Source: Propionispira arboris
GTDB taxonomy: Bacteria > Bacillota > Negativicutes > Selenomonadales > Selenomonadaceae
NCBI RefSeq assembly: GCF_900109225.1
Contig: NZ_FNZK01000004.1
Span: 124,001 to 188,000, forward strand
Length of the DNA: 64,000 nt
Reading direction: 5' to 3'
A program made the position numbers and the translations under genes. How positions within the stretch are numbered: the stretch's first letter is position 1; every line of letters begins with the position of its first letter. The notes under the pieces are model-generated. The model was not told where the DNA came from. It worked only from the letters and a program-made list of their open reading frames with translations, and did no database searches. Positions 1 to 64,000 of the stretch are shown here, in pieces.

Positions 1-60
1 GGTGAATAGAAAATCAATAAACTCATCAGAAAGCTGTTTACGGTTTACTACGGGTTTCAT
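1..60 (-). CDS. N-terminal fragment of a protein running off the window start
   Basis: Only the first 20 codons are inside the window. They begin MKPVVNRKQL on the minus strand and stay open to base 1. An AAAGGAG-like site lies at 74-80, which is 13 bases from this ATG. A closer ATG at 68 opens only a three-codon frame that ends over the start of this one. The gene is divergent from the efflux genes, a position often held by a TetR-type repressor of the pump, but 20 residues are too few to assign a family. Confidence 0.45.
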   Translation of the reverse strand, partial: MKPVVNRKQLSDEFIDFLFT

Positions 61-196
61 AAAAACATAACGACTCCTTTCTAATAAAATAATCGACTTT
101 AAAAATATAGTTGGATAAACAATAAAAAATCGAAAAATGAATAAAAAACAATTGTTTTAAAAAGAAAAAAATAGTGGATTTGAACGGCGGGATACC

Positions 197-228
197 TTGA
201 CTTTTATATGAATATACTATACTATAAT
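197..228 (+). promoter_or_regulatory. Probable promoter of the RND efflux operon
   Basis: TTGACT at 197-202 serves as a -35 box. The AT-rich run TACTATACTATAAT (about 216-228) offers -10 hexamers 17 to 20 bases downstream. The exact -10 is ambiguous because TATACT and TACTAT repeat. Confidence 0.5.
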
Positions 229-258
229 ATTCATCAATAGTAAACATTTATTTACTAT
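209..258. promoter_or_regulatory. Two dyads overlapping the efflux promoter, candidate repressor operators
   Basis: Dyad 1 is TGAATAT (209-215) with ATATTCA (227-233). Dyad 2 is ATAGTAAA (237-244), six bases, then TTTACTAT (251-258), a perfect 8-8 inverted repeat. Dyad 1 covers the probable -10 region and dyad 2 the expected transcription start. Both fit a dimeric repressor; none is identified inside the window. Confidence 0.45.
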
Positions 259-372
259 CTGTAAGTGTGTACTATGTATATATCTATTAATTTAAAAATT
301 AAAATTTGCGTTCAGTCACATTCACAGGGAATGTGATTATTGTGGGTTTTAATAGGGGAGGTAAGAACTATT

Positions 373-1533
373 TTGTTTTCAGTGAAAAGCATGAAGACGT
401 ACTGCTTAGCTTTATTAGCTGTACTCGCAATGTTAGTTGTTTCAGGCTGCGGAGCAGCAAATACTGCAAAAACGGGTGGAGCAACACCAGTTAAAGCAAT
501 GAAAGCTATTCAGAAAGATACACCGCTTAGCTATGAATATGCCGGGCAGGTAAAAGGCAAAAATGAAGTAAAAGTTCAACCGAAAGTTTCTGGTACGATT
601 GTCGAAAAATATGTTTCAGGTGGTCAATATGTACATGCGGGACAGCCTTTGTACAAAATTGATTCACGTCAGTATGAAAGTGCCTTGCTTTCAGCACAGG
701 CCACTCTGGCACAATCGGAAGCAACTTTAAATAACTCGCAGATTGATTTAAAGCGATATCAAGAGTTGCTTGCTTCCGATTCGATTGATGAACAGACTGC
801 CACGACACAAGCATCAACAGTTCGTCAAAATACAGCGGCAGCTGATGCAAATCGTGCACTTGTACAAAAAGCACAGGAAAATCTCGATGATACACTTGTA
901 GTTGCGCCAATGGATGGGCGGCTTGATGTTAATGATGTGGCAATTGGTACCTATGCATCAGCTGGTTCAACAACGCTGGTTACCGTGGGGTCGATAAATC
1001 CTGTATATGTACAGTTTAGTATTAGTGAAAATGAGTACTTGAAGTTCATGCAGAATAATACGAATAATGCTGTAAGTGGTGGTCCGGGAGCCAGTGTAAC
1101 GATTACGTTAAGTAATGGTACAAATTATCCTGTTCCAGGTAAAATTGAACAATTGGATCGTTCTTTATCGACTAATACAGGCGCATTAACTGTGAAAGCA
1201 GCTTTTGATAATCCTGATAACATTTTATTACCGGGCATGTTTGCTCGTGTGAAGGTTAGCGGTGAAGTAGTGCCAAATGCAATTCTCGTTCCCCAGCGTG
1301 CAGTTCAGCAATTACTGGATAAATCTTTTGTCACGGTCGTTGGTGCGGATAATAAATCTGAATCACGTGCTGTAACACTTGGTGAAAAAGTTGGTGGTTT
1401 TTGGATTATTAAAGATGGCTTGACAGCAGATGATACCGTTGTCGTTGAAGGTTTGACAAAACTTCAGGCCGGTATGGATCTGGATGTGACAATGGTAACT
1501 CCGGAAGAGTTGAATTTGTCCATGAATTCCTAG
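373..1533 (+). CDS. RND efflux periplasmic adaptor (membrane fusion) lipoprotein
   Basis: AcrA/MexA-type adaptor that joins an inner-membrane RND pump to an outer-membrane channel. Hydrophobic leader with lipobox VVSGC, so it should be lipid-anchored at Cys26 of this start. A biotinyl-lipoyl half motif (VKVQPKVSGTI) follows, then an alpha-helical hairpin with Ala/Gln-rich heptads, the second lipoyl half (DTLVVAPMDGRL), a beta-barrel and the membrane-proximal domain. TTG at 373 is chosen because AGGGGAGG lies at 353-360; GTG 382 and ATG 391 are in-frame alternatives that also keep the lipobox. The RND pump starts 13 bases downstream. About 386 residues, normal for the family. Confidence 0.92.
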   Translation: MFSVKSMKTYCLALLAVLAMLVVSGCGAANTAKTGGATPVKAMKAIQKDTPLSYEYAGQVKGKNEVKVQPKVSGTIVEKYVSGGQYVHAGQPLYKIDSRQYESALLSAQATLAQSEATLNNSQIDLKRYQELLASDSIDEQTATTQASTVRQNTAAADANRALVQKAQENLDDTLVVAPMDGRLDVNDVAIGTYASAGSTTLVTVGSINPVYVQFSISENEYLKFMQNNTNNAVSGGPGASVTITLSNGTNYPVPGKIEQLDRSLSTNTGALTVKAAFDNPDNILLPGMFARVKVSGEVVPNAILVPQRAVQQLLDKSFVTVVGADNKSESRAVTLGEKVGGFWIIKDGLTADDTVVVEGLTKLQAGMDLDVTMVTPEELNLSMNS

Positions 1534-1546
1534 GAGGTGCTATATT

Positions 1547-4500
1547 TTGTCAAGATTTTTTATTGAACGACCGATTTTTGCGATTGTTCTTGCAATTATG
1601 ATCGTTATTATCGGGACGATTTCTGGTGTGAGTCTGCCAATTGCGCAGTATCCTCAGATATCACCACCGACAATTAGTGTTTCTACAACTTATACTGGTG
1701 CAAATGCCAGCGTTGTGAATCAGACTGTTGCTCAGGTTATTGAACAGCAGGTTAATGGTACCGATGGTATGGATTATATGAGTTCCAATACTGATGATAC
1801 CGGTAGATATAGTTTAAGTGTTGTATTTAAATTAGGTACAGATGGCGACATGGATTCTGTAAAGGTACAGAATAATGTTGCTATAGCGAATGCAAGTTTA
1901 CCATCAGATGTTCAGACTGTTGGTGTCACAACGAAAAAAGCCTCGGCTGATATGGCTTTGATGGTATCGTTATATTCACCAAATAGTACGTATAACAGTG
2001 TCTTTATGAAAAATTATGCAGATATTTATTTGATTGATAAAATCAAACGTGTAAAAGGTGTCGGTGATGTTAATATTTTCGGCTCGGATTATTCGATGCG
2101 CGTTTGGCTCAATCCTGATAAACTTGCTGAACTTGGGCTTACGGTTGCCGATATAACGTCAGCTGTTAAAGAGCAGAATGTGCAAGCCCCGGCTGGTACG
2201 ATCGGGCAGATGCCTGCACCGAAAAATCAGGAATTTCAATATACAGGTAAAGTTCAGGGCCGTTTAACGACGGTTGAAGACTTTGAAAATGTTATTATTA
2301 AAGCGGAATCCAATGGTTCGTTTGTCCGTCTCAAAGATATTGCCCGCGTCGAAACTGGCGGGAAAACGAATAATGTTGTGGCGAAGGCCAACGGACAACC
2401 GGCTGTTGCATTTGGTGTACAGCTGACAAATGATGCCAATGCAATGCAAACGGTTAGTGCCGTACAGAAAGTAATTAAAGATGCAGCTGTTGATTTCCCA
2501 CCGGATCTCGAATATCAGGAAGTCGTTGATAATACCCAGTATATTCGCGAATCCATTAAAGAAGTTCTCACAACATTTGCGGAAGCGATGCTTCTGGTAG
2601 TGCTCATTGTATTTTTGTTCTTACAAAGCTGGCGAGCCACGCTCATCCCGATGTTGGCAATCCCGGTATCCTTAATTGGTACGTTTGGTGCATTTGTGGT
2701 ACTGGGCTTTTCAATTAATACATTGACGCTGTTTGCACTGGTGCTGGCGATTGGTTTAGTTGTCGATGACGCGATTGTGGTTATCGAAAATGTTGAACAT
2801 CATATGCGTTACAGCGGACTTGATCCAAAAGAGGCAACAAAACGGGCAATGGATGAAGTATCTGGTCCGGTTGTGGCGATTGCGTTCGTACTCGCAGCCG
2901 TTTTTGTGCCAGTTGCGTTCCTTGGTGGTATCATGGGGGTACTTTACAAGCAGTTTGCGTTGACAATTGCTATTTCAATGGCCTTATCAGCCTTTGTGGC
3001 ATTGACACTGACGCCGGCACTTTGTGCCATGCTTTTGAAACCGCATGATCCGAATGCCCATAAAGGGATCTTAGGACGTTTCTTTGATAAATTTAATGAT
3101 TGGTTCGATCGTACCAATAAAGGCTATGTTGGTGCAGTAACTGCTTTGATTGGTAAAGCAAAATATTGTGCTATTTTATTGCTGATTATTGTGGGTCTTA
3201 CAGCCTTTCTTTATAAAGTGTTGCCTTCGACTTTTGTGCCGGATGAAGATCAGGGATTTTTCCTGACGTCAGTATCAATGCCAGAAGGAACATCTTTAAA
3301 TCGCACACAGGATGTAATGGATCATCTGGCGGATGATATAAAGAAAAATCCTGGGGTTAAAAATGTAATGGCTATTACAGGTTATGACATTTTATCCAGT
3401 GCAGCAAAATCTAATGGAGGGGTTATGTTTATTGGGCTTGAACCTTGGAGCCAGCGAACTTCTGCTGAAACACAAATCAATGCACAAGTAGGCCGTGTTT
3501 TTGGACAGGGCGCCATGGGATATCCCCAAGCATCCGTTGTTGCCTTCAATATGCCATCGCTTCCGGGGCTTGGCATGGTCGGTGGTTTTACGATGCAGCT
3601 ACAGGATATGTCGGGACATACCGATGAAGAACTAAATACGATTACGCAGAATCTTGTCAAAGCGGCAAATCAACGGCCTGAAGTAAAGGGCGTGTATTCT
3701 ACGTATAAAATTAATTCACCAGGGTATGAATTTGACATTGACCGTGAAAAGGTTAAAAACCTTGGAGTAGATATTTCTGATGTGTTTACTGCTCTGCAGG
3801 TTAATTTTGGGGGAACACAAGTCAATGATTTCAACCAGTTTGGTCGTACCTATAAAGTCGTGCTTCAGGCTGATACAAAGTATCGTAATGAAGCAGATAC
3901 GGCGAAATTCATTTTTGTTAAGAGCTCATCAGGAACCATGGTTCCACTTGATACACTTTTGAAACCAAAACTTGAAACGGCACCATCGATTATTTCTCGT
4001 TTTAATGCTGCCCGCAGTATTACAATTCAGGGGAATGTTGGTGATGGTTATAGTTCTGGACAGGCTATTACAGTAATGGAAGAAATCGCCAAACAACAAC
4101 TTCCAACTGGCTTTAATATTGAATGGTCAGGCCAAAGTCGTGAAGAAAAAAATTCGAGTGATGCAACGATGCAGGTATTAGCACTTGCTTTGATTTTCGT
4201 ATTCTTATGTCTGGCAGCACTTTACGAAAGCTGGAGTGTGCCATACGCTGTATTACTCACAGTACCGACCGGTGTTTTTGGAGCATTACTGTCTGAATAT
4301 GTTATGAATCTGCAAAATAGTGTGTACATGCAAATCGGTGTCATTATGATTATCGGGTTGGCGGCGAAAAATGCAATTTTGATTGTTGAATTTGCTAAAG
4401 TTAGAGTGGATAAAGGAATGGAACCGGTTAAAGCAGCAATTGAAGCTGCCGGACTTCGTCTTCGTCCGATTATCATGACATCGCTTGCGTTCATCATCGG

Positions 4501-4702
4501 TTGTTTACCACTTGCTATTGCAACAGGTGCTGGTGCTGGTGCACGTAATTCAATGGGGGTTGCAGTTGTTGGTGGTATGGTTTTTGCCACAGCATTTGGT
4601 GTATTCCTCATTCCGGTTCTTTTTGTTGTAGTTGAAAAAATTACAGAAAAAATTTCACCGACCAAGAAAAAAGAAAAGGCATCGCCAACAGAATATATGT
4701 AA
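1547..4702 (+). CDS. RND multidrug efflux transporter, HAE1/AcrB type
   Basis: Proton-driven inner-membrane drug exporter of 1051 residues, full length for the hydrophobe/amphiphile efflux family. It begins MSRFFIERPIFAIVLAI, the typical AcrB amino end. The proton-relay aspartates sit in VVDDAIVVIENV (about residue 406) and the partner lysine in GLAAKNAILIVEFAK (about 940). Two large periplasmic loops separate TM1-TM2 and TM7-TM8. The start is TTG, 7 bases after AGGAGGTG at 1532-1539. It is cotranscribed with the adaptor and closed by a terminator. No TolC-like outer-membrane factor follows, so one must be supplied from elsewhere. Substrates cannot be read from sequence. Confidence 0.95.
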   Translation: MSRFFIERPIFAIVLAIMIVIIGTISGVSLPIAQYPQISPPTISVSTTYTGANASVVNQTVAQVIEQQVNGTDGMDYMSSNTDDTGRYSLSVVFKLGTDGDMDSVKVQNNVAIANASLPSDVQTVGVTTKKASADMALMVSLYSPNSTYNSVFMKNYADIYLIDKIKRVKGVGDVNIFGSDYSMRVWLNPDKLAELGLTVADITSAVKEQNVQAPAGTIGQMPAPKNQEFQYTGKVQGRLTTVEDFENVIIKAESNGSFVRLKDIARVETGGKTNNVVAKANGQPAVAFGVQLTNDANAMQTVSAVQKVIKDAAVDFPPDLEYQEVVDNTQYIRESIKEVLTTFAEAMLLVVLIVFLFLQSWRATLIPMLAIPVSLIGTFGAFVVLGFSINTLTLFALVLAIGLVVDDAIVVIENVEHHMRYSGLDPKEATKRAMDEVSGPVVAIAFVLAAVFVPVAFLGGIMGVLYKQFALTIAISMALSAFVALTLTPALCAMLLKPHDPNAHKGILGRFFDKFNDWFDRTNKGYVGAVTALIGKAKYCAILLLIIVGLTAFLYKVLPSTFVPDEDQGFFLTSVSMPEGTSLNRTQDVMDHLADDIKKNPGVKNVMAITGYDILSSAAKSNGGVMFIGLEPWSQRTSAETQINAQVGRVFGQGAMGYPQASVVAFNMPSLPGLGMVGGFTMQLQDMSGHTDEELNTITQNLVKAANQRPEVKGVYSTYKINSPGYEFDIDREKVKNLGVDISDVFTALQVNFGGTQVNDFNQFGRTYKVVLQADTKYRNEADTAKFIFVKSSSGTMVPLDTLLKPKLETAPSIISRFNAARSITIQGNVGDGYSSGQAITVMEEIAKQQLPTGFNIEWSGQSREEKNSSDATMQVLALALIFVFLCLAALYESWSVPYAVLLTVPTGVFGALLSEYVMNLQNSVYMQIGVIMIIGLAAKNAILIVEFAKVRVDKGMEPVKAAIEAAGLRLRPIIMTSLAFIIGCLPLAIATGAGAGARNSMGVAVVGGMVFATAFGVFLIPVLFVVVEKITEKISPTKKKEKASPTEYM

Positions 4703-4719
4703 GGCTGATGTGTTTATGA

Positions 4720-4747
4720 GGGGCTGCCGAAAGGCAGTCCCTTTTTT
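4720..4747 (+). terminator. Terminator of the efflux operon
   Basis: Nine-base-pair GC-rich stem (one G-U pair) with a GAAA tetraloop, followed by six T. Confidence 0.9.
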
Positions 4748-4895
4748 ATAAAATTGATAAAAAATGCAGCTTCAAGCCCTTTTCAAAGATTGACAATGTA
4801 TTATATAATAGTAAAGATAAAGCCAATCATTTGGTTCATGGTACAGGTAATATGGTATTAAAAAATAAGATCTTTACGAAGAGGAGTGTTTATTA

Positions 4896-5462
4896 ATGAA
4901 AAAATACAATCAAGTATGGATTCGCCAGATGCTTTTTGTTTGTTGTGCGGTGCTTGTGGGGACGCTTAGTTTTCCATCCCTGACGCATGCGGCGGATACA
5001 TATAAGTATACGAGTGAAAAATATGGCTATACAATTGAATGTCCACAAAAACCGGTAGGGGTTATTCCTCTTAGTGCAGTCTCTTCCGAAGAAAATGGAG
5101 ATGTTCTTATTTTCGATAATGATGGCTATAATATAAAAAAAGCCTGGATTATTTCAGTTGATGCATTTAAAGATGCAGATGTGCCGGATTTAGATAAAAT
5201 TTCTGATGCAGACAGAGATCTTTTATTTAAAAAATTATTAAGTAGTGGTTATGAATATGCAAAACTTGTTCCAATTGATGGGAAAAATGCTTTGTATACA
5301 GCTACTGCGGGAACGGATAAACAAATAAAAACATATATTCGTGGTACCAATAATCGTTATGCGGCAGTTTTAGTTGAACATCCTGATCTGACAAAAAAAT
5401 CAATTGATGCCTATCAAAAAGGCCTTATCTCATTCCGTGAAGTTGCAAACGGGACTAAATGA
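4896..5462 (+). CDS. Secreted protein of unknown function, PsbP-like in outline
   Basis: 188 residues with a clear signal peptide: positive start, hydrophobic core, cleavage near THAA at residue 33. The mature part opens YKYTSEKYGYTIECPQKP and contains an aromatic/charged beta-rich pattern seen in small PsbP- or DUF1795-like periplasmic proteins. I cannot name a function. Good ribosome binding site (GAGGAG) before ATG 4896. It is monocistronic: a terminator precedes it and another follows within 25 bases. Confidence 0.75.
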   Translation: MKKYNQVWIRQMLFVCCAVLVGTLSFPSLTHAADTYKYTSEKYGYTIECPQKPVGVIPLSAVSSEENGDVLIFDNDGYNIKKAWIISVDAFKDADVPDLDKISDADRDLLFKKLLSSGYEYAKLVPIDGKNALYTATAGTDKQIKTYIRGTNNRYAAVLVEHPDLTKKSIDAYQKGLISFREVANGTK

Positions 5463-5483
5463 TAAAGAACAAATTCAAATAAT

Positions 5484-5519
5484 AAAAAAGACAGTCATTT
5501 TATATGATTGTCTTTTTTT
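5484..5519 (+). terminator. Terminator after the secreted protein gene
   Basis: AAAAAAGACAGTCAT pairs with ATGATTGTCTTTTTT across a short AT loop. The A-run makes it potentially bidirectional. Confidence 0.85.
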
Positions 5520-5663
5520 ATGCATAAAAATCATAGAAACTTCTTGCTACTCGTATCTTCTGGAATTATAATAGATAGGTAAATGAAAAAATTCACGCAA
5601 TTCAGATGTTTTTTTGTTTAGCATAGTTTCAGAATACAAAATGAAGTTTGTGGGGGATAAGGC

Positions 5664-7436
5664 ATGAAGTCAATTAAAACGCAGATGGTAGTTATTTTGA
5701 ATTGTATCAGTATTATTTCAATCTTATTGGTGGGAAGTTTTGCTAGCTATGATCTATTTAGCGAAAATGAACAGCAGATTGCACAATATCGGGCCAATTT
5801 GCAGGATAGTGTAGATCATGAAATGCGTACCCAGGTCGAGATGGCTGTGAGTTTTATAAACAAAACTTATAAAGAGCAGCAAGCGGGAAGTTTGACACCA
5901 GACCAAGCTAAACTTTTAGCGGCAGATTATGTGCGTGATTTACGGTTTGGTGATGGTAATTATTTTTATATTGATACGGAACAGGGTGTCAATGTTGTTT
6001 TGATGGGCCGGGACGCAGAAGGTAAATCGAGAATTGATGCGAAAGATCCAAATGGAAAACTTTACATAAAAGAAATTATTGCAAATGGACAAAAAGAAGG
6101 CGGCGGTTATACCGATTTATTATTTGCTAAACCAGGGGATACAAATCCACTGCCTAAAAGAAATTATTCATTAGCCTTTAAGCCTTATGGCTGGGTTGTT
6201 GGAACAGGAACCTGGATTGATTACATTGATACCAAGGTTGCTGAACAGCAGAAAATTGCCGATGGGAATTTACATGCAAGCTTATTGCGGATGCTTTTGT
6301 GTATGCTTCTTATACAAATTGTACTTATGTTTGTCGCTACATATATCGGAAAACGTTTTGCAGCACCAATCATAGATACTACTGAACAGCTAAATCGTTT
6401 TGCTCAGGGGGACTTTTCACATAATGGACACATGGCATTGAATGATCGGACGGATGAGCTGGGACAGATGTCTCAAGCACTAGGTATTGTTCATAAAAAT
6501 ATGAATGAACTCATTAAAAAGATTGCCGGCTCTGTTGATTATGTGGCATCATCTTCGGAAGAACTTACAGCCCATGCCGATCAATCCGCTCAAGTGAGTG
6601 GTCAGACTGCCACATCGATGATTCATGTTGCGGAAGCGAGCAGTAAGCAAGTTGACCTCGTCAAAAGTGCAGCTGAACACGTTGAAACGATGTCGATCAG
6701 TATGGAAGAGATTTCAATGCATGTCGTTGAATCAGGAGAACAAATTGAGTCAGCTACGGGGGCAGCTCAAGGCGGTAGTGATGCTGTAGAACGTGCAATA
6801 GCGCAGATGGCATTGATTGAAAGCACGGTGAATAATTCAGCCGTAGTTGTATCGAAACTGGGTGCACAATCGAAAGAAATCGGTACGATTGTTGATACGA
6901 TTGCTGGTATTGCCGGACAGACGAACTTATTGGCGCTCAATGCAGCGATTGAAGCAGCGCGTGCTGGTGAACAGGGGCGCGGCTTTGCGGTTGTTGCAGA
7001 AGAGGTGCGGAAACTTGCTGAACAATCGAGTGAGTCAGCTAAACAGATTGCGGAACTTATCGGACCAATCCAGATTGATACAGCCCATGCGGTTGCAACA
7101 ATGGAAGAAGGTACCAAGCAAGTACGGATTGGTACCGAAGTTGTAACGAATGCTGGGGATTCATTTAAGCAAATTGCAGTATTAGTGGAAGGTATTTCCA
7201 ATAAATCGAATCAAATGGCTGAAGTCATTACAACGATGGCTTTAGGGACAAATGATATTGTTATGGCTGTACAAGAAATTGATACTATGAGTAAAAATGT
7301 TGCAGCAGAAGCACAAACGGTTTCTGCTTCGACCCAAGAACAGACGGCATCTATGCATGAAATTGCCGATGCGAGCCAGGCTTTAGCTCAAATGGCACAG
7401 GATTTGCAAGAAGCAATCGTCAAGTTTAAAGTGTAA
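5664..7436 (+). CDS. Methyl-accepting chemotaxis protein with a Cache sensor domain
   Basis: Transmembrane chemoreceptor, 590 residues. TM1 is at about 7-28. The periplasmic domain (35-200) carries the single-Cache pattern ([24 protein letters not shown]). TM2 is at about 207-229, followed by HAMP (230-283) and a full cytoplasmic signalling hairpin with the conserved tip [20 protein letters not shown] and EVRKLAEQS. The start at 5664 follows GGGGGAT. It stands alone with its own terminator, and no che genes are adjacent. Cache domains of this type often bind small organic acids; the ligand here is unknown. Confidence 0.93.
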
Positions 7437-7443
7437 TATTTTT

Positions 7444-7485
7444 AATTTTCCTGTCACGGACTGAACTGTGGCAGGAAAATTTTTT
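7444..7485 (+). terminator. Terminator after the chemoreceptor gene
   Basis: AATTTTCCTGTCAC pairs with GTGGCAGGAAAATT (one G-U) and is followed by a T-run. Confidence 0.85.
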
Positions 7486-7515
7486 GTGAAAAATACTTTA
7501 TGATGCGAAGAGATA

Positions 7516-7544
7516 TTGATTTTTTAGCAAAATAGATGTATCAT
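7516..7544 (+). promoter_or_regulatory. Sigma-A type promoter of htpG
   Basis: TTGATT at 7516-7521, 17 bases, TATCAT at 7539-7544. Transcription would begin near 7551, placing the CIRCE element at the very start of the transcript. Confidence 0.6.
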
Positions 7545-7554
7545 AATGTATAGA

Positions 7555-7581
7555 TTAGCACTCACAGAGAACGAGTGCTAA
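7555..7581. promoter_or_regulatory. CIRCE operator (HrcA binding site) upstream of htpG
   Basis: Perfect match to the CIRCE consensus: TTAGCACTC, nine bases, GAGTGCTAA. It lies just downstream of the htpG promoter, 35 bases before the htpG start codon. HrcA would block htpG transcription until heat stress. CIRCE is classically found at groE and dnaK operons. Confidence 0.95.
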
Positions 7582-7616
7582 CAAAAATTATTGAAATGGT
7601 AAAGGAGTTTGAAATT

Positions 7617-9575
7617 ATGGCTAAAGAAATGCATGAGTTTCAGGCAGAAACAAAACAATTATTGGATCTGATGGTTCATTCTATTTATACGAATCGCGAA
7701 ATTTTTTTACGGGAATTAATATCCAATGCATCGGATGCAATCGATAAAGCTCATTTCGAATCATTAACGAATCGTGAGTTATTAGAAGGTAATGATACAT
7801 TTGAAATTTATCTCGTACCGGATGAAGCTTCCCATACACTGACAATTTCTGATAATGGTATTGGGATGACGTATGATGAAGTCGTAGATAATATTGGTAC
7901 GATTGCAAAATCCGGTACGAAAGCCTTTATGGAAAAAATGAAAGAAGCCAAAGAAGCTGGCGGCGATGTTTCGGATAAGGAAATGATCGGTCAGTTTGGT
8001 GTTGGGTTCTATTCTGCCTTTATGATTGCCGAAAAAGTCACGATTGTTACCCGTAAAGCTGGTCAGGCAACTGCTGTGAAATGGGAATCAAATGGCGATG
8101 GCACATATAGTATTGAAGAGTGTGAGAAAGAAGCACGCGGAACCAGCATTACATTGACATTACTGCCAGAATTTTATGGCGAAAAAGCCGAAGAGAATTT
8201 TACGGATACATATAAAATAGAAACTTTAATTAAAAAGTATTCCGATTATGTTCGGTATCCAATTAAAATGAATTTTGTCATTGAAGAAACACCAAAAGAT
8301 GAAGAAGGAAAACCAATTGAAGGGGCTGAAAAAACAAAACGCGATGAAATGCGTACGCTCAATTCGATGCAGCCACTTTGGACTCGCAATAAAAACGACA
8401 TTAAACCAGAAGAATATAATGATTTCTTTAAAGAGTTATTCCATGAATGGGAAGCTCCGATGGATGTCCTGCATACAAAAGCGGAAGGTACAGTAGAATA
8501 TACCTCTTTGCTATTTATCCCTGCTCATGCACCATTTAACCTGTATCACAATGATTATGAACCAGGCGTGCAGTTATATTCCCGCCATGTATTCATTATG
8601 GATAAATGTAAAGATCTTTTACCGGACTATTTACGTTTTGTCAAAGGGCTGGTTGATTCACCAGATTTTTCACTTAACATTTCTCGTGAACTTTTACAGC
8701 AGAGTCGTGAGCTTAAATTAATCGGTAAAAATCTCGAAAAAAATATCTTAAAAACATTAGAAAGAACGCTTAAAAATGATCGTCCTAAATATGAAAAATT
8801 CTGGGAAGAATACGGCAAATCACTGAAAATTGGTATTTATAACAGTATGTATTCTGGTAATGATACTGTTACTAAATTGAAAGATTTATTGCTTTTTGTA
8901 TCTTCAAAAGAAGCTTCTACCGTAAGTTCTTTAAAAGAATATGTAGAACGTATGCCAGAAAGCCAAAAGAAAATTTATTATGCAACAGGTAAAGATCGTG
9001 AAACAATTGAACATTTACCACAGATGGAACTTTTACGCGAAAAAGGCATTGAAGTATTATTTTTACTTGATCCTGTGGATGAATTTGCGATTGAAACGAT
9101 TCGTGAGTACGACGGCAAACAATTCCATTCGATTAGTCGTGGTGATCTTGAACTTGATGATGTAGAATCACAGGAAGTTAAAAAAGAAACAGAAGATATC
9201 AGCAAGAAAAATGAAGATTTAATTAAAGACATCAAAGAAGCTTTAACGAATAAAGTATCTGATGTTAAAGTCAGCAACCGCCTTAAATCGAGTGCTGTTT
9301 GTCTGGTCGCAGATGAACAGGGACCAAGTATTGCGATGGAACAAGCTTTTGCGGATGCTAAAAATCCAATGTTTAAAGCAAAACGTATTCTGGAAATCAA
9401 TCCACATCATGATCTTTTTAGTCGTTTGCAGACTATCCATGGCACCGATAAAGAATCTGTTGAATTCAAAGACTATTGTGATCTCCTTTATACACAAGCT
9501 CTTTTGATTGAAGGTATTTTACCAGAAGATCCAATTGGCTTTGCGAATAAAATTGCTAAATTAATGGCAAAATAA
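7617..9575 (+). CDS. htpG: Molecular chaperone HtpG (Hsp90 family)
   Basis: ATP-dependent cytoplasmic chaperone, 652 residues. The N-terminal GHKL ATPase domain has YTNREIFLRELISNASDA (residues 24-41), DNGIGMT and GQFGVGFYSAFM. The middle domain includes the catalytic-loop segment NISRELLQQSR. The dimerisation domain ends the protein. ATG 7617 is chosen because AAAGGAG lies at 7601-7607; an upstream in-frame TTG would fall inside the CIRCE dyad. Single-gene unit with a consensus operator and a terminator. Confidence 0.97.
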   Translation: MAKEMHEFQAETKQLLDLMVHSIYTNREIFLRELISNASDAIDKAHFESLTNRELLEGNDTFEIYLVPDEASHTLTISDNGIGMTYDEVVDNIGTIAKSGTKAFMEKMKEAKEAGGDVSDKEMIGQFGVGFYSAFMIAEKVTIVTRKAGQATAVKWESNGDGTYSIEECEKEARGTSITLTLLPEFYGEKAEENFTDTYKIETLIKKYSDYVRYPIKMNFVIEETPKDEEGKPIEGAEKTKRDEMRTLNSMQPLWTRNKNDIKPEEYNDFFKELFHEWEAPMDVLHTKAEGTVEYTSLLFIPAHAPFNLYHNDYEPGVQLYSRHVFIMDKCKDLLPDYLRFVKGLVDSPDFSLNISRELLQQSRELKLIGKNLEKNILKTLERTLKNDRPKYEKFWEEYGKSLKIGIYNSMYSGNDTVTKLKDLLLFVSSKEASTVSSLKEYVERMPESQKKIYYATGKDRETIEHLPQMELLREKGIEVLFLLDPVDEFAIETIREYDGKQFHSISRGDLELDDVESQEVKKETEDISKKNEDLIKDIKEALTNKVSDVKVSNRLKSSAVCLVADEQGPSIAMEQAFADAKNPMFKAKRILEINPHHDLFSRLQTIHGTDKESVEFKDYCDLLYTQALLIEGILPEDPIGFANKIAKLMAK

Positions 9576-9678
9576 AATTTAAAAATTTTTGTATTTCAAA
9601 TAGAATTCAAAGACGTATAAGGCATAATAGGTCTTGTAGGTTAACTCATATTTTTTCACACACCCCAAGTTTCTTATT

Positions 9679-9713
9679 AAAAAAAGCAGGACATCCACAG
9701 TCCTGCTTTTTTT
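9679..9713 (+). terminator. Terminator of htpG
   Basis: AAAAAAAGCAGGAC and GTCCTGCTTTTTTT pair around a seven-base loop; a strong, symmetric intrinsic terminator. Confidence 0.93.
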
Positions 9714-9727
9714 GTGCGCTGTTATAG

Positions 9728-9777
9728 GCTGGCTCTGTAGATTTTACAGTTATGCCAATCTGTGCCAGCGGCTTTTT
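9728..9777 (+). terminator. Second T-tailed stem, possible terminator or attenuator
   Basis: GCTGGC (9728-9733) pairs with GCCAGC (9764-9769), with an inner CTGTAG/TTACAG-like helix, then GGC and seven T. It stands between a complete htpG terminator and the PTS operon, so it could end a short leader or small RNA rather than htpG. Confidence 0.4.
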
Positions 9778-9887
9778 TTATAATGCTACATTTGCCGGAA
9801 TTATTGTGCAAGTTTTTGCTGTTTACACAAAATATTTAGAACATTACAATAAGAATTAGGAAAAGATATACAGGGGAGACGATAAAA

Positions 9888-10604
9888 ATGAATCTAAAAG
9901 ATTTAAAAATCAAACTATTTGCGGATGGTGCGAATCTACAAGATATGATTAGTGTTTATAAAGAAGGTACAGCCGATGGGTTTACAACAAATCCATCCTT
10001 GATGAAACAAGCAGGCGTGAAAGATTATAAATTATTTGCCAAAGAAGTTTTGGCGGTTATTGCTGATGCTCCAGTATCCTTTGAAGTATTTTCAGATGAT
10101 TTTTCAATGATGGAAAAAGAAGCAACAATTTTAGCGAATCTTGCTAGAAATGTTTATGTGAAGATTCCTATCACAAATACGAAAGGGGAATCTTCGATAC
10201 CGCTTATTAAGAAATTGTCCATGCAAGGTTATCATTTAAACGTTACAGCAATTTTTACGCTTGATCAGGTACAATCTGTAGTCGATGCTTTAAACCCAAA
10301 AGCGGCAAGTATTGTTTCGGTATTTGCTGGACGTATTGCGGATACTGGAGTTGATACTAGAACACTCATGAAACAGGCAGTGGAAATCTGTCACGGTAAA
10401 TCTAATGTAGAGCTGCTGTGGGCAAGCTGCCGTGAATTTTATAATATTATTGAGGCCGAAGAAGTAGGTTGTGACATTATCACTGTTCAAAATTCTATTT
10501 TAGCTAAAAGTCAGAATTATGGTAAAGATTTAAAAGAGTATTCACTGGAAACGGTACAATCGTTTTATAAAGACGCTTCTGGGTTAGGGTTTTCAATCGT
10601 ATAG
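9888..10604 (+). CDS. Transaldolase-family protein (small, fructose-6-phosphate aldolase-like)
   Basis: 238-residue class I aldolase of the short transaldolase/FSA group. The Schiff-base lysine is Lys92 in NVYVKIPIT. TTNPSLM near residue 33, SVFAGRIADTGVD and the late hydrophobic strands fit the TIM barrel. It opens an operon with three ascorbate-type PTS subunits, so it probably acts on a phosphorylated sugar brought in by that PTS. Whether it transfers dihydroxyacetone units or simply cleaves fructose 6-phosphate-like substrates cannot be settled by eye. Ribosome site GGGGAGA precedes ATG 9888. Confidence 0.85.
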   Translation: MNLKDLKIKLFADGANLQDMISVYKEGTADGFTTNPSLMKQAGVKDYKLFAKEVLAVIADAPVSFEVFSDDFSMMEKEATILANLARNVYVKIPITNTKGESSIPLIKKLSMQGYHLNVTAIFTLDQVQSVVDALNPKAASIVSVFAGRIADTGVDTRTLMKQAVEICHGKSNVELLWASCREFYNIIEAEEVGCDIITVQNSILAKSQNYGKDLKEYSLETVQSFYKDASGLGFSIV

Positions 10605-10630
10605 AAATTTGTTCAAGGCAGGTGCTTAAG

Positions 10631-11095
10631 ATGATACAGAAGCTATTTACAGATCAAACTGTTGCAGTGGATATAGAGGTAAAAAGCTGGGAAGAGGCAG
10701 TACGGTATGGCGGGGCAATGTTGGTGGATGCGGGCAATACGGATAAAAATTATATAGATGCTATGGTGCAAAACATACAGAAAATGGGACAATATATAGT
10801 GATAGCTCCTGGATTGGCTATGCCGCATGCACGCCCCGAATATGGGGTTAAGAAAATAGGTATGTCATTGGTTCGCCTTAAAAATCCTGTTCCATTTGGC
10901 AACGAAGAATATGATCCAGTTGACATCTTGATTTTTATTTGTGCGATTGATCAAACGACCCATATTACAGCTTTAGCTGAATTAATGATACTGATAGAAG
11001 ATGAGCCATTTCTGGCAGCGGTGCGAAATGGTATGACGAAGAATGAAATTATTTCATATATTCAAAATAAAGATTTTACAGTGAAGGATGATTAA
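10631..11095 (+). CDS. PTS EIIA component, mannitol/ascorbate (UlaC-like) type
   Basis: Cytoplasmic phosphocarrier of 154 residues. The phosphorylated histidine is His66 in GLAMPHARPE. ATG 10631 is preferred because the AGG of its ribosome site overlaps the upstream GTG at 10622. It passes phosphate from HPr to the EIIB encoded one base downstream of its stop. The C-terminal domain of the PRD regulator at 12892 resembles it, including the same PHA motif. Confidence 0.9.
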   Translation: MIQKLFTDQTVAVDIEVKSWEEAVRYGGAMLVDAGNTDKNYIDAMVQNIQKMGQYIVIAPGLAMPHARPEYGVKKIGMSLVRLKNPVPFGNEEYDPVDILIFICAIDQTTHITALAELMILIEDEPFLAAVRNGMTKNEIISYIQNKDFTVKDD

Positions 11096-11096
11096 A

Positions 11097-11372
11097 ATGA
11101 AGATATTAACGGTCTGCGGTAATGGGATTGGCAGTAGTTTAATGCTGGCAATGAAAATCGAAGAAATCTGCAAAGAGGAGGGAATTCAAGCGGATGTTGA
11201 ATCCATCGATTTTAATTCAGCACAAGGGAAAGATGTTGATTTAATTGTGACTGTCAAAGAACTGGCAGAACAATTTGAGCATAAAGATGTAGCGGTTGTA
11301 AGGAGTTATATAAATAAGAAGAAAATAAAGGAAGACATATTGGAAATTATCAGGGCAAAAGCCAACCAGTAA
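11097..11372 (+). CDS. PTS EIIB component, ascorbate (UlaB/SgaB) type
   Basis: 91-residue single-domain EIIB. The phosphocysteine is Cys7 in LTVCGNGIGSSLM, the P-loop-like signature of the lactose/ascorbate EIIB fold. ATG 11097 is taken because AAGG at 11084-11087 lies 9 bases upstream; an ATG at 11088 directly abuts that site and overlaps the EIIA stop. Translationally linked to EIIA and followed by EIIC. Confidence 0.9.
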   Translation: MKILTVCGNGIGSSLMLAMKIEEICKEEGIQADVESIDFNSAQGKDVDLIVTVKELAEQFEHKDVAVVRSYINKKKIKEDILEIIRAKANQ

Positions 11373-11394
11373 TAACGAGATGGAGGTAATATAC

Positions 11395-12762
11395 ATGATT
11401 GAAATTCTTGAGTTTTTGCGAGATGTACTTCAACAGCCAGCATTATTAATAGGGATGGTATCCTTTGTAGGACTGGTCGCACTGGGAAAACCGTTCTATA
11501 AAATCATGACAGGTACATTAAAGCCAATCCTGGGTTATTTAATGCTAGGGGCTGGTGCTGGTTTTATCGTAACAAATTTAGATCCGTTGGGAAAAATGAT
11601 TGAAAAAGGTTTCCATATTACGGGTGTTGTGCCAAACAATGAAGCCATTGTATCCGTTGCACAAAAAATTTTGGGCGTGGAAACAATGTCGATTTTAGTT
11701 GTAGGACTTATTGTTAATTTGTTGATTGCACGGTTCACGAAATATAAATACGTATTTTTAACAGGGCATCATAGTTTTTTTATGGCATGTTTATTATCCG
11801 CAGTTCTTGGCACTTCAGGAATGAAAGGGCTTGAACTTATTTTGTGTGGTGGTTTTATTTTAGGCGCATGGAGTTCGATTTCTCCGGCAATTGGACAAAA
11901 ATACACCAATAAAGTTACAGATGGTGATGGCATTGCTTTAGGCCATTTTGGAAGTTTAGCCTATTATATCTCAGCTTGGGTAGGCTCAAAAGTAGGCAAA
12001 CCTGAAGAAAGCACCGAGAAAATAAAGATCCCGGAAAAATGGGGATTCTTACGAGATACTACGGTTTCTACAGCTATCACGATGATGTTCTTTTATCTGA
12101 TAGCCGCTATTGCTGCAGGTCCGACATATGTAGCAACTTTGTCGGAAGGAATGTCACCTATTTTATTTGCGGTGATGTCAGGGTTTAAATTTGCAGTTGG
12201 TGTTACAATAGTATATTCAGGAGTTCGGATGATTTTAGGCGATTTGATTCCTGCATTTCAGGGTATTGCAACAAAAGTTATTCCAGATGCTGTTCCGGCA
12301 GTTGACTGTGCGGTATTTTTCACCTATGCTCCGACAGCTGTTGTTATTGGGTTTGTTGTTTCCTTTATTGGTGGTGTGATCGGAATGATTATTCTGGGGA
12401 TTCTCGGTGGCGTTTTGATTATTCCGGGACTTGTACCACATTTCTTCTGCGGCGCCACAGCAGGCATATTCGGAAATGCAACGGGTGGTCGTAAGGGGGC
12501 TGTTTGTGGGGCTTTTGTCAATGGACTGTTGATTACATTTGCACCGGCTCTTTTACTTCCAGTACTTGGTTCATTAGGTTTTCAAAATACAACATTTGGC
12601 GATTTTGATTTTGGGGTTTTAGGTATTACCTTGGGGTTAATATCGAGTGCCACAGGGCAAATGGGAATATTTGCTGTCATAGCTATCCTTTTCGTGGTGC
12701 TTTTGGTGCCAAACTTTATTCCGAGTAAAAATAAAGTAATTAATAATCCAAACGAAGAGTAA
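11395..12762 (+). CDS. PTS EIIC permease, ascorbate (UlaA/SgaT) family
   Basis: Polytopic membrane permease of 455 residues. Repeated glycine-rich helices and the UlaA-like segments LKPILGYLMLGAGAGFIV and ATGGRKGAVCGAFVNG place it in the EIIC SgaT/UlaA family. ATG 11395 follows GGAGG at 11382-11386; the ATG at 11380 overlaps that site. No ulaG, ulaD, ulaE or ulaF homologue is nearby, so ascorbate itself is doubtful; a pentitol or pentose-like substrate converging on transaldolase is an inference. Confidence 0.9.
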   Translation: MIEILEFLRDVLQQPALLIGMVSFVGLVALGKPFYKIMTGTLKPILGYLMLGAGAGFIVTNLDPLGKMIEKGFHITGVVPNNEAIVSVAQKILGVETMSILVVGLIVNLLIARFTKYKYVFLTGHHSFFMACLLSAVLGTSGMKGLELILCGGFILGAWSSISPAIGQKYTNKVTDGDGIALGHFGSLAYYISAWVGSKVGKPEESTEKIKIPEKWGFLRDTTVSTAITMMFFYLIAAIAAGPTYVATLSEGMSPILFAVMSGFKFAVGVTIVYSGVRMILGDLIPAFQGIATKVIPDAVPAVDCAVFFTYAPTAVVIGFVVSFIGGVIGMIILGILGGVLIIPGLVPHFFCGATAGIFGNATGGRKGAVCGAFVNGLLITFAPALLLPVLGSLGFQNTTFGDFDFGVLGITLGLISSATGQMGIFAVIAILFVVLLVPNFIPSKNKVINNPNEE

Positions 12763-12792
12763 TACACGTAACTTCTTAGCTGTGTATAAGAG

Positions 12793-12843
12793 ACATCTTT
12801 ATTTTATTGCGTGATCGATACAATAAAATAGAGATGTTTTCTT
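12793..12843 (+). terminator. Terminator of the PTS operon
   Basis: A 17-base-pair stem (one U-G pair) with arms at 12793-12809 and 12821-12837, followed by TTTTCTT. It separates EIIC from the regulator gene. Confidence 0.9.
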
Positions 12844-12891
12844 ATCTGTAATTTAGATTACGTGTACGATAAAATAAGGGCAGGTGATTTT

Positions 12892-14979
12892 ATGTTGAAT
12901 AATCGGTGCTCACATATTTTGCATCGGATTTTATATAGCCAGATGCCAATAAAAATTGAAAGTCTTGCCCAAGATCTGAGTGTCAGTGAACGAACTGTCC
13001 GATATGATTTGGATCATATCGATGAATATTTAATTGACGAAGGTTTTAATAGGCTGCTCAGAAAACCGAATGAAGGAATTTCTTTGCTGCTGGCAAATGT
13101 TAAGCGACAGGAACTTTTGTGCTGCATACATAATTCAGATACGTATGAATATGTATTATCCCAAAATGAACGTATCATTTATATATTATATGATTTGTTA
13201 GAACGAGATATTTATACAACGGTACAACAATTGGCTGATAAAATGTTGGTCAGTAAAACAACGATTCAAAATGACATTAAGGAAATCAAAGTACGCTTGG
13301 GGTTAAATCGTGACATGATTGAAACATCCAAAGGAAAAGGTATTAAATTTGTTGGCGATGAAGTAAAACTCCGTAAAATGGCATCGAAATTGCTATTTGA
13401 TCATTTTGACACATTAAATTTATTCAATGTTAATTTTATCAGCTTATTCAATGATGTTAATATTGGTATTATTCAAGATGCTGTTAAGGAAGCTGAAAAA
13501 CAGTTAAAAAATACTTTTTCAGATTATGCATTTAATAATCTTGTAATCCATTTAGCAATTGCAGTTAAACGAATAGAAATGGATAAAGATATACGGATGG
13601 ATGCTGCTGAGTTTCGTCAGTTGACGAAAACGGCAGAATTTGCTGTTGCAGCTGGCATAGCCCGTAAACTGGAAGATCGTTTTCACATTATAATACCAGA
13701 TAATGAGATTGGCTATATTGCTATTCATTTATTGGGAAGCAATTTTTCTTTAGCAGATGACAGCAGTCATACTCCGAATGAAAATGATATTTATATACAA
13801 ATGCTGGTATCGACCTTAATTGAGAAAATGTCTACAACATATGGAGTTGATTTCACGCTGGATGAACAACTGTATGAAAATTTATTACAGCATATGCGCT
13901 CGGCCATATATCGGTTTAAACATAAAATCAATATTAATAATCCATTGCTGGCAGAGATACAGGAACAATATGTAGATATATTTAATTGTGTAAGACACGT
14001 CTCAGCTTTTTTAGAAAAAGACTTACAGACAAAAGTTAGTGCAGAAGAATGCGGCTACATAAGTATCCATTTTATGACTTCACGTGAGCGGATGAAAAAT
14101 AGCCATGAACGTAAAGCACGAGTCTTGATTGTTTGTGCTACCGGGGTTGGCACATCAAAGTTTGTTTTGCTGAAATTACGTTCTATTTTCGATTTTGAGG
14201 TTGTAGGTACGGTATCTGTTCATGATGCATATGAATCGATCAAACAAGAAGTGATTGATTTAGTTATAACGACGGTACCGCTTAAACTTGATCATATAAA
14301 ATGCGTCATAGTTCAGCCTTTTCTCAATGAAAAAAATATCAGTGAATTGAGTGTGTTTTTCTCTCAGTATGCTCGAAACATTGATGTGGCAGAAATTCAG
14401 GAAACGGCAGTCGTATCTGTGCAAAGCCTGTTGCAGATTATTGGTAAGAATTGCACGATTAATGCACCAGAAGTATTATGTAATGAACTAAGCAGTCTGC
14501 TTCGTAAAAATAAGATTGAGTATCCAGCACTGATGGAGTTGATTTCGGAAGATCGAATCCAACTGCATGGGAATGCTGAGACTTGGCAGGAGGCTGTTCA
14601 GGTTGGAGGAAGAATGCTGCAAACGGAAGGGTATGTTACACAACAATATCTTGAAGCTATGGTGGAAAATGTACAAACGATAGGTTCTTATATTGTGCTG
14701 TTGCCAGGCATTGCTATGCCGCATGCTAAACCAAGTGATGGTGCTTTAAAAACAGGTTTTAGTATCCTGATCCTTGATCGACCTGTGCAATTTGATATGG
14801 TTGAATCCGGTGAGGAGGGCAGGGTGCAAGTTCTGATTACATTGGCAGCAGTGGATTATGTTACGCATACCAGAGCCTTGAAAGAGTTGATTCGGGTTTT
14901 GGAACAACGCGATTTTTTGCAGCATATTACGCAAGTTCAAAGCAAAATCGAGGTACTGGAATTATTTAATATACAATAA
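12892..14979 (+). CDS. PRD-containing transcriptional activator with EIIB and EIIA domains (MtlR/LicR type)
   Basis: 695-residue PTS-controlled regulator. Order: HTH (1-60; LSVSERTVRYDLDHI), second winged HTH (75-150; MLVSKTTIQNDIKEI), PRD1 (about 185-290, histidine in VIHLAIAVKR), PRD2 (about 300-400, histidines in ECGYISIHFM), an EIIB-like domain (from about 410; LIVCATGVGTSK) and an EIIA domain (about 540-695; PGIAMPHAKPS). Phosphorylation of PRD, EIIB and EIIA sites would couple expression to sugar flux. ATG 12892 follows GGGCAGGTG. It almost certainly controls the upstream transaldolase-PTS operon. Confidence 0.92.
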   Translation: MLNNRCSHILHRILYSQMPIKIESLAQDLSVSERTVRYDLDHIDEYLIDEGFNRLLRKPNEGISLLLANVKRQELLCCIHNSDTYEYVLSQNERIIYILYDLLERDIYTTVQQLADKMLVSKTTIQNDIKEIKVRLGLNRDMIETSKGKGIKFVGDEVKLRKMASKLLFDHFDTLNLFNVNFISLFNDVNIGIIQDAVKEAEKQLKNTFSDYAFNNLVIHLAIAVKRIEMDKDIRMDAAEFRQLTKTAEFAVAAGIARKLEDRFHIIIPDNEIGYIAIHLLGSNFSLADDSSHTPNENDIYIQMLVSTLIEKMSTTYGVDFTLDEQLYENLLQHMRSAIYRFKHKININNPLLAEIQEQYVDIFNCVRHVSAFLEKDLQTKVSAEECGYISIHFMTSRERMKNSHERKARVLIVCATGVGTSKFVLLKLRSIFDFEVVGTVSVHDAYESIKQEVIDLVITTVPLKLDHIKCVIVQPFLNEKNISELSVFFSQYARNIDVAEIQETAVVSVQSLLQIIGKNCTINAPEVLCNELSSLLRKNKIEYPALMELISEDRIQLHGNAETWQEAVQVGGRMLQTEGYVTQQYLEAMVENVQTIGSYIVLLPGIAMPHAKPSDGALKTGFSILILDRPVQFDMVESGEEGRVQVLITLAAVDYVTHTRALKELIRVLEQRDFLQHITQVQSKIEVLELFNIQ

Positions 14980-15100
14980 TAATTAGAATATATAGAATAG
15001 AACATTATTTATCAGTCTCATGCTGAAAAGCAGCATGAAAAAATATTAAAATTTATGATGCATAGGATTTATAACGCATTGGTGCCATATGGTATATAAT

Positions 15101-15138
15101 AAACTCCCAGTTTGAAAAATTCAAATTGGGAGTTTTGT
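15101..15138 (+). terminator. Terminator after the PRD regulator gene
   Basis: AAACTCCCAGTTTGAA pairs with TTCAAATTGGGAGTTTT (one G-U), T-rich tail. Confidence 0.85.
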
Positions 15139-15194
15139 TGGTTTATAATTAAAACTATTATAAAAAGACGCAAATAGTATATACTATATATAAT

Positions 15195-15308
15195 GCATTA
15201 AAGAAACTGCATCTAGCCTATCAGTCTGTCAGGGGTGAGATATAGGTCATCGTTTGCTTCCTCCGTAATATACCCCGGTTCTGACGATTGCCATATAATA
15301 TTTAATGC
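15195..15308 (+). repeat. Dispersed hairpin repeat, copy 1 (forward, shortened and degenerate)
   Basis: Bounded by GCATTAAA and TTTAATGC. It has the family landmarks CTATCAGTCTG, the invariant loop ATCGTTTGCTTCC, and CTGACGATTGCCATATA. About 14 bases are missing after the loop (the ACGC-ACTCAA block), and the stem is imperfect. It lies upstream of the LysR gene. Confidence 0.85.
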
Positions 15309-15390
15309 GACTTATATATGTTACTATGATAACTAAATAAGGAGCAATTGCATTGTGGTAGTATATATTTAAAAATAGCGGGTGATAATT

Positions 15391-16278
15391 TTGGAAATTC
15401 GGCAGCTTAAAACTTTTATGAGTATCGTAAAACTGGGCAGTTTTTCACAAACGGCACAGCTTTTGGGCTATACGCAGTCAACGGTGACAACACATATTCA
15501 ATTACTGGAAAAAGAATTTAATACAGTTTTTTTTGAACGCTTTGGGCATCAATTAATGTTAACAACGGATGGGGAACGCCTTTATGAATATGCGGAACAG
15601 ATCACGAAGTTATCCGAAGCAGCCAAAAATGAATTGGATCATTTTGATATACCAAAAGGGTCCCTAATCCTTGGTATACCGGAATCTGTTTGCATGTACT
15701 ATTTAACGGATGTTCTTAAAGAATATGTTTCTTTATATCCAGATGTGGAGCTTAAATTACGTTTGGGAATTGGCAGTGATTTTCGGAATTTACTGCGGAA
15801 AAATGTGATGGATGTGGCATTTTTTTTAGAAAAAAAAGTCAAAGATCGCGATTTTATCAGTGAGTTTTTATGGGCAGAACCGATTGTTATGGTTGCGGCA
15901 CCAAACCACCCGTTGACGAAATTGAAAAGAGTTAAGGTCCAGGATTTGACGGGGCAGATTCTTGTTTTTACAGATTCGATTAGTCATTACCAAACGGTCT
16001 TGGAGGAATATCTTGAAAAATCTTCTATTACACCAAGGACTATTTTAGAAATAGGACAGATTTATACGATCAAACAATTTGTTAAAAGTCAGCTTGGAAT
16101 TACAATTTTGCCATTGGCTGCCGTAAAAACGGAAATTGAAGCAGGTGAACTTGTGGCTTTATCGTGGCAGGGAATTGATCTTGATACCAATACCTATATT
16201 GTTCATCACAAAGACAAATGGTTGTCACTGCCCATACGAGCATTTATTAAACTTGTGCGTGAACGTTTAGTAGAGTAA
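15391..16278 (+). CDS. LysR-family transcriptional regulator
   Basis: About 295 residues. N-terminal winged HTH (MEIRQLKTFMSIVKLGSFSQ, then QLLGYTQSTVTTHIQLLE) and a periplasmic-binding-protein-like effector domain. Start is TTG 15391, placing the usual LysR opening at residue 1, with GGTGAT ten bases upstream; a GTG at 15382 overlaps that site. It precedes pxpB by 54 bases on the same strand, so it probably regulates the 5-oxoproline-type cluster and may be cotranscribed with it. Unlike most LysR genes it is not divergent from its presumed target. Confidence 0.9.
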   Translation: MEIRQLKTFMSIVKLGSFSQTAQLLGYTQSTVTTHIQLLEKEFNTVFFERFGHQLMLTTDGERLYEYAEQITKLSEAAKNELDHFDIPKGSLILGIPESVCMYYLTDVLKEYVSLYPDVELKLRLGIGSDFRNLLRKNVMDVAFFLEKKVKDRDFISEFLWAEPIVMVAAPNHPLTKLKRVKVQDLTGQILVFTDSISHYQTVLEEYLEKSSITPRTILEIGQIYTIKQFVKSQLGITILPLAAVKTEIEAGELVALSWQGIDLDTNTYIVHHKDKWLSLPIRAFIKLVRERLVE

Positions 16279-16332
16279 TGCTCTAAAATAGTCATTTTTA
16301 TTAAAGAAAGAATAAGTGAGTTGATGGATTAA

Positions 16333-17082
16333 ATGGATGCTTTTTTAGATGATGTAAAGTTATTGGCTGCGGGTGAAGGTGGCTTAGTCGTAGAGTTTGG
16401 TGCAATCATTTCTCCGACTATTAATTTATGTGTTCAGAGTTTTATGCGGATGGTCTCAGCTTCTAAAATTAATGGAATGATTGAGGCGGTTCCGTCCTAT
16501 TGCTCTGTTGTAATTTATTTTGATCCATTTAAAATTACGCGAGCGTCTTTAACAAAACAGATTGAGGTCATTTTAGCGAATTTACAGCTTACTAAATTGG
16601 GGGATTTAGTACGACGGGTTGTGCATATTCCCGTTTGTTATGGTGGCGTTTTAGGACCGGATATAGATTATGTCGCAAAATATACAGGTCTTATGATAGA
16701 ACAAGTCATTAAACTGCATGCAGGACAGCCATATTTAGTTTATATGCTGGGTTTTACACCCGGCTTCCCTTATTTGGGAGGATTATCCGATTTATTAATT
16801 GTGCCTCGTCAGGAAAAACCACGCAACCGGGTTCCTGTTGGCTCGGTTGGGATTGGTGGTAATCAGACGGGTTTTTACCCGATTGAAAGCCCGGGTGAAT
16901 GGTGGTTGATTGGTCGGACACCATTAAAAGCCTTTGATCCGACACGATCAGAGCCATTTTTACTAGCACCAGGCGATTATGTGCAATTTGAATCGATTCC
17001 GTTGGAACAGTATTTTTCAATTCGTCAAGCGGTGACACAAGGAATTTATCAGCTTAAAGTCAGTGCGGAGGAACAAGTATGA
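16333..17082 (+). CDS. 5-oxoprolinase subunit B-like protein (PxpB/KipI), paralogue 1
   Basis: 249-residue KipI/allophanate-hydrolase-subunit-1 fold. The central block YMLGFTPGFPYLGGL and QTGFYPIESPGEW identify the family. In PxpABC, subunits B and C are thought to phosphorylate the lactam for cleavage by A; in B. subtilis the homologue KipI inhibits the kinase KinA. Two positions depart from the usual block: SPGEWW in place of SPGGW, and GIGGNQTG in place of GIAGTQTG. The stop overlaps the pxpC-like start by 4 bases, indicating tight coupling. The ribosome site is weak. Confidence 0.88.
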   Translation: MDAFLDDVKLLAAGEGGLVVEFGAIISPTINLCVQSFMRMVSASKINGMIEAVPSYCSVVIYFDPFKITRASLTKQIEVILANLQLTKLGDLVRRVVHIPVCYGGVLGPDIDYVAKYTGLMIEQVIKLHAGQPYLVYMLGFTPGFPYLGGLSDLLIVPRQEKPRNRVPVGSVGIGGNQTGFYPIESPGEWWLIGRTPLKAFDPTRSEPFLLAPGDYVQFESIPLEQYFSIRQAVTQGIYQLKVSAEEQV

Positions 17083-18014
17083 TTACAGTGATTCAACAGG
17101 GAGATTTTACGACATTACAAGATCAAGGACGCTGGGGATATCAAGCTTGGGGGATGCCAATTGCTGGAGCTATGGACAGTTATGCCTATAAGATGGCAAA
17201 TTGTCTTATTGGCAATCTGGAAACAGCTGCTGTAATTGAAATGACGGGATCGGGAGCTGCTTTTCGCTTTGATGAGGAAACGCTGGTTTCGCTGTGTGGT
17301 GCAGATATGCAGGCGAGTGTCAATGGAAACATAATTGCCAATTGGTCATCTGTATTGATACCACGACGCGGAGAATTGCATTTTGGCCGGGCTGTTTTGG
17401 GGCGACGTGCTTATTTAGGTGTACGGGGAGGTTTTGATGTTCCCTTGGTTATGGGAAGTCGATCTACATATACTGGTGCTAAACTGGGCGGTCTGGAAGG
17501 GCGAACCTTGCAGCAAGGCGATGTTTTATACATAGGGAAAGATACATTTATTCCGGCTAAAGTACAAAAATTAACTGCCAACGATATTCCTGTATTTTCA
17601 AAAACATGGACACTGCGTGTGGTTAGTGGACCGCAGACACATTTATTTCAAGCTGAAGCGGTGTTTCGCTTTTTTTCGGAGGTTTATCTTGTTACAGCGG
17701 CAGATCGTGTGAATTATCAACTTGCCGGTCCGAAATTGGCTATGCTGGATAAGGTCGATGTTATATCGGATGGAGTGGGGCTGGGGGCAATAGAAATTCC
17801 GGCCTGTGGTCTGCCTTATATTGTGGCACCAGATCATGGTACTACGCGGGGCTTTCCTAAAATAGGCTATATAATCCAGGTTGATTTTCCTAAAGTTGCA
17901 CAGGCAAATATAGGCGATACGATTCAATTTCAACAGGTAACAGAAGCGACGGCAATTGCTGCTTTAAAGATTGAAAGAACGGCCTATGAACGGATCAAAA
18001 AACAACTTGGCTGA
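17079..18014 (+). CDS. 5-oxoprolinase subunit C-like protein (PxpC/KipA), paralogue 1, divergent
   Basis: 311-residue KipA/allophanate-hydrolase-subunit-2 fold (biotin-dependent carboxyltransferase superfamily). GRWGYQAWGMPIAGAMD and MGSRSTYTGAKLGGLEG are standard. The C-terminal signature is altered: paralogue 2 has SDRMGYRLAG and ADCQTTGGYPK, while this protein has ADRVNYQLAG and PDHGTTRGFPK. It overlaps pxpB-like 1 by ATGA and is followed by a strong terminator. It either serves a different substrate or has drifted. Confidence 0.87.
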   Translation: MITVIQQGDFTTLQDQGRWGYQAWGMPIAGAMDSYAYKMANCLIGNLETAAVIEMTGSGAAFRFDEETLVSLCGADMQASVNGNIIANWSSVLIPRRGELHFGRAVLGRRAYLGVRGGFDVPLVMGSRSTYTGAKLGGLEGRTLQQGDVLYIGKDTFIPAKVQKLTANDIPVFSKTWTLRVVSGPQTHLFQAEAVFRFFSEVYLVTAADRVNYQLAGPKLAMLDKVDVISDGVGLGAIEIPACGLPYIVAPDHGTTRGFPKIGYIIQVDFPKVAQANIGDTIQFQQVTEATAIAALKIERTAYERIKKQLG

Positions 18015-18021
18015 TGTATTT

Positions 18022-18072
18022 AAAATAGGGTTGTTCAACTTTCGAAAAAATTGAACAACCCTATTTATTTTT
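18022..18072 (+). terminator. Terminator after pxpC-like 1
   Basis: AAATAGGGTTGTTCAA (18023-18038) pairs perfectly with TTGAACAACCCTATTT (18051-18066), then ATTTTTTC. Confidence 0.95.
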
Positions 18073-18143
18073 TCAATTTTACCGAATGCCTGAGAGGTGA
18101 TATGATAATACCAAGAAGAATACCAATATTATTTTAGAGAAGC

Positions 18144-18189
18144 AATGGCGCTTTAGACAAAGATTAACTTTGTTTGAGGTGCCATTTTT
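18144..18189 (+). terminator. Long nested hairpin with T-tail, second terminator or attenuator
   Basis: AATGGC (18144-18149) pairs with GCCATT (18181-18186). ACAAAG and CTTTGT close the tip, and the bases between are largely pairable. Five T end it. It is redundant as a terminator for pxpC, so it may belong to a leader read into pxpA. Confidence 0.45.
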
Positions 18190-18200
18190 GTATATATATG

Positions 18201-18329
18201 GCATTAAACATTTTACATAGTACTCGTCGGGAATGGGGTATAGGGTTGAGTGGCGTTACGTAGGAAGCAAACGATGCCCTATACCCCATTCCTGGCAGAC
18301 TGATAGACTGGATGGAATTTCTTTAATGC
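18201..18329 (-). repeat. Dispersed hairpin repeat, copy 2 (reverse)
   Basis: 129 bp bounded by GCATTAAA and TTTAATGC. The central stem GGAATGGGGTATAGGG/CCCTATACCCCATTCC is perfect over 16 pairs. The loop carries the invariant sequence in reverse complement. It ends 26 bases upstream of the pxpA start codon. Confidence 0.93.
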
Positions 18330-18355
18330 GTTCTACATAGAAAGGGGCGATACAA

Positions 18356-19126
18356 ATGTATCAAGTGGATTTGAATTGTGATTTGGGTGAGAGCTTTGGT
18401 AGTTATACATTAGGCCTTGATCAAGAAATCTTGCCGTTTGTGACTTCCGTAAATATTGCTTGTGGGTTTCATGCTGGAGATCCAGCCGTAATGCACAAAA
18501 CCGTAGAATTGGCTCTGAAAAACAATGTGGCAATTGGTGCACACCCGGGACTTCCTGATTTAAATGGATTTGGTCGCCGCGTGATGGATATAACCGCACG
18601 GGAAGCTTATGATATGGTTTTATATCAGGTGGGTGCACTGCAGGCTTTTGTCAAAGCAGCCGGGGGAATTTTGCGGCATGTTAAACCTCATGGTGCACTT
18701 TATAATATGGCTGCGAAAAACAGTTTTTTGGCAGAGGGAATTGCCGAAGCAATTTACAAACTGGAGCCAGAGTTGATTTTATTTGGCTTATCCGGCAGTG
18801 AAATCATTAAAGCTGGTGAACGGATTGGTCTTCGTACCGCCAGTGAAGTCTTTGCAGATCGTACTTATCAATCGGATGGTTCACTGACATCAAGGCAGCA
18901 AATGAATGCCTTGATTACGAATGAACAAGACTCTATTGAGCAAGTTCTTGGTATGGTGACGACTGGTTCTGTTTTATCAAGACAAGGCAGCCTTGTCCAT
19001 CTTAAAGCGGATACAATCTGCATTCATGGCGATGGAGCAAAAGCACTCTTATTTGCCCGTAAAATTAGAGGCGCACTGCTGGATGCTAAAGTTTCAATTC
19101 GAGCAGTTAAAGGTAAAATTTCATAA
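18356..19126 (+). CDS. pxpA: 5-oxoprolinase subunit A (PxpA, LamB/YcsF family)
   Basis: 256-residue LamB/YcsF protein, the catalytic subunit of the ATP-dependent 5-oxoprolinase that opens 5-oxoproline to glutamate. Recognised by [40 protein letters not shown] and ICIHGD, which hold the conserved Asp, Glu and His residues of the TIM-like fold. Full length. It lies between two PxpB/PxpC pairs, so either pair may partner it. The NRAMP-fold gene begins 31 bases downstream. Confidence 0.93.
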
Positions 19127-19157
19127 ATTATACAGTATATACGAGGGGGACTTATTC

Positions 19158-20381
19158 ATGAAAATAGAAGAAACAAATACAAATAAAGCCTTACCTGTAA
19201 AATCAAACTGGAGTTTATTGATGGGAGCGGCATTTCTGATGGCAACATCAGCAATTGGGCCTGGATTTTTGACACAGACTACTGTATTTACGGAAAAATT
19301 AGCCGCTAGTTTTGGTTTTGTTATATTATTATCGATCATTATTGATATTGGAGCGCAATTAAATGTATGGCGAATTATTGCTGTTGCAGGCAAAAGAGGA
19401 CAAGATATTTCGAACATGGTTTTACCTGGGCTTGGTTATTTTGTTTCTTTTTTAGTGGTAGCTGGGGGGCTGGCATTTAATATTGGCAATATTGCCGGAT
19501 GTGGATTGGGGCTCAACGTAATGTTTGGTATATCACCAATAACGGGTGCTCTGATTAGTGCAGTTATTGCAATTGCAATCTTTTTAAACAGAGAAGCTGG
19601 TAAAGCAATGGATCGGTTTACACAGATTGCTGGGGTAGGTATGATAGGACTCACTTTATATGTCGCAATTGTATCCGATCCACCGATAAGTCAAGCTGTT
19701 AGCAAAACTTTAATGCCAGACTCGATTGACGTTATGTCCATTATAACTTTAGTTGGTGGAACGGTTGGCGGCTATATTACATTTGCTGGAGGGCATCGTC
19801 TATTAGATGCCGGTATCAAAGGTGTAGCTGCTTTGCCGCAAGTGACACGCAGTTCGGTTTCGGGGGTTGTCATCACAGGCATTATGCGAGTGATTTTGTT
19901 CTTGGCAGCACTGGGAGTTGTTTCGCATGGTTTATCGCTTGATCCAACCAATCCAGCGGCATCTGTGTTTCAATTATCGGTTGGTGAAATTGGTTATAAG
20001 ATTTTTGGCCTGGTTATGTGGGCAGCGGCCATTACTTCTGTTATTGGTGCAGCTTATACATCGGTATCCTTTATTCAAACATTTAGTCCTGTTCTAAATA
20101 AAAATTATCGTATAGCTATTATCGCTTTTATACTTTTTTCTACATTGATTTTTGTTTTTGTAGGAAAACCAGTTACTGTATTGATTTTAGTAGGTGCTTT
20201 GAATGGGTTGATTCTTCCAGTTACATTAGGAACTTTATTAATTGCAGCTTATAAAAAGACGATTGTCGGCGACTACAAGCATCCGCTATGGATGACGGTT
20301 TTTGGCACAGCCGTAGTTGTAATTATGCTTTACATGGGTGGTTATACATTAATTAATGAATTGCCAAAAATATTTCAATAA
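19158..20381 (+). CDS. NRAMP-fold transporter (YcsG-like) without the canonical metal motif
   Basis: 407-residue polytopic membrane protein of the NRAMP superfamily with 11 or so helices, equivalent in position to ycsG of the B. subtilis ycs/kip cluster. The TM1 metal-binding motif DPGN of true Mn/Fe NRAMP proteins reads GPGFLTQT here ([14 protein letters not shown]), so aspartate and asparagine are both missing. TM6 reads [11 protein letters not shown] instead of a Met-Pro-His site. Metal transport is therefore doubtful; carriage of 5-oxoproline or a related organic acid is an inference from position. ATG 19158 follows GAGGGGG. Confidence 0.85.
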
Positions 20382-20410
20382 ATTATCACAAATTAAAAGG
20401 AGTGAAAGAA

Positions 20411-21202
20411 ATGTCGAAGTTTACAAACATGACACCGGATGCTGCACGGGCGATGTTTCGCCGCAATGAATGGCTAAAACCAACATCGGGAATTGCCAGT
20501 GGTTATACACAAGCAAATTTAGCTATTTTGAAAAAAGAACTTGCTTTTGATTTTTTATTATTTTGTCAACGCAATCCAAAACCTTGTCCCGTGCTTGATG
20601 TAACGGAAGCGGGATCTTGGGTTCCGACGAATGTGGCACCCAATGCTGATATCCGAACAGATATTCCTAAATATAGAATTTATAAATATGGTGAAATGGT
20701 AGATGAAGTAACCGATATAAAAAAATACTGGGAAGATGATATGGTTGCATTTTTACTTGGTTGTAGTTTTACTTTTGAATTTCCAATGCTAAATAATGGA
20801 ATTCCCGTTCGTCATATTGAAGAAAATTGTAATGTGCCAATGTTTAAAACAAATATTCCTTGTCTAAAAGCGGGTAGGTTTTCGGGACCATTGGTAGTAA
20901 GTATGCGTCCAATTCCCGAAAAAGATGTTGTGCGTGCCGTACAGGTTACATCAAGATTTCCAGCGGTCCATGGCGCTCCAATTCATATTGGCAATCCGGC
21001 TTCTATCGGGATTCAAGATATTTATAAACCTGATTTTGGTGATGCAGTTACGATAAATTCAGGTGAAGTTCCAGTGTTTTGGGCTTGCGGCGTGACGCCT
21101 CAAGCGGCAGCAATGCATGTGAAACCTGCGCTGATGATAACACATGCTCCTGGACATATGTTTATTACTGATATTAGAGATGAACGCTTTGGTGTTTTCT
21201 GA
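20411..21202 (+). CDS. YcsI/DUF1445-family protein, putative D-glutamate cyclase or hydro-lyase
   Basis: 263-residue protein of the D-glutamate cyclase-like/hydro-lyase family. Landmarks are [55 protein letters not shown] and a C-terminal [12 protein letters not shown]. The related domain of the mammalian mitochondrial enzyme interconverts D-glutamate and 5-oxo-D-proline, matching a 5-oxoproline cluster; bacterial members are not settled. ATG 20411 follows AAAGGAG at 20396-20402. It sits 29 bases after the NRAMP-fold gene, so is likely cotranscribed from pxpA. Confidence 0.85.
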
Positions 21203-21274
21203 TTTTATGAAAAAGAATATGTCATGTATTTTATTGGGTGTTTATAGTCTTTGAAAACGAGGTGTCAGTAATTT

Positions 21275-22024
21275 ATGGGAGAAAAAAATATAGAATGGAT
21301 TGAGATGTTTCCTTTAGGCGAAACGGGGATTACGGTTTCCTTTGGTAAGGGAATTCATCCTGATATACATTATAAAGTAAAAGCTTTTGCTGATTATCTT
21401 GAAAAACATTCCTTTACGGGAATGATTGAATATATATCATCATTTTGCAGTATTACAGTATATTATGATTCATTACAGGTACGAACGTTATCATGGGATA
21501 ATATAGATACTGCAAAACCAATTTCGTATCAAATAGTTGAGCAAATTATGTTGAAGTTTTTGAATGAGGTGGATTTAACCGTAGAAAAAAAAGCGGATAT
21601 TGTCCGAATCCCAGTTTGCTATGGGGGCGAATTTGGTCAGGATTTAGAGTATGTTGCTTCGTATCATAAGCTGTCGGTTCAGAACGTTATTGATATTCAT
21701 ACGAGTAGTAGATATTTAGTTTATATGATAGGGTTTGCACCAGGATTTCCTTATGTAGGCGGTATGTCACCACAAATTGCTACACCACGTCGGTCTTCAC
21801 CACGTTTGTCGATACCAAAAGGCTCAGTGGGTATTGCAGGCACGCAGACGGGGGTATATCCAATCGAGACACCAGGCGGTTGGCAGCTCATAGGACGGAC
21901 TCCCCTCGCCTTATTTCAGCCGGATTCTGAGATTCCTAGTCTCTTACAAGCAGGTGATATTATAGAGTTTTATTCAATATCATATGAAGAATATCAAGCG
22001 TATGAGAAAGGCGGGCTCAGCTGA
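21275..22024 (+). CDS. 5-oxoprolinase subunit B-like protein (PxpB/KipI), paralogue 2
   Basis: 249 residues, KipI fold. It keeps the canonical block intact: YMIGFAPGFPYVGGM, GSVGIAGTQTGVYPIE, TPGGWQLIGRTPLALF. Its stop shares one base with the pxpC-like 2 start (TGATG). With the carrier and carboxylase genes next in line it could be half of a carboxyltransferase, as the matching domains are in urea carboxylase. Ribosome site GAGGTG. Confidence 0.88.
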   Translation: MGEKNIEWIEMFPLGETGITVSFGKGIHPDIHYKVKAFADYLEKHSFTGMIEYISSFCSITVYYDSLQVRTLSWDNIDTAKPISYQIVEQIMLKFLNEVDLTVEKKADIVRIPVCYGGEFGQDLEYVASYHKLSVQNVIDIHTSSRYLVYMIGFAPGFPYVGGMSPQIATPRRSSPRLSIPKGSVGIAGTQTGVYPIETPGGWQLIGRTPLALFQPDSEIPSLLQAGDIIEFYSISYEEYQAYEKGGLS

Positions 22025-23022
22025 TGGAGGTTTTAAAAGCGGGGTTGTTTACGAGTATTCAGGATCTGGGAAGAACGGGCTATCAGAAATATGGGGTTAT
22101 TGTAAGTGGCGCAATGGATGCTTTTTCGCTTCGCATCGCTAATCTTTTGGTAGGAAATCCTGAACCTGAGGCTGTCATGGAAATCACGATGATTGGTCCT
22201 TACTTAAAAATTAAAAAAAATACCATGATTGCCATTACCGGGGCTGATTTATCACCGATGATCGCTGGTGAACGCGTTCCAATGTGGCGCCCTGTTTATA
22301 TTACACAAGATACGATTTTGCAATTTGGTGCCTGTAAAACTGGCTGTCGCACATATTTAGCAGTAGCAGGCGGCTATAATATAAAGGCCGTTATGGGAAG
22401 TCAGAGCACATATCTGCGAGCGGGAATTGGTGGATTTTCGGGGCGGGCTTTGCGTAAAGGGGATGTTTTACAAGTGTTGCCGGTAAAAGATCATCAGCGA
22501 CCTTTTATAAAAAAATTACAAAAAAACAATCAAACAAAAAATTTTATCAGTTCATTATGGTATGTTCCAGAACCTTTAGGTTTGGCATCATCAAAAAACA
22601 TTGTGATTCGTGTAACGCGTGGAAACGAGTTTTCGCTTTTTGACACAGTCAGCCAAAAAAAATTTTTCGAAAAGTCATTTCATATTACGACGCAATCAGA
22701 TCGTATGGGCTATCGTTTGGCAGGGGATGCATTAACTCTGGAAAATCCAACCGAAATGCTTTCCGAGGCGGTGACGTTTGGTACGATTCAAATACCACCG
22801 GACGGGCAGCCGATTATTCTTTTGGCAGATTGTCAGACTACGGGAGGCTATCCGAAAATCGCTCAAGTCGCAAGAGTCGACCTCACTATTTTGGCACAAA
22901 GTAAACCCGGACAAAGGATCCACTTTTCTGAAATATCACTACAAGAAGCAGAAGATCTTTATATTAAACGAGAAATTTATTTGCAGGAGATTAAAAGAAA
23001 CATCGCTTTATATGTAAATTGA
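22024..23022 (+). CDS. 5-oxoprolinase subunit C-like protein (PxpC/KipA), paralogue 2
   Basis: 332-residue KipA-fold protein with the standard signature: SDRMGYRLAG, GTIQIPPDGQP and LLADCQTTGGYPKI. KipA domains form the second half of the carboxyltransferase in urea carboxylase and of the phosphorylating BC subcomplex in 5-oxoprolinase. Translationally coupled to paralogue 2 of PxpB, and 51 bases ahead of the biotin carrier. About 20 residues longer than paralogue 1. Confidence 0.9.
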   Translation: MEVLKAGLFTSIQDLGRTGYQKYGVIVSGAMDAFSLRIANLLVGNPEPEAVMEITMIGPYLKIKKNTMIAITGADLSPMIAGERVPMWRPVYITQDTILQFGACKTGCRTYLAVAGGYNIKAVMGSQSTYLRAGIGGFSGRALRKGDVLQVLPVKDHQRPFIKKLQKNNQTKNFISSLWYVPEPLGLASSKNIVIRVTRGNEFSLFDTVSQKKFFEKSFHITTQSDRMGYRLAGDALTLENPTEMLSEAVTFGTIQIPPDGQPIILLADCQTTGGYPKIAQVARVDLTILAQSKPGQRIHFSEISLQEAEDLYIKREIYLQEIKRNIALYVN

Positions 23023-23073
23023 GTTTATTGAGCTTTAAATCGAAAGGCATCATAAATAAAGGAGAATCTATTT

Positions 23074-23517
23074 ATGTTTACAATAGAAGAGTTAAAAGAG
23101 CTTATCGGAATTTTAGATAAATCTTCACTGGAACGTTTGGAACTAGAACAAGAAGGCACCAAGCTTATTTTAGCAAAAAGTGTCGTTTTGAAAAATCAAG
23201 AAGAACCGCTTTTAAAATCATGGCAAACATCGCCAGAAATTGTTCATAAAAAACTGGAACAGAAATCAGAAATAGACCTTCATAAAATTCTATCGCCTGT
23301 AGTTGGTACTTTTTATATGGCGGCAGAACCTGGTGCGAAACCTTTTGTAACAATCGGTCAGAAAGTTTTACCGGAAACGGTTGTTGGTGTAGTTGAGGTC
23401 ATGAAATTATTTAATGAAGTTGAAGCTCAAGTCGAAGGTGAAGTTATAGAAATCCTAGCAAAAGATGGAGATTTTATCGAATATGGACAGCCATTATTTC
23501 TCATTCAAACCAAATAA
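23074..23517 (+). CDS. Biotin carboxyl carrier protein
   Basis: 147 residues. The N-terminal part (MFTIEELKELIGILDKSS) resembles the AccB amino end. A charged linker leads to a C-terminal biotinyl domain with the biotinylation site VEVMKLF (Lys111). Followed by the biotin carboxylase 30 bases on. In fatty-acid synthesis AccB and AccC work with AccA/AccD; neither is in this cluster. The PxpB/PxpC pair just upstream is the candidate carboxyltransferase partner. A role as the general acetyl-CoA carboxylase carrier cannot be excluded from one window. Confidence 0.92.
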   Translation: MFTIEELKELIGILDKSSLERLELEQEGTKLILAKSVVLKNQEEPLLKSWQTSPEIVHKKLEQKSEIDLHKILSPVVGTFYMAAEPGAKPFVTIGQKVLPETVVGVVEVMKLFNEVEAQVEGEVIEILAKDGDFIEYGQPLFLIQTK

Positions 23518-23547
23518 AATAAGACAAAAAGAGAAAGGTGGAAACCC

Positions 23548-24897
23548 ATGTTTACGAAAATATTAATAGCGAATCGCGGTGAGATTGCAGTCCGGATTAT
23601 TAGAGCTTGCCGCGAAATGAATATAAAAACGGTGGCTGTTTATTCGTCCGTGGATGTTAGCGCTTTGCATGTCAAGCTGGCAGATGAAGCCTATTGTATC
23701 GGTCCGGCAGCGGCAGGTGAAAGCTACTTAAATCAAGTGGGTTTACTTGCAGTGGCACGTTTTACGAAAACAGAAGCAATTCATCCCGGTTATGGTTTTT
23801 TAGCGGAAAATGCGGGCTTTGCTGAAATCTGTGAGCAGGAAGGGTTCTGCTTTATCGGTCCTTCGGTCGATGCTATAAAAAAAATGGGCGATAAAGCTAC
23901 GGCAAGAGACACAATGGAAAAGGCAGAAGTGCCGATTATTCCAGGTTCCAAAGGGTTGATTACATCGGTTGAAAAAGCAGTTTTATTGGCGGGGAACATT
24001 GGTTATCCTGTTATTGTAAAAGCAACGGCAGGTGGTGGTGGTAAAGGCATGCGGGTTGCGGCTAATCCAGAGGAGTTAGCCAAAGCAATTCTTACGGCCC
24101 AAAAGGAAGCCGCTGCCGCTTTTGGTGATGCGGGGGTCTATTTGGAAAAATATTTGGAAAATCCGCGCCATGTTGAAATTCAAATTATGGCGGATCGTTT
24201 TGGTCAGGTTGTTTATCTGGGTGAACGGGATTGTTCGATTCAAAGAAGGCACCAAAAACTTCTGGAAGAAGCTCCATCGCCAAAACTCGATGAACCTTTA
24301 CGTAAGAAAATGGGACAGGCAGCTGTTCTTGCAGCAAAAGCAGCTGACTATTGTGGTGCTGGAACAGTCGAATTCTTATTGGATAAACATGGAGATTTTT
24401 ATTTTATTGAAATGAATACAAGAATTCAGGTTGAACATCCGGTGACGGAATGGATAACTGGTATTGATCTGATTAAAGAACAGATTTTGGTCGCTGTTGG
24501 TCAAAAACTTTCTTTTCAACAAAATGAGGTTCAAATTCAGGGCTGGTCCATCGAGTGTCGAATTAATGCGGAAAATCCTGCAAATGGATTTTTACCAAAT
24601 CCTGGAGTTATTACCTTATATCGAGCACCGGGTGGTTTTGGTGTACGCATTGACAGTGCGGTTTATGAAGGCTATGAAATTCAGCCGTTTTATGATTCAC
24701 TATTGGCAAAAGTTATTGTTTGGGGCAGAAATCGCAACGAAGCAATCACTCGTATGAAACGTGTCTTAGCTGAATTTGAAATTGAAGGAGTCAAAACAAC
24801 GCTGCCATTTCAGCGGAAATTGCTTGAACATCCGGATTTTGTGAAAGGTGATTTTGATACGGGATTTCTGGAAAAAAATGAGTCGAAATTTCAATAA
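23548..24897 (+). CDS. Biotin carboxylase subunit
   Basis: 449-residue ATP-grasp enzyme that carboxylates carrier-bound biotin using ATP and bicarbonate. It shows the N-terminal [17 protein letters not shown], the glycine-rich loop [24 protein letters not shown], and the catalytic [14 protein letters not shown]. Length matches AccC. It ends the gene cluster; its terminator also serves the convergent AraC gene. Confidence 0.94.
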
Positions 24898-24942
24898 AAA
24901 AATGCAACTCGGGAAGAATATATATTCTCGAGTTGCATTTTT
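24896..24942. terminator. Bidirectional terminator between biotin carboxylase and AraC genes
   Basis: AAAAATGCAACTCG pairs with CGAGTTGCATTTTT. A-run and T-run flank it, serving both convergent genes. Confidence 0.9.
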
Positions 24943-25786
24943 ATTGTCGTGATTTTTTGTATTCACGTGGTGTTGTCTTGAATATTGTTTTAAAAGCCCG
25001 GGAAAAAGTGGAATAATCTTTAAAGCCGCAGTCAAAACAGACTTTTGTGATTGGAATGTCTTGTTGAATCAAATCTCTAGAACAGAGCAAGCGCTTGTTG
25101 GTTATATATTGATGGATGCTGTAGCCTGTTTCTTCTTTGAATTTGCGCATCATATGATATTTGCTGATGAAAAATTTTTGTGACAGATTGTCCGACTTTA
25201 TTGTTTCAAATAAATTGGCGTTGATATATTGTAGGATTTCAATGATTTTTTTATCATAAACAGTCGTTGATATCGTTTCAATTTGGTGATCTAAAATTGC
25301 CCGATTCAAATGAATCATAAATTCCAAGAAAAGCAGTTTAGCAGATAGATCACTGGCAAAAGCATTTTCGGTTAATGCTTTTTTTAGATTATCAATGAGG
25401 TTGAGCAATTTTTGCCGTTTCGCTGGATGGATGCGAATGACATTTGAATGTTCTTTTTTTGCCAGATGAAAACAATTTGCTAAATCATAAGAAGCCGTAT
25501 GATATTTTTCCATAAAAAGGGGCGAAATATAAATTACGATTCGTTCATAGGGCTGTGAAAAATTGATCTTTGGTTTATGGATATCATTGCGATTTACAAG
25601 TAAGATATCACGTGGTTCTAACATATAAGATTTACCTTCGATCATATAATTTACATTGCCGGAAAGAAAAATAATGATTTTATCAAATTCGTGATAATGG
25701 TAATTGAATTCTCGTAAAGCAGTATCAATTAAATGAAAAAACTTAAAATCCGTGTCCAAATAGCCTTTTTTTTCATAACGATCCAT
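24941..25786 (-). CDS. AraC-family transcriptional regulator with cupin N-domain
   Basis: 281 residues. The N-terminal cupin-like sensing domain (FNYHYHEFDKIIIFLSGNVNYMI, LEPRDILLVNRNDIHKP) is followed by two HTH motifs (LSQKFFISKYHMMRKFKEETG; ITKVCFDCGFKDYSTFSRAF). Ribosome site GGAGGTG. It is convergent with the carboxylase cluster and divergent from the 26.0 kb genes. It may regulate either neighbour; nothing in the sequence decides this. Confidence 0.9.
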   Translation of the reverse strand: MDRYEKKGYLDTDFKFFHLIDTALREFNYHYHEFDKIIIFLSGNVNYMIEGKSYMLEPRDILLVNRNDIHKPKINFSQPYERIVIYISPLFMEKYHTASYDLANCFHLAKKEHSNVIRIHPAKRQKLLNLIDNLKKALTENAFASDLSAKLLFLEFMIHLNRAILDHQIETISTTVYDKKIIEILQYINANLFETIKSDNLSQKFFISKYHMMRKFKEETGYSIHQYITNKRLLCSRDLIQQDIPITKVCFDCGFKDYSTFSRAFKTIFKTTPREYKKSRQ

Positions 25787-26046
25787 TACAACACCTCCAC
25801 TTTTTATTATATAGCAATATTTGCAATATAAAAAGCATTTTTACAATTTTATATGTGTTTGATGCTTGCTATACTGTATATAACAAAGAATTTTTCCGCG
25901 AATTGTTCTTCTGAACACCAAATGAAAATTGCAATCTTTACATATTCTTTATGTAAACAGCAGTTTTTTGACGTCTTTTTTATATGAAGCTGTGTTACGA
26001 TCAGTATAGTAAAAAAGAAATGATAGGGTGTTGAGGAGAATCTATT

Positions 26047-26319
26047 ATGAAGCAGATACGATTGATCATCGTGGAAATTGAAAAAAATATTCGGATTTCA
26101 GTAGTAGAACATTGGATGAATAAAAAAATTGTTGGCAGCACGATTCAGCATGTTCATATTCAAAACTTGGATTTGATTTATTATGGTACGCTCAATACGT
26201 ATTTAGGCGAAATTACTATTAGTTCTGGAACCCCGGTTACTATCTATGATCTAAAAAGTGTATTTGAGTCTCATCCTTATTTTATTCATCAGCTTAAATT
26301 TAAAAATAGGGAGTTGTAA
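26047..26319 (+). CDS. Small protein of unknown function
   Basis: 90 residues beginning MKQIRLIIVEIEKN, mixed alpha/beta in pattern, with no signal peptide, no membrane helix and no motif I recognise. Good ribosome site GAGGAG before the ATG. It is followed within about 70 bases by the DapF-like half protein on the same strand, so the two may be cotranscribed. Confidence 0.6.
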   Translation: MKQIRLIIVEIEKNIRISVVEHWMNKKIVGSTIQHVHIQNLDLIYYGTLNTYLGEITISSGTPVTIYDLKSVFESHPYFIHQLKFKNREL

Positions 26320-26387
26320 AGATGAGCTGAAAGACTTAAATCACAATAGCATGTATTTTGATATATTAAAAAATGGAGGGGTGCATG

Positions 26388-26825
26388 ATGCCTGTTTTAT
26401 TAAAAAAATATCGTATTTTAGAAAATGAGTATCTTGTATATGATCCGCAGCAAAATGATCTTGTGCTGGACAAAGCACAAATCCAAGTGTTCTGTGATCG
26501 TCATAACGGTTTGGGTGCGGATGGCTTTATCATTGGACCGGTTTTTAATGGAAAAAAAATCAATATTAAAATGTACAATGCCGATGGCAGTGTAGTGCGA
26601 AAAAATGAACAGATGTTAGAAGTTTTTAGTAAATATATTGTGGATGAAGCTTATATGAAAGATCAGTTTTTTATGATTTTCACGTTGGCTGGCAAAGTTA
26701 CAGTTGATTTGTTTGAAATTGGTAACGAATTGCAAAAAATTTCTGTAAGTGATATAACGATAACTGATTTTTTTGCCCGGCAGATCCGTGAAGCAGGGCG
26801 GAGAGATATTGTTTGTGCATCATGA
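26388..26825 (+). CDS. Half-length diaminopimelate epimerase-like protein lacking the catalytic cysteine
   Basis: 145 residues aligning by eye with the N-terminal half of DapF (family length about 275). YDPQQNDLVL, FCDRHNGLGADGFIIGP and INIKMYNADGSV are clear. In DapF the next residues are a catalytic Cys-Gly-Asn-Gly; here the same place reads VRKNEQMLEVFSKYI, so the cysteine is asparagine and the loop is gone. The second half is absent, and the frame ends with its own stop and terminator. It is therefore not an epimerase. ATG 26388 follows GGAGGGG. It may bind a ligand or be a decaying paralogue that is still well translated. Confidence 0.75.
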   Translation: MPVLLKKYRILENEYLVYDPQQNDLVLDKAQIQVFCDRHNGLGADGFIIGPVFNGKKINIKMYNADGSVVRKNEQMLEVFSKYIVDEAYMKDQFFMIFTLAGKVTVDLFEIGNELQKISVSDITITDFFARQIREAGRRDIVCAS

Positions 26826-26840
26826 AATTTCATATAAAAT

Positions 26841-26879
26841 AAAAATATCACAGCTCATTTATTTGTTGTGATATTTTTT
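26841..26879 (+). terminator. Terminator after the DapF-like gene
   Basis: AAAAATATCACA pairs with TGTGATATTTTTT across a 14-base loop. Confidence 0.75.
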
Positions 26880-26891
26880 GATTAAGATATA

Positions 26892-26906
26892 TATAATATT
26901 TAATGC
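26892..26906 (+). repeat. Possible 3'-end remnant of the dispersed repeat
   Basis: TATAATATTTAATGC followed by AATTTATATATA matches the 3' ends of copies 1 and 5 almost exactly. It lies 18 bases before copy 3. Confidence 0.45.
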
Positions 26907-26924
26907 AATTTATATATATAGAAT

Positions 26925-27052
26925 GCATTAAAGAACTTACATCCAGTCTATCAGTCTGCCAGGACTGGAGTATAGGGCATCGTTTGCTTCCTACGTAACG
27001 CACTCAACCCTATACCCCAGTCCTGACGATTGCCATATAAAATGTTTAATGC
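26925..27052 (+). repeat. Dispersed hairpin repeat, copy 3 (forward)
   Basis: 128 bp from GCATTAAAG to TTTAATGC. The stem CAGGACTGGAGTATAGGG/CCCTATACCCCAGTCCTG has one mismatch in 18 pairs. The invariant loop is intact. TATATATA tracts flank both ends. Confidence 0.93.
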
Positions 27053-27200
27053 CATATATATAGGTTCCACCAGTTTGGGATATTTTCAAAAAGAAGGGAT
27101 TGGTTATTTTATTGAAGAATATAATTAAATGATTGAATTTTCAATATAATTTATTGCGGGCTGGGATGATCGGATTTATGAGAGAGGATTGAGGCTTAGA

Positions 27201-28274
27201 ATGAAACATTATAAAGTTGCAGTAATCGCTGGTGATGGAGTTGGCCCGGAAGTCTTGGCAGAAGGTATGAAAGTGCTCAGGCGAATTGCCGAACTGTCTG
27301 GTACTTTTGCCGTGGATTTTATAGAATTTCCCTGGGGCTGTGAATACTATCTAAAACATGGCAAGATGATGGATGAAGATGGTATGGAAAAATTAAAGCA
27401 GTTTGATGCAATCTATTTAGGTGCCGTTGGGTATCCTGGTGTTCCAGATCATGTTTCTCTGGGGGACTTACTTTTAAAAATCCGACGAGGGTTTGATCAA
27501 TACGTTAATTTACGTCCCATTCAACTTTTAGCGGGGGCGCCATGCCCTTTAAAAGATATTCCACGTGAAGAAATTGACATGCTTGTTGTCCGTGAAAATA
27601 GTGAAGGTGAATATGCAAATGTTGGTGCGCGCCTATATCAGGGGAAACCGGAAGAGGTTGTTTTACAGACGGGGGTGTTTTCGCGAAAAGGCACGGAACG
27701 GATTATTCGTTATGCCTATGAATTAGCACGCAAAAACAAAAAAACACTTACGAGCATTAGTAAAGGCAATGCCCTTGGCTATTCTATGGTATTTTGGGAT
27801 GAAATATTTGCTGAAATCAGCAAGGAATATCCAGATGTAGAAATTCATTCCTATCTTGTTGATGCAGCTAGTATGTTTTTTGTTAAAGACCCAAAACGTT
27901 TTCAAATTGTTGTAACCTCCAATTTGTTTGGTGATATTTTAACGGATTTAGGCGCTGCCATTGCTGGTGGTATGGGGCTGGCTGCTGGAGCAAACATCAA
28001 TCCAGAACGAAACTATCCTTCGATGTTTGAGCCAATACATGGTTCGGCTCCGGATATTGCCGGTAAAGGCTTGGCAAATCCTTTAGCGGCAATTTGGTCG
28101 ATTAGTCAAATGTTGGATTTTTGGGGACAGGAAACTTTTGGGAAAACAATATTAGAAATAATTGAACAAATTTTAGTGGAAAAACGTATATTGACTCCCG
28201 ATTTAGGCGGGCAAGCTGGCACAGCAGCTGTAGGTAATGAAGTGGTTCGTTTATTGGAACAAAAAATAAAATAA
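27201..28274 (+). CDS. D-malate/tartrate dehydrogenase (isopropylmalate dehydrogenase superfamily)
   Basis: About 357 residues. NAD- and metal-dependent oxidative decarboxylase of beta-hydroxy acids. VAVIAGDGVGPEVLAEG, WGCEYYLKHGKMM, DQYVNLRPIQL, VVRENSEGEYANVGAR, NLFGDILTDLGA and FEPIHGSAPDIAGKG match the D-malate dehydrogenase (DmlA)/tartrate dehydrogenase branch rather than LeuB, notably FDQYVNLRP and CEYY. ATG 27201 follows GAGG. It is a single-gene unit flanked by repeat copies 3 and 4 in opposite orientations. Confidence 0.9.
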   Translation: MKHYKVAVIAGDGVGPEVLAEGMKVLRRIAELSGTFAVDFIEFPWGCEYYLKHGKMMDEDGMEKLKQFDAIYLGAVGYPGVPDHVSLGDLLLKIRRGFDQYVNLRPIQLLAGAPCPLKDIPREEIDMLVVRENSEGEYANVGARLYQGKPEEVVLQTGVFSRKGTERIIRYAYELARKNKKTLTSISKGNALGYSMVFWDEIFAEISKEYPDVEIHSYLVDAASMFFVKDPKRFQIVVTSNLFGDILTDLGAAIAGGMGLAAGANINPERNYPSMFEPIHGSAPDIAGKGLANPLAAIWSISQMLDFWGQETFGKTILEIIEQILVEKRILTPDLGGQAGTAAVGNEVVRLLEQKIK

Positions 28275-28290
28275 GAACGTAAAGGTTATA

Positions 28291-28330
28291 AAAAAATTCG
28301 TAGGCAGATTTTACTGCTTACGAATTTTTT
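28291..28330 (+). terminator. Terminator of the dehydrogenase gene
   Basis: AAAAAATTCGTA-GCAG pairs with CTGC-TACGAATTTTTT; strong and symmetric. Confidence 0.9.
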
Positions 28331-28342
28331 ATTATATAAATT

Positions 28343-28467
28343 GCATTGAATATTCTATATGGCAATCGTCAGGGAAGGGGATATAGGGTTGAGTGGCGTT
28401 ACGGAGGAAGCAAACGATGCCCTATATCCCCTTCCTGGCAGACTGATAGGTTATAATTTCTTTAATG
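28343..28467 (-). repeat. Dispersed hairpin repeat, copy 4 (reverse)
   Basis: 125 bp from GCATTGAA to TTTAATG. The 16-pair stem is GGAAGGGGATATAGGG/CCCTATATCCCCTTCC, differing from copy 2 by compensated changes. It begins five bases beyond the stop codon of the minus-strand methyltransferase, so it would be read into as that gene's 3' region. Confidence 0.93.
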
Positions 28468-28472
28468 TTTTG

Positions 28473-29264
28473 TTACGAAAAAATTGTTTCGGTGGTAGGT
28501 TTTTTAAAAGTAATGCAATAAAATAATCCGTCATTGACGATTTTTACGGAAATATCTTGCATTTCAGGAGGAACAAGATGAACAGGTGCAGCTGCCGCGG
28601 AAACATCAGGAAAATATTTTTTGGATACGGGAGTGCATTGGTATATTTTTTCGATGCATTTTTCAGTTTCATCGACAATCATTAATTTTGTTCCTGGTTT
28701 TGCCACACGAATCATTTCGTGGATGGCTTTTTGTTTATCATTAAAATAATTGATACCACCAATATGGAAAACAACATCAAAAACATTATCTTTAAATGGC
28801 AGGTTTTCTGCTTCGCAGCGACCTAAAAAGGTAGGTATTTTCCATTTTAATAAATGTTTGACAGCAGTTGTTAACATTTTTTTTGAGATGTCGATACCAT
28901 AAAACCGTGCTCGATGATTTAGATATAAGAGATTGTCACCTGTACCGATTGATACTTCTAAAACTTTAGCATTGTCTTTAATGTCCAGCTCATTTAAATA
29001 CTCACTGCGAGCTTTGAATTCACTGCCAAATTTGAAAAAGAAGTAAACGCGATTTGCTAGTGTATAAATAAAAGCAAACTTGCTGTAGAGTCGACTGTAT
29101 TTTTTGTTGTTGCCATTCAGTTCTTTGCCAGATACAAAGGAATAATAGCCATTTTTATATGGATATTCTTTTTGACATTCCTGATTGATTAAAGTACCTT
29201 GACGTAATTCTAATTTGTGTTTTGTATATGGATCTTGCAATATATGTAATACTTCATCTGTCAT
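28473..29264 (-). CDS. SAM-dependent methyltransferase (class I)
   Basis: 263 residues. A short N-terminal segment resembling a Trm112-type insert (LHILQDPYTKHKLELRQG) precedes the Rossmann methyltransferase domain. SAM motif I is KVLEVSIGTGDNLLYL, with GIDISKKML and DVVFHIGGINYF downstream. The substrate is not evident; the layout is like small-molecule or quinone methyltransferases. It follows the flavodoxin-ferredoxin gene by 28 bases on the minus strand and is probably cotranscribed with it. Confidence 0.88.
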   Translation of the reverse strand: MTDEVLHILQDPYTKHKLELRQGTLINQECQKEYPYKNGYYSFVSGKELNGNNKKYSRLYSKFAFIYTLANRVYFFFKFGSEFKARSEYLNELDIKDNAKVLEVSIGTGDNLLYLNHRARFYGIDISKKMLTTAVKHLLKWKIPTFLGRCEAENLPFKDNVFDVVFHIGGINYFNDKQKAIHEMIRVAKPGTKLMIVDETEKCIEKIYQCTPVSKKYFPDVSAAAAPVHLVPPEMQDISVKIVNDGLFYCITFKKPTTETIFS

Positions 29265-29292
29265 GTAGAATCCCTCACTTTGGAATTAGATT

Positions 29293-30075
29293 TTATATAA
29301 TATGATTTGATGGCATGACTTCAAAACATTGTACCGCTGGGTTATGATATCTTTCCTTGGCTAAAGAATCTTCTTTAAATTCTATGGACTCTTGTGGACA
29401 CCAATGGATACAAGCGAGACAATATTGGCATTGATGCTGCCAAACCGGCTTGCTATTTTCCATTTTAATATTTTCTGCAGGGCAAATCTTGGCACAAATT
29501 CCACAGCCGTTGCAATTTTCTTGTACCCAAAAGTCAGCATCCATTTGATCTGGGACGAAGGCATCATAGATATTTTGTTCTTTTTCATAAGTTGAAAGGG
29601 GCGCTAACTTTATTTCTGTTTTAACTTTTATTTGTTGTGCGATTTCTTGTGTTTTTTCCCTTTGTAAGTTTGTGCGGTCTGTGAAATCTTTTTTTGGATG
29701 AGGGTAATACATAAACCACATATTACCAGGCATCGGAATCCCAAAATGAGCGGCAAGATAGGTGTTTTTTTCTTTTAATAATTCATTAATTTGTAAAAAA
29801 GAAATAGCAGCATAGCCACCATAATTCGCAATTGCAAAGAAATAAGTTTGGGAATTTATTTTTAAATTTTTAATAAAATCTCGTACCATATGTGGTAAGC
29901 CCCGATAATATACGGGAAAAACAAAACCAATTTTATCACTGGTGATATCTGCTTGAATATTCATATTTTGTTTACAAATTTGGATTAAGCGAGCCCCGGG
30001 CAGTGCCTGTTTTAAATCTTTGGCTATTTTTAAAGAATTGCCGGTTCCTGTGAAATAATAAATACTTGTTTTCAA
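29293..30075 (-). CDS. EFR1-type flavodoxin-ferredoxin fusion protein
   Basis: About 260 residues. N-terminal flavodoxin-like domain (SIYYFTGTGNSLKIAKDL) and a C-terminal ferredoxin domain with two 4Fe-4S motifs (CNGCGICAKICP and CQYCLACIHWCP). Likely a cytoplasmic electron carrier linking flavin and iron-sulfur chemistry in an anaerobe. The start is TTG at 30075, six bases from AAGGAGGAT. First gene of a two-gene unit with the methyltransferase. Confidence 0.9.
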   Translation of the reverse strand: MKTSIYYFTGTGNSLKIAKDLKQALPGARLIQICKQNMNIQADITSDKIGFVFPVYYRGLPHMVRDFIKNLKINSQTYFFAIANYGGYAAISFLQINELLKEKNTYLAAHFGIPMPGNMWFMYYPHPKKDFTDRTNLQREKTQEIAQQIKVKTEIKLAPLSTYEKEQNIYDAFVPDQMDADFWVQENCNGCGICAKICPAENIKMENSKPVWQHQCQYCLACIHWCPQESIEFKEDSLAKERYHNPAVQCFEVMPSNHII

Positions 30076-30266
30076 AATTCGATCCTCCTTTAGGTTGACT
30101 CTGTATTTATTGTACATCATTTTTATATAAATCGCAGTAAATAATAAAGTTTTTTTGTTAGAAAGTAATATAGATTAGATGATCGCTATGTTTTGCGTAA
30201 AATGTATACTGTTATGTTATACTAATTATGAGTGATTTTATCAAGTGATAAGGGGCGAAGTCTTTT

Positions 30267-31199
30267 ATGAAAGATCGAAAAATTCGAATTGGAATCATTG
30301 GGTTGGGCGAGATTGCCCAAAAAGTATATCTTCCTTATCTTGTGCAACAAACAAATTGGTTATTGATGGGAGCCTATTCGCCAACAAAAATAAAACGGGA
30401 TACAATTTGCCAATATTATCGTATTCCTTCTTTTGCTGCAATGGGAGATTTAATTGATCAATGTGATGCAGTTTTTGTGCATAGTTCAACCTGCACTCAT
30501 TTTGCGGTTGTAGCAGAAGCGCTCAAAAAAGGTAAAGATGTTTACGTCGATAAACCATTGGCGAGCTCGATTGAGGAAGCGGAACAGTTGGTCCAATTAA
30601 GCATAAAAACCGGACGAAAATTGATGGTTGGGTTTAACCGTCGTTTTGTACCGCTGTATATCAGGGCACGTGAACAGGCAAATAACACAGCTTGGATTCG
30701 TATGGAAAAACATCGGATAAGTTCGCTGCATGATGTTAATTTTGCGGTGACCATGTTAGATGATTATATTCATTTAGTAGATACGGTGCGTTGGTTGAGA
30801 GAACCAAATAATAAACTTACGGGGCACATTAACTTAAATGATGCCCAGCAGCTTGTAAGTGCTCAGCACGCTTATCAAAGCAATAATGGCAGCACTGTGT
30901 TTATTGGGATGCACAGAAAAAGCGGCACAAATCTGGAACAGCTTGAATTTGTGAATGAAAATTCTGTGATTCGTGTGAAAAACATGGATACGATGGAAAT
31001 AGAAAAGGCAGGAAAAGTTATTACAACAACTTCTGGTTCATGGGAGAGTATCTTAAAAAGACGAGGCTTTGAAGCAGCAATTTTGCACTTCATAGCGGCG
31101 GTGCAAGGTGATACAATACCTGCTATTGATGGAATAGAAGCTTTAAAAACCCAACAGCTTTTACAAGATATGATCGATTTAAAATATCTTGAATTTTAA
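30267..31199 (+). CDS. Gfo/Idh/MocA-family oxidoreductase
   Basis: 310 residues. N-terminal Rossmann NAD(P) site RIGIIGLGEIAQKVYLPYL, the family motif VDKPLAS near residue 94, then a C-terminal alpha/beta domain with FNRRFVPLYI and the conserved aspartate-histidine region DDYIHLVDTVRWL. Such enzymes oxidise or reduce sugars, inositols or dihydrodiols. The substrate is unknown and no sugar genes adjoin. Monocistronic by spacing. Confidence 0.88.
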   Translation: MKDRKIRIGIIGLGEIAQKVYLPYLVQQTNWLLMGAYSPTKIKRDTICQYYRIPSFAAMGDLIDQCDAVFVHSSTCTHFAVVAEALKKGKDVYVDKPLASSIEEAEQLVQLSIKTGRKLMVGFNRRFVPLYIRAREQANNTAWIRMEKHRISSLHDVNFAVTMLDDYIHLVDTVRWLREPNNKLTGHINLNDAQQLVSAQHAYQSNNGSTVFIGMHRKSGTNLEQLEFVNENSVIRVKNMDTMEIEKAGKVITTTSGSWESILKRRGFEAAILHFIAAVQGDTIPAIDGIEALKTQQLLQDMIDLKYLEF

Positions 31200-31337
31200 A
31201 TTAAAAACATATTTTAAGGAATATTTAAATTTCAGCTACAGGATATCGGATTCTTTTAGAGAATTATTTTAAATAAGGTTCAGGGACTACAGTATCGAAT
31301 CTAAACGATGGATAAAAGAAAGGTACGTGGTTGAGAG

Positions 31338-31886
31338 ATGGAACAAATAAAAAAGCGTCGCAGTATTCGAAAATATCTTCCTCGCGATGTTGAAGATGAT
31401 AAAATCCTTCAATTAATGGAAAGTGCAAGACTTGCTCCATCAGGCAGTAATACGCAGCCGTGGCGATTTGTTATAGTGAAAAATGAAAAAATAAAGCAAA
31501 AATTGGCTAGAGCAGCCCATAACCAGAATTGGATGCTGTCAGCACCGGTTATGATTGCTTGTATAGCCGATGGAACATCACGCATTGATGAATATGCGGA
31601 GCTTAATTTTGATGAACAAAGTCCGCGGGAAGAATTGAAACAAATGATTCGTGATACATCGATTGCGGTAGGGTATCTTCTGCTGGAAGCAACAAACATT
31701 GGTCTCGGAAGCTGCTGGGTTGCCTGGTTTACCCAAAATGAAATTCGACCTATTTTAGATATTCCCAGCGATAAATATGTAGTTGGAGTTATTACATTGG
31801 GGTATGCTGCCGAGCAGCCTGCGCCAAGACCACGGAAAAATTTGTCCGAACTTGTTCATTATGAAAAATGGTGTAATGAACGCTAA
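31338..31886 (+). CDS. Nitroreductase-family protein
   Basis: 182-residue FMN-dependent NAD(P)H oxidoreductase. It opens IKKRRSIRKYLPRDVEDDKI, followed by ARLAPSGSNTQPWRFVIV and GLGSCWVAWF, the standard nitroreductase blocks. Ribosome site AAAGG. No obvious terminator follows before the repeat-protein gene. Physiological substrate unknown. Confidence 0.9.
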   Translation: MEQIKKRRSIRKYLPRDVEDDKILQLMESARLAPSGSNTQPWRFVIVKNEKIKQKLARAAHNQNWMLSAPVMIACIADGTSRIDEYAELNFDEQSPREELKQMIRDTSIAVGYLLLEATNIGLGSCWVAWFTQNEIRPILDIPSDKYVVGVITLGYAAEQPAPRPRKNLSELVHYEKWCNER

Positions 31887-32047
31887 TATTTAATAGTTCT
31901 TCACAAACACTTCTTTTTCAAATGATTTTTTCTTAAGAAATGTTTTCTTTATTACGATAATAAAGATAGACTTTATAGCTAAGAAGGATTCTTAGTTCAA
32001 TAAGATTTATGGATAAATCATAGCAAATTAGCTTGGAGGAATTTGAT

Positions 32048-32818
32048 ATGAGAATTAGTAACTCTTCGTCTGATTATACGAGCCTGCTTTCAGGTTTATC
32101 AAGCGCAAGTGCTCAGAAGAAGACGAAACAGAGTACGGCAGCCGATGGCTTGGCAGAGTTGACGGCTGCTTCATCGACAACAGCCACTACAACAAAGACC
32201 GCAGCTGAACTACTTAAAGAGCTGCAGGCATATCTTCAATCATCGACAAAGGATGATAGTACCACAGCAGCAATGGGAGATACTTCTACCACGATTACAG
32301 ATACCAAAACCTTAACAAGTGATGTCGTATTAAAAGATTTATTGGATTACATTCAGTCCAAAACTACGGATAAAGATGAATCTAAAAAGAAAACAGCGGA
32401 TGAACTGCTTAAGGAATTATCCGCTTATTTTGCTCCGCCAAACAATAATACAGATATTACGAAAAAAACCAGTGAAGAAACACTGAAAGACCTTGCAGCG
32501 TATATCAAGTCGATGGACTCACAGACAACAAAAGCTTCGACAACTTCGACTGCATCGACAACAAAAACCAGCGATGAATTCTTAAAAGAATTAGCAGATT
32601 ATCTAAAATCAGCCGATACTACCAAAACAGATAGAGTACAGTCTACAGATTCTTTTTTGCAGCAGTATTATATGATGCAGCAAGTGCAGACTGGTTTGAC
32701 TGCTGAAACAGGAATGCGTGTATCGGATTTGTCAGACAGTGATGGCTTTTCAGCTTTGAGCTCAAAATATGCAGCAGCTATTACTTCTTATGATAACAAC
32801 TCGAAATTTATAGATTAA
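32048..32818 (+). CDS. Ser/Thr-rich cytoplasmic protein with five repeats of an LLKELxxYL motif
   Basis: 256 residues, no signal peptide or membrane helix. Five imperfect 17-residue repeats lie at 50-66, 89-105, 115-131, 140-156 and 173-189, of the form K-T-(A/S)-(A/D/E)-E-x-L-K-(E/D)-L-x-x-Y-(L/I)-x-S. Linkers are rich in Thr, Ser, Asp and Lys. Each repeat is predictable as a short amphipathic helix. The C-terminus has a Gln/Tyr/Met stretch. ATG 32048 follows GGAGG. I recognise no family. It could be a scaffold or a surface or phosphorylation-related protein; no function is assigned. Confidence 0.8.
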   Translation: MRISNSSSDYTSLLSGLSSASAQKKTKQSTAADGLAELTAASSTTATTTKTAAELLKELQAYLQSSTKDDSTTAAMGDTSTTITDTKTLTSDVVLKDLLDYIQSKTTDKDESKKKTADELLKELSAYFAPPNNNTDITKKTSEETLKDLAAYIKSMDSQTTKASTTSTASTTKTSDEFLKELADYLKSADTTKTDRVQSTDSFLQQYYMMQQVQTGLTAETGMRVSDLSDSDGFSALSSKYAAAITSYDNNSKFID

Positions 32819-32949
32819 AAATTTATATATTCAAATACTATACATGGTCATAAATGCAATATATAATGGAAGTATAGTTATGAGTTTTATCTTTACGTTG
32901 TAAAAGAAAATTTCTTAAAAAGTTAATAAATACCGTTTTCTGTCAATGA

Positions 32950-32999
32950 ATGCCAGATTTATTATGTGATGCAGGTTACATAATAAATCTGGCATTTTT
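32950..32999 (+). terminator. Terminator after the repeat-protein gene
   Basis: ATGCCAGATTTATTATGT pairs with ACATAATAAATCTGGCAT, 18 base pairs, followed by a T-run. Confidence 0.93.
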
Positions 33000-33031
33000 A
33001 TTTGTAAAATTAAGGCAAGGGGTTTTTAACA

Positions 33032-35101
33032 ATGCATATTAAAAAAATTTTCCAACCAGGTATTTTTATCATGAATCGATTTCGCTTAATAACTAAATTT
33101 TTTATTGTAAGCATTATTCTGATCAGTTTATTAGCACTCGCGTTGTACCAGTTTTTTTCTGGGAACATTGAAAGTAAAAATTTCTCACAAAAAGAAGTTT
33201 ATGGAGTTGAGTATGCAAAATTATCAAAACAACTTACAACGCAAATTCAGGCTTATCAATTTTTAGGTGAAAAAAATAGGGAACAGATTCAAAATAGTTT
33301 TATTGATTTTGAAATGATCGATAAAAACCATAATCATATTTTAGATGCTGCCGAACAAAAAAAAGAAATATCAAACGATATAGTGAATGCCAATATGCTT
33401 TGGACGGAACTGGCAGCTGGCAAAGATGTATATGATGAATTATTTGCAGCACTTACTACATTACATTCAGATATTTCAGATAACTCAAATCTTACATTGG
33501 ACCCGGATCTGGATTCATATTATACGATGGATGTTATTATGTTTCGTAGTATAAGCTTGTCTGATGACTTATTCCGATTACGGGCTTTATTAGAAAAGCA
33601 GAAAAAAACTTCTCTAAGCTATAGTGACAAAAAAAGTCTGATTGCACTTGCTACGCAGATTAATAGCATTACGGACACCATTAATGGGGATTTGCAGACG
33701 GGGATTGCCTTTAATGATACAAAACAGGAACGAGTATTGGAAAATATAAAAACACCGGCTGTTGAATTTAAAGCGGCATATTCACAGCTCTTAAAAATTT
33801 TAGATGCAGATTTAAATTTGGATAATGGAAATATATCACTTACAACAGCAGAAGTTGACCAAGCCATTCAGCTCAACGACAATCTTTTTTCCGTTTTAGC
33901 AAATGATGTTTGGCAGCTTTGTTCAGCTCGTGTAACAGAATATGAAAAAAAATCAAATGTCGTTTTACTTTCATTGGGACTGGCTTTGCCTATTTTGCTG
34001 TATATCTGTATAGCACTGGTTTTATCCATCATCAATGCTGTATCGGTTATTCAAGCTGGGCTGGGAAAAGTGAAAGATGGGGATTTGTCATCAAACATAG
34101 ATCTGGCTTCACAGGATGAATTAGCTGAAATAGCCGCGGGTGTAAACCAGATGATTTTTAATATGCGGGATATATTACATAAAATTGCTTTGTTTTCGGA
34201 CCAGTTAGTTGTTTCCACTATGGAATTGACGAAAGGGGCAAATCAATCAGCTGATGCAGCAGGGCGTGTGGCTTTGTCGACCAAGCAGGTGGCACACGGG
34301 GTACAATCTCTTTCGGCAACCACAGAAGAAATTACCGCATTTGCTGAAAACGTGGGTACGAATGCAAGCAATCTTTCATTGAATTCTATTAAAGGAAGTG
34401 ATATTGCCAGTGCGGTTGAGAAAAAAGCTGTCAAATTGCAAGCTGGTTCACAAGATTCCAGGCAATCAACTGTAGAACTATATGATGGTATCAATCAACG
34501 AGTTATACAAGCCATTGATGATGCTAAAATTATTGATGAAATCAGCAAGATGGCAGATTCAATTGCAAAGATAGCTGTACAAACAAATTTGTTAGCGTTG
34601 AATGCTGCGATTGAGGCAGCGCACGCAGGGGAAAGTGGCCGTGGTTTTGCTGTTGTGGCTGAAGAAGTCCGGAAACTTGCAGAAGAATCTGAAGCAGCTG
34701 TGGGAAGTATCCAAACATTAACACATAAAGTGCAAGCTACAATGAAAATTTTAGTTGATACGAGTAAGGAACTTTTGAGCTTTATCAATGAAAAGGTTCA
34801 ACCGGATTATGATGCGTTTGTTTCGGTGGGACAAGAATATAAAAAAGATGCTGAAGCTTTTTTGAGTATTACGACTAATATTGGCAATCAATTACGTCAA
34901 GTATCCAGCGAAATTGGGGAAATTGATCAAGCGATTGAATCAGTTACGACTGTAATAATGGAAAGTGTTGAAGAAACGAAAAACATTTCGGATAGCACAG
35001 AAAATGTTAGTCAAACGATGCAGGAAATCAAACAGTCAGCAAATTTTGTAGCTGATATTGCTAATAAATTAGAGACGCTGGTGTTGCGTTTTAAATTATA
35101 A
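33032..35101 (+). CDS. Methyl-accepting chemotaxis protein with an EF-hand-like loop in the sensor domain
   Basis: 689 residues. TM1 about 17-42; a long periplasmic domain 43-305; TM2 about 307-333; HAMP; cytoplasmic signalling domain with [20 protein letters not shown] and EVRKLAEES. Residues 97-108 ([12 protein letters not shown]) resemble an EF-hand calcium loop: Asp1, Asn3, Asn5, Glu12, though His replaces the usual Gly6. The sensor domain is helical and not Cache. Tandem with another chemoreceptor 115 bases downstream. Ligand unknown. Confidence 0.9.
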
Positions 35102-35216
35102 GTAGATGAAGTAGATTTTTTTATCAATTAAATTTTGGTGACTTAAAGGAATTTTCCGAAAATAGAACGAATATGTCTTTATGAATTAGAATTCATGGGG
35201 ACAGAGGTGATACAAA

Positions 35217-36926
35217 ATGAGATGGTTGGCAAATTTAAAGACTGCTAGAAAAATCTACAGCCTGATTACTGTAAAAGCATTAGGCTTGTTGATTATTGGT
35301 ATCGTAGGATTTTATGCTGTACAGACATTGAGTTTAGATTTAAGCAGTATGTATGAAAAAAGATTACTGCCCAATCAGTTTATTGCTGAAGTACGATTGA
35401 TTAGCAAAGATTCGGAATCAAAATTATTACAGCTTATCTTGACAAAAGATTTGTTGAAACAGAAAGAGCTCACGGCAGCTATTACGGAGAATACAAATAA
35501 AATCAATGTTTTACAGGAAAAGTATGAAGCAATTAAGCCGGATACTTATGAAATAGAGCAATTAGAAAATTTAAAAAATGAACTGGTGAACTATCGGAAA
35601 GCACGTAAAGACATTATTGATCTTGTCCTGAAGGGGAAAAATGAAGATGCGTATTCACTTTATATGACGAATATACCTGTCTTTAATAAAGCAACACAAA
35701 TTCGCTCTAATATTATTCAATATAATACGGAACAGGCGGATCAATTGAATGTGAGGGGTAAAGAACATAGTCAATGGGTTGAAACTTTAATTATAGCAGT
35801 TACTTTGCTGGCGTTACTTACGGGTATTGTTTTCGGTCGCATCATCGTTCAATTAATTGCTATTCCATTACAGCATTTAGTGAATCAGGTTAAAGCGGTT
35901 GCAAAAGGCAACTTAAAACAGGGTATCATAATTGAAGCGGATGATGAAATTGGTGACTTGGGTAAAGAAATTAATATAATGACAGCGAATCTTCGCAGTT
36001 TAATTGGGACGATGATTCCCACATCTGAACAATTAATTGCTTCATCGCAGAAAATGACAGCTAGTGTTGACGAAAGTGCTTCTACTTTAGCGAAGGTGTC
36101 TGATTCGATTCATGATCTGGCCGAAGGCTCAGTAAAACAAGTGCAGGCGATCAGTACAACGATAGAAATTGTGGGGAGAATGTCAGATAATATTGATCAG
36201 ATTGCTGAAACGGTAAACAATGTAAGCACACATTCAGGAAAAACTTCTCTTGTAGCAAAAGAAGGGCACGAAGCGATTCAAAAGGTTACTGCACAAATGA
36301 AATTGATTACAAAAACTGTGCAGGACTCTTTTCTGGCTGTATCAACCTTGGGAAATCGGTCGGATCAAATTGGAAAAATCGTGGATACGATTTCTATGAT
36401 TGCCGGGCAGACAAACCTACTGGCGCTTAATGCAGCTATTGAAGCGGCTAGAGCCGGAGAGCATGGCCGCGGTTTTGCTGTAGTGGCGGATGAAGTTCGT
36501 AAGCTGGCTGAGCAATCTGCCGAAGCTGCACAACAAATCGGTGGTATCGTCGGTGAAATTCAAAAAGAAACGGGCAAAGCCGTTCACTCAATGGACAAAG
36601 GAACTCATGAAGTGACTGCGGGGACAAATGTAGTAGAAAAAGCTGGAGCTACGTTTGAACAAGTGGTCTTGTTTGTTGAACAGGTTACGAAGCAAGTCGA
36701 GAAAATTTCCCTTTCAATTGATAATATTACGACAGGAAGTCGTGAAATTGTTGTTTCGGTAAAAGAAATCGGTCAAATTAGCCGGGCGGCTTCTGAGCAG
36801 ACCCATACGGTATCAGCAGCGACGCAGCAACAATCTGCTTCTACCGGAGCAATAGCCGAATCTAGTAAATATTTAGTTAAAATAGCGGAAGATTTGACTC
36901 AGATTACGAGCAAATTTAAAGTATAA
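35217..36926 (+). CDS. Methyl-accepting chemotaxis protein with four-helix-bundle sensor
   Basis: 569 residues. TM1 about 18-38; periplasmic four-helix-bundle sensor 40-188 ([38 protein letters not shown]); TM2 about 190-212; HAMP; standard signalling hairpin with [25 protein letters not shown] split over the usual tip and [14 protein letters not shown]. Ribosome site AGAGGTGA. Closed by a terminator. Confidence 0.93.
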
Positions 36927-36941
36927 TATTTTTTTAGAAAT

Positions 36942-36982
36942 GGCTTTCGATTTGTTGTATATATTCACTCGAAAGTCCTTTC
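36942..36982 (+). terminator. Terminator after the chemoreceptor pair
   Basis: GGCTTTCGA pairs with TCGAAAGTCC (one G-U), then TTTCT. Moderate strength. Confidence 0.65.
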
Positions 36983-37122
36983 TACTTCTCAAAATAGGCC
37001 CATAAAATCTTTGTGATGATTGGCATCATTTGCAATATAAAAAGCAACTTTGTTATTGGCAGGGAGGTCTGGACTTGTTACACTATAAAGAAAGTTTTAA
37101 ATGTGAAGGAGTCGGCGCTTGA

Positions 37123-38220
37123 ATGAAGAAAATTAATCTTGGACTTTTGTTTGGCGGGCAATCTGCTGAACATGCAGTTTCGTTGCAGTCTGTTCAAAAT
37201 ATTATAGAAGCTATTGATAAAGAAAAATATGATCTTACACTCATTGGAATTGATAAAAGTGGTCAATGGAAACTCTATAGCAGTGACATGATTTTACAGG
37301 CAGGAAATTCATTACAGAACATAAAATCAAACATTGACAGCAATATGCTTTTTACACTTGGGGATGGGGTAACTGAAGCGGTATTTTCCTGTAAAGGTGG
37401 AATGAAACAACCCATTGATGTGATTTTTCCGGTTTTACATGGTACAAATGGTGAAGATGGTACCGTTCAAGGCTTCTTGAAACTTGCTGATATTCCTTAC
37501 GTTGGACCAGGAGTCTTGGCATCAGCTGTTGGCATGGATAAAGATATGACGAAACGAATTTTGCGTGATGCAGGAATTGACATTGCCAGATTTAAAACGT
37601 ATTTTTATTGGCAGCGGGAACAGATTGATTTTAATGATATTAGTTCTGAACTTGGGCTGCCTTTATTTATCAAACCTGCTAATGCAGGATCGTCGGTAGG
37701 TGTGAGTAAAGTTTATGATGTTTTTACGTTTGCTGAGGCGATAAAAACAGCATTTCAATTTGATAATAAGATTTTGATTGAAGAAGCTATTGTAGGGCGT
37801 GAACTAGAATGTGGAATACTAGGAAATGATCAACCAAAAGCATCGGTGATTGGTGAAATTATTGCCCAAAAAGATTTTTATTCATATGATGCCAAGTACA
37901 GAGATGAAAGTGGTGCGATTTTAAAATTGCCGGCGAATCTTTCGGCTGCACTCAGTAAAAAAATCCAAACTGTGGCAATTCAGGTTTTTCAGGTACTTGG
38001 CTGCGAAGGTATGGCTAGAGTAGATTGTTTTTTAACGAAAGATCAGCGTATCATTGTGAATGAAATCAACACAATTCCTGGTTTTACAAAAATCAGCATG
38101 TATCCGAAATTATGGGAACTTAGTGGGGTGAGTTATCCGGATTTGATTCATAGATTAATTCAATTCGCCTTGGAACGTTATGAACGGGAACATAGACTGC
38201 AAATATCATATGATGATTAA
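37123..38220 (+). CDS. ddl: D-alanine--D-alanine ligase
   Basis: 365-residue ATP-grasp enzyme of peptidoglycan precursor synthesis. N-terminal LLFGGQSAEHAVSLQS, VIFPVLHGTNGEDGTVQG, LFIKPANAGSSVGVSKV, and RVDCFLTKDQRIIVNEINTIPGFT with the metal ligands are all in place. It is longer than DdlB (about 306) and matches the DdlA class. Aromatic motif FYSYDAKY is as in D-Ala-D-Ala ligases. Ribosome site GAAGGAG. No mur genes adjoin. Confidence 0.95.
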   Translation: MKKINLGLLFGGQSAEHAVSLQSVQNIIEAIDKEKYDLTLIGIDKSGQWKLYSSDMILQAGNSLQNIKSNIDSNMLFTLGDGVTEAVFSCKGGMKQPIDVIFPVLHGTNGEDGTVQGFLKLADIPYVGPGVLASAVGMDKDMTKRILRDAGIDIARFKTYFYWQREQIDFNDISSELGLPLFIKPANAGSSVGVSKVYDVFTFAEAIKTAFQFDNKILIEEAIVGRELECGILGNDQPKASVIGEIIAQKDFYSYDAKYRDESGAILKLPANLSAALSKKIQTVAIQVFQVLGCEGMARVDCFLTKDQRIIVNEINTIPGFTKISMYPKLWELSGVSYPDLIHRLIQFALERYEREHRLQISYDD

Positions 38221-38260
38221 ATCAAAAAGAAGCCACAGCTTAGTGTGGCTCCTTTTTGAT
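38221..38260. terminator. Bidirectional terminator between ddl and the convergent secreted protein gene
   Basis: ATCAAAAAG and AGCCAC pair with GTGGCT and CTTTTTGAT. Symmetric A/T tails. Confidence 0.88.
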
Positions 38261-38319
38261 TTAATCTATCATGTGTTTTTACTAGATAATTTTGAATAGT
38301 GAGAAACTTCAAGAACGAT

Positions 38320-39222
38320 TTATTTGATGGTTTCAATAGGAGTTGTTTCAGGTATTGCTTCAATAGATGATACTACATTACCAGAAAAATTCAACTTTTT
38401 CGAACCGTAAATCCAAGCAGTTCCATTGTTTTCAGCTCGGTTTGGTTTTCCCCAACTGAGCAATACCTGATCTTTTGTCATATTTTCGATCACGCTGGCT
38501 TTTTCAATATTTTCCCATGTGGCGGATGACCAGCCCAATGTAGTTCTTGGGTTTTGAAGAAATAAATCTTCTTGCCAAGCTGGCGTACTTGACCAGTTCT
38601 CTGCCGATATGTTGGTCCAGCTATAAGCTATTGGTAGAATAGCATTTTTCCCATTTACAGAGACAACCAATGAAATTGGTTTTTGTGCTTGTGAACTAGC
38701 CACTACATCAACTACAGTAACAGCACTACCGATTAAAATAGGTGTTGTTACATCATCGCTGCCTGACAAATTTCGCGTTTTAGGATAAATTGTTTTACCC
38801 ATGAACTGTTCTTTGGCATTTATTAAATCAGATATTAATACCAGGCTGCTTAACTGGCCGTGTCTAGTATGTTCCGCCAATTCTTCCCCCGTATCATTTA
38901 CTGTTAGATATACTAAATATTCTTTTGTAGCCGGGTCTGGGATCACTTTACTCACAGTAGCTTCTTTGGCAAAATGTTCAGAAAAATTAATTGGCGAAGA
39001 TTGATCTCCTTGTTCTGCCTGTGCTGGTGTGAAAATTTTATAGCCGACACTTTGTTGATCAGCAGGTAAATTTAGAAAAGTGAAACTGTGTCCAGGAAAT
39101 TGTTCTGTAGTTAAATTAGCAGGCACGGCCTGACTGGCATCTTCTGCGGAAGCTAAACCAGCAGTCTGAATTCCTAGTAATAAACTCAAAACGCATAAAA
39201 TACGTAAGCTAAAATATTTCAT
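38320..39222 (-). CDS. Secreted protein with a C-terminal BamE/SmpA-like segment
   Basis: 300 residues with a signal peptide (MKYFSLRILCVLSLLLG, cleavage near ASA). The middle is unassigned. Near the C-terminus NMTKDQVLLSWGKP and TAWIYGSKKLNF resemble the BamE/SmpA fold, a short outer-envelope domain that reads x-G-x-P-x...W.Y. Ribosome site AAGGAG. The gene has a structured leader RNA and consensus promoter shared with opuC, so it may respond to the same signal. Function unknown. Confidence 0.75.
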   Translation of the reverse strand: MKYFSLRILCVLSLLLGIQTAGLASAEDASQAVPANLTTEQFPGHSFTFLNLPADQQSVGYKIFTPAQAEQGDQSSPINFSEHFAKEATVSKVIPDPATKEYLVYLTVNDTGEELAEHTRHGQLSSLVLISDLINAKEQFMGKTIYPKTRNLSGSDDVTTPILIGSAVTVVDVVASSQAQKPISLVVSVNGKNAILPIAYSWTNISAENWSSTPAWQEDLFLQNPRTTLGWSSATWENIEKASVIENMTKDQVLLSWGKPNRAENNGTAWIYGSKKLNFSGNVVSSIEAIPETTPIETIK

Positions 39223-39356
39223 TTTTATTTCGTCTCCTTTTTCGTACTTTTATTGTGAATGTATTGGCTCTGCACGAATGAACGGGTTGGCAATACAGAT
39301 CCTAGTCAAGTAGGCATACAGACCAAGACATATTATTTTATTTTTTATCAGGATAA

Positions 39357-39424
39357 GAAAAAACCCTACGTTTATGAAGCGTGTCTGTAAAAGATCTACC
39401 GCCCATATTCGTAGGGATTCAGTA
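39357..39424 (-). promoter_or_regulatory. Structured leader RNA, copy B, ahead of the BamE-like gene
   Basis: Read on the minus strand it begins ACTGAATCCCTACG, has a central TGGGCGGTAGATCT and ACACGCTTCATA, and closes with CGTAGGGTTTTTT. CCCTACG pairs with CGTAGGG and the product is followed by six T, so the closing helix doubles as an intrinsic terminator. It matches copy A at 42348-42413 over its whole length with paired changes in the outer helix. This is the layout of a riboswitch or attenuator. Confidence 0.7.
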
Positions 39425-39468
39425 TTTTGCTGTAAATGGTCCGATACATAATAAAACTTTATATATTT

Positions 39469-39497
39469 ATTATACTGCAAAGAATAATCATTGTCAA
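39469..39497 (-). promoter_or_regulatory. Consensus promoter of leader RNA copy B
   Basis: On the minus strand TTGACA (39497-39492), 17 bases, TATAAT (39474-39469). Perfect sigma-A consensus; start expected near 39462, about 40 bases before the leader fold. Confidence 0.85.
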
Positions 39498-39558
39498 ATA
39501 ATCATTTGACTTATAATGAATTAGTTATATAATAGTATAGCTAATTCATTAGTGATTA

Positions 39559-40458
39559 TTAAAGAAAGCCGTTATCAGACAGCCATTCATTTGCAACGAC
39601 ATTTGGGCTTTTACCATCTAAGTCAACTTTTGCATTTAGTTTTGACATTTCTTCATTGTTTATTTTTCCCGCTAATAAATTGAGGGCATCCGCAATTTCA
39701 GGATGCAGTTTCAACGTATCAGCTCGTACGAGCGGTGCTGCATCAAATGGTGGAAATGCATGTTTATCATCATCTAATACTTTTAAATTAAAGGCAATGA
39801 TTCGTCCATCGGTAGAGAACGCATCAATCACATCTACATTTCCGTCACGACAAGCGGCGTAGGTTAAACCTGGTTCCATGCCAGCGGGCGACTCGAATTT
39901 CATGTCATATATGGATTTAACATTTTCATAACCATCCACTCGTTCTAAAAATTCATGTGTTGCACCTAATTGTAGGGTGCCAGACTGTTTTGCTAAATCA
40001 CTCATAGATTGGATAGAAAGTGCATTAGCCTGATCTGCCCGCATCGCTAATGTGTATGCATTGCTAAAACCTAATGGCTTCATCCAGATAATCTGTTTTT
40101 TTTCTGCGTAGAGTTTTTTTACTTTTTCATAGACAAATTCTGAGCTGCTGGGCGCAACATATTCTTCACCTAAGATATTGACAAGAGCTGTTCCGGTGTA
40201 TTCAGCATAGATATCTAAATCACCTCGTTCAATTGCTTGAGCGACAACGCTTGTTCCGCCTAAATAGGCTTTAGTCTCTACTTTTAGATTGGTATTTTTT
40301 TCAATGACACCTTTCATTAGGTAAATCAAAATATCTTGTTCAGTAAAGTTTTTGCCACCAATAATGACGGTATTGGTATCTTTACCAAAAAGTGAAGAAC
40401 ACCCTAGAATACTCATGGTAGCCAAGATGGTAATCAGTAATAAAATAAGCTTCTTCAT
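39559..40458 (-). CDS. opuCC: Osmoprotectant ABC transporter substrate-binding lipoprotein
   Basis: 299 residues, OpuCC/ProX type. Lipoprotein signal (MKKLILLLITILATM, lipobox ILGC). The ligand-binding fold has VIIGGKNFTEQDILIYL, YLGGTSVVAQAIERGDLDIY and the C-terminal VANEWLSDNGFL. Binds glycine betaine, choline, carnitine or similar compatible solutes. Last gene of the opuC operon, 22 bases after the permease. Only one permease gene accompanies it; B. subtilis opuC has two. Confidence 0.92.
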   Translation of the reverse strand: MKKLILLLITILATMSILGCSSLFGKDTNTVIIGGKNFTEQDILIYLMKGVIEKNTNLKVETKAYLGGTSVVAQAIERGDLDIYAEYTGTALVNILGEEYVAPSSSEFVYEKVKKLYAEKKQIIWMKPLGFSNAYTLAMRADQANALSIQSMSDLAKQSGTLQLGATHEFLERVDGYENVKSIYDMKFESPAGMEPGLTYAACRDGNVDVIDAFSTDGRIIAFNLKVLDDDKHAFPPFDAAPLVRADTLKLHPEIADALNLLAGKINNEEMSKLNAKVDLDGKSPNVVANEWLSDNGFL

Positions 40459-40480
40459 AAAATCTTCCTTTCATAGGGTC

Positions 40481-41116
40481 TTATTTACTTTTGGGCTGTA
40501 CGGCAATTTCAATTTTCTTTAAGCCATAATCAAATATGACGGATAACAAGGCTGCTGGTATAGCACCAGCCAAAATAAGATCCTGTCTTGCCATAGCAAT
40601 CCCACGGAAAATTAAATCACCTAAACCACCAGCACCAACTAATGCTGCTAAAGTAGCTACACCAATGACCATAACGGTTGCGGTGCGGATACCTGCCATG
40701 ATAATAGGCAGTGCTAAAGGGAGTTCGATCATAAACAATACTTGCCTGGATGTCATTCCCATGCCAGTACCAGCATCAATAACAGATTGGTCAACACCTA
40801 AAATTCCTGTATAGGTGTTGCGTAAAATCGGCAAAAGACCATAGACGGTTAAAGCAATGATCGCTGGTCCAAAACCAATTCCAAACAATGGTACCATAAA
40901 TCCCAATAAGGCTAAACTTGGGATGGTTTGAAATACGGAAGTGATGCCGATAATGGTTTCAGCGATTTTTCGTTTTCGTGTAAGTAAAATTCCTAGTGGA
41001 AGCGCAATCAGGTTTGCAATGAATAAAGCGACTATTGTAAGTTGAAGATGCTGCCATGTGCCGATTATTATTTCAGGCCAGCGATTTTGTAACATCATAA
41101 AAAAATTTTCTAACAT
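40481..41116 (-). CDS. opuCB: Osmoprotectant ABC transporter permease
   Basis: 211 residues with about six membrane helices. The EAA-type loop GAGTGMGMTSRQVLFMIELPLALPIIMAGIRTA (spanning roughly residues 105-140) meets the ATPase. ATG 41116 is one base past the ATPase stop and has GGGGGG about ten bases upstream; earlier in-frame ATGs lie inside the ATPase gene. Presumably forms a homodimer, since no second permease gene is present. Confidence 0.92.
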   Translation of the reverse strand: MLENFFMMLQNRWPEIIIGTWQHLQLTIVALFIANLIALPLGILLTRKRKIAETIIGITSVFQTIPSLALLGFMVPLFGIGFGPAIIALTVYGLLPILRNTYTGILGVDQSVIDAGTGMGMTSRQVLFMIELPLALPIIMAGIRTATVMVIGVATLAALVGAGGLGDLIFRGIAMARQDLILAGAIPAALLSVIFDYGLKKIEIAVQPKSK

Positions 41117-41117
41117 A

Positions 41118-42266
41118 TTATTCATTCCCCCCGATAACTGCGTCATTATTATTGGTTCGCATTTGATTGGCCATTACATCAACTAAAGAGGCACGCGTTA
41201 TCAGACCTTTTAGTTTATTATTTTCATTTAGTACAGGTAGATATTCTACGTTATGTTCACTAATTAAATTGATGGCATCGCCTAATTCTTGTGATAGTTT
41301 AATAGTATGAATATCACGTTTCATGATATCAGCCAATACTATTTTTTCATTGGAAAAATTCTTCTGGATTTCACGTGCGTTGGCAACTCCTAAAAATGTT
41401 TTGTCTTTATCAACAATAAGTAAAGAATCTACTTTATATTTCCGCATTTTGGTCAAACCTTCGGCCAGACCAAAGCTTGGGAATGTTGTAATAGCATGAA
41501 CCATTACTTCTTCAATTGTTGGATATTTTTCGATTTGATTGATACGGTCAGCACCAATAAAGGTTCTCACAAAATCGTTGACCGGATGACGTAAAATTTG
41601 TTCAGGGGTATCAAATTGAATGAGCTTTCCAGCTTGCATAATACCAATTCGATCGGCGAGCTTAATTGCTTCATCAATATCATGGGTTACAAAAACAATC
41701 GTTTTATGGAATTTTGTCTGCAAATCCAAAAGATCATCTTGTAGTTGTTCACGGCTGATTGGATCGAGTGCACTGAAGGGTTCATCCATAAGAACAATCG
41801 GCGGATCCCCGGCCAAAGCACGAATTACGCCGATCCGCTGCTGCTGACCACCACTTAGTTCAGCTGGATACCGATTTCGATATGTTTCCGCAGGCAAATT
41901 GACCATATCTAATAGTTCATTAACACGCTTGTCAGATTTTTCTTTATCCCATTTTTTTAAACGTGGAACAAGGGCGATATTATCACCAATCGTCATATGC
42001 GGTAAAAGACCAATATGTTGGATTACATAGCCAATATTGCGGCGCAGTGCGACCGGATTTTCTTTAGCAATGTTTTTATTGTTGATTAGAACAGTACCAG
42101 AGGTTGGCTCGATTAAACGATTAATCATTTTCATCGTGGTGGACTTTCCCGAACCACTGGGACCAATTAGGGCAAATAATTCTCCTTCTTCAATATGAAG
42201 ATTCATATTTTCGACGGCGTGAAAGTCCTTGCTATACACCTTGTTTACATTTTTAAATACGATCAT
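41118..42266 (-). CDS. opuCA: Osmoprotectant ABC transporter ATP-binding protein with CBS domains
   Basis: 382 residues. Walker A GPSGSGKST, signature LSGGQQQR, Walker B IVLMDEPFSAL, and H-loop FVTHDIDEA, followed by a tandem CBS pair (about 250-375) that in OpuA/OpuC-type transporters senses ionic strength or a nucleotide such as c-di-AMP. ATG 42266 follows AGGAGGAGAT; longer upstream frames run into the leader RNA. Opens the opuC operon behind a consensus promoter and structured leader. Confidence 0.94.
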   Translation of the reverse strand: MIVFKNVNKVYSKDFHAVENMNLHIEEGELFALIGPSGSGKSTTMKMINRLIEPTSGTVLINNKNIAKENPVALRRNIGYVIQHIGLLPHMTIGDNIALVPRLKKWDKEKSDKRVNELLDMVNLPAETYRNRYPAELSGGQQQRIGVIRALAGDPPIVLMDEPFSALDPISREQLQDDLLDLQTKFHKTIVFVTHDIDEAIKLADRIGIMQAGKLIQFDTPEQILRHPVNDFVRTFIGADRINQIEKYPTIEEVMVHAITTFPSFGLAEGLTKMRKYKVDSLLIVDKDKTFLGVANAREIQKNFSNEKIVLADIMKRDIHTIKLSQELGDAINLISEHNVEYLPVLNENNKLKGLITRASLVDVMANQMRTNNNDAVIGGNE

Positions 42267-42347
42267 AGGGATTATCTCCTCCTTCTGGCAAAAATAGCCT
42301 GCGTTATTAAAATTTGCAGAGTAAATGCCTATCGAACGTTTTTTAAG

Positions 42348-42413
42348 AGAAAACCCCCAGCTATATGAGCGAACCTTTAACAGATTTACGCCCAATATAG
42401 TGGGGATTCAGTG
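42348..42413 (-). promoter_or_regulatory. Structured leader RNA, copy A, ahead of opuC
   Basis: Minus-strand CACTGAATCCCCACTATAT pairs with ATATAGCTGGGGG around an inner TGGGCGTAAATCT / GTTCGCTCA module, then TTTTCTCTT. Copy B shares ACTGAATCCC, the TGGGCG...CGCT core and the closing helix just before the T-tract, with different but paired bases in the helix. It fits a small ion- or metabolite-sensing riboswitch; the Na+-I (DUF1646) class is a candidate given its reported osmotic-stress targets, but I cannot verify the consensus from memory. Confidence 0.7.
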
Positions 42414-42461
42414 AGATTTTCAATATTAATTTTCACTAATTTAAAACGATTCCATATACAT

Positions 42462-42490
42462 ATTATATTCTAAAAGAAAATTATTGTCAA
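42462..42490 (-). promoter_or_regulatory. Consensus promoter of the opuC operon
   Basis: On the minus strand TTGACA (42490-42485), 17 bases, TATAAT (42467-42462). Perfect sigma-A consensus; start near 42455. Confidence 0.88.
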
Positions 42491-42566
42491 TTAATAAGGA
42501 AATGTCAATAGCCTTTTGAAAAATATTTATAGAAAATTTGAGCAAAAAAATTTATGGAAAATAGTA

Positions 42567-42595
42567 CTACCGTTAGGGTAGCTGTGATTTTTTTT
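42567..42595 (+). terminator. Weak T-tailed hairpin upstream of the OPT gene
   Basis: CTACC-GTTAG-GGTAG, six bases, then eight T. The stem is only five pairs. It could be an attenuator in the OPT leader. Confidence 0.3.
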
Positions 42596-42855
42596 ACTGC
42601 TTTCATTCGTTTTATATATAGTATTTTATAAAAATAAAGGTATACAAAAAAAGCTGAAATAACTATAATATGTATATGCGATATTGGCTTTGAGATAAGT
42701 GTTTCTCTCGTGAGGACATATGGCTGTTAATTAAAAAAAAATAAGTCGAATTCGATGAAGGAAAAGGTGGTTACAGTAAAAGTGTACTACACAAAGACAA
42801 TGGATTTTTAACAGCAGATCGATTTGAAAACCGATTAAACAAAAGGAGAATACAT

Positions 42856-44898
42856 ATGAAACAAGTAGATTTTATGAGCAATGAAATACACTTGCCTGAA
42901 CTTACGCTTCGGGGCATGCTGCTAGGAATGTTGATTACGGTTATTTTCACGGCATCTAATGTTTATTTAGGTTTAAAAGTAGGGCTTACCTTTTCGTCGT
43001 CGATTCCGGCGGCTGTAATTTCTATGGCAATTTTGAAGATGTTTAAAGAGTCGAATATATTAGAAAATAATATGGTACAAACACAAGCTTCGGCGGCAGG
43101 GACACTTTCTTCCGTCATTTTTGTTATTCCGGGACTACTAATGATTGGCTATTGGCAGGGATTTCCATTTTGGCAAACGCTGATGCTTTGCGCATGTGGG
43201 GGGAGCCTTGGTGTACTGTTTACGATTCCGCTTCGCCGGGCGATGATTGTTAACAGTGATTTACCATATCCGGAAGGTTTGGCGGCTGCGGAAATTTTAA
43301 AAGTGGGCAGTGACAGTTCAGACATGAAACAGGCAAGTGGTATGAAAGATATTTTATCGGGCGGACTACTGGCTGCTTTTATTAGTTTATGTACGAATGG
43401 GTTCCACATTATGTCATCGGAAGTAAGCTATTGGTTTAGCTTTGGTAAGATCACTTCCAAATTGCCACTTGGCTATTCAGCGGCTTTGATTGGTGCAGGT
43501 TATTTAATTGGTATTGCTAGTGGAATGGCAATGCTGGTTGGTACACTTTTGTCATGGGGCGTATTTGTACCTTATTTAACTTCTGTTTTTACACCCGCAG
43601 AAGGGCAAAGTGTGCAGGCATTTGCCACTGGTATTTGGGCACAAAAAGTCCGCTTTATCGGGGCTGGGACGATTGGTGTTGCAGCTATTTGGACATTAGT
43701 GATGCTCGCAAAACCTATTATTGAAGGCATGTCACTTTCTATCAAAGCAATGAAAAGTACAGAAGCTGAAAAAAGTTTGCATCGAATGGATACGGATTTA
43801 TCACCCAAAGCGGTTGGTATTATTTTTGGTGTTATTGTTTTAGGTTTAACAGGAACATTTTATTCTTTTATATCGGATGCAAATTTGGCTGTTGGAACTA
43901 CTTGGGCTTTTGTGGCAGCTGGTGTTATAGTAGCTGTTTTAATGGGCTTTTTTGTTGCGGCAGCCTGCGGTTATATGGCTGGGTTAATAGGTACATCAGC
44001 GAGTCCTATTTCAGGGATTGCTATTTTGGGTATTATTATTTCTTCACTTGTGGTACTGGCAATCGGGACCTCAGCTGGTGTATTTGAATCGGAATCGGGC
44101 AGTAAATTTGCCACGGCTTTGGCAATTTTCATTACGAGCGTTATTATTAGTATTGCCGCTATATCAAATGATAATTTACAAGATTTGAAGACAGGCTATT
44201 TGGTTGGTGCTACGCCTTGGAAACAACAGGTGTCTTTGATACTGGGCAGTGTTATTGGTGCTTTTGCCATAGCTCCGGTACTTAATTTACTATATGAAGC
44301 ATATGGCTTCACTGGTGCAATGCCTCGCATGGGAATGGACCCTGGACAGGCTTTATCGGCACCACAGGCAACTCTGATGACGACAATTGCCAAAGGTATT
44401 TTCAGCCATAATTTGGATTGGAATTATATCCTTTTTGGTATTGGTATTGGTATTTTGATCATTATCCTTGATTTATTGTTGAAAAAAAATTCTGTCTCAT
44501 ATTGCTTGCCGCCACTGGCTGTAGGTATGGGGATTTATTTACCGCCTACACTCGAAGTGCCGTTGATTATTGGAACGGTGATGAGCTATTTGGTTCATCG
44601 TCATTTGAAAAAACAGGCAATTGAACGCAATTCCCAAAATGTAGAAGCCGAAGTTGAAAAATCCAATCGTAAGGGTGTGCTTTTCGCATCGGGGTTGATT
44701 GTTGGTGAAAGCTTAATGGGCGTTATCATTGCCATCATTATTGTCTTTTCGGTAACGGCTGGTGGCAGCGATTCACCGTTGGCTTTGGTTGGAAAAGATT
44801 TTGAACCTACAGCCGATTCACTGGGGCTTATTGTGTTTATCTTATTGATTGCAGTATTCATTTATCGTGTGCTCAATTCTAAAGTTGAAGTAAAATAA
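42856..44898 (+). CDS. OPT-family oligopeptide transporter
   Basis: 680-residue membrane protein with about 15-16 hydrophobic helices. LTLRGMLLGMLITVIFTASNVYLGLKVGLTFSSSIPAAVISMAIL is the diagnostic opening of the bacterial OPT family (residues about 16-58). SDLPYPEGLAAAEILK and SNDNLQDLKTGYLVGATPWKQQ are further landmarks. Imports peptides or metal chelates with protons; the true substrate of bacterial OPT proteins is often uncertain. Ribosome site AAAAGGAG. Monocistronic with a strong terminator. Confidence 0.92.
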   Translation: MKQVDFMSNEIHLPELTLRGMLLGMLITVIFTASNVYLGLKVGLTFSSSIPAAVISMAILKMFKESNILENNMVQTQASAAGTLSSVIFVIPGLLMIGYWQGFPFWQTLMLCACGGSLGVLFTIPLRRAMIVNSDLPYPEGLAAAEILKVGSDSSDMKQASGMKDILSGGLLAAFISLCTNGFHIMSSEVSYWFSFGKITSKLPLGYSAALIGAGYLIGIASGMAMLVGTLLSWGVFVPYLTSVFTPAEGQSVQAFATGIWAQKVRFIGAGTIGVAAIWTLVMLAKPIIEGMSLSIKAMKSTEAEKSLHRMDTDLSPKAVGIIFGVIVLGLTGTFYSFISDANLAVGTTWAFVAAGVIVAVLMGFFVAAACGYMAGLIGTSASPISGIAILGIIISSLVVLAIGTSAGVFESESGSKFATALAIFITSVIISIAAISNDNLQDLKTGYLVGATPWKQQVSLILGSVIGAFAIAPVLNLLYEAYGFTGAMPRMGMDPGQALSAPQATLMTTIAKGIFSHNLDWNYILFGIGIGILIIILDLLLKKNSVSYCLPPLAVGMGIYLPPTLEVPLIIGTVMSYLVHRHLKKQAIERNSQNVEAEVEKSNRKGVLFASGLIVGESLMGVIIAIIIVFSVTAGGSDSPLALVGKDFEPTADSLGLIVFILLIAVFIYRVLNSKVEVK

Positions 44899-44923
44899 TA
44901 AAACGTTGTAATAACACGTCGTA

Positions 44924-44966
44924 GGGGCATTTATCGTAAAATAAACGATAAATGCCCCTGCTTTTT
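44924..44966 (+). terminator. Terminator of the OPT gene
   Basis: GGGGCATTTATCGT pairs with ACGATAAATGCCCC, then TGCTTTTT. Confidence 0.93.
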
Positions 44967-45093
44967 AAAAAAATAAAATGTATAAATCAAAGGAATTTCT
45001 AAGAGTATAGGCGTATTATAATATAGGGTATCTATTGATAACGATGAAAGTAGATTAAGCTCAATGTGTAAATTTCTAAATGGAGTGGTGTAA

Positions 45094-45648
45094 ATGAGGA
45101 CGGTCTTATTTTTATTGGTTTTCTTTTTATTATCGATGACACATGTATTTGCAGAAGCAAGCCAGGCAGCGGAATCAGAATTGTATACCATTGCCGTCAT
45201 TCCATACATAGGTGCAACGGCAGAGCTGAAAACTTATGTGAAAGATATTGTGAAAGATCAGTATATGGAAGGCTTTTTAGTTTCTAAAATTAAAATAATT
45301 CCCGAAGAGGATGTTCAAAAGGCTTTGGACCATGCGGGATATGACCCTTCAATAATGGAACTTCCTGAAAAAGATGTATTTGAAGCTGTTGCGAAAGATA
45401 CAAAAGCGGATTATGTTATCGGGATGAAAATAGCCAAGTTGAATTGTAATGGTTACATTCAATTTATTTCTACTGAGATCAAAACGAAAGCGCAATTGCA
45501 ATATAAATTTTATAATCGCAGTACGAATCGGTTGATCGTTTTTCAAACCAACGGATCGGCAAAAGATGCTGCTGCCAAAACATCTATAACAAATGCAATT
45601 CATGATGCTATGGAAGATGGGTACCAGAAAATTACCGACTCACTATAA
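45094..45648 (+). CDS. Secreted protein of unknown function
   Basis: 184 residues with a signal peptide (MRTVLFLLVFFLLSMTHVFA). The mature part has alternating strands and helices (IAVIPYIGATAELKTYV, DYVIGMKIAKLNC, YKFYNRSTNRLIVFQTNG) reminiscent of TolB-N/CsgG-like or periplasmic lipoprotein-associated folds, but I cannot assign it. Ribosome site GGAGTGGTG. Own terminator follows. Confidence 0.7.
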   Translation: MRTVLFLLVFFLLSMTHVFAEASQAAESELYTIAVIPYIGATAELKTYVKDIVKDQYMEGFLVSKIKIIPEEDVQKALDHAGYDPSIMELPEKDVFEAVAKDTKADYVIGMKIAKLNCNGYIQFISTEIKTKAQLQYKFYNRSTNRLIVFQTNGSAKDAAAKTSITNAIHDAMEDGYQKITDSL

Positions 45649-45677
45649 ACTGTTAAAGCATCTATACTGCAAAATGT

Positions 45678-45729
45678 AAAAAACAACAACTGGAGATATT
45701 TTCACAATGTCTCCAGTTGTTGTTTTTTT
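45678..45729 (+). terminator. Terminator after the secreted protein gene
   Basis: AAAAAACAACAACTGGAGA pairs with TCTCCAGTTGTTGTTTTTT; potentially bidirectional. Confidence 0.92.
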
Positions 45730-45834
45730 AATCTTAATAGTTTCCGCTAAGAATGCATTTTTCATAAAATTGCGATTTCTATCTGTCTGTGGTAAAATAT
45801 TGCTACTTTAAAAGACGTAATGGGGGATGTAGAC

Positions 45835-46551
45835 ATGGCAAGACAAGAAGCTGGACGAGCTTATCAAAAAGTCATAGATTCAATAAAAAGAAAAATCATC
45901 TGTAATGAGGTTAAGCTGGGGGATAATTTGCCGCCTGAACGTGAATTAGCCGAGACGCTGGGGGTAAGTCGTACTTCTATAAGAGAAGCTTTGCGAACAT
46001 TAGAAGTCATGGGTATCATAACCAGTACACAAGGGGCGGGAAATGTGATTTCCGGTAATTTTGAAAAAAGCCTTGGTGAATCATTGGCGATGATGTTTTT
46101 GGTGCAGAAAATCGATTATAGACAGATCAGTGAATTGCGCTGCGGTCTGGAAAAAACAATGATTGCTTTGGCGATTGATAAGATCAGTAAGGAACAAACG
46201 GATCTATTAGAATCCATTATTGAAGATATGGAGAAAAATACAGATGATACAGCGAATGTAGCATTGGATGAAAAACTGCATTATACAATTGCCATGGCGG
46301 CCAGTAATCCCTTAATTGTTACAATTTTACAAGCTCTGGCTGATGTGATGCACCTGTTTATTAAGGATTTACGCAAAAAAATTATCGCAGAGGATAAAGG
46401 TAAAAAGCGCTTGCAGCTGGCACACCAGCATATGGTTATGTGTTTGAAAGCTGGTGATAAAATTGGTGCTCAGGCTGCGATTGAAGAACATTTTCAGCTG
46501 GTCGATGAAAATCTGCGCTTAGATTATATGATGAAAAATACAACTTTTTAA
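45835..46551 (+). CDS. GntR-family regulator, FadR/FCD subfamily
   Basis: 238 residues. N-terminal winged HTH (LPPERELAETLGVSRTSIREALRTLE) and an all-helical FCD ligand domain with the metal-binding pattern (ELRCGLEKTMIALAI, DEKLHYTIAMAASNP, AHQHMVMCLKAGD). Regulators of this type respond to small carboxylates. ATG 45835 follows GGGGGA; the ATG at 45820 abuts that site. It is alone and convergent with corA, so its targets are probably elsewhere. Confidence 0.9.
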   Translation: MARQEAGRAYQKVIDSIKRKIICNEVKLGDNLPPERELAETLGVSRTSIREALRTLEVMGIITSTQGAGNVISGNFEKSLGESLAMMFLVQKIDYRQISELRCGLEKTMIALAIDKISKEQTDLLESIIEDMEKNTDDTANVALDEKLHYTIAMAASNPLIVTILQALADVMHLFIKDLRKKIIAEDKGKKRLQLAHQHMVMCLKAGDKIGAQAAIEEHFQLVDENLRLDYMMKNTTF

Positions 46552-46553
46552 TG

Positions 46554-47612
46554 TCACAGCCATTGTTTCTTGCGAAAAAAGCGGAGCATACCTAATACGA
46601 TTAAAAGCATGAACAATAGAAGGACAGGATAGCCATAATCTAAATCGAGTTCAGGCATAGTCTTGAAATTCATGCCTTCAAGGCCGGCTAAAAACGTTAA
46701 TGGAATGAAAATGGTTGAGATGATGGTTAAAACTTTCATAACTTCGTTCATGCGATTGCTGATGCTTGACAAATAAATATCCATCAAACCATTAACCATT
46801 TCACGGTAGGTCTCTACGGTGTCAATAATTTGTACAACATGATCGTAGACGTCGCGAATGTAGATATGCATTTGTGGACTTAACAGCTCAGAGTCGCCTC
46901 TTTCCAGATTGCTAATAATCTCACGCAACGGCCAGATGGCTTTGCGGATAAATAAGAGATCAGTACGCAGACCCTGAATCTCTTTAACTTGCGTGGCATC
47001 GACCTCTTGGATAACACGTTCTTCTAAAAGATCAATTTGTTCACCGACATGTTCCAAAGCAATAAAATAATTGTCAACGACGAGATCGAGTAAAGCATAG
47101 CCAAGATAATCCGCCCCAGTTTTTCGAATTTTACTTTTACTGGAGCGCAAGCGATTACGAACTGCCTCAAAAACATTAAAATCATTTTCTAAAAAAGAGA
47201 TTACATAGTTTTTACCAATAATTAGAGAAATTTGTTCAATTAACAAATCATTGTCTTGCAAACGGATATTTTTCATGATTAAAAAAAGATATTCTCCATA
47301 GTCTTCTGTTTTTGGTCGATGACTTGTATTGAGCATATCTTCAAGAACTAAATTATGAATGCCGAATAACTGACCAATTTTATCTAATACTTCTATTTGA
47401 CTGGCACCGACAATATCAATCCAGGTTACGGTCTCCGTTTGTTTAAAACTGGATAAATCATCAATGGAGTGGATTTCGCTTTCATAGAATTGATCGCTAT
47501 TGAAATCGATTACGCGTACTTTTGTTTTTACGGCTGGATCAAATCCATAGCCAATCAATGTACCAGGTGGAAGTCCTGCTTTTTGTGTAGAGAAACGGCG
47601 GCGTTTTTTCAT
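46554..47612 (-). CDS. corA: CorA-family magnesium/cobalt transporter
   Basis: 352 residues. Large cytoplasmic N-domain rich in charged helices, two C-terminal membrane helices and the signature GMNF (in LAGLEGMNFKTMPELDLDYGYP, the usual pore loop). Forms a homopentameric Mg2+ channel. Ribosome site AGAGGT. The stop lies two bases from the stop of the convergent FadR-type gene, with no visible terminator between them. Confidence 0.93.
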   Translation of the reverse strand: MKKRRRFSTQKAGLPPGTLIGYGFDPAVKTKVRVIDFNSDQFYESEIHSIDDLSSFKQTETVTWIDIVGASQIEVLDKIGQLFGIHNLVLEDMLNTSHRPKTEDYGEYLFLIMKNIRLQDNDLLIEQISLIIGKNYVISFLENDFNVFEAVRNRLRSSKSKIRKTGADYLGYALLDLVVDNYFIALEHVGEQIDLLEERVIQEVDATQVKEIQGLRTDLLFIRKAIWPLREIISNLERGDSELLSPQMHIYIRDVYDHVVQIIDTVETYREMVNGLMDIYLSSISNRMNEVMKVLTIISTIFIPLTFLAGLEGMNFKTMPELDLDYGYPVLLLFMLLIVLGMLRFFRKKQWL

Positions 47613-47802
47613 TTATATACCTCTTTTTATATATTATACTCATGGTTGTTATTGAGATTCTATTACAAAAACGAGCAAAAAACAATATGATTTCAGGACA
47701 AAAAGCGACTTGTTCTTAGTTATACTCAGAAAAAGGACTAACTAAATTGAGCAAAAGGTGTTATAATAAATAATAGGTCATAACAAAAGGGAGATGTTCA
47801 AT

Positions 47803-47910
47803 ATGGGAGATAAGAGCCCAAAGAACAAGGAAAAGAAAAAGAAAAAGGCCGATAAGAAAAAACCTACAACTCAAGCTAATGCTACATTAGCATCTATACA
47901 AGCAAAGTGA
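47803..47910 (+). CDS. 35-residue lysine-rich protein
   Basis: Small frame beginning MGDKSPKNKEKKKKKADKKK and ending in an Ala/Thr tail: 12 lysines in 35 residues. Good ribosome site (AAAAGGGAG at 47785-47793, nine bases before ATG) and an intrinsic terminator 12 bases after the stop, so it is a genuine monocistronic unit. The opening MGDKSPK resembles tiny basic proteins I recall from several bacterial phyla, but I cannot name a family. It may bind nucleic acid or ribosomes. Confidence 0.7.
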   Translation: MGDKSPKNKEKKKKKADKKKPTTQANATLASIQAK

Positions 47911-47922
47911 TTTTCGCTTAGG

Positions 47923-47953
47923 ACGCAGCTATAATTTATAGCTGCGTTTTTTC
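47923..47953 (+). terminator. Terminator after the 35-residue gene
   Basis: ACGCAGCTATA pairs with TATAGCTGCGT, followed by TTTTTTC. Confidence 0.92.
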
Positions 47954-48183
47954 TTATTTAAAAAGAATTTTTAATAGATTTTGTTTTCATACAAGCAATA
48001 CTAAATGATAAGCAGAAAATTTATTGCCGAAATGTATGATGATTTATCGTGTGTGCAATAAAATATAAAGGCAATACTACAAATCGTCGGTTAAAAAAAG
48101 CCTAAACGAGTCATAGTATACAAAGGTTCTGACCGTTATAAATACAGACTATGATTAAAACAATATAAATAAATAAAAAATAA

Positions 48184-48212
48184 TTGAAATATTAAGTAAA
48201 GAGTGTTATATT
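48184..48212 (+). promoter_or_regulatory. Promoter of the arabinose operon
   Basis: TTGAAA (48184-48189), 17 bases, TATATT (48207-48212). Confidence 0.65.
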
Positions 48213-48224
48213 ATAAAAGTTAGT

Positions 48225-48304
48225 TGTATGATAATTTTTACAAATATGTATGACAATGAAAATACGAAAGAAAAGTTGAATAAGGTAGTTTTTCATACAG
48301 TATG
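48225..48304 (+). promoter_or_regulatory. TGTATG half-sites, candidate AraR-type operators
   Basis: TGTATGATAA (48225-48234) and TGTATGACAA (48247-48256) are direct repeats 22 bases apart, two helical turns. The inverted half CATACA is in CATACAGTATG (48294-48304). They lie just downstream of the promoter. Similar TGTACG half-sites form the AraR box in B. subtilis. No araR gene is in the window. Confidence 0.4.
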
Positions 48305-48432
48305 AGTAGGTGTGAAGCAAGCCGGCAAATTCACCAAGCTGCCATGTTGTATTTATAATATATATAGATAATTAGGTCATTTATTTAGAAGTTTCAGAAA
48401 ACTGTTTTATTTGAATGGAGGAGATTTTTCAT

Positions 48433-49860
48433 ATGATGGAAGATGCTGTACAAGAAAACTTTGGAAGAATTTCAAATACGAGGGATCGAAAGACGGCTAA
48501 AATGCGTACTTTTATTTCATTTGCGGCGGGGATGGCCGGTCTGTTATTTGGCTTGGATATTGGTGTTATTGCAGGAGCCTTGCCATTTATTGCAAAGCAT
48601 TTTGCTTTAAGCAGTCAACAGCAAGAATGGGTTGTTAGTTCAATGATGTTAGGGGCAGCATTTGGTGCAATTGCCACAGGGTGGCTGTCTTCACGTCTTG
48701 GAAGAAAATACAGTTTGTTAATTGGGGCAGGATTTTTCATTTTAGGTTCCATCGGTTCTGCGTTTGCAACGAGTGTAACAATTTTACTGGTGGCACGTGT
48801 TATTTTGGGCTTTGCGGTGGGGATTGCTTCCTACACAGCACCTTTATATTTATCGGAAATGGCTGATAAAGAGATTCGGGGAAAATTGATTGCGATGTAC
48901 CAACTGATGGTTACCGTAGGTATTTTATTAGCCTTTTTATCGGATACCGCTCTTAGTTATAGTGGAGATTGGCGGATGATGGTAGGTATTATCTGTGTCC
49001 CGGCAGTGATCCTTATGCTGGCTGTTTTGAAGCTGCCAGATAGCCCAAGATGGCTGGCTTCAAAAGGACGTTTCGATGAAGCGAAAAGTGTATTACATAT
49101 GCTGCATAGTAATGAAAGAAAAGTAGCAAGTGAATTATTGGATATTCGTGAGAGTTTAAAAGTCAAACAAGAAGGCTGGGGGCTTTTTAAAGCCAATAAA
49201 AATGTCCGCCGCGTCGTTTTTCTTGGTATGCTTTTACAGGCCATGCAACAGTTTACAGGGATGAACATTATAATGTATTATGCACCGAAAATTTTTAGTC
49301 TGGCAGGGTTTACTACAACCGAAGAACAGATGATGGCAACAGTAATCGATGGTTTAACGTTTGTGTTAGCAACTTTTATTGCCATGAATATGGTAGATAA
49401 AGCCGGTCGTAAACCAGCTTTGAAAATAGGGTTTTCGGTCATGGCAGCCGGAACTTTGATTTTGGGTGTTTGCTTGAATCTGATTGACAGTGGTAGTACA
49501 TCCACTTGGATTTCGTATATAGCAGTTGCGATGACGGTGGTTTGTATTGGCGGTTATGCCATGAGTGCTGCTCCGGTTGTTTGGATTTTGTGTTCGGAAA
49601 TCCAACCACTTAAGAGTCGCGATTTCGGGATTGCTTGTTCGACTACAACAAATTGGATTTCAAATATGATCATTGGTGCTACATTCTTGACATTATTGAA
49701 TTCAGTTGGTTCAGCCATGACATTTTGGATTTATACGGGAATGAATGTTTTGTTTATCTTCTTTACAATTTACCTGATTCCTGAAACCAAAAATGTGACA
49801 TTGGAACAAATTGAACAGAATTTATTGCAGGGCAAGAAACTTAGAGATATTGGCTGCTGA
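48433..49860 (+). CDS. araE: Sugar:proton symporter of the MFS sugar-porter family, probable arabinose transporter
   Basis: 475 residues, 12 membrane helices. [57 protein letters not shown] and [13 protein letters not shown] are sugar-porter signatures and closest to the AraE/GalP group. First gene of the arabinose operon, which defines the likely substrate. ATG 48433 follows GGAGGAG. Confidence 0.88.
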
Positions 49861-49898
49861 AAAGTTTCACAGTCGTTTAGAATATAGGAGGTTTTTTT

Positions 49899-51572
49899 AT
49901 GGCGAAATATACAATCGGTGTTGACTTTGGGTCGCTTTCAGGGCGGGCTGTTTTAGTAGAAGTGGAAAGTGGACGTGAGTTAATCAGTTCAATTTATAAA
50001 TATCCTCATGCGGTAATGGATACGTGTTTACCCGATGGCACGAAGCTGGGGGTTGACTGGGCTTTGCAAGATCCACAAGATTATATCGATGTTTTATCGA
50101 ATACAATACCAGAACTTATTCACCAAACGGGAATTTCACCGAATGATATTATCGGTATTGGTACGGACTTTACAGCTTGTACGGTTTTACCGGTAAAAGC
50201 AGACGGTACACCATTGTGTTTCTTGCCTGAGTTTAAAGCTAATCCGCATGCCTATGTAAAACTTTGGAAACATCATGCAGCGCAGGATAAAGCCAATCGT
50301 TTAAATGAAATTGCCGCAGCGCGTGGTGAAAAATGGCTGGCTCGTTATGGTGGAAAAATTTCTTCGGAGTGGGAAATACCAAAACTTTGGCAAATATTGG
50401 ATGAATCCCCTGAGGTTTATGCAGCAATGGATTCTTTTGTAGAAGCCGCTGACTGGATTATTTGGCAGCTCACCGGTGTGCAGACCCGCAATTCTTGTAC
50501 AGCTGGTTATAAGGCGATGTGGAATAAAAAAGAAGGGTATCCACCAAAAGACTTTTTTAAAGCCTTAGATTCACGCTTAGAAAATGTGATTGCTGATAAA
50601 ATGAGCTGCCCGGTTACACCGCTCGGGCAAAAAGCGGGAGTCATTAGTCCACTGGCGGCAAAACTTACCGGTCTGAATGAAGGGACCGCTGTGGCGATTG
50701 GCAATGTGGATGCTCATGTAACGGTTCCGGCTGTGAAAATCAATGGAGTCGGCAAAATTTTGGCAATTATGGGAACTTCGACTTGTCATGTGCTTTTGGG
50801 TGAAGAAGAAAAAATGGTTCCGGGTATGTGTGGTGTTGTGGAAGATGGTATATTACCAGGATTTTTTGGCTATGAAGCAGGTCAGTCTTGTGTAGGCGAT
50901 CATTTTGAATGGTTTGTTAATAACTGTCTGCCGGCTGCTTATTTGGCAGAGGCAAGAGATAAAACGATTGATATTCATCAGCTCTTGACTGAAAAAGCTG
51001 AAAAACTGACAGCTGGTGAAAGTGGGCTTTTGGCACTTGATTGGTGGAATGGCAATCGGTCTGTATTAGTGGATGTTGATTTGACTGGTATGATGCTGGG
51101 GATGACTCTTCAGACAAAGCCGGAAGAGATGTACCGGGCTTTGATTGAGGCGACTGCTTTTGGCACGCGAAAGATTATTGAAACATTTCGTGACAATGGT
51201 GTGCCGATTCACGAATTTTATGCATCGGGTGGCATTTCACAGAAAAATGCATTAGCAATGCATATTTATGCCGACGTTATTAATCTGCCGGTTAAAATTG
51301 CTGGATCAACCCAGGGACCGGCACTTGGTTCTGCCATTTTCGGCGCTGTTGCAGCAGGGGCAGCTGCAGGTGGTTATGATAGTGTATTTGATGCGACGAA
51401 ACATATGGGGAAATTGCGGTCGGATGTATATCTGCCAAATCCAAAAAATGCAGCTATTTACGATCGTTTATATAAAGAATATGATATTTTGCATGAATAT
51501 TTTGGCCGTGGTGAAAATGATGTCATGAAACGTCTTAAAACAATAAAAAAAGAAGTCCTTGCGGATCAATAA
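49899..51572 (+). CDS. araB: Ribulokinase
   Basis: 557-residue FGGY-family kinase that phosphorylates L-ribulose. [19 protein letters not shown] opens the ATPase fold; [38 protein letters not shown] and [19 protein letters not shown] follow, all AraB-specific in wording. Ribosome site AGGAGG. It follows the transporter by 38 bases and precedes araA. Confidence 0.96.
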
Positions 51573-51607
51573 AATAGACAAATGCAATGTATATGGAGGA
51601 ATTTTAC

Positions 51608-53089
51608 ATGAAACAGTTAAAAGAATATAAATTTTGGTTTATTACTGGCAGCCAGCATCTTTATGGTGAAGAAACCTTAAAAAAAGTGGCTGAGCATTCA
51701 GTGGTAATGGTTGAAAAACTTAATGCTGCTGGGACTTTACCAGTTGAAATCGATTTTAAAATTGTGGCAACGACTTCCGATGCGATTGAACAGGTTATGG
51801 AAGATGCCAATTATGATCAGAGCTGTGCGGGTATCATTACGTGGATGCATACGTTTTCTCCATCCAAAATGTGGATTCGCGGGCTGGGTAAATTACAGAA
51901 ACCTTATTTGCATTTACATACACAATTTAATAAAGAAATTCCTAATGAAGAAATTGATATGGATTTCATGAATTTGAATCAATCCGCGCATGGTGACCGT
52001 GAACATGGCTTTATTGGCACAAGGATGCGTTTGGCTCGTCGCGTCGTTGTTGGCTATTGGGGCGATAAAAATGTACAGGAAAAAATTGGTTTATGGATGC
52101 GTACCGCGATTGGTGTTGCGGCTAGTAAATCATTGAAAGTTGCTCGATTTGGTGACAATATGCGTGATGTTGCAGTAACGGAAGGCGACAAAGTCGAAGC
52201 ACAGATCAAACTCGGCTGGTCAGTCAATACATATCCGGTTGGTGATCTGGTACCTTATATTGATGGGGTAAGCGAAAAAGAAATTGATGCCTTGATGAAA
52301 GTTTATGAAGAAGAATATATTTTAAATACAAAGAATATTGCTTCTGTTCGCTATCAAGCAAAAATGGAAATTGGCATGAAGAAATTTTTGCAGGAAGGTA
52401 AATTTGATGCTTTTGTTAACACCTTTGAAGATTTATATGGTATGAAACAGCTGCCGGGGCTGGCAACACAACATTTGACAGCACAGGGGTATGGGTTTGG
52501 TCCGGAAGGCGACTGGAAAGTTGCTGCTATGACAAGCTTAATGAAGACGATGGCACAGGGCGATGACAAGGGTACGGCTTTAATGGAAGATTATACCTAT
52601 CATTTTGGCGATAATGGTGGCAGCTTGATTTTAGGTGCTCATATGTTAGAAGTATGCCCAAGTGTTGCAGCCGAAAAACCCAAAATTGAAGTACATGATT
52701 TGGGAATTGGCGGTAAAGATGCACCAGCGCGATTGGTTTTTGAAGGTAAATCAGGGAAAGCCATAACGGCATCTTTAATTGATATGGGGGGCAGAATGCG
52801 TTTGATTGTCAATGATGTTTTGGCTGTAAAACCAATTTTGTCTATGCCGAATTTGCCAGTTGCCAGAGTGATGTGGAAACCAATGCCAAATCTAGAAACA
52901 TCAGCAGAAGCCTGGATTTTAGCTGGGGGAGCCCATCATAGTATTATAAGTTTTTCTGTTACAGCACAGCAGCTTGAAGATTGGGCGGCTATGATGGATA
53001 TCGAGTTTGTCCATATTAATGAAAAAACGGAAATATCACAGTTTAAACATGATTTATTGATGTCAGATCTGATCTGGAAATTAAAGTAG
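51608..53089 (+). CDS. araA: L-arabinose isomerase
   Basis: 493 residues, full length. Converts L-arabinose to L-ribulose using Mn2+. [45 protein letters not shown] and [11 protein letters not shown] carry the conserved catalytic and metal residues. ATG 51608 follows GGAGG at 51595-51599. It sits in the order transporter, araB, araA, araD. Confidence 0.97.
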
Positions 53090-53103
53090 GAGGATCGATA
53101 ACG

Positions 53104-53796
53104 ATGCTGGAAAAATTAAAAGAAGAAGTATATCAGGCCAATATGATGCTGCCTGCTTATAAAATGGTGACATTTACCTGGGGGAATGTTTCAGCAATTG
53201 ATCGTGAAACAGGTTTTATTGTTATCAAACCATCAGGCGTGGATTATGATAAAATGAGACCAGAAGATATGGTGGTTGTAGATCTGAATGGTAAGCGGAT
53301 TGAGGGGAAACTTAATCCGTCGTCTGATACGGCAACACATATTGAACTTTATAAAGCTTGTTCTCAAATCGGTGGAGTTGTGCATACACATTCGCGGTAT
53401 GCGACTTCTTGGGCGCAAGCCTGCTTAGCTATACCAGCACTTGGGACAACGCATGCAGACTATTTTTATGGTGCGATTCCTTGTACCAGAGATATGCACG
53501 AGGAAGAAATTCAAGGTGCCTATGAAAAAGAAACGGGTACAGTTATTATTGAAACGTTTGCCGGGCGAAATATGATGGATGTACCGGGTGTATTGGTACA
53601 TTCACATGGGCCGTTTGCCTGGGGTACGAATGCAAAAGAAGCGGTACACAATGCTGTTGTTTTAGAAGAAGTGGCTTGTATGGCATATCAGTCGATTACT
53701 TTAAATGGTGGAGCATTCCGTGAAATGCAGCAGGCTCTGTTGGATAAGCACTATTTACGGAAACATGGCAAAAATGCTTATTATGGACAAAAATAA
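53104..53796 (+). CDS. araD: L-ribulose-5-phosphate 4-epimerase
   Basis: 230 residues. Class II aldolase fold; converts L-ribulose 5-phosphate to D-xylulose 5-phosphate. The zinc histidines appear in [15 protein letters not shown] and [21 protein letters not shown] and TWGNVSAID bind the phosphate. Ribosome site AGGAGGAT. Last gene of the operon; a truncated repeat copy begins eight bases past the stop. Confidence 0.95.
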
Positions 53797-53803
53797 TTGA
53801 AAT

Positions 53804-53846
53804 CTATACCCCATTCCTGACGATTGCCATATAGAATATTTAATGC
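53804..53846 (+). repeat. Dispersed hairpin repeat, copy 5 (3' fragment)
   Basis: Only the last 43 bases of the unit: CTATACCCCATTCCTGACG, then ATTGCCATATAGAATATTTAATGC. It lacks the 5' arm and loop and lies directly behind araD, so it cannot fold as the full copies do. Confidence 0.85.
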
Positions 53847-53903
53847 AATTAATTATAGTAGGGATTAAATTATAAAAACATAGGGTTTCCTAAAAATTTG
53901 TAC

Positions 53904-53968
53904 AAAAAAGACTGACAAAAATGTTTCGCCAGAATTCTGGTTCGACACATTTTTCGTCAGTCTTTTTA
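53904..53968. terminator. Bidirectional terminator between araD and the sensor kinase gene
   Basis: AAAAAAGACTGAC pairs with GTCAGTCTTTTT. AAAATGT/ACATTTT continues the helix, and the tip holds the perfect palindrome CCAGAATTCTGG. It serves both convergent genes. Confidence 0.9.
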
Positions 53969-55237
53969 AATTGCATTACGGGGCAGTTTAATCGTAAACG
54001 TGGTACCTTCCCCGAGTTTGCTGAAGACTTTTAAGGTTCCTTTATGCCTCTTGATGATCCACTTTGCCATGGAAAGCCCCAGCCCGGCACCACCGCGCTG
54101 ACGCGAAGAGTCGGCTTGGTAAAAACGATCAAAAATTTTGGCGATATCTTCTTCGGCAATGCCTTCACCAGTATCGATTACATTTATAACAGATGTATCA
54201 ACTGTGTTATAACAATTTGTTGTAATTTTTCCATTGGGTGGGGTATGCCGCAGGGCATTGTCAATGAGGATGGTTAGCACTTGTTTAATACGAGCCGGGT
54301 CGCCAAGCCCTGTTATAGCTTGACCGTGAACTTTGGTTTCAAGCGTTATTTCCTTTTCAGCGGCTAGCAGTTCAAAGGCTGTAACCGCACTTTCAACAAC
54401 CGTATCAAGGGAAAAATATTCTTTTTCCAGTAGTTGTTGATTGGCATCGGCGCGAGCAAGAAACAAAAGCGAGTTGATGAGTTCTGTCATACGAGTTGTC
54501 TCACCTTGCAGATTGTTAAGCCATTTGCGATTGTTATCAAGTGTATCACCGGGCGGCGCTCCTTTCATAATATCAAGGTTAGTCTGCATGATTGTAATTG
54601 GAGTTCTGAGCTCATGGGACGCATTGGCAACAAATTTCTTTTGCTGGGTAGTCGCATATTGGATTGGTTTTATCACGTGTTTTGCCATGAAAAAACTGGC
54701 GAGAAAAGAAAGTAATGTACAAAATAAACCAGCTAAAATTAAATAGGATACAGTAGTATGAAAAATGGTTCGTTCTTCCGATTGGTCATCAAATACAATT
54801 AAAAATCCGCCATTTGATAATGGCGTTTTAAGATAGGAAAAGGGAATCGTGGCAAATTCAATATCATCTCGTAGTTTAGTCGATTTGACCGTAGCTTGTA
54901 CGAGTTTCGATAGAGTATCATTGTCCACAGTGATATCAGAAGATTTATGCACAATAATTCCAATGGCATCTGTTTTGATAAAGAAAAAACTGGGGTGGGG
55001 CATGGGAAATATGCTAGGACGTTTTTCTTCAGAATCGTTATCTCGCATATTACGTGGTGGTAAATCGACCATATTATTTTGCGTGACATTTTTAGTTATC
55101 TTGGTTAAGGTATAATCGGTGGTGCTTTGTGAATTAAACTCTAGTAAAATACATACGCCAGAAATTAAAATAATAAATAAAAATATGGTTACAGCAGCAT
55201 TGATAAGCGTCATTTTTATGTGAAGCTGGCGAAACAT
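53966..55237 (-). CDS. Two-component sensor histidine kinase
   Basis: 423 residues. TM1 about 12-32, a 125-residue extracytoplasmic sensor with PMPHPSFFFIKTD, TM2 about 160-185. HisKA has the phosphorylated histidine in NASHELRTP (about residue 209). HATPase boxes are DNALRHTPPNG, DTGEGI and GGAGLGLSMAKWI. Its ATG directly abuts the regulator stop (TAAATG), so the two are coupled. Signal unknown. Confidence 0.93.
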   Translation of the reverse strand: MFRQLHIKMTLINAAVTIFLFIILISGVCILLEFNSQSTTDYTLTKITKNVTQNNMVDLPPRNMRDNDSEEKRPSIFPMPHPSFFFIKTDAIGIIVHKSSDITVDNDTLSKLVQATVKSTKLRDDIEFATIPFSYLKTPLSNGGFLIVFDDQSEERTIFHTTVSYLILAGLFCTLLSFLASFFMAKHVIKPIQYATTQQKKFVANASHELRTPITIMQTNLDIMKGAPPGDTLDNNRKWLNNLQGETTRMTELINSLLFLARADANQQLLEKEYFSLDTVVESAVTAFELLAAEKEITLETKVHGQAITGLGDPARIKQVLTILIDNALRHTPPNGKITTNCYNTVDTSVINVIDTGEGIAEEDIAKIFDRFYQADSSRQRGGAGLGLSMAKWIIKRHKGTLKVFSKLGEGTTFTIKLPRNAI

Positions 55238-55906
55238 TTATTGTTCCTCTTCAAAGGAATAACCAATACCGCGAATTGTCCTGATATTGGTTAAATTCAA
55301 TTTTTTTCGCAAGTAATAGATATATAAATCGACATTCGCTATGCCGGCATCACTGTTATAACCCCATATTTTTTCCATGATACGTTCTTTGGTGACGACT
55401 TGTCCCTGGTTTTGCATAAGAAGCGATAAAAGAGCAGTCTCTTTGACCGTGAGCTGAATTTTTGTCTTTCCTTTTAACAGTGCTTCACCGTGTAATGGAT
55501 ATAGAGTGATGCCGCCGCTTTCAATGATATTTTCTGTTGATTTTTTTTCACTGCGGCGTGTGAGGACTTTTATGCGAGCGAGTAGTTCTTCGGTAAAAAA
55601 TGGTTTGATAAGATAATCATCCGCACCAGCCTCAAGTCCGGCAACCCGTTCACTTGGTTCATCTTTGGCGGTGAGCAAAAGCACAGGGGTGTCATTTTTT
55701 TCTTTGCGCATTTCCTTTAGGACAGACAGTCCGTCTAAGCGTGGCAGCATACGATCGAGTACTATGACATCGTATTTGTTTTCTCGTGTCATCTGGAGTG
55801 CTGTGAGGCCGTCTAGAGCAGTTTCTACTGTATACCCGGCCCTGCCTATTAATACGGTGAGTGCCTCACTTAGTTTTACTTCATCTTCAACCAGTAATAA
55901 ATTCAT
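55238..55906 (-). CDS. OmpR/PhoB-family response regulator
   Basis: 222 residues. Receiver domain MNLLLVEDEVKLSE with phosphoacceptor aspartate in DVIVLDRMLPRLDG (about residue 51), LLLTAKD and the lysine in DDYLIKPF. C-terminal winged-helix domain (LTVKETALLSLLMQNQG, ERIMEKIWGYNSD). ATG 55906 has GAAGG nine bases upstream; a longer frame adds MKRRLIQ without support. Expressed with the kinase. Confidence 0.94.
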   Translation of the reverse strand: MNLLLVEDEVKLSEALTVLIGRAGYTVETALDGLTALQMTRENKYDVIVLDRMLPRLDGLSVLKEMRKEKNDTPVLLLTAKDEPSERVAGLEAGADDYLIKPFFTEELLARIKVLTRRSEKKSTENIIESGGITLYPLHGEALLKGKTKIQLTVKETALLSLLMQNQGQVVTKERIMEKIWGYNSDAGIANVDLYIYYLRKKLNLTNIRTIRGIGYSFEEEQ

Positions 55907-56072
55907 TTGAATCAACCTTCTTTTCACAAAATATGAGATATTTTAAGTATGAAGAACAATCATTGGAACTTCATTTGTTTTTTTAGGGAAATTAGACTAC
56001 AATATATATAATCTATCATAAAATCGGGAAAAAGTGAAAAAAATGAAAAATAAATATAAAGAGGTGCATTGA

Positions 56073-57416
56073 ATGGGAATAAAATTTGCTGAACTTAAGG
56101 TCAGCGAGACTTTATGTGATATATTAAAGAAAAACGGCATTGTAGAAGCGACGCCAGTACAAGAAGAAGCGATTCCGGTTGTTCGAAGCGGTAAAGATGT
56201 CATTGTACAGGCACAGACCGGAACGGGGAAAACTTTGGCGTTTTTGCTGCCAATTATGGAAAAAATAAAAATAAATGCGCCGGCGGTGCAGGCACTTATT
56301 GTTACACCAACCAGGGAGTTGACGATTCAGATTGCAAAGGTTGCTGCAAAAATTGGTGATGAAGCAGGGATTAAATCTTTGGCAATCTATGGTGGACAAG
56401 ACGTAGACCGCCAAATCCAAAAACTGGGTCGTAATCCTCATATCATTATAGGAACCCCTGGCCGCCTGCTGGATCATTTGCGCCGTAAGACAATTGATCT
56501 TTCAACGGCCAATAAAGTAGTGCTCGATGAAGCGGATGAAATGCTGCATATGGGTTTTCTGGAAGAGGTAGAAGGATTGCTGCGAGCTACAGCTCGTGAT
56601 CGTCAAACTATGTTTTTTTCCGCAACGATTCCTGATCGGATTAAAGGCTTATCTCATCACTATATGACGAATCCAGTTTCGATTGAAATCAAAGCAGAAC
56701 ATGTCACGCTCGATGAGATTAATCAGATTATCGTAAATACTGAGGAAGATACAAAAATAGATAAACTTTGTGGATTTATTAATGAATATCAGCCTTATTT
56801 GGCAATGGTTTTTTGCCATACGAAAAAAAGAGTTGCGGATGTTGCGATGGCTTTAGCGGGTCGGGGCTATCTTGCCGATGAACTGCATGGTGATTTGTCG
56901 CAGTCACAGCGAACGTTAGTTTTGAAACGTTTCCGTGATGCGAAACTGCAAATTTTGGTTGCAACAGATATTGCAGCACGCGGGCTTGACATTGAAGGCG
57001 TTACGCATGTTTTTAATTATGATGTTCCGCATGATGCAGAAGCTTATATCCATCGCATTGGCAGAACGGGACGGGCGGGGGAGAAAGGTACAGCAATTAC
57101 TTTTGTTAATGCTCGCCAGCATGAGTATCTGCGCATGATCGAAAAAGGTATACAAAGTCGTCTGCAAAAGCAAAAATTGGAGCGCCGGGAAAAACCAGGT
57201 AAAGAAATATCGCAGCGAAAACCAAGTGAAGCAGCGAAAAAACCAGGTAAACCGAGCAAGAAATATGCAGCAAATAAACCTAAGACGGCTGAACATGGCG
57301 GGGTAAATCATCGCAGTTCTCGTTCGAAGGCGGTTGTGGGAAAAGCCAATAATCCGACATCTTTTAAAGGAAAGCTAGGTGCGAAAAAGAAAACAGTAAA
57401 ACGTCGCATTCGATAA
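56073..57416 (+). CDS. DEAD-box RNA helicase
   Basis: 447 residues. Q motif EATPVQEEAIP, motif I AQTGTGKT, Ia TPTRELT, motif II DEAD, motif III SAT, motif VI HRIGRTGRAG: all intact. The C-terminal 85 residues are a basic, Lys/Pro-rich tail expected to bind RNA. Resembles CshA-type helicases of Firmicutes used in RNA decay and ribosome assembly. Ribosome site AGAGGTG. Single-gene unit with a strong terminator. Confidence 0.95.
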   Translation: MGIKFAELKVSETLCDILKKNGIVEATPVQEEAIPVVRSGKDVIVQAQTGTGKTLAFLLPIMEKIKINAPAVQALIVTPTRELTIQIAKVAAKIGDEAGIKSLAIYGGQDVDRQIQKLGRNPHIIIGTPGRLLDHLRRKTIDLSTANKVVLDEADEMLHMGFLEEVEGLLRATARDRQTMFFSATIPDRIKGLSHHYMTNPVSIEIKAEHVTLDEINQIIVNTEEDTKIDKLCGFINEYQPYLAMVFCHTKKRVADVAMALAGRGYLADELHGDLSQSQRTLVLKRFRDAKLQILVATDIAARGLDIEGVTHVFNYDVPHDAEAYIHRIGRTGRAGEKGTAITFVNARQHEYLRMIEKGIQSRLQKQKLERREKPGKEISQRKPSEAAKKPGKPSKKYAANKPKTAEHGGVNHRSSRSKAVVGKANNPTSFKGKLGAKKKTVKRRIR

Positions 57417-57419
57417 ATT

Positions 57420-57484
57420 CATTAAAAATAAATGGGAGACAAGTTGTTTGTAAAAAAGCAGCTTGTCTCCCATTTATTTTTAAT
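57420..57484. terminator. Terminator after the helicase gene
   Basis: Arms of more than 20 pairs: 57420-57443 (AAAAATAAATGGGAGACAAG) and about 57461-57484 (CTTGTCTCCCATTTATTTTT). The symmetric A/T tails could act in either direction. Confidence 0.92.
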
Positions 57485-57578
57485 ATTAATGGATAGCAAG
57501 AGTTGTTCATTTTTTTTGTGATGCATGTGGTAATCTTAGGAAAGTTTCTTAAATTAAAATGTAGAGTGAGGTTATTTT

Positions 57579-58823
57579 ATGCAACGACGTGTAGTTATTA
57601 CAGGGATGGGTGCCATTACTTCATTGGGACTGGATGTGCCCTCTTTTTGGCAAGCAATTAAACAGGGGGAAAATGGTATTACTCATATTGAAAGAATTGA
57701 TACGAGTGATTTGCCGACCAAGCTGGCTGCTGAGATAAAAGATTTTGATCCTTGTAATTTTATGGATAAAAAAGAAGCAAAACGAACAGACCGTTTTACT
57801 CAATATGCTATGGCAGCAACAAAGGAGGCATTAGCTGATGCACAACTGGATAGGGCGTTGCTGCAAAAGGAAAGAGTTGGTATGATTATTGGTTCTGGGA
57901 TCGGCGGGCTGGAAACCTTGGAAAAACAGCATGAAATACTTTTGGCGAAGGGGGCAGACAGGGTCAGTCCTTTTTTGATTCCGATGATGCTGCCGAATAT
58001 GGCAGCTGGAATGACTGCTATTGAGTTTGGTATTAAAGGATTTGTGGAGTGTACCGTGTCGGCATGTGCTTCTTCAACGAATGCGATTGGTGATGCTTTT
58101 AAGATAATCCAAAGAGCCGATTCTGATATTATGATTGCCGGTGGTACGGAAGCCCCTATTACCAGACTGGCTATGGCGGGTTTTTGTGCAAATAAAGCCA
58201 TGACACGTAATGTTGATACGGAGACTGCCTGTCGTCCGTTTGACAGGGATCGAGATGGTTTTGTTATGGGCGAAGGTGCGGGTATTGTCGTTTTAGAAGA
58301 AATGGAACATGCAAAAAAACGCGGAGCGCATATTATAGCTGAACTCGTTGGTTATGGGTGTACCAATGATGCCTATCATATTACTGCTGGTGCACCTGGT
58401 GGAGAAGGTGCAGCCAGATGTATGCAAATCGCTTTAAAAGATGCTAAAATAGACCCAACAGCTATTCAATATATTAATGCTCATGGTACTTCAACCGGGA
58501 TTGGTGATAAAGGGGAAACGCAGGCAATCAAAGAAGTTTTTCAGGATTATGCCTATAAAGTGTCAATCAGCTCGACGAAATCAATGACCGGGCATTTGCT
58601 CGGGGCAGCGGGTGGTATAGAAGCTATTATTACGGCATCAGCACTTCATGATGGTTTTGTGCCGCCAACAATTCATTATCATACAGCCGATGTCGATTGT
58701 GATTTAAATTATACGGCAAATATAGGTCATAGTGCGGGTCTGGAATATGGTTTATCGAATTCTTTTGGGTTTGGTGGACATAATGCCACTTTGATTTTCC
58801 GCAAATACCAGCCTGAGCTATGA
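57579..58823 (+). CDS. fabF: 3-oxoacyl-[acyl-carrier-protein] synthase II
   Basis: 414-residue thiolase-fold condensing enzyme that elongates fatty acids. Opens [15 protein letters not shown]. Cys-His-His triad in [14 protein letters not shown] (Cys near 163), [15 protein letters not shown] and [15 protein letters not shown]. No other fab gene is next to it; the following AraC gene begins 26 bases downstream on the same strand, which is unusual company. It may be a second copy of FabF. Confidence 0.95.
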
Positions 58824-58848
58824 ACTTTCAGTATGGGGGTATACTAGA

Positions 58849-59727
58849 ATGGACTTAAGGGCAACTATGGCGGAGTGTTTTCAATATATAGAAGTTAATT
58901 TATATCAGAAGCTGAATCTCGATGCGATAGCAGCACATTGTGGTATATCAAAATACTATTTAGATCGAATTTTTAAATCATTAACGGGCGAATCGGTAAT
59001 GGAATATGTACAGTTTCGTAAGTTATCCGCCAGTATTTCGGATTTGAAAGATAAAAATCGGCGGGTGATTGATATTGCGATGGAATATGGGTTTGATTAT
59101 GAACAATCTTATATTCGAGCCTTTCGTAAAAAATTTGGCATTACACCACTCAAATTGAGATCCGAAGCACAATCGCTGCATATTCAAGAAAAACTTACGA
59201 TTGATGATATTATGTCAGTCAATAATTCGGTCGTTTATAAACCTTCGTTTATGTTTAAACAACAATTCTATCTGGTTGGTCAAAAATATAAAATACTCAG
59301 TAAATCGGGGGATAAGATTGCGAATTTATGTGGGCGGGAATTTTTTTATAAGCAGCGCCAACATATTTTAAATCCGGTAGATCCGGAGATTTATTTTGGC
59401 TATACCGATTGGAGTGATCGTATGAATGGGGCAATTTATTATATGCCGGGTTTGCAGGTCCAAGATTTGAATCATATTCCGGCTGGTATGGTGGGAATTT
59501 CAATTCCGGCACATAAATATGTAGTTTTTCGCTTTGTGGGATTTTTTCATCCGGATGAATTAAATGGTCGTAAAGTGGGGCGGCTGCTCGTTCATCTTTA
59601 TTCAAAATGGATTTTCAAATCTGGTTATAAATTTGCTGATCAATTTCGTTTTGAATATATCAATAATGCTTTATGCAAAGACAATTATTGTGAACTCGAT
59701 ATTTATCAACCTATTTTAGAAGCTTAA
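58849..59727 (+). CDS. AraC-family regulator with N-terminal HTH and C-terminal effector domain
   Basis: 292 residues. The two HTH motifs are at the N-terminus (LDAIAAHCGISKYYLDRIF; VIDIAMEYGFDYEQSYIRAFRKKFG). The C-terminal 160 residues resemble an AraC effector-binding (GyrI-like) domain (FKQQFYLVGQKYKI, IPAGMVGISIPAHKYVVFRF). Possibly cotranscribed with fabF. Target unknown; a terminator follows 11 bases after the stop. Confidence 0.88.
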   Translation: MDLRATMAECFQYIEVNLYQKLNLDAIAAHCGISKYYLDRIFKSLTGESVMEYVQFRKLSASISDLKDKNRRVIDIAMEYGFDYEQSYIRAFRKKFGITPLKLRSEAQSLHIQEKLTIDDIMSVNNSVVYKPSFMFKQQFYLVGQKYKILSKSGDKIANLCGREFFYKQRQHILNPVDPEIYFGYTDWSDRMNGAIYYMPGLQVQDLNHIPAGMVGISIPAHKYVVFRFVGFFHPDELNGRKVGRLLVHLYSKWIFKSGYKFADQFRFEYINNALCKDNYCELDIYQPILEA

Positions 59728-59738
59728 AACAAGTTTTG

Positions 59739-59776
59739 CGAGGCGTGTAGTTTTTCTACATGCCTCGAATTTTTTT
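59739..59776 (+). terminator. Terminator after the AraC gene
   Basis: CGAGGCGTGTAG pairs with CTACATGCCTCG (one G-U), loop TTTTT, then AATTTTTTT. Confidence 0.92.
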
Positions 59777-59932
59777 GCAGGCATCTGTAGAGGATGTTAT
59801 AATATTCTTTATGTATACAAATGTACTTATTTAAATAATTTTTATAACAAAATAAAGTGTGCAACGAGGAATATGTCTTAAAAGTGTAATTTGTGAGATT
59901 TTTATTTTGATATGGTAGAGCTGCCTATATTG

Positions 59933-60058
59933 AATTAAAGAAAGCGTAGCTAGCTATTAGTCTGCCAGGAAGGGTAGGGTATCGTTTGCTTCCTGCGTAA
60001 CGCTACTCAACCCTATACCCCATTCCTGACGATTGCTATATAGAAGAATATTAAATGC
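59933..60058 (+). repeat. Dispersed hairpin repeat, copy 6 (forward)
   Basis: 126 bp from AATTAAAG to TTAAATGC. The invariant loop ATCGTTTGCTTCCTGCGTAA is intact. The 5' arm (CCAGGAAGGGTAGGGT) is about three bases shorter than its partner, so the stem has a bulge. It lies 53 bases ahead of the aminotransferase gene. Confidence 0.9.
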
Positions 60059-60111
60059 AAATTATATATTGAATTCAAGAATTTAACTAAAAAAATAGGA
60101 GGTATAAAATC

Positions 60112-61281
60112 ATGCAATTTGCAAGAAGAATGGATCAATTTGGTGAGGGGATTTTTTCTCAATTATTAGACATTAAACGAAAAAAACTCGAAAAGGGTGA
60201 AACAATTATTGATTTAAGCGTTGGAACACCTAATATTCCACCGGCACAGCATATAATGGATGCCTTATGTACAGCGGCGGCTGATCCTAAAAATTATATC
60301 TATGCAGTCAATGATCAAACGGCTTTATTAGAAGCAGTCAGCAGCTGGTATGATACGCGATATGGGGTTACGCTTGATCCCAAGACGGAAATTTGTTCAC
60401 TATTGGGATCACAGGAAGGGTTGGCTCATATAGCACTTTCCATTGTTGATGAGGGCGATGTGGTACTAGTTCCCGATCCCTGCTATCCGGTGTTTGCTGA
60501 TGGTCCGCTGCTGGCCGGGGCGAAGCTTTATTATATGCCGCAGAAAAAAGAAAATGGCTATGTGATCCAATTGCAGGATATTCCGGTGGATATTGCTAAA
60601 AAAGCAAAATTTATGGTTGTATCGTATCCTAATAATCCAACTACAGTGATGGCGCCAGAAGCGTTTTACTTAGATTTGATTGCTTTCGCCAGAAAATATG
60701 ATATTGTCGTTCTTCATGATAATGCTTATAGTGAGTTAGTCTTTGATGGAAAAACCTGCGGCAGTTTTCTCACCTTTTCTGGGGCCAGGGAGATCGGTGT
60801 GGAATTTAATTCTTTATCTAAAACCTATGGTTTAGCCGGAGCGCGAATTGGTTTTTGTGTTGGCAATGCCGAGGTGGTATCGCGATTAAAGACATTGAAA
60901 TCAAATATGGACTATGGTATGTTTTTGCCAATTCAAAAAGCGGCGATTGTTGCTATTACTGGCGATCAAGGCTGCGTAGCGGTTATGAAAGATGCGTATG
61001 AAAGACGTAGAGATGTTTTATGTGATGGGTTTAAATCCATTGGCTGGAATATGGAGAAACCAGAAGCTACGATGTTTGTTTGGGCTGTGATTCCGCCGCA
61101 TTATGAAAAATCAGTCGACTTTGCCATGGATTTAGTGGAAAAAGCAGGTGTTATGCTGACACCGGGCAGTGCTTTTGGACCATCCGGCGAAGGTCATGTA
61201 CGCATGGCTTTGGTGCAGGATGAAGCTGTGTTACAGCAAGCAGTTGAGGCTGTGAAAAAGAGTGGGATTTTAAAAGCATAG
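60112..61281 (+). CDS. PLP-dependent aminotransferase, class I/II
   Basis: 389 residues, fold type I. DLSVGTPNIPPAQHI, SQEGLAHIALSIVDEGD, VSYPNNPTTV, HDNAYSELVFDG and the PLP lysine Lys237 in NSLSKTYGLAGARIGF are present. The pattern is near LL-diaminopimelate/aspartate-type aminotransferases (DapL/AspC group); the exact substrate is open. Ribosome site AGGAGG. Monocistronic; copy 6 of the dispersed repeat sits in its upstream region. Confidence 0.9.
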   Translation: MQFARRMDQFGEGIFSQLLDIKRKKLEKGETIIDLSVGTPNIPPAQHIMDALCTAAADPKNYIYAVNDQTALLEAVSSWYDTRYGVTLDPKTEICSLLGSQEGLAHIALSIVDEGDVVLVPDPCYPVFADGPLLAGAKLYYMPQKKENGYVIQLQDIPVDIAKKAKFMVVSYPNNPTTVMAPEAFYLDLIAFARKYDIVVLHDNAYSELVFDGKTCGSFLTFSGAREIGVEFNSLSKTYGLAGARIGFCVGNAEVVSRLKTLKSNMDYGMFLPIQKAAIVAITGDQGCVAVMKDAYERRRDVLCDGFKSIGWNMEKPEATMFVWAVIPPHYEKSVDFAMDLVEKAGVMLTPGSAFGPSGEGHVRMALVQDEAVLQQAVEAVKKSGILKA

Positions 61282-61356
61282 TTTTTGTGTAAGCTGAGAA
61301 AAAATTTATACATACAGAAAAATTGCATTTTATCTTCGTTATAAATGGGCGAATAA

Positions 61357-61402
61357 AAAGGGCGTGTTGCACTAAAAAATTAGTAAAGACACCCCTTTTT
61401 TG
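61357..61402 (+). terminator. Terminator after the aminotransferase gene
   Basis: AAAAAGGG-GTGT pairs with ACAC-CCCTTTTTT around a long AT loop. Moderate. Confidence 0.7.
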
Positions 61403-61479
61403 TGTGCTCATACGTACAACATTGGAATTATCATGCATCAGAGCATGTCCCAAGTGTTCTATATATAGGCATAAATCCG

Positions 61480-62073
61480 TTATTCCTTCTTATCACTAAG
61501 CTTTTTAATTACTCTGCAAGGATTTCCCACAGCAACGCAATTAGCAGGTATATTCTTCGTCACTATACTTCCAGCTCCAATTACACTATTTTTTCCAATG
61601 GTAACGCCAGGTAGAATAATAGTGCCGCCGCCGATCCAGACATTATCCTCAATTTTAACCGGTAACGCATAAGTTCTAAAAAAAGCTTGACCTGAGTTTT
61701 CTTTCCATCCATCAACTAAACGTTCTTTTGCATTTACTGGATGTGTTGCTGTATATATTTGTACGTTAGAGGCAATTAAAACATTGTTTCCAATTTCTAT
61801 TTTATTGCAATCTACAAATGTACAATTCATGTTAATAATGCCATTATTCCCAATAAATATATTTTTACCATAATCACAATAAAACGGAACATCTACCTTT
61901 ACATTAGAACCAATTTCACCAAACAACTCATGAAGAATGTGTTGTTTTTCTTTTATGCTACTGCTTGAATTATATTGATGGGTCATTATTCTGGACTTAC
62001 TTATCATATCCGTAAGTTCTTCGTCAATACAATTAAACATATTGCCACTCATACATTTGTCTAACTCACTCAT
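61480..62073 (-). CDS. Sugar O-acetyltransferase, left-handed beta-helix (Maa/LacA type)
   Basis: 197 residues. N-terminal Mac-type cap (DKCMSGNMFNCIDEEL) then hexapeptide repeats, with the catalytic histidine in QIYTATHPVNAKER and the end GAGSIVTKNIPANCVAVGNPCRVIKKL. Transfers acetyl from acetyl-CoA to maltose- or galactoside-type sugars. ATG 62073 follows AAGGAGAAAA. It is divergent from an AraC gene with a shared 114-base spacer, so the pair probably forms one unit. Lower GC than the rest of the window. Confidence 0.93.
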   Translation of the reverse strand: MSELDKCMSGNMFNCIDEELTDMISKSRIMTHQYNSSSSIKEKQHILHELFGEIGSNVKVDVPFYCDYGKNIFIGNNGIINMNCTFVDCNKIEIGNNVLIASNVQIYTATHPVNAKERLVDGWKENSGQAFFRTYALPVKIEDNVWIGGGTIILPGVTIGKNSVIGAGSIVTKNIPANCVAVGNPCRVIKKLSDKKE

Positions 62074-62130
62074 AATTTTTCTCCTTACTATTTTCAATTA
62101 TTATAATTTTAATTATAATGTTATAGACAA

Positions 62131-62158
62131 TTGAAATCTACGATAATATCGTTATATT
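62131..62158 (+). promoter_or_regulatory. Promoter of the AraC regulator gene
   Basis: TTGAAA (62131-62136), 16 bases, TATATT (62153-62158). Confidence 0.5.
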
Positions 62159-62174
62159 TTATAACAATATTATC
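62142..62174. promoter_or_regulatory. Inverted repeat overlapping the AraC promoter
   Basis: GATAATATCGTTATA (62142-62156) and TATAACAATATTATC (62160-62174), 15-base arms with one mismatch, centred on the -10 box. It fits an operator for autoregulation; as RNA it would be a hairpin just before the ribosome site. Confidence 0.5.
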
Positions 62175-62187
62175 ATTTGGAGGATTT

Positions 62188-63108
62188 ATGGAAAATAAAG
62201 TACTAAATATCGGAGAAAATCAATTGGAGAATAGAGATTATGCTAGAAATGATAGTTTTCCTTTTCGAATCGGTTATGAAGAAATCACAAATTATAGGGG
62301 TTCTACTTTTGGGTGCCACTGGCATCCAGAAATTGAATTTACTTATATTCTTAGCGGTTCTATGATATATCAAGTAAATAATAATCAATATCTGCTCAAA
62401 GAAGGTGATGCTATATGTGCAAATCAGAACTGTCTTCATTCAGGAACAGCATCTCCTGGTTTAAATTGCCAATATTTTGCAATTACTTTTCATCCAACTT
62501 TAATTTCAGGATATAGAAATAGTATTTTCGAAAACAAATATCTATTTGAACTAGTTACAAATGAACAACTGGCGTTTGCCTATTTTAATTCGAATGACCA
62601 TGATAGTAATAATATTATTTCAGTATTATTGGAACTAGAAAAGATTTATAAAGAAAAAATCATTGGCTATGAATTGTTAATTGTGAGTAAATTGTTTGAA
62701 TTATGCTTCTATTTATATCAAGATGTTTATCGTAAACTTCCAAATAAACCTAAAAATCCACACAAAAACATTATGCAAATAAAATCAGCACTGAATTATA
62801 TCCATGTCCACTACAAAGAAGCGATAAGATTAAAAGATATCTCCAACTCTTGCAATCTCAGTAATAGTTCTTGTTGTCGCTTATTTAAAAAAATTGTACA
62901 TCATACACCGTTGGATTATCTTCTAAGTTATCGCATTCAAAAGAGTATTCCTTATTTATTAAATGAAGGATTAAACATTACAGAAGTAGCTATTTCTGTT
63001 GGTTTTTCTAGTAGTAGTTATTATTCTGAAATATTTAAAAAATATATGAATTGTTCTCCTACTATATATAAATATAAGATAAAAAACTATAAAGGTAACA
63101 TAAATTAA
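62188..63108 (+). CDS. AraC-family regulator with cupin sensing domain
   Basis: 306 residues. The cupin N-domain has CHWHPEIEFTYILSGSMIYQVNN and the HTH pair LKDISNSCNLSNSSCCRLFKK and ITEVAISVGFSSSSYYSEIF is at the C-terminus. ATG 62188 follows GGAGG at 62179-62183; an earlier ATG 57 bases upstream lies in the promoter. Divergent from the sugar acetyltransferase and probably its regulator. AT-rich codons set it apart from most of the window. Confidence 0.92.
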   Translation: MENKVLNIGENQLENRDYARNDSFPFRIGYEEITNYRGSTFGCHWHPEIEFTYILSGSMIYQVNNNQYLLKEGDAICANQNCLHSGTASPGLNCQYFAITFHPTLISGYRNSIFENKYLFELVTNEQLAFAYFNSNDHDSNNIISVLLELEKIYKEKIIGYELLIVSKLFELCFYLYQDVYRKLPNKPKNPHKNIMQIKSALNYIHVHYKEAIRLKDISNSCNLSNSSCCRLFKKIVHHTPLDYLLSYRIQKSIPYLLNEGLNITEVAISVGFSSSSYYSEIFKKYMNCSPTIYKYKIKNYKGNIN

Positions 63109-63218
63109 GAGATCTTTTAATTGAAATACCTGCTTGAAACGCTTCCAAATATCTCGTTTTTAAGAGAACCACAATTTTTAGAAGGCTACCTTCCGTGGAA
63201 TGAGACAATATAGAAATA

Positions 63219-63283
63219 AGTATAGCAGTCAGTCGATCCATATTCATATTCTGAGTATACAACGATGGCTGCTATTTTTATAT
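63219..63283 (+). terminator. Weak hairpin and T-tract after the AraC gene
   Basis: ATAGCAGTCAGTCG pairs imperfectly with CGATGGCTGCTAT, followed by TTTTTATA. Long loop. Confidence 0.45.
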
Positions 63284-63342
63284 ACACTGTTTAGTTGACG
63301 CTTACTTTTAAACGCTGTCAATAGATTTTTTTTTATGATTTT

Positions 63343-64000
63343 TTAATAGATTAGTTTGATTTCACGTTTGTCAAAAAAATTAATCCAATCTTGTGATGGC
63401 ATTTGGTTGGTGACGATATAGTCAATGCACGTGAAATCGCCTGTCCTGGTAAAAGCAGTTTTATCAAACTTTGAATGATCAATGAGCAAAATGCATTTTT
63501 TTGCCTGTTTCATCATTTGCTGCTTAATAATACTTTCCTGTTCATTGGATTCCATAATACCTTTGTCGCGATCAATTCCTTTACAACTGATGATTGCCAG
63601 ATCTACATAGTAATTTTGCAAAGAATTGCAGGCAGAAGGACCAACCAAGGCATAAGAATGAGCCCGCAAAGTGCCGCCGCTTGAGATGATCGTGAAGGGC
63701 GAACTAACAAAATCATTTACCAATTTGATGGAATTTGTAATAACAGTCAATTCTTTTTTTATTTTTAACTGATGAAGTAAGGTTAGACAGGTTGTGCTGG
63801 AATCAACCATCAGCGTGTCGTTATCATTGACGAGAAATTCGGCTTTTTTTGCAATGGCTTGTTTATCCGTATTATTGATGGAATTTCGTTTTAAAAAAGA
63901 GAGATCTTCACTGGTATGTTCATTGAGAACAGCACCACCGTAACTGCGTCTGAGTAAATCCTGGGTTTCGAGTTTTTCAAGATCACGGCGTACGGTTTCT
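63343..64000 (-). CDS. DeoR-family transcriptional regulator, amino end cut by the window
   Basis: About 219 residues in frame on the minus strand up to base 64000. The first visible residues ETVRRDLEKLETQDLLRRSYGG are the end of the DeoR HTH; a DeoRC sugar-phosphate sensing domain follows (DSSTTCLTLLHQL, TNSIKLVNDF, SSGGTLRAHSYALVG, DHSKFDKTAF). A frame start at 63810 is internal. The first 30 or so residues lie outside. Probably controls a sugar or sugar-phosphate operon upstream of it. Confidence 0.9.
   Translation of the reverse strand, partial: ETVRRDLEKLETQDLLRRSYGGAVLNEHTSEDLSFLKRNSINNTDKQAIAKKAEFLVNDNDTLMVDSSTTCLTLLHQLKIKKELTVITNSIKLVNDFVSSPFTIISSGGTLRAHSYALVGPSACNSLQNYYVDLAIISCKGIDRDKGIMESNEQESIIKQQMMKQAKKCILLIDHSKFDKTAFTRTGDFTCIDYIVTNQMPSQDWINFFDKREIKLIY

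Follow-up and report, generated by a model that had tools for sequence, protein, structure and literature searches.

The opuC operon for an osmolyte importer and the adjoining gene for a secreted BamE-like protein (bamE) are each preceded by a short leader, which raises the question of whether the two leaders belong to one RNA family and, if so, how they might act on these genes. A preliminary description of this DNA had proposed that they are related, and the comparison bore this out. Their local alignment scored 70, compared to 25.4 (sd 3.9) for shuffled sequences, and none of 2000 shuffles reached that score. When the opuC leader was compared in steps of 10 with the window, i.e. the whole 64-kb stretch of Propionispira DNA analysed, its best non-self match was the bamE leader (66); the next scores were those of the opposite strand of the opuC leader itself (53) and of an unrelated site (52). 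Common to both are ACTGAATCCC, a GGGCG...CGCT core and a helix abutting a T-rich tract. The outer helix is CCCUACG/CGUAGGG in the bamE leader, whose inner helix contains an internal loop, and CCCCA/UGGGG, followed by a longer and more continuous helix, in the opuC leader. The outer-helix bases thus differ while their pairing is maintained, as had been noticed before, in registers one base apart. Both leaders folded better than dinucleotide shuffles: the fold of the opuC leader had a z of -5.97 when trimmed and -5.60 with more flank, and that of the bamE leader -3.31 and -2.59, respectively. The perfect TTGACA-17-TATAAT promoters reported before both leaders were the only sites with all 12 consensus positions in the 10 kb scanned. 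The features are listed in Table 1.

Table 1. Leader elements, promoters and genes of the locus (window coordinates)
Feature	Coordinates	Strand	Basis
opuC leader, type A element	42350..42408	minus	P1 terminator stem, P2, P3 tip, T-rich tract
BamE-like gene leader, type A element	39359..39419	minus	covariance model (CM), HMM, fold score
Sigma-70-type promoter of opuC leader, TTGACA-17-TATAAT	42462..42490	minus	12/12 consensus positions
Sigma-70-type promoter of BamE-like gene leader, TTGACA-17-TATAAT	39469..39497	minus	12/12 consensus positions
opuCA, ABC ATPase with CBS domains	41118..42266	minus	TIGR01186 proV 421 bits (over cut-off), PF00005, PF00571
opuCB, permease	40481..41116	minus	PF00528 73 bits (query 40484-41107)
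opuCC, osmoprotectant-binding protein	39559..40458	minus	PF04069 218 bits
Secreted BamE-like protein	38320..39222	minus	AlphaFold2 model, structure matches; no Pfam family over cut-off

The BamE-like protein has a signal-peptide-like start, two SH3-like domains (residues about 36-131 and 138-223) and a C-terminal BamE-like domain (about 243-294). The best AlphaFold2 model had a pLDDT of 81.2 (65-74 for the others). Among its structure matches the BamE chains 5wam_B and 7tt0_E ranked first and third, with Z-scores of 6.0 and 5.8 that lie below the level at which they would stand alone; the C-terminal domain superposed on BamE with an rmsd of 2.0-4.4 over 51-52 residues (Foldseek E 0.059). Foldseek alone returned no PDB match at E 0.001. 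In the scan for the BamE family PF04355 (cut-off 23.2) the window protein had no match and the best homologue scanned (L038) reached 12.8 bits. The earlier name "BamE-like" may apply to the last ~50 residues only, and by fold only (Z about 6); Pfam gives no placement in PF04355.

Further copies of the element, which we call type A, were searched in other genomes. Strict sequence patterns matched only Propionispira, apart from chance-like matches in four further genomes, and suggested a genus-only repeat, an interpretation that was overturned when other genomes were approached via the BamE-like gene. In total 19 copies were found, in Propionispira, Megamonas sp. UBA1796 and Pelosinus, in the same orientation as the downstream gene, which is opuC in three cases (two Propionispira species and UBA1796, hence two genera), the BamE-like gene in 15 and a BamE-like remnant in one. 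The genome of the window contains a third copy on another contig, upstream of a duplicated, degenerate BamE-like gene. An HMM built from 13 leaders from outside the window recognized the bamE leader with an E-value of 1.5e-8 and the opuC leader with 6.6e-4, the next match having an E-value of 1.2; the covariance model R1, of which both sequences are part, gave them 65.4 and 52.4 bits, respectively. The distribution is narrow, with 9 of 300 genomes of the class positive in one search. The best E-value of the type A model R2 in L103 and 10 of 19 opuC loci of other Negativicutes was 0.51. One phylum-wide match (G468, 26.2 bits, E 0.0069) resembles an ordinary terminator and was rejected, and weak matches in 9 of 30 sequence handles (E 0.055-0.77) were set aside.

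The consensus fold of type A, a model of 66 positions, is a single hairpin composed of the closing stem P1, which is also the terminator, a stem P2 and a tip, GUAGAUCU...ACAGAYAC, which contains a UCU/AGA helix (P3) and is the most conserved part. P1-P2-P3 was recovered by RNAalifold from 11 leaders. In an alignment of 15 leaders, which was fitted to the model and includes five near-identical Pelosinus leaders, 89.7% of the cells pair compared to 78.7% in shuffles, 26 cells are changed on both sides compared to 11.8, and the covariation score is 0.455 compared to 0.275 (0/500 shuffles in each case; slid controls 0.098-0.189). Two of the five measures, double-change pairs (6 versus 5.3; 212/500) and pair types (98/500), did not exceed the shuffles. 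The single-sequence folds of L016, L070 and L038 were no better than shuffles (z of -0.19, -0.60 and -1.10). In all 15 aligned leaders P1 is followed by the T-rich tract, which is interrupted by a C in L034 and in the opuC leader of the window. The terminator-type design put forward in the preliminary description is thus kept, with covariation, in other genera, and the lack of covarying homologues that would have refuted it there was not observed.

A regulatory protein rather than a small ligand might bind the conserved tip and set termination, as in protein-dependent attenuation, and we regard this as a possible, though clearly less favoured, explanation. The core is small and simple, with one hairpin and its conservation concentrated in the tip, and neither a junction nor a conserved antiterminator was seen in type A: the folds were inspected for such pairing with the 5' leader, and none was conserved across the family, an obvious competing hairpin being found in one Pelosinus subgroup only (folds of L034 and L048). 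However, no gene for an RNA-binding protein was conspicuous by eye beside the inspected loci, and the conserved unpaired positions adjoining P3 would also suit an aptamer. A leader-peptide attenuator was also considered and rejected; open frames cross the hairpin (a 20-codon frame starting with TTG in the opuC leader, and others in some Pelosinus), but no conserved frame was apparent by eye.

Alternatively, a strong promoter-like site followed by a terminator is what an independent small RNA gene would look like, the downstream genes then having their own promoters. Upstream of P1, all 14 members examined have a promoter-like site whose spacer is 17 nt, and in Propionispira and UBA1796 the gap of 83 to 190 nt between hairpin and gene (83 nt from the opuC leader to opuCA) has room for a further promoter. 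The gap is 98-152 nt in the Pelosinus loci L016, L036, L038 and L054. In four others (L034, L045, L048 and L049), however, only 46-53 nt separate the end of the motif from the gene start, too short for a second promoter and a ribosome site, so that the gene needs read-through. Since, in addition, each of the 19 copies is followed by opuC, the BamE-like gene or the remnant of the latter, an independent small RNA appears unlikely.

The leaders were compared to the Rfam 15 families, and none fitted; the low-scoring matches were at chance level and far below the cut-offs, such as that of the bamE leader to the trpB motif (RF04312; 16.1 bits, cut-off 59, E 4.8). The c-di-AMP riboswitch (ydaO-yuaA, RF00379) controls K+ and osmotic genes. 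Its model, one of those that the preliminary description had singled out for checking, comprises 134 positions compared to 66 in type A and did not match the window leaders or the Pelosinus leader L044. The Na+-I (DUF1646) class, named there as a candidate, was equally absent, being unlisted at E 10 for the window leaders and at E 5 for L044. A diverged member of a catalogued class (Na+-I, c-di-AMP or c-di-GMP-I), whose mechanism would overlap with the one favoured here, is therefore quite improbable: no Rfam family came near its cut-off in these three leaders even at E 5-10, and ordinary c-di-AMP riboswitches occur elsewhere in the same genomes, before genes for a protein recognized by eye as KimA-like and an NlpC/P60-like one. 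In its favour, a c-di-GMP-I riboswitch (54.8 bits) precedes one distant BamE-like homologue, and the targets are akin to those of Na+ and c-di-AMP riboswitches (PMC9337991). According to the same paper, Na+-I resembles type A as a short leader that works on an intrinsic terminator before osmotic and ion genes; it is built of two extended helices, its conserved bases lie at the base of P1 and within the loop of P2, and its terminator competes with P2, whereas type A is one hairpin that would be sensor and terminator together. That the likeness of the two leaders only reflects the recent copying of one promoter-terminator block to a neighbouring position, with no regulatory role, is highly improbable. 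In favour of such copying, the two units adjoin in Propionispira and the third copy accompanied a duplicated BamE-like gene; against it, no BamE-like gene occurs in the 7.5 kb around the UBA1796 opuC copy, and the Pelosinus copies have diverged in sequence with their pairing retained.

Several published motifs are similar in part. The proX motif of Spiribacter is, like type A, an orphan riboswitch candidate before an osmolyte (glycine-betaine) transporter gene, but it belongs to another phylum and its P2 is thought to occlude the ribosome-binding site (PMC8632094; compared by description only). The ldh2 and gltD motifs are orphan candidates of Negativicutes (Selenomonadales and Veillonellales) reported before Ldh_2 and gltD genes (PMC8632094), which were not seen behind the leaders studied here. 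The opuB motif, a riboswitch candidate mostly from Enterobacteriaceae, has five paired substructures and precedes an opu-type importer; its ligand is described as relevant to shikimate biosynthesis and is unpublished in PMC11109978. The trpB motif (PMC11109978) shares with type A its hairpins and intrinsic terminator in Firmicutes leaders. Type A is thus a small and apparently uncatalogued family of structured leaders, set apart from opuB, proX, ldh2 and gltD by their descriptions only. When 19 opuC loci from other Negativicutes were scanned, no Rfam element reached its cut-off.

In other genera the same BamE-like gene is preceded by a second, longer leader, type B, which was detected in 20 of 380 Negativicutes genomes; scans of part of these leaders gave no match to an Rfam family. 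Type B has a three-way junction, as does, by description only, the ldh2 motif, and its Shine-Dalgarno sequence is hidden in a P1 resembling that of type A; in the opuB motif it also lies in P1, again by description only. Besides the BamE-like/GlsB/sll1863 genes, type B precedes genes for a GH130 phosphorylase with a glycosyltransferase, and a GGDEF gene. With its covariation and clear Shine-Dalgarno platform, type B is an orphan riboswitch candidate in its own right. The type B model R3 had no match at E 10 in 13 type A loci and R2 reached E 2 on L026; since the two models miss each other, kinship is only suggested, by the strands of P1 and by the target gene that both types have in common. 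We tentatively consider, as a possibility with the odds against it, that types A and B are two branches of one undescribed Negativicutes riboswitch superclass, with a shared bulged-A closing stem (AACCNCC.NCG / CGN.AGGNGGUU) and a single signal of osmotic or envelope stress, which might be a cyclic dinucleotide, and that B hides the Shine-Dalgarno sequence and the stem of A has turned into a terminator.

For type A, the explanation that we find fairly probable is that the leaders form a single family of cis-acting transcription attenuators, candidate riboswitches with the sensor inside the terminator. RNA polymerase would start at the strong promoter, predicted 25-46 nt before P1, and the first product would be a hairpin of roughly 60 nt, whose closing stem P1 would act as intrinsic terminator and be topped by an internal loop, the short P2 and the tip with P3. 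In the presence of the signal, tip and P2 would fold around it and hold P1 closed, so that the transcript would be freed at the T-tract and the gene would be off; in its absence P1 would close too slowly, and the polymerase would read into opuC or the BamE-like gene. We infer the conditional termination, its off-direction and the nature of the signal, which would be a small molecule or an ion linked with osmotic or envelope stress rather than a protein. An ion or osmotic signal had been suggested from the osmolyte importer, and the targets fit osmotic or envelope stress: opuC follows the element in two genera, and in five of the seven Pelosinus genomes looked at (the exceptions being G131 and G095) the BamE-like gene is followed by sll1863- or GlsB-type stress genes, with scores in L044 of 98 bits for the sll1863 family (cut-off 35) and 51 bits for PF04226 (cut-off 25). 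Judged from sequence, type A is probably an orphan cis-acting attenuator that serves, as a riboswitch, an osmotic/envelope-stress regulon.

If this is true, type A would be a short, testable RNA with its sensor built into the terminator hairpin, connected with the import of compatible solutes and with envelope proteins of the Negativicutes, which are diderm Firmicutes. The covariation, Shine-Dalgarno platform and varied genes of type B make ligand hunting practical.

Each of the two window units (table) opens with a perfect TTGACA-17-TATAAT promoter. A brief AU-rich 5' segment comes next, and then a hairpin with GGG and a T-rich tract at its end; the leader lies 83 nt (opuC) or 136 nt (BamE-like) from its gene. 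Both hairpins fold better than shuffled sequences, and their likeness is far above chance, with an alignment score of 70 against 25.4 (sd 3.9) in shuffles (0/2000 as high). The preliminary description of related leaders with perfect promoters, a terminal helix and a T-tract was thus confirmed. A third copy of this ~60-nt hairpin leader, named type A, precedes a degenerate duplicate of the BamE-like gene in the same genome, and the sister species Propionispira raffinosivorans has three copies as well. In the duplicated BamE-like genes at L003 (contig C24 of the window's genome, G000) and L007 (C21 of G001), the leader core is identical and the N-terminus is damaged or missing.

Positions and strands of the window units and of the longer (type B) leaders
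Feature	Position	Strand
opuCA-opuCB-opuCC transcription unit	42266 to 39559	minus
Secreted BamE-like protein, 300 residues, transcription unit of its own	39222 to 38320	minus
Type B leader loci L106-L130, with L040	e.g. L108 1501-1581; L040 2098-2179	+ (L108, L040)

Exact sequence patterns recovered no type A leader outside Propionispira. Homologues of the BamE-like protein were found in 10 of 60 relatives, plus 17 named loci, and upstream regions of those in Pelosinus and Megamonas sp. UBA1796 showed a divergent version of this leader. A covariance model built from 11 leaders detected type A in 9 of 300 class genomes, namely the window's genome and eight of the genus of Pelosinus fermentans JBW45; the same eight were recovered among 200 relatives of the Pelosinus genome G095. 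Among 30 chosen genomes, matches were strong in P. raffinosivorans and UBA1796 (five copies), weak in nine others (E above 0.05) and below threshold in 19, and 398 phylum genomes yielded only the window's genome and one chance-like match.

The search for Negativicutes copies and their downstream genes proposed earlier thus gave 19 copies, whose genes were identified by tblastn on the loci: opuCA follows three (window genome, P. raffinosivorans and UBA1796), the BamE-like gene 15, and a BamE-like fragment one (29-residue match, E 7e-6). As the UBA1796 opuC copy stands in a 7.5 kb stretch without any BamE-like gene, the pairing with opuC is not mere adjacency. Type A is not universal before BamE-like genes, since 14 such loci comprised six with type A, one with type B, one with a c-di-GMP-I riboswitch and six with none of these. 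The riboswitch (54.8 bits; L020 2514-2605, minus strand) lies in a Bacillota MAG, on the same contig as L043. By eye, an sll1863-like and/or GlsB/YmgE-like gene follows the BamE-like gene in five of seven Pelosinus genomes examined, and neither does in the other two (G131 and G095); at the Pelosinus locus L044 these families scored 98 bits (sll1863) and 51 bits (PF04226). A second, leaderless Pelosinus cluster ties the same genes together, as it holds genes for the BamE-like, a 175-residue and a GlsB-type protein and opuCABC in a row. In P. fermentans JBW45 (L103, about 4700-10000), YtxH-like, BamE-like, GlsB-type and opuCABC genes succeed each other; upstream of them stand what by eye is a sigma-54-like site, TGGCATGGTTATTGCA, and an apparent response-regulator/kinase pair. 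Many other Negativicutes opuC promoters (L087, L088, L090-L098) overlap GTTGTTAG-type inverted repeats upstream of opuCA, which by eye resemble a GbsR/MarR-type operator.

The name of the BamE-like secreted protein stands in part. No Pfam or NCBIfam family exceeded its cut-off. Of five AlphaFold2 models (12 sequences), the best reached pLDDT 81 and the rest 65-74; it predicts two SH3-like domains and a C-terminal region that is matched best by BamE from Neisseria and from the BAM complex (Z 6.0 and 5.8, 51-52 residues). Because these Z values are modest, 'BamE-like' was kept.

The type A consensus is a single hairpin with a closing stem, P1 (two parts round a bulge), an internal loop, a short inner stem, P2, and, at the tip, the conserved GUAGAUCU...ACAGAYAC, which contains helix P3 (UCU/AGA). 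In an alignment of 15 leaders, fitted to the model and including five close Pelosinus copies, paired cells (89.7% vs 78.7), cells changed on both sides (26 vs 11.8) and the covariation score (0.455 vs 0.275) all exceeded shuffles (0/500 each); the score fell to 0.098-0.189 when partners were slid. Neither pairs with a double change (6 vs 5.3; 212/500) nor pair types (98/500) were in excess, and the leaders L016, L070 and L038 folded singly no better than shuffles. Both window leaders were recovered from the 64 kb by an HMM of 13 non-window leaders (E 1.5e-8 and 6.6e-4; the match after them had E 1.2). This check is less circular, although the rows of the HMM had been aligned with a model containing the window. 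An HMM from eight Pelosinus leaders alone found only the bamE leader (E 8.9e-6), and one from five UBA1796 leaders found both (1.5e-5 and 0.0021).

No Rfam 15 family reached its cut-off anywhere in the window, and scans of both window leaders (up to E 10) and of one Pelosinus leader (up to E 5) gave only chance-level entries, so that neither the Na+-I (DUF1646) class, put forward earlier as a candidate, nor the c-di-AMP riboswitch was matched. At curated cut-offs, 14 whole loci contained only the c-di-GMP-I riboswitch, and a set of 20 loci contained only one T-box, away from the leader. Searches of open-licence PMC papers brought up no report of a type A element among the matches listed. By their published descriptions, the proX motif from Spiribacter (PMC8632094) and the opuB motif, mostly of Enterobacteriaceae (PMC11109978), come closest; within the host group, ldh2 and gltD (PMC8632094) are the nearest motifs.

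The longer type B leader was first met before two BamE-like genes, L026 and L040, from which a model was built. At a threshold of E 0.01 this model detected 24 copies, spread over 20 of 380 Negativicutes genomes and 11 of 102 genera; Pelosinus and UBA1796 are among them, the two Propionispira genomes are not. L040 is a MAG contig titled Neobacillus; the leader and the BamE-like gene are otherwise seen mainly in Negativicutes, and the contig is probably mis-binned. Type B folds as a three-way junction, and 21 sequences show covariation in it, with more doubly changed pairs than shuffles (10 vs 4.9; 0/500) and no excess of pair types (21 vs 19.5; 113/500). No Rfam family reached its cut-off over the leader in 16 loci, nor in a scan of the L026 leader up to E 5, and type B is apparently an undescribed leader RNA. 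The genes behind it, each family tested on one example, encode the BamE-like protein with GlsB or sll1863, GlsB alone, a GH130 phosphorylase with a glycosyltransferase, a GGDEF protein, an rpoZ-like product or a small protein whose ADP-ribosyltransferase-like match stays below threshold. An ATG lies 7-9 nt after the P1 3' strand (AGGAGG, AGGGGG or alike) in 18 of 21 type B and 1 of 15 type A leaders, a count that took any ATG, which in BamE-like copies opens a short frame only; P1 is therefore predicted to hide the Shine-Dalgarno sequence in GH130-type copies. The P1 strands of the type A leaders L054 or L016 share 9 of 10 bases with many type B leaders, but neither model finds the other, and a common origin is thus a suggestion only.

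A promoter-like site precedes each of the 14 type A members that were examined, and transcription is predicted to start 25-46 nt ahead of P1. Only 46-53 nt separate motif and gene start in four Pelosinus loci (L034, L045, L048 and L049), against 98-152 nt in L016, L036, L038 and L054; in the former the gene would have to be reached by read-through, which argues for a cis-acting attenuator. Since a conserved tip crowns the terminator stem, tip folding would decide whether P1 closes in time, the gene being off when the tip is folded. In L034, L036, L044, L045 and L048 a competing hairpin of tip and 3' strand, UGUACAG/CUGUACA (or CUGUAUA), is possible by eye and in folds of L034 and L048; it would disrupt P2 and some of P1, and might act as an antiterminator in this Pelosinus subgroup only.

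We infer that the tip may read a small molecule or ion, and hints to its identity come from the target genes, from the CBS domains of OpuCA, which are bound by c-di-AMP in other bacteria, from the c-di-AMP synthase domains and riboswitches present in all eight genomes tested, and from the c-di-GMP-I riboswitch at one distant BamE-like homologue. Two of these c-di-AMP riboswitches, L104 (C24:11791) and L105 (C33:35115), lie in the window's own genome, before genes named by eye as NlpC/P60-like and KimA-like. The proposal of terminator-type leaders tied to osmotic stress is well supported by comparison across genomes; its Na+-I candidate is not supported. Type A is an orphan leader RNA family of narrow range, beside a wider orphan family, type B, which may be its relative.
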